From positions 1,880-28,697 of the IMG/VR virus record IMGVR_UViG_3300010233_000198: a stretch of DNA of 26,818 bases; one strand, 5' to 3'. Origin of the DNA: a virus. Shown in pieces: positions 1 through 26,818 of the stretch. The notes under the pieces were generated by a model, which was not told the DNA's origin, did not search any database, and saw only the letters and a program-made list of their open reading frames with translations. Numbering within the stretch: position 1 is the stretch's first letter; every line of letters starts with the position of its first letter. The position numbers were made by a program, and so were the translations under genes.

Positions 1-2
1 TC

Positions 3-530
3 GAGTTCTATAGCGGAAGTTTCCTGGAATACGACATAGACATAATCGAAGCCGTAATGACCGACACACAGAAGCAGCAAGCCTTTATGCAGATGTGGAC
101 GATGAAACAGGGCGGTGTAGCGGTACCAGACGACATGTTGTGGGAAGCGTCGCCATATCCGGTTTCGAAGAAGTTCCAAGAAAAGATTCAGCAGCAAGCA
201 GAGCAAGCGCAAGCAGCACAGGAAGCCGAGCAGAAAGACAAAGAGCAGATCAACGAAGTACTGCATGCGAAGGCGACACTGGACTACTCCCGGGCAGAAG
301 AGCAGCTTAGCAAGATCAAGTACGATGCCGCTCTCTCTGAAGAAACACTGGCCCGTGCACAAGAGGAGCGATCCCGTGGTGTACTGGAAGAGATTCGCGC
401 GGCTAAAGAGTTTCAGGAAATGGACATCAACAACGCGACCAATATCCTAGAGATGATCCGGGGCGCAGAAGAAGAGCACAGACTCAGAGCAGCAGACACG
501 ATCTTACCGCAGCCAGGAGCGCAGAAATAA
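3..530 (+). CDS. Portal protein, C-terminal part (truncated by window edge)
   Basis: The reading frame is open from the first bases (first full codon at base 3), so this is the end of a longer gene that begins before the window. The visible 175 residues start with a short folded stretch rich in Phe, Tyr and Ile. A Gln/Glu/Ala/Lys-rich region predicted as long helix and coiled coil follows (about residues 55-160). Phage portal proteins of podoviruses commonly end in such a helical, Gln-rich barrel or tail segment. The place upstream of a scaffold and an N4-gp56 capsid gene is where a portal gene is expected. An internal ATG at 57 opens a 157-residue ORF, but there is no ribosome site in front of it, so it is not the true start. 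The portal assignment rests on composition and gene order, not on a catalytic motif. Confidence 0.65.
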   Translation, partial: EFYSGSFLEYDIDIIEAVMTDTQKQQAFMQMWTMKQGGVAVPDDMLWEASPYPVSKKFQEKIQQQAEQAQAAQEAEQKDKEQINEVLHAKATLDYSRAEEQLSKIKYDAALSEETLARAQEERSRGVLEEIRAAKEFQEMDINNATNILEMIRGAEEEHRLRAADTILPQPGAQK

Positions 531-531
531 T

Positions 532-720
532 ATGTTCGACTGGTTCAGGCCCTTTAGAGGAATAGACGCGCACAAGATTCACGGGCACCTAATCGATTAC
601 ACAGACGAGGAGCTCAAGGATGTGCTAACCGAAATCGAAAAGAAAGACGCGGCATACCTGGCCACTATATGCGCTGAGATCTTAAGGAGACAATTATGCA
701 AGACGGATACACACAAGTAG
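532..720 (+). CDS. Small protein of unknown function
   Basis: A 62-residue protein beginning one base after the portal stop codon. A GGAGCG stretch about 10 bases upstream can serve as ribosome site, inside the end of the portal gene. The protein is charged and probably helical: an aromatic N-terminus (MFDWFRPF), then an acidic Asp/Glu-rich segment near residues 22-40 and a Cys/Arg-rich end. No family was recognised. It is the first of a run of short genes between portal and scaffold and is probably translated together with the portal. Confidence 0.65.
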   Translation: MFDWFRPFRGIDAHKIHGHLIDYTDEELKDVLTEIEKKDAAYLATICAEILRRQLCKTDTHK

Positions 721-935
721 GCGCAGGTGCCAGTGATAACCGAATCGCCGGCGAAGACTTACAGCACAATAGACAAACCCGCACCGCAGACGAGGCACCC
801 ACACCGCATAGAGTTAAAACGCATAGGGAAGGCTCTGGTGGACCGATGAAGCACGAGATAGAGCAAGAGTCGGCTAGGCACCAAAACAGCAAGGGCGAGC
901 GTTTAAAGCATTTAGAAGACCACTATAGGAGATGA
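696..935 (+). CDS. Small hydrophilic protein of unknown function
   Basis: A 79-residue protein whose start overlaps the previous gene by 25 bases. The start is well marked: AAGGAGA lies six bases or so before ATG. The sequence is strongly polar (Gly, Gln, Arg, His, Glu), has no hydrophobic core and looks intrinsically disordered. The second half, from about residue 50, is Lys/Glu/His-rich and may be helical. No family was recognised. Coupling to the upstream gene and the good ribosome site argue that it is really translated. Confidence 0.6.
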   Translation: MQDGYTQVGAGASDNRIAGEDLQHNRQTRTADEAPTPHRVKTHREGSGGPMKHEIEQESARHQNSKGERLKHLEDHYRR

Positions 936-936
936 G

Positions 937-1269
937 ATGAAAAACCAAAGATGGCCAGGTGATTACCAAACAGTTCCGCAAGAGTTTAGATCAGCTCGCC
1001 GCGAAGAACAGGAGGGAATGAACGATGGAAACTATAGTCACGGTAACGACTTTATTTCTGCTGGTTCTATTCAACGTCTGGATGCTTATGAAACGTATGG
1101 GCTGACCCCCTCATGGAGCAATCAACTCGACACTGTTGGCAGGCAACCGCACTCCCGTGAGTACTTAGAGCAGCAGGACAACCTATTCCGCGGACGTCAG
1201 GCGCTACAAACTATAGATGGCCAGGTGATCGATTACTGCGAAGGGATTCAGTTTTCGGGGACACCATAA
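937..1269 (+). CDS. Small protein of unknown function
   Basis: A 110-residue protein starting two bases after the previous stop, with AGGAGATG just upstream. The N-terminal half is polar (Gln, Arg, Asn, Gly). The C-terminal half carries more order-promoting residues, with a Tyr/Trp segment around residues 47-60 and an Ile/Val/Tyr stretch near residues 92-105. There is no membrane segment and no recognised motif. Its stop codon shares one base with the start of the next gene (TAATG), so the two are probably translationally coupled. Confidence 0.65.
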   Translation: MKNQRWPGDYQTVPQEFRSARREEQEGMNDGNYSHGNDFISAGSIQRLDAYETYGLTPSWSNQLDTVGRQPHSREYLEQQDNLFRGRQALQTIDGQVIDYCEGIQFSGTP

Positions 1270-1439
1270 TGGATTACGAATCGCTAAGGATATTTGCTGA
1301 ACGTGCCACAATAGTATGTGATCCGATTACATTTTCTTACAGACAGAAGAGTTTATTAAACGCTCTAACAGTATACATTTTAGAGCGAGATAATCCACAT
1401 TCAACCGATTTAGATTTGGAGCAACCGCATGACGGCTAG
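1269..1439 (+). CDS. Small protein of unknown function (56 aa)
   Basis: A 56-residue ORF that starts in a TAATG junction with the upstream gene and stops at TAG 1437-1439. The sequence (starts MDYESLRIFAERATIVC) alternates hydrophobic and charged residues through about residue 41 and looks like a small helical fold with an acidic tail. There is no clear Shine-Dalgarno site, so expression would depend on re-initiation after the upstream stop. No family was recognised. Support comes from the junction type, which recurs at other certain gene borders in this window. Confidence 0.55.
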   Translation: MDYESLRIFAERATIVCDPITFSYRQKSLLNALTVYILERDNPHSTDLDLEQPHDG

Positions 1440-1464
1440 TATGTTCCAGGGTGAAGGAGGTTAC

Positions 1465-1659
1465 ATGTCCACTGTAGGCGAAGAGATGAAGACGCATTTG
1501 CCCGGAATGACTCCAGCGATGAAGCAAGGATCTGAAGGCCCAGTGATGAGTGACCTCCAGTTTATGCAGAACAACGAAAGAAAGCAGCACGAGCAGAACT
1601 ACATATACGAGCATGGGCACAACGACGGCAGCGCACCTTTAGGAGAGGCATCGTTTTAA
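1465..1659 (+). CDS. Small Met/Gln/His-rich protein of unknown function
   Basis: A 64-residue protein. In-frame ATG codons exist upstream at 1429 and 1441, but the ATG at 1465 is preceded by AAGGAGG at 1454-1460, which fixes the start there. The protein is rich in Met, Gln, Glu, His and Asn, lacks a hydrophobic core and is probably disordered. Similar composition is seen in other proteins of this cassette (for example at 2566-2811). No family was recognised. Confidence 0.6.
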   Translation: MSTVGEEMKTHLPGMTPAMKQGSEGPVMSDLQFMQNNERKQHEQNYIYEHGHNDGSAPLGEASF

Positions 1660-1660
1660 T

Positions 1661-1879
1661 ATGGAAAGATTTGGCACCGCACCACTTAGGAATACATACT
1701 GGACTGAAGTAGATGAGGATGTGTTGTTAAGAGATTTAATGTTTAGCACTACGGTTCCCGAAGTAGAAGATGATGATATTGAAAGTTTTGAAGGCATAGC
1801 TTTTGAGATTAAAGATGGTGTGCTAAAGACAAGTAAGGGTTGTAAGGAGTTTTTTAATGGATACATCGAGGCCACATGA
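1661..1879 (+). CDS. Small acidic protein of unknown function
   Basis: A 72-residue acidic protein starting right after the preceding stop. AGGAGAGG lies about 12 bases upstream, rather far from the ATG. The central part is dense in Asp and Glu (around residues 35-45), and the last third resembles a small beta-alpha element. No family was recognised. Its stop codon overlaps the ATG of the 109-residue gene at 1876 (ATGA), and the out-of-frame ORF at 1857 begins inside its last codons. Confidence 0.6.
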   Translation: MERFGTAPLRNTYWTEVDEDVLLRDLMFSTTVPEVEDDDIESFEGIAFEIKDGVLKTSKGCKEFFNGYIEAT

Positions 1880-2051
1880 AAGGAAACGCACCGCTAAACA
1901 CATTAAAGCCGCAGCCAGGCCAGTCGAACAGTTACAACCCGAAGTTCCATCCACTCCCGGGAGACTACGCGAAGGAACAGCTGAATGGCTCAAAGCCGCA
2001 ACAAGACCGATCATCGAGTGCGACTGGCCACCACCGAACCGAATTGGATAA
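1857..2051 (+). CDS. Possible nested gene, out of frame inside the 1876-2205 gene
   Basis: A 64-residue ORF overlapping the next gene in another frame for 176 bases. It has a better ribosome site than its host gene: AAGGAG about six bases upstream of ATG. The product is basic and Pro/Ala-rich. It shows two similar short segments, HIKAAARPV near residue 15 and WLKAATRPI near residue 44, which could be an internal duplication. It could also be an accident of frame, since the alternative frame fits the gene junctions on both sides. No family was recognised. Confidence 0.35.
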   Translation: MDTSRPHERKRTAKHIKAAARPVEQLQPEVPSTPGRLREGTAEWLKAATRPIIECDWPPPNRIG

Positions 2052-2205
2052 AGCTTTAGCAGCCGAGAATAAAGTGCACGAATACTGGGAAGAATGGCAA
2101 GGCGTGCGACCCGGGAAGGCAGTGTACGAGAACCCAAGAGAGCTGCAAAACACATTATTGCCAAGCGCTAAATACGGGACAGAAGGAAGTGGGTACGGAT
2201 CATGA
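1876..2205 (+). CDS. Small protein of unknown function
   Basis: A 109-residue protein joined to its neighbours by ATGA overlaps at both ends (1876-1879 and 2202-2205), the best argument that it is real. The N-terminal 60 residues are polar and Pro/Gln/Ser-rich, likely disordered. Residues 61-90 contain a Glu/Trp-rich, probably helical stretch (HEYWEEWQGV), and the end is Gly/Ser-rich. The ribosome site is weak (GAGG), consistent with coupling to the upstream gene. No family was recognised. Confidence 0.6.
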   Translation: MKGNAPLNTLKPQPGQSNSYNPKFHPLPGDYAKEQLNGSKPQQDRSSSATGHHRTELDKALAAENKVHEYWEEWQGVRPGKAVYENPRELQNTLLPSAKYGTEGSGYGS

Positions 2206-2468
2206 AGTTTGAGTTTTACGAGACATTAGAGGATGAGGTAATCGATTCACTGTGGAAGCAAAATGTGAATATGGACGACTGGGACTACATGCTATTCTTT
2301 CCTGAGAAGTACAAGGCCGAGTTTCCTGTGGGATTCGATGACATAAACCTGGAACCGAGAAGCTATAACGTTGACCGACTACTTAATGGATGCTGCTCTA
2401 ACAAGTGGTATCCAGTTAAAGACTTTATGGGCAAGCAAGGCATCTTAGGAGTCGCTTACCACGCATGA
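2202..2468 (+). CDS. Small acidic aromatic protein of unknown function
   Basis: An 88-residue protein starting in an ATGA junction. It is rich in Asp, Glu, Tyr, Trp and Phe with regular hydrophobic spacing, so it probably folds. Its pI should be acidic. There are two adjacent cysteines near residue 65 and no membrane segment. No family was recognised. The gene ends in another ATGA, where an 11-codon ORF starts and runs into a hairpin (2477-2536). Confidence 0.65.
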   Translation: MKFEFYETLEDEVIDSLWKQNVNMDDWDYMLFFPEKYKAEFPVGFDDINLEPRSYNVDRLLNGCCSNKWYPVKDFMGKQGILGVAYHA

Positions 2469-2476
2469 ATATAAAC

Positions 2477-2536
2477 GACAACCTACCAATCTTGAGCTAG
2501 CAAATAGAAGTGGCTAAGTGCAGCAGATAGGTTGTC
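2477..2536 (+). promoter_or_regulatory. Long hairpin with short leader ORF, possible attenuator or RNA processing site
   Basis: Between two small genes, GACAACCTA (2477-2485) is perfectly complementary to TAGGTTGTC (2528-2536). A second, inner stem can form from CTT-AGC with one bulged G against GCTAAG. An 11-codon ORF (2465-2500, MNINDNLPILS) starts in the upstream gene's stop codon and covers the left arm. No run of T follows, so it is not a standard intrinsic terminator. Translation of the leader would open the left arm, which is compatible with attenuation, an mRNA stabiliser or an RNase site. This role is inferred. Confidence 0.35.
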
Positions 2537-2565
2537 AGCAATAAGTTAACAAAAAGGAGAATAAC

Positions 2566-2811
2566 ATGAAAGAGAATCCAAGTGGGCACCAAGCCGGGTT
2601 TGAGAGCATGGAACATTACAACACACGGCAGCCTATGGTGAGCCATCAATCTGAAACGACACCCAAGTCAGTAGCTATGGACTGGCAAGCTGGCGTTTAC
2701 GATATGAAGATGGAAGCCATGGACGAGGCATACGGTTTAGCAGGGAAGCGCGGCAATGCTAGCGACTTCGGTATGGCACACTCTCAGTTCCGTGAATACC
2801 CATGGGCTTAG
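2566..2811 (+). CDS. Small Met/His/Gln-rich protein of unknown function
   Basis: An 81-residue protein with a strong ribosome site (AAAAAGGAG) eight bases before ATG. It is the first gene after the hairpin region. The composition is polar with many Met, His, Gln, Ser and Gly. A helical stretch is likely around residues 45-62 (Met/Glu/Ala-rich). No family was recognised. Its style is close to that of the 64-residue protein at 1465-1659. Confidence 0.65.
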   Translation: MKENPSGHQAGFESMEHYNTRQPMVSHQSETTPKSVAMDWQAGVYDMKMEAMDEAYGLAGKRGNASDFGMAHSQFREYPWA

Positions 2812-3224
2812 GCATGCAAACTACCCTTATAGGACAAGAGCGCAACTCCAACATGCAACTAATGGGCGAGACGAGGGAACCGATGGCGAGTGATTGCTGG
2901 TCGGACGCAAATCGTTTAGCTCTGATGTATTCCGATAAGCTAAGACGCGACTTCTGGATACTGTACGCTGCTAAGCCCCACGCGACGATTCCGAATGCGA
3001 TGGTGGCAGGCTGGGAGGTTATAGCAAAACGGCCACCCTGCGGCATGGTTGGAGTTCTAGTCTTTAAGTGGAACAATGATGAACGTCGGTTAGTTATCGA
3101 TAGGAAGCTGAGTTTGCCCTATGACGTACCTATCAGTGAGATGGAGATGTCAGAAAGCAAGCAAGACTTCATCCCATCTTTAGCTGATGCGGCCAAGGAA
3201 TCAGGATCGATTCTGCTGGCTTAA
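2802..3224 (+). CDS. Conserved-type small phage protein, unknown function
   Basis: A 140-residue ORF and the best-folded member of the cassette. From residue 30 it has a helical part (DANRLALMYSDKL), then beta-rich parts (residues 42-100) with Trp and Phe. It ends in a short helical tail. The first 27 residues are Met/Gln-rich and overlap the upstream gene. An in-frame ATG at 2883 has the better ribosome site (GAGGG), so the true protein may be only 113 residues. No membrane segment or enzyme motif is visible. It is the last gene before a possible terminator and the scaffold gene. Confidence 0.65.
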   Translation: MGLGMQTTLIGQERNSNMQLMGETREPMASDCWSDANRLALMYSDKLRRDFWILYAAKPHATIPNAMVAGWEVIAKRPPCGMVGVLVFKWNNDERRLVIDRKLSLPYDVPISEMEMSESKQDFIPSLADAAKESGSILLA

Positions 3225-3260
3225 GTGAATAGCTCATCTGCCAAGTGTAGAAGGAGTACG

Positions 3261-3295
3261 GGGTGCGTTTAAACTGCGTAACCCTCTGTTTTTTG
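3261..3295 (+). terminator. Possible intrinsic terminator before the scaffold gene
   Basis: GGGTGCG (3261-3267) can pair with TGC-GT-ACCC at 3274-3284, giving about seven pairs with one bulged A and one G-U pair. The loop is about nine bases, and a T-rich stretch (TGTTTTTTG) follows. This is a mediocre but plausible Rho-independent terminator. It lies in the only intergenic gap over 100 bases in the left 19 kb (3225-3355). No convincing promoter was found in the rest of the gap. Confidence 0.4.
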
Positions 3296-3355
3296 TGACA
3301 AGTTAATTTTTGAAAACGGGCGTGAACCGATCTGTCGCCGAGATCACAAGGAAAC

Positions 3356-4096
3356 ATGAACGAATTAGATATGTCAGCCCCAGGGAGTGAGTTGTTCCCG
3401 GATGCTGCTCAAGCACAATACAACTCATATTTAGACGTAAACCAGGATCAAGTCGTCGCGGATCCAATAGGCGTTACACCTGAAGTCGCCAACCAGGGGC
3501 AATTGTCCGACAAGGAGTTCAACTTTAGGGCATTGCGAGAAGAGACAGCCAAACTGCAACAAGAGGCGAGCTACTGGAAAGGGCAAGCGGAAGCCTACTC
3601 CAAGTCTCGTCAGCCAGAATCAGCTCAGTCGACACCACAGGATGCATACTCGGCACTGGACATGCAAGACTCGAGCGATGTGAGAAAGGCCTTTGACGCG
3701 ATCAGGCAGGATAACGTTCGACTCCGGGAAGAGTTCAAAGACGCCATCACTGCCATCGAGACAAAGACAACGCATCAGGACTGGAACAGCATGGTAACTC
3801 AACACGTACCGCAATTAACAAGTAAGAATCCGATATTTGCTGAGATGATCAAGAACGCTTCAAATCCATACGAGGCAGCGTACCTTCTAGCAGAATTAAA
3901 CTCAAGAGCATCGCAACCAGCGCAACAACCTACCCAACATAACGGGAATGGTCAACGTGCTATCTTCAATGCCGCTAAACCACAATCACTAGCAAGTGTC
4001 GGTGGTCAAGGGCAACTGAGTTCTGCTGACTATTACGCGAGCATGTCTGACAAGGACTTTATGGAAGTAGCCGGGAAGAATCTAGCGAATATCTAA
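3356..4096 (+). CDS. Scaffold-like head assembly protein
   Basis: A 246-residue acidic protein with AAGGAAAC before the ATG. Residues 1-55 are polar and disordered. Residues 56-90 and 105-140 are Glu/Lys/Gln-rich and probably coiled coil. A Pro/Gln/Asn-rich linker follows at 185-210, then a short C-terminal helix ending in Phe, Met and Val residues. Phage scaffolds are typically helical, charged and encoded directly in front of the major capsid gene, as here (17-base gap). No protease motif is visible. The role is inferred from position and architecture. Confidence 0.7.
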   Translation: MNELDMSAPGSELFPDAAQAQYNSYLDVNQDQVVADPIGVTPEVANQGQLSDKEFNFRALREETAKLQQEASYWKGQAEAYSKSRQPESAQSTPQDAYSALDMQDSSDVRKAFDAIRQDNVRLREEFKDAITAIETKTTHQDWNSMVTQHVPQLTSKNPIFAEMIKNASNPYEAAYLLAELNSRASQPAQQPTQHNGNGQRAIFNAAKPQSLASVGGQGQLSSADYYASMSDKDFMEVAGKNLANI

Positions 4097-4113
4097 CCCC
4101 ACAAGGTTGAGAT

Positions 4114-5058
4114 ATGCCTATAACCACGACCGCACAAGTACCCCCAGAGGTGCGCACATACTTTGACCGCCTTCTCCTTACGTTGGCGAGGCCTTATTAC
4201 ATCTATGACATGTTCGGACAAAAGCGCACGATACCGCTAAACTCCGGCGATCAAATGGTGTTCAGACGCTACAGTACATTGACAGCTGCGACGGTGCCTA
4301 TTCAAGATGGGACGACTCCTCCTGGCGATTCATTGAGCGTTACAGACTTTAGTACACAAATTAAGTGGTACGGTAACTTTGTTGTTATTACAGACCAGGT
4401 TCAGTTTACAGTACAAGATAGAGTATTAAACGAATCAACTAGAGTTCTTTCACTACAACTGGGCTTAACCATCGATACACTAATCCGTAATATGATGGTG
4501 GCTACAGCTAGTTCTATCCTCTGTCAATACGGTATCAACGGCAATACCCCTACAGAGATAACCACTCAGGACATCAAGACTGCGGTGCGTGCTCTACGGT
4601 TAGGTAATGCTCGCCTGATGACAAAACCAATACCCGGGGAAAATCGCTTCGCGACAAGTCCGGTTCGTTCAAGCTACTGGGGATTCATGGACGTTACAAT
4701 CCAGAATGACCTTGAAGCCTGTGCCGACTTCCTTTCTTGCGCTAACTACCCGAACCCAATGGATGCGCTCGAAGCAGAATGGGGTTCCACAAACAACGTA
4801 AGATGGCTACTGAGCACTAACGGTTATTCGTCCAGTGCATCTCCTCCTGTTTGGAACAACATCATCCTCGGGCAAGAGTCCTATGGTGTGGTTAAACTTG
4901 GCTCTAAAGAAGCTGAATTTATCGTGAAGCCTCTAGGTTCTAGCGGCACATCTGATCCCCTCAACCAGCGCGGTTCTGTGGGTTATAAGTATCCGTTCGC
5001 AACCAGACTATTGAACGACAACTGGATCACACGCCTTTTGTCTACTCAACGGTTATAA
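4114..5058 (+). CDS. Major capsid protein, N4-gp56 family
   Basis: A 314-residue protein that matches the N4-gp56 family of HK97-fold capsid proteins by its overall pattern. The N-terminus is of the TTTAQVPPEVRTYFDRLLL kind. Then come a loop with FRRY and a conserved region at residues 65-130 (FVVITDQVQF, then a helix ending near LIRNMMVATAS). A surface domain in the middle is followed by the C-terminal barrel with GSVGYKYPFATRLLN. The length is somewhat below that of N4 itself but normal for smaller podoviruses of this group. It forms the icosahedral shell. A weak ribosome site (AAGGTTGAG) precedes the ATG. Confidence 0.92.
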   Translation: MPITTTAQVPPEVRTYFDRLLLTLARPYYIYDMFGQKRTIPLNSGDQMVFRRYSTLTAATVPIQDGTTPPGDSLSVTDFSTQIKWYGNFVVITDQVQFTVQDRVLNESTRVLSLQLGLTIDTLIRNMMVATASSILCQYGINGNTPTEITTQDIKTAVRALRLGNARLMTKPIPGENRFATSPVRSSYWGFMDVTIQNDLEACADFLSCANYPNPMDALEAEWGSTNNVRWLLSTNGYSSSASPPVWNNIILGQESYGVVKLGSKEAEFIVKPLGSSGTSDPLNQRGSVGYKYPFATRLLNDNWITRLLSTQRL

Positions 5059-5070
5059 TAGGAGGATCAA

Positions 5071-5793
5071 ATGAGTCAATATAGAAACGGTATAATCAAC
5101 TCTACGACAGCCTTGATCTCTAGTGGGGTTACGCTTGCTTTAGGGTTCGTTCCGGATAAGTTTAACGTCTATAACTACACCAAATGGACATCAGCCTCCG
5201 GAGTTAACTATAGCCTATTCCTGAAAGGGGTAACGGCCAACGGTTATGCGATGATTGAGACTGTAGGTGTTCCTTCTACCATCACTACCAACGGGTTCAC
5301 TCCTGTGGTTCTTGGTGCAGACTGGCAGAACACTAATTACGTCATCACCAGCATAACTAACGCAAATCCAGCAGTGGTTACGGTTTCCTCGTTGACACCG
5401 ACCAATTCACTGACCCTGGCTAATGGCTTCACCTTCACAATCTCAGGTGTGGTTGGCATGCCTCAAGTGAATACGAACCGTTATGTTGTCGCGCAGTTGG
5501 GTGTCCCTTCTAGCTCGTCCACTAAGTTCTATCTCTACGACACATTCGGGAACCCTGTAGATACAACTGGATTCGGCACGTACGTCTCTGGTGGTAATAT
5601 GGATGTGATCTCTACGCCTCCTACTGCTCCAGTGCTGAATCCTGTGAATGGCCAGGTTATCACTCCAGCTGCTCCGGCAGGTTTGCAGTACGATATTGGC
5701 TATGAAGGTATCACACTCGGCTCTGGCGTACTAGGCTCTAACGGGGATGTGCTGTTCTGGGAAGCTTGGACAGTAACACCCACAGGATACTAG
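5071..5793 (+). CDS. Virion protein with FCCH-like beta module, likely capsid decoration
   Basis: A 240-residue Ser/Thr/Val/Asn-rich protein, almost entirely beta strand by pattern, with TAGGAGG before the ATG. Residues 92-175 resemble the FCCH-type beta module that phage virion proteins often carry: a start of ITNANPAVVTVSS type, then NGFTFTISGVVGM and a final GNPVDTTGFGTYVSGG. The related downstream protein (5794-6144) carries a copy of the same module. The position directly after the major capsid gene fits a decoration or head-surface protein, which is inferred. No enzyme motif was seen. Confidence 0.7.
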   Translation: MSQYRNGIINSTTALISSGVTLALGFVPDKFNVYNYTKWTSASGVNYSLFLKGVTANGYAMIETVGVPSTITTNGFTPVVLGADWQNTNYVITSITNANPAVVTVSSLTPTNSLTLANGFTFTISGVVGMPQVNTNRYVVAQLGVPSSSSTKFYLYDTFGNPVDTTGFGTYVSGGNMDVISTPPTAPVLNPVNGQVITPAAPAGLQYDIGYEGITLGSGVLGSNGDVLFWEAWTVTPTGY

Positions 5794-6144
5794 ATGACAG
5801 CGACACCGGGATTCCCTTTAGCTACGGTTTATCAGATCTCGAACATTAGCCAAGCGGTTCCTGGTGTCGTTACCCTGACGTCGTTCACGCTGCCCAACGG
5901 TTTCTCTATAGCTTTAGGGCAGATAGTAACGTTCTCAAGTGTCCAAGGAATGTATCAGATCAACAATAACCGGTACATCGTTGGGAACGTAAACACAGGA
6001 TCCATGCAGTTCAGCTTATACGATTTGCAAGGTAACCCGGTGGATACGAGCACATTTAACACGTACACGCTAGGCGGTCAGATCGACATCATCTCGTTTC
6101 CGGCAACAGCAACGAATCCGCCAGGCCTGATGTACAACATGTAA
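5794..6144 (+). CDS. Small beta-rich virion protein, related to the preceding protein
   Basis: A 116-residue protein starting on the base after the preceding TAG, with AGGA nine bases upstream. Nearly the whole protein is one FCCH-like beta module. Its stretch NNNRYIVGNV, then SLYDLQGNPVDTSTFNTY and LGGQIDIIS, matches the corresponding part of the 240-residue neighbour (NTNRYVVAQL and LYDTFGNPVDTTGFGTY). The two genes therefore look like a duplication followed by divergence. It is probably a second head-decoration component. The role is inferred from position and fold. Confidence 0.65.
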   Translation: MTATPGFPLATVYQISNISQAVPGVVTLTSFTLPNGFSIALGQIVTFSSVQGMYQINNNRYIVGNVNTGSMQFSLYDLQGNPVDTSTFNTYTLGGQIDIISFPATATNPPGLMYNM

Positions 6145-6167
6145 AACAGCTTTACTTTAGGAACCAT

Positions 6168-6569
6168 ATGCTAGTAGCACAGAAAAAACCAGAGAAGAAA
6201 CTACCCGTAGAGCAGCTCAGAGAAGCGCACTTAGCCGGGCCAGCAGATGAACCCATTGAACAGGTATCCTCAGAGATGAAAGAGGATCAGATCGTAGTGG
6301 TCAAGGACATCGCACCGCACGAGAGCATAGTATTCCGGAACCAACGTGATCCCGGGCACCCTTTAGAGTTTCACTATGCCAGTAAGAATGTGCCGTTCAA
6401 AATGTACAAGCTTATCGACGGGCAGACCTACCAGTTACCCAGGGAAATAATCAAGAATCTAGAATCGTGCAGAGAGAACATCGAGAAGTATCGCCGAAAC
6501 TCAGAGGGGATACCTGAAATCTACATAGCCGGTTACAAGACGCACTTCGTATGTGAGAGGGCAGTCTAA
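6168..6569 (+). CDS. Phage protein of unknown function in the capsid-connector cluster
   Basis: A 133-residue protein with AGGAA before the ATG. Residues 1-45 are charged and disordered (Lys, Glu, Pro). The rest looks like a compact beta-rich fold: VVVKDIAPHESIVFRNQRD, then VPFKMYKLIDGQTYQLPREI and a final Tyr-rich strand region. Proteins with this type of RDPG plus YKLIDGQxYxLP pattern are common next to phage head genes. Their role is not known to me. The stop overlaps the next gene's start in TAATG, suggesting coupled translation with the adaptor. Confidence 0.6.
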   Translation: MLVAQKKPEKKLPVEQLREAHLAGPADEPIEQVSSEMKEDQIVVVKDIAPHESIVFRNQRDPGHPLEFHYASKNVPFKMYKLIDGQTYQLPREIIKNLESCRENIEKYRRNSEGIPEIYIAGYKTHFVCERAV

Positions 6570-7525
6570 TGGTATTCAGCGCACCAACTTGGAACCTGAC
6601 ATCTATAATCGACGAATTCCGCAATATCACTGGCGTTCCCGATACCACGATGCTTACCGACCAGCAGTGCGCGGATCTCATTAACTACTACTACCAGTTT
6701 GTGTTGCCCAAGGAGCTAAAGATCTTCTGGGGCTACACGAATTACCAGTTCTTTTGCCAGGCTAACGTAGATCAGTACCTCGCGCCTCAAGGTTTCCAGA
6801 CTGTCAATCCTAGTGCTTACGCAGATGGTTTCCCGATTGAGTGGTACATTGACCCGGATACTTTTTATCAAGACTGGCCACAGCGAGAGAACAAGCAGGC
6901 CATTACCACAGGCGACGGAACCACAAATGCTTTCCCTTTTAATCTATCTGCTTTTCCAGTCTTACCCAGGAGCGTTTATGTCACAGATGGTACTCAGGTC
7001 GTTCAAGATGATGGGGCCGGAGGATTTAACCAAGTTTCTCCTATTGTGCCTGCTAGCCCTATCTCTGTTTCAGGCACTATCGATTATCTAACCGGCGTAG
7101 TCTCTAGCTTATCGTTTGTATTGGCTCCAGCGCTTAACACAAATATCGTAGCCACTTCGCAGACGTACCAGGCTAATAGGCCCCAAGGGATACTGTTCTT
7201 TAACCAAACATTCCTAGCTGATTCTACAGTTGCCACGCTTAATGCCGCTAACCTATTCGTTTTGCGCCCTGTGCCTGACCAAGTCTACCTAATCAAGATG
7301 CAAGGCATTCAGGTTCCACAGCCTCTAATAAACGGAACAGATGTACCTTTCCGACCAGATTTAGGCCCACTGATTGCTTTAGGAGCTGCACTGCACAGAT
7401 TCAAGCGGCTAAACCAATTCGATCAGTACCAGCAAGTAATGCCAGAGTACTTAAGATTCAAGGACGTCTGTATGCAGGACACCTATGAAGAGCTGATATA
7501 CGAACGATCAATCCCCAAGTTTTAG
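6569..7525 (+). CDS. Head-tail adaptor or connector protein (gp4-like)
   Basis: A 318-residue protein. The first 100 residues and the last 60 are helical and aromatic, the style of podovirus tail-accessory or adaptor proteins that sit under the portal ring. The helix near residues 24-42 (DQQCADLINYYYQFVLPKE) and the C-terminal segment around LGPLIALGAALHRFKRLN are typical. Residues 112-200 hold an inserted beta module (TGDGTTNAFPF to a YLTG-type strand) that recurs in the 768-residue protein. The connector role is inferred from pattern and order. Start is in a TAATG junction. Confidence 0.6.
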   Translation: MVFSAPTWNLTSIIDEFRNITGVPDTTMLTDQQCADLINYYYQFVLPKELKIFWGYTNYQFFCQANVDQYLAPQGFQTVNPSAYADGFPIEWYIDPDTFYQDWPQRENKQAITTGDGTTNAFPFNLSAFPVLPRSVYVTDGTQVVQDDGAGGFNQVSPIVPASPISVSGTIDYLTGVVSSLSFVLAPALNTNIVATSQTYQANRPQGILFFNQTFLADSTVATLNAANLFVLRPVPDQVYLIKMQGIQVPQPLINGTDVPFRPDLGPLIALGAALHRFKRLNQFDQYQQVMPEYLRFKDVCMQDTYEELIYERSIPKF

Positions 7526-7533
7526 GAGAAGAA

Positions 7534-8100
7534 ATGTCATATACCCCTAACGTACCTCAAGGCAACCAGCAGATCGCAGCGACTCAGATACCGATCCTAA
7601 ATAACTTCACGTACATCAACACTGCAATGCGGATAGATCATGCTTGGAACGGCAACGAGATCAGCGGCCAGGCAGACGGATCGCACCAGAAGATCTCACT
7701 ACCCAATCAAGCCACGGACATCTCATCGCTTGGCACGGGCATAGCTTCGGTTATGTATTCTATAGGCGGTAATATCTTCTCTTATAATGGCACAAAGCGT
7801 CCGGTATCTGGGGTTAGCGGAACTGGAACCGTATTTATCACAACTTCATTTACGACTGTTTTTGCTATTCCCGCTGATTGTTTTGGGCATGTTCTATTAT
7901 CTCAGCCTGGTAGTGGAAGCGCGACTGTATTTACTTTTTTCTCTTCATCTTCAGTGGTTTACATATCGTATCTTGCTTCTGCTGTTTTAACTGGTTTTAC
8001 CACACTTAATCTATTAAACAACTCATTAAACCTTCAAGTTAACAGAGCTAATGGAGCCAATTACACGTCAACATACAAATACATTTACTGGCCAATATAA
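7534..8100 (+). CDS. Phage virion protein, small tail-associated
   Basis: A 188-residue protein with TTAGGAGAAG before the ATG. Its first 65 residues follow a pattern frequent in phage tail regions: PNVPQGNQQIAATQIPILNN, then DHAWNG and ADGSHQKISLPNQ. The rest is Phe/Ser/Val-rich beta strand. From about base 7780 the DNA is clearly more AT-rich than the neighbours, so the C-terminal half may be a later acquisition. The protein is probably a small fibre or head-tail component. No enzyme motif was seen. The stop overlaps the next start (TAATG). Confidence 0.6.
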   Translation: MSYTPNVPQGNQQIAATQIPILNNFTYINTAMRIDHAWNGNEISGQADGSHQKISLPNQATDISSLGTGIASVMYSIGGNIFSYNGTKRPVSGVSGTGTVFITTSFTTVFAIPADCFGHVLLSQPGSGSATVFTFFSSSSVVYISYLASAVLTGFTTLNLLNNSLNLQVNRANGANYTSTYKYIYWPI

Positions 8101-10406
8101 TGGTAGACTATCAAAAGTTTCCTATACAAAACACGCGAACCGGATTTAATGAGTCAGTCGAATCTTGGCTGCTTCCTAGAGATTCGTACCAGCAAATGAT
8201 TAACTGCCATCTATACCGAGGTGTGCTGGAGAAGATTGCCGGATACCGTTTGTTTGCAAGATTCACGGATAGAGGACAAGCTTCCCTGGGAACACCAGAT
8301 GGAGTGAAGAAAACTTTTACAGGAACGCTTCTCGTTTTGCCTGTGGTTGCCAATCTAAAAGAATCTTCTCCTTTTGTATACGGAACAATAAGCGTCGCAG
8401 CCGGAACAGCAGAAACATTCGCGTACACTTCAGACTTTTCGGCTACAGAAATAACTCTAACCGGTAGTGCTGGTGGAACTGGTCGTATAAACATAACAAC
8501 AGGTGTATTCACAATCACTTTTAACACTGCACCACCTCTAAGTATTTACAGTTCAGTTTTCATTATTATTGACTTCACTCCGCTTTCTACAACAGCCATC
8601 ATGGGAATTAAGCAATATTATCAGGATACAGGTGGGCAAGAGGTTTTGGTATTCGACGAGAAGCGCGTAGGTAAGATCGTAAACAATGTAGGTATCCTGG
8701 CCGCGCAATCGGGAGCACTTCAAGCTGTAACAGAACTACCTCATGATTATTATATCGCACAGTTCTACACAACACCTGGAGGAGCGCAAACCTTTACTGG
8801 CGTACTTGCTGGAGCACCTTTCGTTCCTGGCACAATTGCAATTTCCGAGTTCACAGCAGCAGGTGTTCCCGTACCAGGTAATACGATAACCGATAATGGA
8901 CAAGGCAAACTTCAGGGAGCTAATGTCACTTCAGGAAGCATTAACTACATCACCGGAGCAGTTACCTTCACTCTATCCGCTTCAACAGCCACAAACGTCT
9001 ACGATTTCACTGGCGGGTTTTACGATGACCTATTCACTGGTGGTATCTCTAACTTCTTTAGCCTAACAAACTACCAGTATAACGCATTCTTTACTAACAA
9101 TATAGACCCACCATTTTACTATGACGGAATAAGTGTTCATTACCTAAATACTAATGTTTCGGTAAAGCTCACAACAGCATCAGGTGGCGTTCCAGTTTAT
9201 GACATTACCAGAGTACTCCATGTTTTTACCTATCGCGAACGTCTCCTACTGATGAATGTGCTGATGAACGGAGTCGGCGCGCCTAACGATATTTGGTGGT
9301 CTACAGCTGGCGCACCTTTAGACTTTACCAATGACGAGAACTTGCCCGCTCCTACCAGTGAGGCGATCAGGCTTTTCGGCTACATCAATACTGACCTGAT
9401 CGTGCGCTTTGCTAATTCAGAGCGCGTATTTCGGTATACTGCTGACGCATTCTCACCCTTTAGATGGGACAGCACAAACAATATATGGGCCTGTGACACT
9501 CAGTACAGCGCAATTAACTACGATTCCTGGTTCAGTTCTATAGGCAAGCCCGCGATTGTTGGGTCTGATGGAGTGAACGTGAAGAGGGTCGACGAGATCA
9601 TACCGGATTTCACAGACCCGACAAGACTTGCGCAGCAGACTCCAGTACCGTTCATGAGCCAGACAAGCATAGGGCAATGTTATGGGGAAAGATTCGACGA
9701 CGAGAAGGAAGGCTGGCTCTGCTACAACAGCTCACCGCAAGACCAGTCCGAGGTAACCGCATCCGATAATGTGCTGGCCTTTAACTATTTAGATCAGACC
9801 TACGCGGTTTATCAGTTTCCGTTTAGTTGTCTCGGCTTTGGCAAGATAGTGAACGTTCCTACTTGGTCCACCACATTTACGACCTGGCAAGACATGGACG
9901 TGACCTGGGATAGCTATCTACAGCAGAGCAATGCGCTTGTCGACTTAGCCGGTGATCAGTTCGATACTGTCTTCGAGCTTAACACGGGCAATTCGCTAGG
10001 CGATGAGACAACCCCAGTGCTTATGAGCGTTATAACGAAGAACTTCAACCCATTTATCGAGGAAGGGGAACTGTGCCGCTTCGGTTATGTTGATCTGTTC
10101 GTCTCTGCCTACAATACCACTACTTTGCGGGTCCAGTTCTACCTTAACGATGAGCTGTACGTGGATGGTTCAGGAAACCCAGCCGGATACTATCAGGAAA
10201 CGATATTGAACTTTGCCACTATGGATTCCATGAGCTCTGCAAATCAAACCAAAGTCTGGAAGCGCATTTATGTTGGCGCTACAGGTAAATCGCACACCAT
10301 TCGACTGTACCAGAACGCTGCGGACTTCGGTACTAGCTTAGACCAACCAGTTTACGTGCATGCTATGGTGCTATACATGAAACCAGCAGGGAGGATTTTT
10401 AACTAA
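8100..10406 (+). CDS. Large tail or packaged-DNA stabilisation protein (P22 gp10-like)
   Basis: A 768-residue protein. The N-terminal pattern FNESVESWLLPRDSYQQM followed by NCHLYRGVLEKIAGY resembles podovirus head-completion or stabilisation proteins, which close the portal channel after packaging. Residues 64-162 and 225-310 carry two copies of a beta module also found in the connector (GTPDGVKKTF and TPGGAQTFTG starts, strands ending in NITTGVF or NYITGAV). Residues 320-560 include Trp/Tyr/Asp-rich beta repeats as in propeller-like tail hubs, and the last 120 residues form a beta domain. The exact place in the tail is inferred. Confidence 0.6.
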   Translation: MVDYQKFPIQNTRTGFNESVESWLLPRDSYQQMINCHLYRGVLEKIAGYRLFARFTDRGQASLGTPDGVKKTFTGTLLVLPVVANLKESSPFVYGTISVAAGTAETFAYTSDFSATEITLTGSAGGTGRINITTGVFTITFNTAPPLSIYSSVFIIIDFTPLSTTAIMGIKQYYQDTGGQEVLVFDEKRVGKIVNNVGILAAQSGALQAVTELPHDYYIAQFYTTPGGAQTFTGVLAGAPFVPGTIAISEFTAAGVPVPGNTITDNGQGKLQGANVTSGSINYITGAVTFTLSASTATNVYDFTGGFYDDLFTGGISNFFSLTNYQYNAFFTNNIDPPFYYDGISVHYLNTNVSVKLTTASGGVPVYDITRVLHVFTYRERLLLMNVLMNGVGAPNDIWWSTAGAPLDFTNDENLPAPTSEAIRLFGYINTDLIVRFANSERVFRYTADAFSPFRWDSTNNIWACDTQYSAINYDSWFSSIGKPAIVGSDGVNVKRVDEIIPDFTDPTRLAQQTPVPFMSQTSIGQCYGERFDDEKEGWLCYNSSPQDQSEVTASDNVLAFNYLDQTYAVYQFPFSCLGFGKIVNVPTWSTTFTTWQDMDVTWDSYLQQSNALVDLAGDQFDTVFELNTGNSLGDETTPVLMSVITKNFNPFIEEGELCRFGYVDLFVSAYNTTTLRVQFYLNDELYVDGSGNPAGYYQETILNFATMDSMSSANQTKVWKRIYVGATGKSHTIRLYQNAADFGTSLDQPVYVHAMVLYMKPAGRIFN

Positions 10407-10573
10407 TGAAATACGGTTTATACGAATACTTTCCCGATCAAGATGGTGCCGTTGAAAAGGTGCTGATCTATGCGTTCCCTACCAGAATGAGGGCACTCAG
10501 CATCATGAACCTGATCAACAATACCGGGGAAGCGCTCCTGGGTATAGAGGAAATCAATGAAACTGCAACCTAA
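10406..10573 (+). CDS. Small protein of unknown function (55 aa)
   Basis: A 55-residue ORF beginning in the TAATG junction with the large tail gene. A GGGAGG stretch lies about 12 bases upstream. It ends 17 bases inside the next gene. The sequence, starting MKYGLYEYFPDQDG, alternates beta (EKVLIYAFP) and helix (TRMRALSIMNLIN), so it looks like a real small fold. No family was recognised. Position suggests a small virion or assembly component. Confidence 0.6.
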   Translation: MKYGLYEYFPDQDGAVEKVLIYAFPTRMRALSIMNLINNTGEALLGIEEINETAT

Positions 10574-11030
10574 CTTTAGCTGGCAGAAGTATGAAGGTGC
10601 CGAGGAAGACCAGAAGGAGCAGTTCCAGTTTCAGCTTCAGTCCCAGCATATCCAGGTCTCTAACTCGGTAAACGCCACTATAGACGATGAGAGCTATTTT
10701 TCCCGGGAACGAATGACTAGTTTTACGTGGATAGACGGGCAACCAATCTGGAAGAAGACGATATCCGGTGTAGTTGTTAGCACGGCCACTACACCCTATG
10801 CGCACGGAATCACTGGCATCAATATTGTGGTTCAGCTTACCGGAAACATGCAGGGTGAAGTGCCCTTGGCTACTTTTGCCGCTCCGATACCCTATATGGA
10901 CCCGACCACTTTAGCGAATGGCGTTGGTCTGTACATGGACCCGACTAACATCTACCTGATCACTGGCAACGCAGACTGGGCCGGATACTTATTTAACGTA
11001 ACCATTTATTACACGAAAGCGAGGACTTAA
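10557..11030 (+). CDS. Phage tail-associated protein, conserved type, unknown function
   Basis: A 157-residue protein with GAGGAAAT before the ATG. The first 45 residues are Gln-rich and helical (a segment KEQFQFQLQSQ). The remainder is beta-rich. Its C-terminal region has a pattern I recognise from tail-fibre-like phage proteins: GITGINIVVQLTGNMQ, then GVGLYMDPTNIYLITGNADW and a last strand with TIYYTKA. Likely a small tail or fibre protein; function inferred. It sits between the tail protein and the ejection-protein genes. Confidence 0.65.
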   Translation: MKLQPNFSWQKYEGAEEDQKEQFQFQLQSQHIQVSNSVNATIDDESYFSRERMTSFTWIDGQPIWKKTISGVVVSTATTPYAHGITGINIVVQLTGNMQGEVPLATFAAPIPYMDPTTLANGVGLYMDPTNIYLITGNADWAGYLFNVTIYYTKART

Positions 11031-11031
11031 C

Positions 11032-11742
11032 ATGGCTAAAGCGAATTGGGGTGCAGGTGGTGCAGGAGCTATAAGTGGTGCTGCTGGTGGTGCTGCTGTA
11101 GGATCTTTTGGTGGACCTGTTGGGACTGCTGTAGGTGCTGTAGCTGGTGGTGTTGTAGGAGCTGTAAGTGGGCTATTCGGTGGTGGCAAGAAAGACAAAG
11201 TAAAAAAGATATCCACATTGACTCCAGAGCAGCAAAACATGATGAAGCTAATAGACGAGGCCATCACAAAGGGAACCGGTCCTCTAGCTGACGTATTTGG
11301 CGAGTTCAACGAGGAAAAGTTCAAGAAAGGTGTGGCCGATCCTGCGCTAAAGAACTTCCAAGAAAACATCCTCCCGCAGATCCAAGAGAAATTCATCGCT
11401 GGAAACCAAGTCGCCGGTTCTGGTATGCGTCGCGGTCAGATCAAAGGCGCTACAGACCTGCAAAGTGAATTGGCTAGACTTCTTTACCAAGCACAAGAGC
11501 AGCAAAAACAAAATAAGATAGCGGGTATCAATGCACTTCAAGGCACAAGAGGATTCGAAAATATCTACCAAAAAGGCGAGCAGAATCCCATAGCAGCTGC
11601 CGGGCAAGGAATCATATCCAATATAGGTGAGAAGGTCGGTTCTGCTGCGGTGGATGCGCTGTTCAAACCTAAAGACACTCAGACTCCAGCACCAACAGCA
11701 ACCGGGCAGCCAGTAACGCAAGTTCAAACACAGGTAGGTTAA
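11032..11742 (+). CDS. Glycine-zipper ejection-type protein
   Basis: A 236-residue protein. Residues 6-48 are Gly/Ala-rich with GG, GAxxG and GxxVG spacing, forming a strongly hydrophobic Gly-zipper segment that could insert into or cross a membrane. The rest is helical with Lys, Gln and Glu (residues 55-180) and ends in a Pro/Thr/Gln-rich tail. Small proteins of this shape, followed by long coiled-coil proteins, occur in podovirus ejection gene sets such as P22 gp7, gp20 and gp16. The assignment is by architecture and order. Confidence 0.6.
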   Translation: MAKANWGAGGAGAISGAAGGAAVGSFGGPVGTAVGAVAGGVVGAVSGLFGGGKKDKVKKISTLTPEQQNMMKLIDEAITKGTGPLADVFGEFNEEKFKKGVADPALKNFQENILPQIQEKFIAGNQVAGSGMRRGQIKGATDLQSELARLLYQAQEQQKQNKIAGINALQGTRGFENIYQKGEQNPIAAAGQGIISNIGEKVGSAAVDALFKPKDTQTPAPTATGQPVTQVQTQVG

Positions 11743-11744
11743 CC

Positions 11745-13025
11745 ATGGTACAGATCATCGAAGCAGACAACTCCTGGGCAGATGCGGCACGCAAATTCGG
11801 GAGCGATCTTGTTCAGGGCTATGCTAACCGGTCAGATGAACAAGCTATCCAGAAAAGCATCATGGCACTCGGCGACAAACCAACAGCCAGGCAAATACTA
11901 GACGCGCTAACCAATACGAAGACGCACTCACCGAAAGCTAAACAGCAAGCACTCCAAAACTACATGGGCGTCGCGGAGTTCGAAGAAGCGCAAGCGAAGA
12001 ACAAAGAAGCGCAAAAGGTCGCCGAAGCCCGTGCAACTATAGAAGAAAACAAAGCAGCTAACACGAAGGCATACCAGGAAGGTCGACTGGCCACTGAAGG
12101 AACAAAAGCACAAGGAGCCACGGATCGTGCAACTACAGCAGCCGAGCACAAAAACAAACAGCTCGAGGAACAAACCAGGCACAATAAAGCAGTCGAGGGA
12201 AACGCATCAACTGCCCAGGGAACACAACAGCAGCGCGTGGACATTGAAGCTAAAAGAGAAGAAGAAAAAGCGCAAGCCAAGTTAGACGAGCAAGAGCAGT
12301 CCGATGCCATTATAGACCAGATCTCAGATAAGTTTATGACTCCCGAGATGAAAGCTGGTCTGAAAGGTAGCCTCTCTAAAGATCAAGCCGAGACACTGTT
12401 GCGCGATTCGTTAGAACCTCCCAAGGCTACTTTAGAAGATAAGGAATTCGCCAAGAGACGTGTTAAGGAAACAGGCGCGCTGACCTCAAACATTATAGAA
12501 AACCGCAAAGTAAGGGAAGAAGTCGGCAAGCTCCGTAAATTATCCGACACGCTAAGTACTCCATCCGCAAAATTAACTGGCTGGACAGGTTTAAACAAAA
12601 CAGCAAACGACATCTCTATCCGCTCGTTCCCGTTAATCAAAACCGTCCTTGAACTGATCGCAGGCAAAGGAACCATCGCACTTGGCAAGATCAAAATAGC
12701 TGAAGAGAAACACGCTATAAGACCTACAGACTCAGTGACATTGCGCAATTCAAAATTGGATGCACTGGATAGCTTAGCCCAGATAGCAATCGAAAGAGAC
12801 CAGCAAAAGCTCGATCTTCTTAAATTAGGTTCCAATCAAGAAATCCTAGATAAATTTCAGGCTGAATCCGACTCAATCTTAGACGCCTATATGGACATGG
12901 ATCTGGTAGGTGAAGAAGTAAACAGCGATGAGTTGCCGCCTGCCTTAGAGCTTAAAGGGCGAACAGGCACGTTATCGGATGGCACTAAAGTTAAAAGCGA
13001 TGGAGTCAGATGGACAAAAATCTAG
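11745..13025 (+). CDS. Coiled-coil ejection-type protein
   Basis: A 426-residue protein starting two bases after the preceding stop. Residues 80-200 are a long stretch of Ala/Lys/Glu/Gln without Pro breaks, consistent with an extended helix or coiled coil. The part from residue 200 is also helical, with a more hydrophobic segment around residues 280-310 (IRSFPLIKTVLELIAGKG). No enzyme motif was seen. It lies between the Gly-zipper protein and the 1125-residue protein and is likely a second ejection-set member. The next gene overlaps it by 16 bases. Confidence 0.6.
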   Translation: MVQIIEADNSWADAARKFGSDLVQGYANRSDEQAIQKSIMALGDKPTARQILDALTNTKTHSPKAKQQALQNYMGVAEFEEAQAKNKEAQKVAEARATIEENKAANTKAYQEGRLATEGTKAQGATDRATTAAEHKNKQLEEQTRHNKAVEGNASTAQGTQQQRVDIEAKREEEKAQAKLDEQEQSDAIIDQISDKFMTPEMKAGLKGSLSKDQAETLLRDSLEPPKATLEDKEFAKRRVKETGALTSNIIENRKVREEVGKLRKLSDTLSTPSAKLTGWTGLNKTANDISIRSFPLIKTVLELIAGKGTIALGKIKIAEEKHAIRPTDSVTLRNSKLDALDSLAQIAIERDQQKLDLLKLGSNQEILDKFQAESDSILDAYMDMDLVGEEVNSDELPPALELKGRTGTLSDGTKVKSDGVRWTKI

Positions 13026-16000
13026 GCACAATCAGTACCGGTCCTGTAACCATAAGGAAGCCTGGGTTTATTCTAGACGAAGAGCCCGAGGACAGCGCAC
13101 CTACTCAGTTACCACAGCCACGTGCACCTGTCAGAAAAGGTTTCGTGTTAGATGATCCGATTACCACAACTCCTGAGCAGCGAGACCAAGCCAAAATGGT
13201 GGAAGCTGCTGGTCAGTATCACGTGCCAGACAAAACACCGGAAGAGCTAAAGAGCATGTCGATTCGTGAACGCATGCAGTATATTCAAGACCTCCAGACT
13301 CAACGCGAATTCCTAAACAGTAGCCAATTCGTTAAGGGCACTCTATCCGGTGCGTCGTTTGGTGCCACTGAAAACATAGAAGCACTGAAACCGATTAAGT
13401 TTGAGGAAGCTAACATATTACAGATTCCCGAAGTGGCTGGTCAGCTTGTCGGATCTTATCTGCCTCTAAGTGGAATGATTAAAGTTTCGCATTTGGCAAC
13501 AAGTCCTGTAATGAAAATGATTACCAAAAGTCCTGTGATTCAAAAGAATGTCGGTGCTCTATTATCTATGTTCGGTGTCGGTATGGCGGATAGTGCTCTG
13601 CATCAAGTAGCGAAAGGCGAGATTCCTTCACCTATAGATGCTCTTCAGAATGGTGGAACCTGGGCTGCTCTCGATGTTGCCCTAAAGACTCTAGGTGTTG
13701 GTGGCCGATTCGCTGCTGGTATGATGAGACGCGCAAGTCAAACAGGTACCAATAGACTAGAAATGGTCAACAGAGTCGCTAATGAAGTCAAGGTATCAGG
13801 AGCAACCACACCAGAGCAGGTTGCAGCTAAAGCACTAGAAGTAATCGAAGGCCCTCTAAGTGAAGCCGAAAAACTAGCAGCACAGGAACGCACTGTACAG
13901 CTTGCCCAGCGCGAACAAACCGAAATGTCCAAACTTGCGCAGCAAACATTAGGACAACCCGTATCACAAGGTAAACAGGCAGTTACATCTAAATCACAAC
14001 CATCACAACCACCAGGCGGATTAGGAATTCAGTATGGTTTTGCAGATTTAGGTCAGGGCATATCAGACAGTTTTTACAAGCAAGGTTTCGAGTCTTTACA
14101 GAAAGGAAGAACATCTATTGCAGGTATGACAGACGATATTCTTGTCGCGGCTAAACCTAATTTCGATAACGGTTTAATTAAGTCTGCTGATGACCTCAAG
14201 AAATTCACAGACTTCTATTACTCACAAAAGTATCCATCACAAGGTACCGCAACGCCACAAGTCGCACAAGGAACCAAACAGTTTACAGTTAAGAAAGGCG
14301 CACCTGGTACACCTTCAGAGCAAACACAAGCAGTTTCCCGTGTACAAGCAGCAGCTCAAGCAGAACCAGGCCTCACACCTAAAGATATAAAGACCCGTGT
14401 AATCGAAGACCGCCCAGTGAACCAGCTAACCAAGAAAGTGCACGAGCTTTCCGAACCGTACAAGCCGCTAGCCGTGGACCTGGTTAAAGAAGCGGCAGCA
14501 CTCGAGAACACCGCAATTCAGGGTAAGATCAATCAGGTAGGCACCAGGGCAGCGTCAATGGAAGTACTTGGCACATCAATCCGGGAAAATGTGAACGAAG
14601 CACTAGAAGCAGCCAAAGCAGAATACGCGCCATTGTACGTAGAAGCAGAGCGAATAGCGCATACGGTTACCCATGTACCTACAAGAGCCATAAACACTGC
14701 GATTAATAGATTACTTAGACTAGCCTCTTTACGTACAAGACCTGCCGGATACAACGCAGTTATCGAAAACCTAGAAGGTGTACTGGAAGATCTTGGTGCT
14801 ACCGCAACGATTGCCGAGTCCTTAGGTGTCCAGGCTGCCGCAGGTGTTGAAATTCCCGTGTCGAGATCTATAGAAGTTGCCCGAAGACTAAATGAAATTG
14901 TGACCTATGAAGCTATTGAGCCTACCGTAAAAGATGTCCTGAAAAAAGAGGTACTGGATCTAAAAGCCGACATACGTACAGGTCTAGTGCAAGTTCCTGA
15001 TGCTCTGGCTGCCTTTGAACTAGCCGAAGCACAGCACGCAGTAGTGGCCCAGAGATTTGGTAGGGACAGCATTAAAAGTATCCGTGGTCAGCAAGCAGGT
15101 GAGCGCGTTGCCAAAATGGTTGAATCGCCCACCACATTCGCTGAGCTGAAACCGATATTGTCACCTGCGCAGACCCAGCAGATCGAGCGTGAGTTCCTGG
15201 AAAAGCTTAACGAACAGACATTCGACAAGTCTCAGAAGTCGCTTCGCGAGATGGAACGACACCTCTCTGCCGAAAACCGTAAACTGGCGCGTGAGATCGT
15301 AGAGTCCAAGAATCCGCACAATCCTCAAGTACGCCGAAAACTTAAACAAGAAGCTATCCTGGACGACTTAAGCCAATCCCTCAGTACTGGTGATCGCCCT
15401 AAGCTAGCCCTTAATCTATGGAAGACACCCGAAGGCCAAAAACTGGTTAACGAAGCGCTGCACAACAGCCCGAATAAAGCGCGCCTGACTAAATACCTTC
15501 AGGAGCAATCATTCGAAGACTTAAAGCGATCAGTATTCAAATCAGATGGAACACTTAATCTGGACAAATTCAAAGAGTTCATGCGTGATCCTGGAACCGT
15601 TAACAATATCCGTATGATGGGTGGTGAGGATGCCGTTAAGTTCTTCAGGAACCTAGGTAGCCAAGTCAAAGAGATGGGCACGAACCTAAAGATAATACAG
15701 CATTTTCCGACTGAAGAGCAGATCGATAGACAACTCAGTTACAGGAAAAAACCAGAGTTAGCTAGAGAGTCTCCTGGTCAGCGCAAACTCGAGCAGATCG
15801 TATCCAAAGAAAAGCAAACCGAACGGCAAATCACTGGTCTAGGCAAGGAAAAACTTGAACTGGGCCCCAAAGGCAAGTCAACCCGGGATGAACAGGCCCT
15901 AGCAGCTAAAGAGCAGCGCGGAGGAAAGCGACTAGAAGAACTGGCCGCAAAAGAGAATCGTACAGAGAGACAGATAGGCGAAATCGGAAAAGAGAAACTG

Positions 16001-16387
16001 CCCACAAAGAAAACAGACAAAGAAGTGCTCGAAGCTAAAGCACACCGTGGAGACGAGATACTTAAGCGCATGAAAAGAAAAGACTACCACGCTAAGCAGA
16101 AGTTAGAAGACTGGAATGAATGGATAAAGGACACACTGCACCTGAATACTAAATCGGCAATTTCAGTATTCGGGATAGCTAAACTGGGCGGCTCAGCTAC
16201 AAGCGCAATCACCACAGGCATACCAACTGTTCTAATCGGTCTAGTTGGCTACAGAATGATGAACAGATTGCTAACCAGTCCGCGTACAAGACGAGCTTTC
16301 CTGGATGCGTGTAAGAAGAAAAGCGATCCGATTAAGTTTGTGCTTGGCATGGAAGCTTTCGGAAATTCAATTAAAGAAGAAGATTAA
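13010..16387 (+). CDS. Large ejection-type internal virion protein (1125 aa)
   Basis: The longest gene in the window. Residues 1-70 are disordered and Pro-rich. Residues 140-235 hold amphipathic hydrophobic stretches (QLVGSYLPLSGMIKVSHLA and KNVGALLSMFGVGM). The middle is helical and charged. Residues 925-1014 contain a twofold internal repeat built on the pattern KE(K/N)xTERQIxxxGKEKL. Residues 1047-1088 form a hydrophobic putative membrane segment (TTGIPTVLIGLVGYRMM). Large ejection proteins of podoviruses enter the host envelope to guide DNA. That role is inferred. No lytic transglycosylase or peptidase motif was seen. Confidence 0.6.
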   Translation: MDKNLGTISTGPVTIRKPGFILDEEPEDSAPTQLPQPRAPVRKGFVLDDPITTTPEQRDQAKMVEAAGQYHVPDKTPEELKSMSIRERMQYIQDLQTQREFLNSSQFVKGTLSGASFGATENIEALKPIKFEEANILQIPEVAGQLVGSYLPLSGMIKVSHLATSPVMKMITKSPVIQKNVGALLSMFGVGMADSALHQVAKGEIPSPIDALQNGGTWAALDVALKTLGVGGRFAAGMMRRASQTGTNRLEMVNRVANEVKVSGATTPEQVAAKALEVIEGPLSEAEKLAAQERTVQLAQREQTEMSKLAQQTLGQPVSQGKQAVTSKSQPSQPPGGLGIQYGFADLGQGISDSFYKQGFESLQKGRTSIAGMTDDILVAAKPNFDNGLIKSADDLKKFTDFYYSQKYPSQGTATPQVAQGTKQFTVKKGAPGTPSEQTQAVSRVQAAAQAEPGLTPKDIKTRVIEDRPVNQLTKKVHELSEPYKPLAVDLVKEAAALENTAIQGKINQVGTRAASMEVLGTSIRENVNEALEAAKAEYAPLYVEAERIAHTVTHVPTRAINTAINRLLRLASLRTRPAGYNAVIENLEGVLEDLGATATIAESLGVQAAAGVEIPVSRSIEVARRLNEIVTYEAIEPTVKDVLKKEVLDLKADIRTGLVQVPDALAAFELAEAQHAVVAQRFGRDSIKSIRGQQAGERVAKMVESPTTFAELKPILSPAQTQQIEREFLEKLNEQTFDKSQKSLREMERHLSAENRKLAREIVESKNPHNPQVRRKLKQEAILDDLSQSLSTGDRPKLALNLWKTPEGQKLVNEALHNSPNKARLTKYLQEQSFEDLKRSVFKSDGTLNLDKFKEFMRDPGTVNNIRMMGGEDAVKFFRNLGSQVKEMGTNLKIIQHFPTEEQIDRQLSYRKKPELARESPGQRKLEQIVSKEKQTERQITGLGKEKLELGPKGKSTRDEQALAAKEQRGGKRLEELAAKENRTERQIGEIGKEKLPTKKTDKEVLEAKAHRGDEILKRMKRKDYHAKQKLEDWNEWIKDTLHLNTKSAISVFGIAKLGGSATSAITTGIPTVLIGLVGYRMMNRLLTSPRTRRAFLDACKKKSDPIKFVLGMEAFGNSIKEED

Positions 16388-16400
16388 CAAAGGAGAATAT

Positions 16401-17117
16401 ATGGGACTATTCACAAATCCACTCGGTTATGCAGGCTACCCCCCCGGAGTCACAGGCACACCCGAGACACAAAACACAACAGTAAGAGCGGCCACACTAA
16501 CCGAGGTAGCTGCTGGTGTCCTTGATAACTGCTACGTATCCCCCTTAACATTTGGTGGTTCCGTTGCGGTCGATTTTGCTTCTCCTCCAGCTCTCGGTTT
16601 CGGCAGCACGACTCCTAGACCTGTGCATGCTACTACACTGGACTCGACCAGCACAACCAGCTTAGCAACTGCGGTAGGCGCGACCTCTGTTAACGTGGCC
16701 AATGCTGCGAATACAGGTGCGCTTGTCACGAACATAAACAGTGGTGCTTCCGGTGCTAACTCAACAGTGAACATCCTAGCTGGTAACGGTACTGCTGGAA
16801 CACAGACACTAAACGCATTAACTGGTACTCGCGCAGGTGTTGCCAATATCGGTACCGGTGCCGCTGCTCATACCCTGAATCTGCTTAGTTCAACTGGGCT
16901 TCTGGGTACATTCGGGGCTACTGCTGTGGTTCAACAAACTCAGGGCGCAATTACCAATAGTGTGACCTCTGGCGGTTCCACGGGTACAATAGCTAACTAC
17001 ACAGACTTAACGGTTTATGCTAATGATTCCGCCGCTATCCGTAACGACATCTATCAACTAGCCTTGGGTCTACAGGGCACAATTGCGGCTTTAAGAGCTT
17101 ATGGATTGTGTAAATAA
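16401..17117 (+). CDS. Tail-fibre or surface-type virion protein
   Basis: A 238-residue protein. The frame is open further upstream into the previous gene, but the ribosome site AAAGGAG lies seven bases before the ATG at 16401, which decides the start. Residues 1-60 contain the Gly/Pro-rich start typical of fibre N-termini. Residues 70-200 are a long series of Thr/Asn/Gly/Ala with regular spacing (SVNVANAANTG, VNILAGNG), as in beta-helical or collagen-like phage surface proteins. The end is helical (DIYQLALGLQGTIAALRAYG), a possible trimerisation element. It is the first of six fibre-like genes. Target unknown. Confidence 0.65.
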   Translation: MGLFTNPLGYAGYPPGVTGTPETQNTTVRAATLTEVAAGVLDNCYVSPLTFGGSVAVDFASPPALGFGSTTPRPVHATTLDSTSTTSLATAVGATSVNVANAANTGALVTNINSGASGANSTVNILAGNGTAGTQTLNALTGTRAGVANIGTGAAAHTLNLLSSTGLLGTFGATAVVQQTQGAITNSVTSGGSTGTIANYTDLTVYANDSAAIRNDIYQLALGLQGTIAALRAYGLCK

Positions 17118-17126
17118 GGAGGCACC

Positions 17127-17471
17127 ATGGCGCAAGTACAATTCGATCCACTAAGGACTAAAGCAGGAACCGGGGGAGTGATTCTAGCCACGTACACCAC
17201 GATTGGCGGAGCGCTGACCCATCCTGTTAGAGTTTTTAAGATAACCAACAACACGAACGGGGATCTGTTCTTTAGTATTGACGGTACCAATGATCATCTC
17301 TTCGTTCCTGCTAACAGCTTCACACTGTACGACTTGTCTACGAATGCGCCCCCTGTCAAGAACCTGGATAACCTCCTGCTTGGTATCGGTGTGCAGTTCT
17401 ACGTCAGGTATAGCACTGTGCCCTCGAGTGGTGCCGTCTACATCGAAGTTATATATGCCAAGGGGGAATAG
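17127..17471 (+). CDS. Small beta-rich virion protein
   Basis: A 114-residue beta-rich protein with AAGGAGG six bases before ATG. Strand-like segments alternate: GGVILATYTT, PVRVFKITNNT, GDLFFSIDGT, QFYVRYSTVP and VYIEVIYAKG. This looks like a small jelly-roll or immunoglobulin-like domain as found in tail or fibre components. No motif points to an enzyme. The stop is immediately followed by the next ATG. The function is inferred from context. Confidence 0.6.
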   Translation: MAQVQFDPLRTKAGTGGVILATYTTIGGALTHPVRVFKITNNTNGDLFFSIDGTNDHLFVPANSFTLYDLSTNAPPVKNLDNLLLGIGVQFYVRYSTVPSSGAVYIEVIYAKGE

Positions 17472-17951
17472 ATGAGCCAAGCAGGAATAGTCAGCGTCTC
17501 AGCAGCAGCAGGAATCGTCGACTCCGTTACAGGGATTAACGGGGTCGTTGCTTCTCCTACAACTGGGAACGTCGTGGTGCAACTCGCTAACCGTGTCGAG
17601 GGCACCGCAATAACTACAGATGCAGCAACCCCTATGACGTTATTAACAGTTCCGCTAGGAGGTATAGCAGGCACGTATCTTTTTACCACTCAGATTGTTG
17701 TATTCGACGTAACAGACTCTTTAGGAGCTGGTTATGTTTCCTATAATAATGTCAGGACTACAGGGATAGCCGCCATAATTCCTCAGATAGGTTCCTCTTT
17801 AGTGTTCGAGGGTGAAGAAGGGACACTTAGCGGAATAACTGTAGTGGAGACAATAAATTCTGTAGCAAACACATTCTCTATCGTTGTAAATGGGCTAGCA
17901 TCCACGACTATACACTATAGAGCCGTGACCACATACATATTCGTAAGTTAA
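17472..17951 (+). CDS. Tail-fibre-like protein
   Basis: A 159-residue protein starting directly after the preceding stop with AGGGGG upstream. The N-terminal 45 residues follow the Ser/Ala/Val/Thr-rich fibre pattern with GNVVVQLANR. The C-terminal 110 residues form a beta domain (TPMTLLTVPLGGIAGTYLFT and NTFSIVVNGLASTTIHYRA) that resembles globular head domains of phage tail fibres. A trimeric beta-sandwich tip is the best guess. No signature for a defined receptor was seen. Confidence 0.6.
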   Translation: MSQAGIVSVSAAAGIVDSVTGINGVVASPTTGNVVVQLANRVEGTAITTDAATPMTLLTVPLGGIAGTYLFTTQIVVFDVTDSLGAGYVSYNNVRTTGIAAIIPQIGSSLVFEGEEGTLSGITVVETINSVANTFSIVVNGLASTTIHYRAVTTYIFVS

Positions 17952-17960
17952 AGAGGTTAT

Positions 17961-18542
17961 ATGCCAGGTTTTAAAGATTCGAACTCAAATTCTCAGAACT
18001 TAGTATTCGCCAACAATGCAGACTTTAGTGGACTGTCCCCAGTAGCAGAATCTAATGGACTGAATACCGATGGCCAGATTTGGTTAGGACAGACATCTCC
18101 GCCTATGGGCCACTCAAATATTCAGGTTATGACGCTGACCCAGGGAACAGGCATAACCATTGCATACGATTTCACTGCTAAGACTGCAACCTTTTCAGCT
18201 GCCGGAATGAGCTTCGCCTGGAATGACGTGACCACTGCTACGCAACTTATAACCGTAGAGAATGGCTATGTAACCGATCGTGGTGGTGGAGTGACCTATA
18301 CCTTACCGGCAACCGCAGCATTCGGGGACTCGTTCATCATCACGGGCAAGTCTGGCTTATGGACACTGGCACAGAACGCGAACCAGCAAGTTTTACTAGG
18401 ATCGACTGGAACAACTTCAGGGGTAGGTGGATCTATAGTGGCAACAAGCGCAGGAGACACTATCGAATGCGTATGTACAACAGGAGGAGCTAGCACAATT
18501 TGGCGTGTGATCTCCGTAATAGGCAACCCAACAATCAATTAG
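17961..18542 (+). CDS. Tail-fibre-like protein with shared C-terminal module, copy 1
   Basis: A 193-residue protein with AAGAGGT before ATG. The N-terminal part is Asn/Ser-rich, and QTSPPMGHSNI is reminiscent of fibre linkers. From about residue 82 it carries a beta module with the order FAWNDVTTATQLITVENGY, then TYTLPATAAFGDSFII and NANQQVLLGSTG, ending VISVIGNPTIN. The same module, diverged, ends the next gene. The modules are common at the ends of phage fibre proteins and are probably receptor-facing or trimerising. Role inferred. Confidence 0.65.
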   Translation: MPGFKDSNSNSQNLVFANNADFSGLSPVAESNGLNTDGQIWLGQTSPPMGHSNIQVMTLTQGTGITIAYDFTAKTATFSAAGMSFAWNDVTTATQLITVENGYVTDRGGGVTYTLPATAAFGDSFIITGKSGLWTLAQNANQQVLLGSTGTTSGVGGSIVATSAGDTIECVCTTGGASTIWRVISVIGNPTIN

Positions 18543-18550
18543 GAGTCTTT

Positions 18551-19144
18551 ATGGCAACAGCTAACGCAATCAACGCTAACAGTGCTGGCATAGTCAAGTA
18601 CGACGGCGCAGGAACCTTCACGGCTACTTCAGTTACTAATCATGATATTTTAATCGGCGGTGCATCTAATGCTATCACCAGTCTAGCTTTAACTAATGGA
18701 CAGCTGGCTATAGGTAGCACAGGCGTAGATCCATCAGCAGCAACATTATCAGCTGGTACTGGCGTATCTATAACAAACGGAGCAGGTACAATCACAGTAA
18801 ACGCCCTTGGTGGTGGTCTTACTTGGACGGCGGTCACAGGCGCATCTCAAGCTATGACATCTAATACTGGTTGGATAGCAAATAGATCTGGCACTGTAGC
18901 GTTTACTTTGCCAACTACTTCGGCTGTAGGGGATTTAGTCGCTGTTACGGGCATAAACACTGCAACCGGCTGGTCTATCGGATATACAACTAACCAACAG
19001 ATCTTTTTCGGAACATCCTCTGCAACTATAACTTCTGGCAGTTTGGCATCTACAGCTATCCGGGATACCGTTTATCTGGTCTGTATGACTGCAAACTTAA
19101 CTTGGAACGTAGTTAGCTCGATCGGAAACATAACAGTAGCATAG
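18551..19144 (+). CDS. Tail-fibre-like protein with shared C-terminal module, copy 2
   Basis: A 197-residue protein. The open frame continues upstream into the previous gene, but TAGGAG lies just ahead of the ATG at 18551, so that is the start. The N-terminus (MATANAINANSAGIV) is a usual fibre start and resembles that of the next gene. Its C-terminal module (residues 90-197) parallels the preceding protein: TWTAVTGASQAM, then VAFTLPTTSAVGDLV, YTTNQQIFFGTSS and the end VVSSIGNITVA. This suggests gene or module duplication. Confidence 0.65.
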   Translation: MATANAINANSAGIVKYDGAGTFTATSVTNHDILIGGASNAITSLALTNGQLAIGSTGVDPSAATLSAGTGVSITNGAGTITVNALGGGLTWTAVTGASQAMTSNTGWIANRSGTVAFTLPTTSAVGDLVAVTGINTATGWSIGYTTNQQIFFGTSSATITSGSLASTAIRDTVYLVCMTANLTWNVVSSIGNITVA

Positions 19145-19151
19145 GAGATAT

Positions 19152-19685
19152 ATGGCAACAAATAATGCAGTAAATATAGCAACTGGAGCGACAAGCACTG
19201 TTCTTACTGGTCAGGGAGTAGGATCTACCCCAACATTCTCAGCTACTCCAACAGTAACTAGTATTACTTTTGGTTCTGGAGATCCTCTTAATAGATACAA
19301 CGGAAACCCATCATTTACACCAACTCTTGTAGGGCAAACATCAGCAGGAGTAACAACATATAATTCTCAGACAGGAAGTTACACTAGAGTAGGTAATTTG
19401 GTAACTGTTTGGATAGATATATCGATTTCTGCTGCTACTGGAACAGGGAATGTTAATATTAATGGACTGCCTTTCGCGTCTAACGTTGCAGCTACTACTG
19501 GTATTTATTTTGATGGTTCTGGTTGGACTTGGCCAGCTGGAAGAACAAGTGTATGTGCATATTTAGCGGCTGGATCTTCTACTATCAAAATAATAGGAAG
19601 TGGTTCTTCAGTATCAGCCACAAACATGCAAATGGCTAATGCTGCTATGGAAGTAATTTTAGCTCTGACTTATGAGGCTACCTAA
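19152..19685 (+). CDS. Tail-fibre-like protein, last gene of the fibre block
   Basis: A 177-residue protein with TAGGAG before the ATG. The N-terminus resembles the previous gene (MATNNAVNIATG). Residues 55-177 form a beta domain of the type seen in many phage fibres, with SQTGSYTRVGNLVTVWIDIS, then GNVNINGLPFAS and a last strand EVILALTYEA. The DNA is visibly more AT-rich than the capsid genes, which may mean recent acquisition. Its stop overlaps the stop of the convergent minus gene. Confidence 0.65.
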   Translation: MATNNAVNIATGATSTVLTGQGVGSTPTFSATPTVTSITFGSGDPLNRYNGNPSFTPTLVGQTSAGVTTYNSQTGSYTRVGNLVTVWIDISISAATGTGNVNINGLPFASNVAATTGIYFDGSGWTWPAGRTSVCAYLAAGSSTIKIIGSGSSVSATNMQMANAAMEVILALTYEAT

Positions 19686-19897
19686 TCTTCCGGATCATCC
19701 ACTTCAAACACAATCCCGCATGAGCATTCCGAGCTGTGCCATGCTGCTATTTCATACAAGTGCCCGTCTAGTAAAAGCAGAACGTCACCCGTGTCACTGT
19801 AAAGTAATTCGCAAGGGTGGCGGTCTGGGGGGGCATTTCCTGATATCATTGAGAAGTGAACGAATGAGATGACGGTAATCAAAAGGAGGCGGATCAT
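19682..19897 (-). CDS. Small protein with N-terminal hydrophobic segment, unknown
   Basis: A 71-residue minus-strand ORF with GGAG about seven bases before its ATG. Residues 1-20 (MIRLLLITVISFVHFSMISG) form a signal peptide or membrane anchor. The rest is a soluble, acidic part containing HPCELLY and SECSCGIVF, so three cysteines are present. It overlaps the 65-residue minus ORF by 104 bases in another frame and meets the last fibre gene tail to tail. No family was recognised; it could be an envelope-facing phage protein. Confidence 0.5.
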   Translation of the reverse strand: MIRLLLITVISFVHFSMISGNAPPDRHPCELLYSDTGDVLLLLDGHLYEIAAWHSSECSCGIVFEVDDPED

Positions 19898-19991
19898 ATT
19901 TTAGCTCCACGAATACGATAGAGTGCTCTTCGCAGCAGCCATTTAAGACCACACTATCTTTTTCGCACTTTTTACATTTTAACGGATCCAT
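19794..19991 (-). CDS. Small Cys-rich putative zinc-binding protein
   Basis: A 65-residue minus-strand ORF with AGGTG before the ATG. The N-terminal third has CKKC, then CC and a His (residues 6-23), spaced like a small zinc-binding knuckle. The C-terminal half (YDPPPFDYRHLIRSLLNDI) is mixed and ends in a Pro/Arg-rich tail inside the overlap with the 71-residue ORF. No family was recognised. The first 95 bases are outside any other gene and look coding; the overlapped tail is less certain. Confidence 0.45.
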   Translation of the reverse strand: MDPLKCKKCEKDSVVLNGCCEEHSIVFVELKYDPPPFDYRHLIRSLLNDIRKCPPRPPPLRITLQ

Positions 19992-20015
19992 AACACCTAA
20001 ATTTAAAGGTACACT

Positions 20016-20147
20016 ATGCCACTCAAATCTGGAAAAAGCAATAAAATAGTATCAGCAAACATCAAGACTGAAGTGCAAGCCGGTAAGCCTCAGAAACAAG
20101 CAGTCGCGATTGCCCTGTCCAAAGCCGGTAAGTCTCGTAAAAAGTAA
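20016..20147 (+). CDS. Small Lys-rich phage protein (43 aa, DUF6496-like)
   Basis: A 43-residue plus-strand ORF with AAAGGT six bases before ATG. The sequence (start [20 protein letters not shown], then [18 protein letters not shown] and a Lys/Arg end) closely follows a small protein family often found in phages and named after the DUF6496 type. Its function is not known to me; the basic composition would suit nucleic acid or head binding. It is isolated on the plus strand between minus-strand genes. Confidence 0.8.
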
Positions 20148-20150
20148 ACT

Positions 20151-20222
20151 GGCGCTCCATAGTCTACCGCAGTGCTCACGCATGGGTATCCTGGTTTCGG
20201 TTGCGCCTTACCGTTAGACTAT
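20151..20222. other. Possible structured RNA or pseudoknot in convergent gap
   Basis: In the gap between the 43-aa plus gene and the minus operon, two pairs of complementary arms interleave. GGCGC (20151-20155) matches GCGCC (20203-20207). ATAGTCTA (20159-20166) matches TAGACTAT (20215-20222). The order a, b, a', b' is that of an H-type pseudoknot on either strand. No long T run is present apart from a TTTT after the second arm, so a plain terminator is not convincing. One arm covers the stop codon of the minus gene. Function not known. Confidence 0.3.
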
Positions 20223-20408
20223 TTTGGGTCCCCATTTCTTTGCGAACTGCTCTAGTTCTGCTACATAATCTGGGTGCCTTTTCCACTCGTAGGCATTCGC
20301 GCTTCTTGGCATTGCATCTTTTTTAGCCTCGTGCAGGTCGTCAATGTCTAGTAGGAATGTGCGCATCAACTTCGCTTGTTTAGCTTCTCTCTCGCGTTTT
20401 CGCTCCAC
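20214..20408 (-). CDS. Small basic protein of unknown function
   Basis: A 64-residue minus-strand gene starting at GTG, with AAAGGAGA eight bases upstream, which decides the start. The first 15 residues are Arg/Lys/Glu-rich. The rest has a Leu/Asp/Ala helix (LLDIDDLHEAKKDA) and an aromatic end part (NAYEWKRHPDYVAELEQFAK), so it probably folds. No family was recognised. It is the last gene of the recombination operon and overlaps the upstream ORF by 43 bases. Confidence 0.6.
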   Translation of the reverse strand: MERKREREAKQAKLMRTFLLDIDDLHEAKKDAMPRSANAYEWKRHPDYVAELEQFAKKWGPKIV

Positions 20409-20584
20409 TGTGTTCTCTCCTTTGCAAACTTCTCATCAATTTTAACTTCCCGTTGGCTATCCTTTTTGGCTGCCCCAGTCTCGCGCGCGGCTCTTTCTCT
20501 CGCTCCCTTTGCTTCTGTCCTGGCTAGTGTCGCGAACGTCTTCTCTCTTTTGGCTACTTTCTTTAGGTTCTTTGTGTCTTCCAT
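20366..20584 (-). CDS. Small Ala/Lys/Glu-rich protein of unknown function
   Basis: A 72-residue minus ORF with GGAAG six bases before ATG. It is almost wholly helical and charged (Lys, Arg, Glu, Ala) and could be a basic nucleic-acid-binding or coiled-coil protein. It shares 128 bases with the upstream ORF (20457-20672), in another frame, and 43 bases with the downstream GTG-start gene. Its low complexity leaves some doubt. No family was recognised. Confidence 0.5.
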   Translation of the reverse strand: MEDTKNLKKVAKREKTFATLARTEAKGARERAARETGAAKKDSQREVKIDEKFAKERTQWSENAREKLNKRS

Positions 20585-20672
20585 ATTGAGCTTCCATGAT
20601 TTCTAATATTTTTGATTTTCTTATATGTATCTGCATGTCTAGTTCTAACAATCTACGCTTAAGATAGTTCAT
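20457..20672 (-). CDS. Small basic protein of unknown function
   Basis: A 71-residue minus ORF starting two bases after the ERF stop with AAAGGT before ATG, so probably coupled to it. The first 30 residues (MNYLKRRLLELDMQIHIRKS) look like a real helical segment outside any overlap. The C-terminal 40 residues, within the overlap, are a polar Arg/Ser/Lys/Asp stretch that may be unstructured. No family was recognised. Either this gene or the 72-residue one may be shorter than drawn. Confidence 0.5.
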   Translation of the reverse strand: MNYLKRRLLELDMQIHIRKSKILEIMEAQYGRHKEPKESSQKREDVRDTSQDRSKGSERKSRARDWGSQKG

Positions 20673-20674
20673 TT

Positions 20675-21298
20675 CTAACCTTTAGCCTTAACTTCTCTAG
20701 TCTTCACACCTGGGTTCCACTTCTTATATGCTGCAATGAAATCATCAAACCTGGATACCGCTTCACGCTTCACATCTTCGACATGCTTCTTAAGCGCTAC
20801 TGAACTGTGCGATAAAAACTGATCGAGGCGCTCTTTATCCTTTTCTGACCACATACTAACCAGTGAATCGAATTCTTGGCACTTAGGAGGCTCATAGACA
20901 GCGTTAGCGTCCTCATCTGGGTCTTCTCCTGTCTCTAGTGCTAAAGCCTTAAGACAAGCCACTTTGAACGCATAGGACACCGCTTTACCTGGCCCTTTGT
21001 CACCTGGATCCACTCCATACCCGAAGCACGAAATAGCAATGGCATCGTTTGGATCGTCAGCATTGGTAAATACTACGCGAAGATCCACTGTAGTCCGGTT
21101 ACCTTCTTGGGTGTGGGCAGTGACCGTAGGGAGTGCAGTGACGCCGTATTTGACAAGAAAGGGATGTATCGCCGCTGTAACCTGATCATGGCTAGCGTAC
21201 CTGTACTGGCCGTTAACCGATTTGGGACCCTTCTGTATGTAGTTTAGCTCCGACATTATCCCCAATAGACGCTGGTGGATGTTCTTTGGCTTTTCCAT
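20675..21298 (-). CDS. ERF-type single-strand annealing protein
   Basis: A 207-residue protein of the Erf type, which anneals complementary single strands in phage recombination. The N-terminal 130 residues show the family pattern: NIHQRLLGIMSELNYIQKGPK, then GQYRYASHDQVTAAIHPFLV and a beta-rich core with GVDPGDKGPGKAVSYAFKVA, a Gly/Lys loop followed by a helix that is characteristic. The C-terminal part is helical and charged. AAGGAAA precedes the ATG. It overlaps the upstream nuclease gene by 86 bases and most likely works with it. Confidence 0.88.
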   Translation of the reverse strand: MEKPKNIHQRLLGIMSELNYIQKGPKSVNGQYRYASHDQVTAAIHPFLVKYGVTALPTVTAHTQEGNRTTVDLRVVFTNADDPNDAIAISCFGYGVDPGDKGPGKAVSYAFKVACLKALALETGEDPDEDANAVYEPPKCQEFDSLVSMWSEKDKERLDQFLSHSSVALKKHVEDVKREAVSRFDDFIAAYKKWNPGVKTREVKAKG

Positions 21299-21842
21299 CT
21301 TGCTTTCCTTTGTTAAAATACTTCCAGCAGGTCAGTGCGCATTCGAACACGTAAAACTGCTCTGTTAAGTCGTTAATTATTTGTACCTTAGGATACTTTC
21401 CGTCTTTGTCCAGATAAACAAGAACCGCTCCAATTACCGTTATATTGTGCTGGGCTAGAAGCTCTTTGTATGCCGCCATTTGTAGGGGAAACGTTTTCTG
21501 TGGAGTTTTACCGGTCTTAATGTCCACGAGATAGCTTTGCCCTAAAGTATTCTCGATAACAAAGTCAACCTGTCCAGTGTATTCTAGCCAGGAATGCGCA
21601 AAACGTTTCTCGATCACATTGAACTTATCCACATTAGCCAGCGACCAGAGCTTGAACGATTCCACATAGCCCCGTAATTCTGGATCGATCATACTTTCAG
21701 GGATCCATTCGCCCTTCGCTATTGCTGCGCAAATAGCATGCACACTTGTCCCGCGAGCAGCAGCGCCATCGAGTACTTTAACTGGTATGTGGTCGAAGTT
21801 TGTGAAGGGCTTTAGTATCTCTGTGACTCTAGGAAAGTCCAT
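21213..21842 (-). CDS. PD-(D/E)XK nuclease (RecB/Cas4-like exonuclease)
   Basis: A 209-residue protein with the RecB-type nuclease pattern. A GTSVHAICAAI motif (with His) lies in the first third. YTGQVDFVIE supplies the catalytic Asp and YLVDIKTGK the second Asp plus Lys. A Gln-x-x-x-Tyr motif (LQMAAY) follows. The start is taken at the ATG 21842 with AGG upstream; a TTG at 21869 is less likely. The enzyme probably resects double-strand ends to expose strands for the ERF protein encoded just downstream. That pairing is inferred from the operon. Confidence 0.85.
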   Translation of the reverse strand: MDFPRVTEILKPFTNFDHIPVKVLDGAAARGTSVHAICAAIAKGEWIPESMIDPELRGYVESFKLWSLANVDKFNVIEKRFAHSWLEYTGQVDFVIENTLGQSYLVDIKTGKTPQKTFPLQMAAYKELLAQHNITVIGAVLVYLDKDGKYPKVQIINDLTEQFYVFECALTCWKYFNKGKQDGKAKEHPPASIGDNVGAKLHTEGSQIG

Positions 21843-21981
21843 ATGCCTGCCATATTTTACATAGGACAAATACTAGAGTGAATAGCACTGAAGTACATCC
21901 TAAAAAGGTGAGGAAAATAAGCAAAAAGCTCGCGCAACCTGCCCATATTTCCTTAAAAGTTTCCGTATACTGATTATCCAT
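21829..21981 (-). CDS. Small membrane protein, unknown function (50 aa)
   Basis: A 50-residue minus-strand protein, first gene of the recombination operon. Residues 14-43 form a single very hydrophobic segment (GCASFLLIFLTFLGC and then TSVLFTLVFVL) that is long enough for one membrane pass with a tail, or a tight hairpin. A frame-open ATG pair further upstream (22017) has no ribosome site, whereas AGGT is just before the chosen start. Four overlapping codons tie it to the nuclease gene. It might be a holin-like or exclusion protein, but nothing specific supports that. Confidence 0.5.
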   Translation of the reverse strand: MDNQYTETFKEIWAGCASFLLIFLTFLGCTSVLFTLVFVLCKIWQAYGLS

Positions 21982-22089
21982 GGTACCTGTGAAGTTAAAA
22001 ATTGAACTTAACATCAACTCGAATATCTGGCAACATCTTCTTGTGGATAATTGGTGTAAGTATTATTTTCGATGTTTTTAGGAGGTGAT
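21982..22089. promoter_or_regulatory. Divergent intergenic control region
   Basis: A 108-base, AT-rich gap separates the divergent recombination operon (minus) from the regulator gene (plus). Both operons must start here or nearby. Possible weak sigma70-like pairs can be drawn on each strand (for example TTGAAC with TATCTG at about 16 bases on plus), but none is close enough to consensus to call a promoter. It ends with a perfect AGGAGGTGAT ribosome site for the regulator. Confidence 0.4.
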
Positions 22090-22320
22090 ATGGCAAGGCT
22101 TAAGTCTCTGGAAGATAATCAAGTGGTATCCGCGCGCATAGAAACGTCCATGTACAATATGCTCGTGGACATCGCAGCGCTCGAGGCCTTAAACAGCGGA
22201 AGAGTCGTAACTGTGCAAGAGTTGATAAGAAATGCGCTCAACTATGTCTATAAGGACAATGAACGTTTGCGGGAGTGTTTTAAACGCAGCAGGAGCCACA
22301 TAACGAAAAGATTTCAATAA
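22090..22320 (+). CDS. Ribbon-helix-helix DNA-binding regulator
   Basis: A 76-residue basic protein. The AGGAGGTGAT ribosome site fixes the start at 22090, although the frame is open earlier. The layout is that of Arc/CopG-like RHH proteins: a strand (QVVSARIETS), helix A (MYNMLVDIAALEALN) and helix B (VTVQELIRNALNYVY), then a basic Arg/Lys tail from residue 60. Such dimers bind short repeated sites. It lies at the divergent control region and next to a tandem repeat pair, so it may control early genes. No toxin gene is adjacent. Confidence 0.65.
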   Translation: MARLKSLEDNQVVSARIETSMYNMLVDIAALEALNSGRVVTVQELIRNALNYVYKDNERLRECFKRSRSHITKRFQ

Positions 22321-22347
22321 TTTCTTGATCTCAATTCGTAAAAAGGC

Positions 22348-22400
22348 TAGGTTAGGTAAGAAAAACGAGAGCCTCTGTCAAGACTCCCGTAGGTTAGGTA
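22348..22400 (+). repeat. Pair of 11-bp direct repeats, possible operator or origin iterons
   Basis: TAGGTTAGGTA occurs at 22348-22358 and again at 22390-22400. Each copy is itself two overlapping TAGGT units. The offset is 42 bp, four turns of B-DNA, so both lie on the same helix face. They sit between the RHH regulator and a candidate promoter for the replication operon. RHH proteins bind such short repeats, so an operator is the main reading; an origin iteron pair is an alternative. Two copies are too few to decide. Confidence 0.5.
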
Positions 22401-22430
22401 CTTTTGATTGGGGTCTTTCAAGTTCCCTAG

Positions 22431-22439
22431 TGTTACAAT
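22431..22439 (+). promoter_or_regulatory. Candidate extended -10 promoter for the replication operon
   Basis: TGTTACAAT shows the TGnTATAAT extended -10 pattern with one base off in the hexamer (TACAAT). It lies about 60 bases before the first gene of the replication operon. No good -35 is found at 17 bases, which extended -10 promoters can do without. The repeat pair ends 30 bases upstream, a suitable place for regulation. Confidence 0.4.
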
Positions 22440-22500
22440 TGCGCTATCACACTATCAGAAGTATCTAATTAATCCAAGCTAAACCTTACGTAAAGTGAAA

Positions 22501-22842
22501 ATGGGCAAGGAAACCGGTACTTCTGTGCATTTTGATCGGGAAAGCTTCGAGTTCGTTGGCCTAGATGAGTCTAAGCTGAAGCAACTTAAGTCTTCCTATT
22601 TCAATACTAATGTCGACGCTGAGCTAAAGAAGATGAAATTCTGGTTACAGTCTCCTAAGGGTAAATCCGTTAAGGGCACTATCAGCTTCATCGCTAACTG
22701 GCTATCTAAAGCGCTACCCTCTAAAACCGCACAGTGCGAAGTACCCGAATCCGACACTCCATTACAGCCATACCTTGACGAATACTTAAAGGACCTATGG
22801 AAGAATCGGGAACACATCATACATCTCAATCGTCGGAGCTAG
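22501..22842 (+). CDS. Replication protein, helicase-loader-like
   Basis: A 113-residue basic protein. The in-frame GTG at 22495 is an alternative start; neither has a clear ribosome site. The segment KKMKFWLQSPKGKSVKGT, then ISFIANWLSKAL resembles the C-terminal domain of phage and bacterial replication proteins (helicase loaders or replisome organisers). These carry a W-L-P-x-x-K-x-x-K-G followed by a helix ending in NWLSRA. A helicase gene follows and overlaps it by 46 bases. The loader role is inferred from the motif and neighbour. The N-terminal origin-binding domain of larger relatives is absent. Confidence 0.55.
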   Translation: MGKETGTSVHFDRESFEFVGLDESKLKQLKSSYFNTNVDAELKKMKFWLQSPKGKSVKGTISFIANWLSKALPSKTAQCEVPESDTPLQPYLDEYLKDLWKNREHIIHLNRRS

Positions 22843-23687
22843 AAGCATTCCTACAGTTCGGTACCGCTACGCACCCTACACCGGACTGTATAACTGCGCT
22901 GCATGACCTACCCCGGGAATATCGTGCCGAAATAAACAAAGGCTATTCTACCGGCTGGGCTTGCCTGGATCGCTACCTACAGGGTTTGCGGCCTGGGGAA
23001 CTGACCGTGATCACCGCAGACACCGGAGCCGGCAAGACCACGTTTTGTACTCAGATGATGGTGAACTGCGCAATGCAAGGGATACCAGTCTGGATAAACT
23101 CGTGGGAAATGAAACCAGAAACCACAATGCGTAAACTGGCCTCGATAATCCTGCGCCGGCCGATGAAAATGTGCAACTTTAATGACCACGAAAATGAGCA
23201 GTTCGATGAATGGGCTAGCCGGTACAAGGTTTACATCAATCCGAATACGATAGGCACCGACATTAACTCCCTGGCAAATCAATTGGTTACCGCAAAGAAG
23301 CTAGGCATACGAATCGTAATGTTGGATCACTTGGACTATCTGGTTAGCACAAAGAAAGACAAACTGCACGAGGCTATAGATGAAACCGTTAAGCGACTCC
23401 ATGAGCTTGCCTTTGCCCTTGAGATGCACCTACTGCTCATCTGCCATCCTCGACAAACATCCACAGGCTCCGAAGAGGTTGGACTGCATTCGCTTAAGGG
23501 GTCATCATCTATTAAACAATACGCAGATAACGTTATCGTACTACACAGATGCGCAAGGACGGACAATTCAGCAGATCCAAATAAAGTTAAAATAAGAATC
23601 GCCAAAAACCGTATGTTCGGCACAGAGGGTAACGCTTACCTTTTCTATGAACCTCTATGGGATGGCTACACGGAGCTCCACAAGTGA
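22797..23687 (+). CDS. DnaB/Twinkle-type replicative helicase
   Basis: A 296-residue protein with the core of SF4 helicases. The Walker A motif ITADTGAGKTTFC is at about residues 72-84. Walker B IVMLDHLDYLV is at 173-183, and a sensor-like LLLICHPRQ follows near 215. LKGSSSIKQYADNVIVLHR is the family's Q/R-containing H4-type motif, and IRIAKNRMFGTEGNAYL closes the domain. There is no primase and only a short N-terminal extension (about 45 residues). It would unwind the phage replication fork as a ring. AAAGGA precedes the ATG. Confidence 0.87.
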   Translation: MEESGTHHTSQSSELEAFLQFGTATHPTPDCITALHDLPREYRAEINKGYSTGWACLDRYLQGLRPGELTVITADTGAGKTTFCTQMMVNCAMQGIPVWINSWEMKPETTMRKLASIILRRPMKMCNFNDHENEQFDEWASRYKVYINPNTIGTDINSLANQLVTAKKLGIRIVMLDHLDYLVSTKKDKLHEAIDETVKRLHELAFALEMHLLLICHPRQTSTGSEEVGLHSLKGSSSIKQYADNVIVLHRCARTDNSADPNKVKIRIAKNRMFGTEGNAYLFYEPLWDGYTELHK

Positions 23688-23908
23688 AATTTTATCGGAT
23701 ACTTTTATGTTCGAACGGATTCAGTAAAGAGGAGGAAGTTAAGTGCAAAGAGCCGCCCGTTCATCTTTACATAGTTAGAGATTATCCATTTTTAAACACA
23801 ATTTCCCCTGATGATGGGCCTGTGACAGTAAAAGACACGCGATTCATCCTGAGAGAATGTTTTTACGCTTTAGGAAGAAATATTGCACTATACAAGGAAG
23901 AAATATGA
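23684..23908 (+). CDS. Small protein of unknown function in the replication operon
   Basis: A 74-residue protein beginning with GTG in a GTGA overlap with the helicase stop, with GGAG eight bases upstream. The open frame extends upstream to ATG 23657 but within the helicase gene, so the GTG is preferred. The sequence KFYRILLCSNGFSKEEEVK looks like a beta-helix start, and the whole resembles a compact fold (VHLYIVRDYPF, then RFILRECFYALG). Two Cys are present. No family was recognised. It overlaps the following gene at an ATGA. Confidence 0.6.
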   Translation: MKFYRILLCSNGFSKEEEVKCKEPPVHLYIVRDYPFLNTISPDDGPVTVKDTRFILRECFYALGRNIALYKEEI

Positions 23909-24162
23909 AAAAGCTAAAAGAAAGAGAAATGGACTACCTGGCTGAACAATTCGGCATACAGTGCGAGGAACCAAAAACGCCGGCCACTATACTTGACATC
24001 CGGGATAAAATCGGGCACATCAAGGATCTGGTCTGTATCTGCGGTGAGGCACTGATATACTCATCACTTAACGATATAAAGCGCTTAGTGGTCGACACCC
24101 TTTATTTTCAAGTGCAATCCCAACTTAACCATGTATCCGAGGAACTAGCATGCCACAGGTAG
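23905..24162 (+). CDS. Small helical protein of unknown function in the replication operon
   Basis: An 85-residue protein starting in an ATGA overlap. AAGGAAG lies a few bases before the ATG at 23905, which decides it against the earlier in-frame ATG at 23857. It is a mostly helical protein with acidic N-terminal residues, a CICGEALIY stretch near residue 45 and a Leu/Ile-rich helix to the end. No family was recognised. It overlaps the next gene by 13 bases. Confidence 0.6.
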   Translation: MKKLKEREMDYLAEQFGIQCEEPKTPATILDIRDKIGHIKDLVCICGEALIYSSLNDIKRLVVDTLYFQVQSQLNHVSEELACHR

Positions 24163-24524
24163 AAATAGGTCAATACCGCGAGGTCAACAAAGGCGCGTGG
24201 AAGGCCACATTTACGTTGCTTATACATCCCGAGGGACTTTCTGTTATAGATTGCCGGTATTTCGTTGCCGGGGATCGCCGCTGGTTCAGTTTCCCGCAAA
24301 AGCAAAAGTACAACAAGGATGCCGCAGCTAAACCGGAGTACTTTCCTTTTGTTCGCTTTTTAAATAAGGAATACGAGAAAAACCTGCAAATTTCAGTTCT
24401 CCAGGCCCTAAAATCAGTTTCACCCGAGGCACCCAATGTCAAAGCGCAAAATTACCAAGTTAACCAGCAAACGTATCCGGTACAAGATGACGCATCCTTT
24501 GGTCTCGGAGACTTGCCCTTTTGA
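24150..24524 (+). CDS. SpoVG-like protein with SSB-type acidic tip
   Basis: A 124-residue protein. The core (GLSVIDCRYFVAGDRRWFSF, then PQKQKYNKDA and YFPFVRFLN, ending with a helix) follows the small SpoVG-like phage fold, in which a strand pair with WFSFP leads to a C-terminal helix. The last residues DDASFGLGDLPF end with the acidic and Pro-Phe tip typical of single-strand-binding proteins, which use it to dock partner enzymes. It is the only candidate SSB in the window. Function inferred from the tip and from its position beside the helicase. Confidence 0.55.
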   Translation: MPQVEIGQYREVNKGAWKATFTLLIHPEGLSVIDCRYFVAGDRRWFSFPQKQKYNKDAAAKPEYFPFVRFLNKEYEKNLQISVLQALKSVSPEAPNVKAQNYQVNQQTYPVQDDASFGLGDLPF

Positions 24525-24666
24525 TTCTTGGATGGTTTTGTGTGAATTTGTGATGGATGTAGCCGAAAAAGAAGCTATGAAAAGACTATCCGAAACGCTA
24601 GATAACCTAATTTCAGATATTGCCGACGAGATCATAGAAACCGCCGAAGAAATAGAGGAGCCATAA
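24436..24666 (+). CDS. Small acidic helical protein of unknown function
   Basis: A 76-residue protein overlapping the previous gene by 89 bases. GAGG is eight bases before the ATG at 24436. Later in-frame ATGs (24487, 24532) lack better sites, so the start is provisional. Residues 1-20 are basic. The C-terminal 40 residues (EAMKRLSETLDNLISDIADE and onwards) are a long acidic helix, probably coiled coil. The stop overlaps the next start in TAATG. No family was recognised. Confidence 0.5.
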   Translation: MSKRKITKLTSKRIRYKMTHPLVSETCPFDSWMVLCEFVMDVAEKEAMKRLSETLDNLISDIADEIIETAEEIEEP

Positions 24667-25406
24667 TGGGACTCAAGTCAATCATAAAGCGGCAGAAGAT
24701 ACTAAACGCCCATGCTAATGACGAGATGACGTTGCCCGGAGAGCCTCTTATCTATTCTATTAAGTTTCAGGTCGGGCGCCGTGCTATGCCATTGAACTTT
24801 TTTCGCGATCTAAAGTGGCGTTCAATGCTCAAGTGCCAGTTTCCATTTTACTATAAGTCGCACACGCCTGTTGTGGTACTGGTTAAGTTTTTCGTCTCGC
24901 CGCCTTCTTATATCGATGTATCCGCAAAACAACTCAAATCCGAAAAGGTTCCCGCGGTGCATTCCTTTGAAGTGGCCGATTATGGTTTATCTTTCCTAGA
25001 AATGCTCCAAAAAGTGCTATTCAACTGCTATCGCCAAGTGGTTAAAATCGATATTGAGAAGTTCTATAGTGCTAATCCCCGAACAGTTTTTAAATACATG
25101 AACTGGACTACATATGTCAACCTGCAAAGTAAGCATTCCCGTGACGCCAAAGCCCAAACAATCGATACGCCTCGGAAACGGGCATGCGTACAACCCGAGT
25201 GCCAGAGGAATGGAAGTAACCCGGAAACTAGTCAAGAAAGCGCTAGGGCCACTGAAGTACCCCCTGTTTTCGGGTCCACTCTCAGTAATCGTGAAGTTCT
25301 TCCTACCAGCCCCGCACAGCCTAAAGGAATACAAACGCCAGGCTATGGACAGATACCCGCACATAAAAAGGCCAGACGGGGACAATCTCGAAAAGTACCT
25401 GAATGA
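24666..25406 (+). CDS. RusA-like protein without catalytic acids, with unusual long tail
   Basis: A 246-residue ORF in a TAATG junction. Residues 66-145 align by eye with the RusA resolvase encoded next: PVVVLVKFFVSPPSY corresponds to PLSVIVKFFLPAPHS, and VLFNCYRQVVKI to VLWTDDARIFAI. The catalytic Asp positions of RusA fall on Glu102, Ala104, Cys121 and Tyr122 here, so it is probably inactive. From residue 150 the frame lies inside the RusA gene (293 bases) and gives a polar, basic, low-complexity tail. This may be out-of-frame readthrough after a lost stop. It could be a dimer partner or a decayed paralog. Confidence 0.5.
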   Translation: MGLKSIIKRQKILNAHANDEMTLPGEPLIYSIKFQVGRRAMPLNFFRDLKWRSMLKCQFPFYYKSHTPVVVLVKFFVSPPSYIDVSAKQLKSEKVPAVHSFEVADYGLSFLEMLQKVLFNCYRQVVKIDIEKFYSANPRTVFKYMNWTTYVNLQSKHSRDAKAQTIDTPRKRACVQPECQRNGSNPETSQESARATEVPPVFGSTLSNREVLPTSPAQPKGIQTPGYGQIPAHKKARRGQSRKVPE

Positions 25407-25605
25407 CGCGCTTACCGGAGTGCTATGGACAGATGACGCCAGAATATTCGCTATAACTCGCCTGAAAGAGTACACCTCAGATAAAAATGGCCGCACTGAA
25501 ATATTTGTCCGGGAACATTGTCATGGCGAAATAGACTACCAGCGCATACTAGACGATATCATTGAAAACCTAAAGAGTGAACCAAAATGCCCATTACAGA
25601 CATAA
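25114..25605 (+). CDS. RusA-family Holliday junction resolvase
   Basis: A 163-residue protein of RusA type. The beginning (VSIPVTPKPKQSIRLGNG) and the core LSVIVKFFLPAPHS fit the family. The catalytic acids are present: RPDGDNLEKYLNDAL holds Asp88 and Asp90, and LWTDDARI holds Asp107/108, like Asp70, Asp72 and Asp91 of E. coli RusA. It cleaves four-way DNA junctions symmetrically as a dimer, resolving replication or recombination intermediates before packaging. The ATG has a poor ribosome site and depends on coupling to the upstream gene. A weak start position is possible. Confidence 0.85.
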   Translation: MSTCKVSIPVTPKPKQSIRLGNGHAYNPSARGMEVTRKLVKKALGPLKYPLFSGPLSVIVKFFLPAPHSLKEYKRQAMDRYPHIKRPDGDNLEKYLNDALTGVLWTDDARIFAITRLKEYTSDKNGRTEIFVREHCHGEIDYQRILDDIIENLKSEPKCPLQT

Positions 25606-25772
25606 ACGAGCTCCATCCCTCAGTATATGTAGTCTTGGGCATAGACGCGAACGAACATGACCAAGTGCTGTCCGTTTGCGTCTCTTTTCAAAGTGCCACA
25701 AGGTTCCTAACGGAAATGAAGGTAGGCGAACAGTTTTACGACTTATGGATTGAAAAGCATGAGGTTATTTAA
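25587..25772 (+). CDS. Small protein of unknown function
   Basis: A 61-residue acidic protein overlapping the end of RusA by 19 bases, with an AGAGTGA stretch upstream. The pattern is that of a small alpha/beta fold: SVYVVLGIDANEHDQVLSVC, then SFQSATRFLTEM and a final helix with FYDLWIEKHE. No family was recognised. It ends the plus-strand replication operon. Its last 8 bases overlap the stop of the convergent minus gene. Confidence 0.6.
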   Translation: MPITDINELHPSVYVVLGIDANEHDQVLSVCVSFQSATRFLTEMKVGEQFYDLWIEKHEVI

Positions 25773-26151
25773 GTTTCCAGAGTGCTACCATTAAATCGTG
25801 ACCCTTTTCGGCATCCAGCCAGTTATCATATCGAACACATTCTAATTCCTTGCCTAGGTTTCTGCGCGGATCTATAGTACCTTCGGGCGGCTCAAATACC
25901 ATGGTTTCAAAATATTGCCAATCCGGAAACCCATGCGGCACACCTAGCCAGACAGTAGAAACGAAATACGGGCCTATCATTTCTTGCTTTATCACTTTGT
26001 ACTCTGGATCCCTTAGCAAAACCTCGAGCTCGTCGCACTCTATTTGCCGGCCAAACTTATCGCGGTATGGAGTAGCTTCCCAATTTATTTCTTGTTTTCC
26101 TTTTCTTCTATTTTCTCTATCTCTATCATGTTCAAGAACTTCGGTTATCAT
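25765..26151 (-). CDS. Conserved-type phage protein of unknown function
   Basis: A 128-residue minus-strand protein, starting in a TAATG junction. Residues 1-22 are basic and disordered. The remainder looks like a compact fold with a WLGVPHGFPDWQYFETMVF segment, then ECVRYDNWLDAEKGHDLM at the end. Phage proteins with the pattern VSTVWLG followed by FETMVF and ECVRY-type C-termini are common in several phage groups; their function is unknown to me. It is the last gene of the recombinase operon. Confidence 0.7.
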   Translation of the reverse strand: MITEVLEHDRDRENRRKGKQEINWEATPYRDKFGRQIECDELEVLLRDPEYKVIKQEMIGPYFVSTVWLGVPHGFPDWQYFETMVFEPPEGTIDPRRNLGKELECVRYDNWLDAEKGHDLMVALWKLK

Positions 26152-26393
26152 TATTCCGCCTTTTTTAGGTTATCAGAATCCTTTAGCACGCAACAACCCT
26201 TTACACTTAGCAGCGTTTCCACGGCCACTAAGCGTTTATCGATCTGGTTAACATTTCCTTCTAGCTTATCGATTTTGTCTGACAGTTTATCGATTTTCTT
26301 GTTTATGCCAGAGGAAAAGAACCAAAATATGCTTCCTATAGCTATAAGTTGGGCTACATCCAGTGTTTTAAGTATTTCTGCTATTTCTTCCAT
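26151..26393 (-). CDS. Small membrane protein with coiled coil
   Basis: An 80-residue protein. The frame is open 42 bases further upstream, but GAGGTAATT just before the ATG at 26393 sets the start. Residues 11-28 form a hydrophobic membrane segment (VAQLIAIGSIFWFFSS). Residues 30-62 are a heptad-like coiled coil (INKKIDKLSDKIDKLEGNV). Two adjacent Cys follow near residue 69. Small anchored coiled-coil proteins occur in phages as holin-associated or membrane-modifying factors; no more specific role is supported. It is coupled to the downstream gene by TAATG. Confidence 0.65.
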   Translation of the reverse strand: MEEIAEILKTLDVAQLIAIGSIFWFFSSGINKKIDKLSDKIDKLEGNVNQIDKRLVAVETLLSVKGCCVLKDSDNLKKAE

Positions 26394-26395
26394 AA

Positions 26396-26506
26396 TTACC
26401 TCTTTTTTTTCCAGAATTGCCATTTTAGCGACCAAATATAATCAGCAATAGCGCATGCCGTCAAATACAGGACTGCGCCAAGCATAAGTTGATCTAGTAT
26501 ATCCAT
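26396..26506 (-). CDS. 36-aa membrane micro-protein
   Basis: A 36-residue ORF with AGGAAAG seven bases before ATG. It starts on the last base of the recombinase stop codon (TAATG) and stops two bases before the next gene starts. The sequence (MDILDQLMLGAVLYLTACAI, then ADYIWSLKWQF and a Lys/Arg tail) shows one hydrophobic segment of about 18 residues with a basic C-terminus, typical of a small single-pass membrane protein. No family was recognised. Confidence 0.6.
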   Translation of the reverse strand: MDILDQLMLGAVLYLTACAIADYIWSLKWQFWKKKR

Positions 26507-26818
26507 TATTCTTTCCTGGGGTGAAATTGTCTAAACATCTCTTGCATCTTGTTACTACTCAAATGCGTATATCTTTGCGTGCTAGCTATCGAGCTATGCC
26601 CTAGCACTTCTTGTATTAACCTCAAATCTGCCCCGGCATCCAATAGGTGTGTAGCGCATGCGTGCCTAAGTGTATGTGTGGTAACCTGGTAAACGCCAAC
26701 TTTTCGAGCATACTGGCCCACTAGCTTGCATAGAAGTTGCCTATTGAGCGCTTTGCCCGTTAACGTTTGAAAGAGTATCCCGGGATCATTTCCACGGAAT
26801 TCGGCTACGTACACCTCG
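26506..26818 (-). CDS. Tyrosine recombinase, Xer-like, C-terminal part (truncated at window edge)
   Basis: The frame is open to the window end, so only the C-terminal part of the gene, about 103 residues, is present. It contains the catalytic Box II of tyrosine recombinases: HTLRHACATHLL, LIQEVLGHSS and TQRYTHLS, supplying His, Arg, His and the nucleophilic Tyr. The spacing and the end MQEMFRQFHPRK are very like XerC/XerD. The first Arg of the active site lies outside the window. It would catalyse site-specific integration and excision, perhaps at a Xer-type site. The gene heads a small membrane-protein operon. Confidence 0.88.
   Translation of the reverse strand, partial: EVYVAEFRGNDPGILFQTLTGKALNRQLLCKLVGQYARKVGVYQVTTHTLRHACATHLLDAGADLRLIQEVLGHSSIASTQRYTHLSSNKMQEMFRQFHPRKE

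Follow-up and report, generated by a model that had tools for sequence, protein, structure and literature searches.

Sequence comparisons and structural models identify a gene in the replication and recombination region of a virus, here called gene A, as a probable pseudo-enzyme gene: its product, a protein of predicted RusA fold, has stayed under selection although it has lost the catalytic lysine and the acids that bind metal. Gene A is directly followed by the gene for an intact RusA-like resolvase, with which it overlaps. We consider it likely, with a probability of about 0.55, that A acts as a non-catalytic partner of RusA, either within a heterodimer or as a regulatory subunit, and that it carries a disordered tail overprinted on the rusA gene.

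The window, by which we mean the whole stretch of DNA analyzed (26,818 nucleotides), was taken from an IMG/VR virus record of 28.7 kb. The loci of its relatives are from uncultured IMG/VR contigs. The features needed for the following sections are these:

24666-25406, + strand: gene A, whole open reading frame, 246 amino acids
24666..25115, + strand: predicted RusA-fold domain of gene A, residues 1 to ~150 (phrog_140, residue mapping, model, dN/dS)
25116..25406, + strand: C-terminal tail of gene A, ~96 residues after Y150 (stop avoidance, shuffles, aromatic depletion)
25114..25605, + strand: rusA, intact RusA-like resolvase, 163 amino acids (PF05866 6.1e-19, catalytic residues)
24436..24666, + strand: small conserved gene, 76 amino acids, directly 5' of A (gene order)
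24150..24524, + strand: possible SSB-like protein, 124 amino acids, same operon (acidic tip ending DLPF)
22797..23687, + strand: DnaB-like helicase, upstream in the same cluster (PF03796 1.2e-26; phrog_239 2e-53)

Gene neighborhood and RusA homology of gene A

Nearby genes of the window matched ERF (1.1e-14) and a PD-(D/E)XK nuclease (7.7e-7) in Pfam. Together with the DnaB-type helicase, they identify a phage recombination and replication cluster, which A and RusA close as a conserved two-gene unit. The position of the 76-residue gene upstream of A was kept in the relatives inspected. The product of 24150-24524 found no Pfam or PHROG match in profile searches; its acidic DLPF tip presumably resembles the tip of single-strand-binding proteins, and the protein might be an unrecognized phage SSB. 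In locus L001, this tip reads SDMPF. The same gene shares 89 nt with the 76-residue gene in different frames, a second nested overlap of the operon, and comparable overlaps occur in L004-L006.

At the window edge lies a truncated tyrosine recombinase (26506-26817, - strand), XerC/XerD-like by eye and full-length in L001 (4902-5795), whose presence suggests a temperate phage or a dimer-resolution function. The 1125-residue product of 13010-16387 gave no match in a Pfam search, and the large late-region proteins of 8100-10406 and 11745-13025 had little or no PHROG match, indicating that the libraries cover this phage group poorly.

Both reading frames of the pair lie where an initial annotation, whose alignment was made by eye, had placed them. 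A single-sequence Pfam scan of gene A gave no match. The profile search proposed in that annotation did connect A with RusA: phrog_140, the RusA family, matched window gene A directly (8.5e-5) and was matched by 17/18 diverged members of the A family (best 8.7e-9). PF05866 was weakly matched by 12/18 members (best 0.0028), the window member not being among them. When an A-family profile was run against 16,503 open reading frames, a set drawn from RusA-rich loci in which the majority of the frames are non-RusA, every match outside the family at E < 0.5 was a RusA, the top ones being from Bacillus (1.4e-7) and a Heimdallarchaeota (5.7e-7). Annotated phages gave weak matches to A, among which the top annotated ones were RusA resolvases, and the A profile found no match among the sequences of solved structures. 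The better matches to both profiles include RusAs of the archaeal MAG contigs L111, L112, L115, L117, and L130, binned as Heimdallarchaeota, Kariarchaeota, or unnamed archaea and possibly proviral.

The fold of A was modeled with AlphaFold2. With an alignment of the A family only, which is free of assumed homology, the model reached a pLDDT of 67.7. Its best PDB match was RusA (Z 5.9), with unrelated folds close behind at 5.6, and against a viral library it gave 28 matches at E < 0.001, of which the named ones were nearly all RusA. With live RusAs added to the alignment, the pLDDT was 79.7, and this deeper model, which is partly circular because its alignment includes live RusAs, matched E. 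coli RusA with a Z of 9.4 and an rmsd of 2.8 over 102 residues; the next unrelated fold scored 5.9. The profile matches and models indicate that residues 1 to ~150 of gene A are a RusA homologue with a predicted RusA fold. The description of the 246-residue protein as RusA-like thus holds for this part, whereas the last 97 residues are rusA read out of frame. The earlier suggestion to predict the structure of A alone likewise returned a RusA fold and not a different one.

The downstream gene had been called an intact RusA, an identification that PF05866 (69.3 bits, cut-off 22.8) and phrog_140 (1.4e-24) corroborate. Asp-88, Asp-90, and Asp-107/108 had been proposed as its acids, in agreement with the invariance of D88, D90, K94, D107, and D108 in 19/19 partner RusAs. 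In addition, the window RusA bears a lineage-specific C-terminal extension of ~26 residues, which in the partner RusAs is helix-like and conserved ([DN]YxxLLxxIxEHIxIE) and which is missing in most unpaired RusAs. The median number of residues after the DN motif is 74 in partner RusAs, compared with 48 in unpaired ones. Such an extension is as expected if the partner RusA had gained a docking element.

Catalytic positions, pairing, and ancestry of gene A

To map the catalytic residues, ~30 live RusAs were aligned to the A profile with HMMER. In the aligned live RusAs, D70 fell on E102 (28/28), D72 on A104 (28), the conserved lysine K76 on L108 (28), and D90 and D91 on C121 and Y122, respectively (31/32 each); N73 fell near-invariably on D105. 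The by-eye assignment of the acids to Glu-102, Ala-104, Cys-121, and Tyr-122 was therefore reproduced, and the loss of the lysine adds to it. Across 23 non-redundant viral loci, the corresponding positions of A are E102 (23), A/C/T/L104, D/E105, L108 (23), C/S/A/T121, and Y/H122, and glutamate is all that the family keeps among the catalytic positions. The survey of relatives advised in the initial annotation revealed no A that restores the acids at these positions, and D70, D72, D91, and K76 (E. coli numbering), by which an active RusA is recognized, are replaced in 23/23.

Outside these substitutions, A has a signature that is invariant in 23/23 loci, consisting of E102, Y106, L108, E112, Q124, K132, Y134, S135, P138, and R139. 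K132, Y134, S135, P138, and R139 make up a hairpin motif, K-x-Y-S-x-x-P-R, that is common to phrog_140-type live RusAs, and its invariance in A indicates that selection still acts on regions beyond the active site. The invariant E102 at a catalytic position might allow residual metal binding by A.

Gene A was directly followed by rusA in 18/18 non-redundant loci of one survey and in 25/25 loci listed from the A-profile scan of the 16,503 open reading frames. The pair is also present on contig L024, where A is cut by the contig edge. No A-like protein without an adjacent RusA was found in the same scans, no A relative was found in the bacterial and archaeal genomes scanned, and RusA-containing genome loci did not yield an A. 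Identity to the window proteins was 43-59% for A and 38-55% for RusA (near-identical L017 left out), and the closest pair gave a dN/dS of 0.094 for A, with rusA at 0.060. A dN/dS of 0.09 and a conservation equal to that of RusA indicate that A is not decaying.

The initial annotation had presented A as a dead copy beside a live one. The catalytic loss and the pairing stand, but a simple tandem copy does not. Profile-profile comparison of A with its neighbor RusA gave no match (probability 1.8%), and in a tree of 106 proteins with a midpoint root only, A (23) and partner RusA (23) formed separate groups with support of 100/100 or 100/99, leaving a recent tandem duplication of the neighboring rusA unsupported. 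The stem of the A group in this tree amounts to 3.95 changes per site. The missing profile match, the separate and fully supported groups, and the long stem indicate that the A/RusA pair is old; the ancestor of A may have been a RusA other than its neighbor.

Selection keeps the frame of A open within rusA

The A and rusA genes of the window share 293 nt, which they read in different frames, a feature that was not pointed out with the earlier alignment of the two proteins and was found here. Residues 150-246 of A are encoded by the rusA sequence in a frame shifted by one, over the first 60% of that gene. Wherever the frame was measured, rusA was in the +1 frame relative to A. The overlap ranges from 71 to 308 nt across loci, and in all 23 loci the A frame is open past the rusA start by at least 68 nt. 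In several relatives (e.g. L031:3553-4501), the stop of A falls at or just before the RusA DxDN codons, and in the window it lies within the following RusA helix (NDAL); the overlaps tend to end near the catalytic motif.

In 16/23 loci, the A frame ran open through rusA for 200 nt or more, compared with 0/49 low-GC unpaired rusA genes. High-GC unpaired rusA genes often have the same frame open over at least 200 nt by chance (23/125); the GC of the window family is 0.37-0.51, a range in which no unpaired rusA was open to that extent. Upon synonymous shuffling of the rusA codons, the observed open run had p < 0.01 in 14 of the first 18 loci and p < 0.05 in 18/23 (78%) when all loci were included. 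The latter threshold was reached by 3% of 94 helicase-gene windows, 3% of 125 unpaired rusA genes, and 2% of the low-GC unpaired rusA genes (n = 49).

Codon usage gave the same picture. Over the first 270 nt of rusA there were 332 sites at which a T-ending codon would create a stop in the A frame, and such a codon was used at 20 of them; the corresponding use was 33-41% in gene A, the remainder of rusA, and the helicase gene, and 30% in the SSB-like gene. Counted over 24 loci, one of them a near-copy, the A frame had 0 stops per codon in the first 60 nt, ~0.02 at 60-240 nt, and ~0.1 beyond, where A has usually already ended; the third frame of rusA had 0.04-0.16 stops per codon nearly throughout. 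These statistics take the loci as independent, which is inexact but acceptable because, even between the two closest relatives, synonymous sites in the overlap have already diverged strongly (dS 1.06). Together, these data show statistically that the A frame within rusA is kept open by selection.

The avoidance was also seen at the level of the encoded residues. T-ending codons that would place Tyr, Trp, or Phe in the tail were used in 11-14% of cases and those that would place Ser or Cys in 27-31%, with controls at ~26-44%. The avoidance of both stops and aromatic residues suggests that translation of the second frame is very probable and that the product of this frame is kept aromatic-poor, in line with a disordered tail. 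In composition, the tail is polar and poor in aromatic residues, and it is probably disordered. Viral overlapping genes in general are Tyr-depleted (PMC6195259). The identity of the tail residues is not conserved in the closest pair, as would fit an accidental read-through; this explanation was rejected by the stop-avoidance tests with their several types of control. As a role for the tail, we would guess at a flexible contact with DNA or protein.

Proposed role of gene A and comparison with known systems

Judging from the strict pairing, the extension of the partner RusA, and the shared fold, A is most plausibly a non-catalytic subunit. The protein would take one place in the dimer or dock on live RusA, and in doing so would steer or limit which branched DNA RusA cuts. 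A dimer with a single working active site would presumably nick one strand, whereas the RusA homodimer would cut two. The hairpin of A (K132, Y134-S135, P138-R139) may still contact DNA or the partner, and the other frame of rusA would add up to ~100 residues as a polar, disordered tail. A dimer interface shared by A and RusA is an assumption of this scheme, as their divergence is too great for a profile match, and co-conserved neighbor genes such as A and rusA need not bind one another. More tentatively, the pair could form an obligate asymmetric RusA, in which a live/dead heterodimer nicks one strand of branched DNA, in place of the two cuts by which the homodimer resolves junctions, and the overprinting of the tail bars genetic separation of the two proteins.

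A different and rather doubtful possibility is that A alone binds junctions or branched DNA without cutting and makes no contact with RusA, the two being neighbors only since both serve recombination; A might, for example, protect or present recombination intermediates. Such a function would agree with the retained RusA fold, with the hairpin common to live RusAs, and with the location in a recombination and replication cluster, and the nuclease-dead RusA D70N has been crystallized with DNA (PDB 2h8c). It would leave unexplained, however, why A was seen only beside RusA and why the partner RusA has a lineage-specific extension. Less probable still is that A is an antagonist or dose control of RusA, which caps or titrates the enzyme or curbs its synthesis through translation of the overlap, the tail itself being functionless. 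The unconserved tail residues and a frame that crosses the rusA start and continues for at least 68 nt in 23/23 loci speak for this option, but the depletion of Tyr, Trp, and Phe far exceeds that of Ser and Cys, so that the protein product seems to matter, and the length of the overlap is variable.

We regard it as improbable that A has kept nuclease activity through a rebuilt active site, such as E102 combined with D105, E112, or E93. Although E102 and E112 are invariant and position 105 is D or E in 23/23 loci, E112 aligns to D98, a helix acid that is conserved in live RusA but is not among the catalytic three; D72, K76, D90, and D91 are absent from every member; and D70N by itself renders RusA nuclease-dead, serving as the nuclease-dead control (PMC4909299). 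Finally, despite the lost catalytic residues and the blank single-sequence Pfam scan, a decaying duplicate or pseudogene, or a chance likeness seen by eye, is ruled out by the dN/dS of 0.094, the conservation over 23 diverged loci, the family-level matches, and the fold.

In RusA as described so far, two identical active subunits form a homodimer, and no gene for an inactive partner is known to accompany it. The E. coli enzyme (rus, DLP12 prophage; PDB entries 1q8r, 2h8c, and 2h8e; PF05866; phrog_140) resembles A in predicted fold and is connected to it by sequence homology via phrog_140; it differs in that A is without D72, K76, D90, and D91 and has Glu in place of D70. The tail of A has its counterpart in overprinted viral genes with disordered products, which are likewise second-frame and Tyr-poor (PMC6195259). 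Unlike these, it is an extension of a folded protein, rather than an entire new gene, and is nested in the gene of that protein's active relative. Stop codons introduced into the A frame can leave the RusA protein unchanged, and this nested coding therefore offers a clean test of the function of the overprinted tail.

No precedent for an inactive or heterodimeric RusA was found in the literature searched, which covered subscription papers in part, and our data suggest that A and RusA make up a two-part resolvase undescribed in that literature. Among the structure-specific nucleases of eukaryotes, XPF-ERCC1 and MUS81-EME1 each pair an active with an inactive subunit of a common fold; this fold is of the ERCC4 type and unrelated to RusA, and the heterodimers are proved. 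They provide a working analogy only, as the heterodimer that is proved there is proposed here. If A is indeed a non-catalytic partner of RusA, it would be a phage parallel to nucleases of the XPF-ERCC1 type and, as far as the literature searched shows, the first partner of RusA fold that is a pseudo-enzyme.
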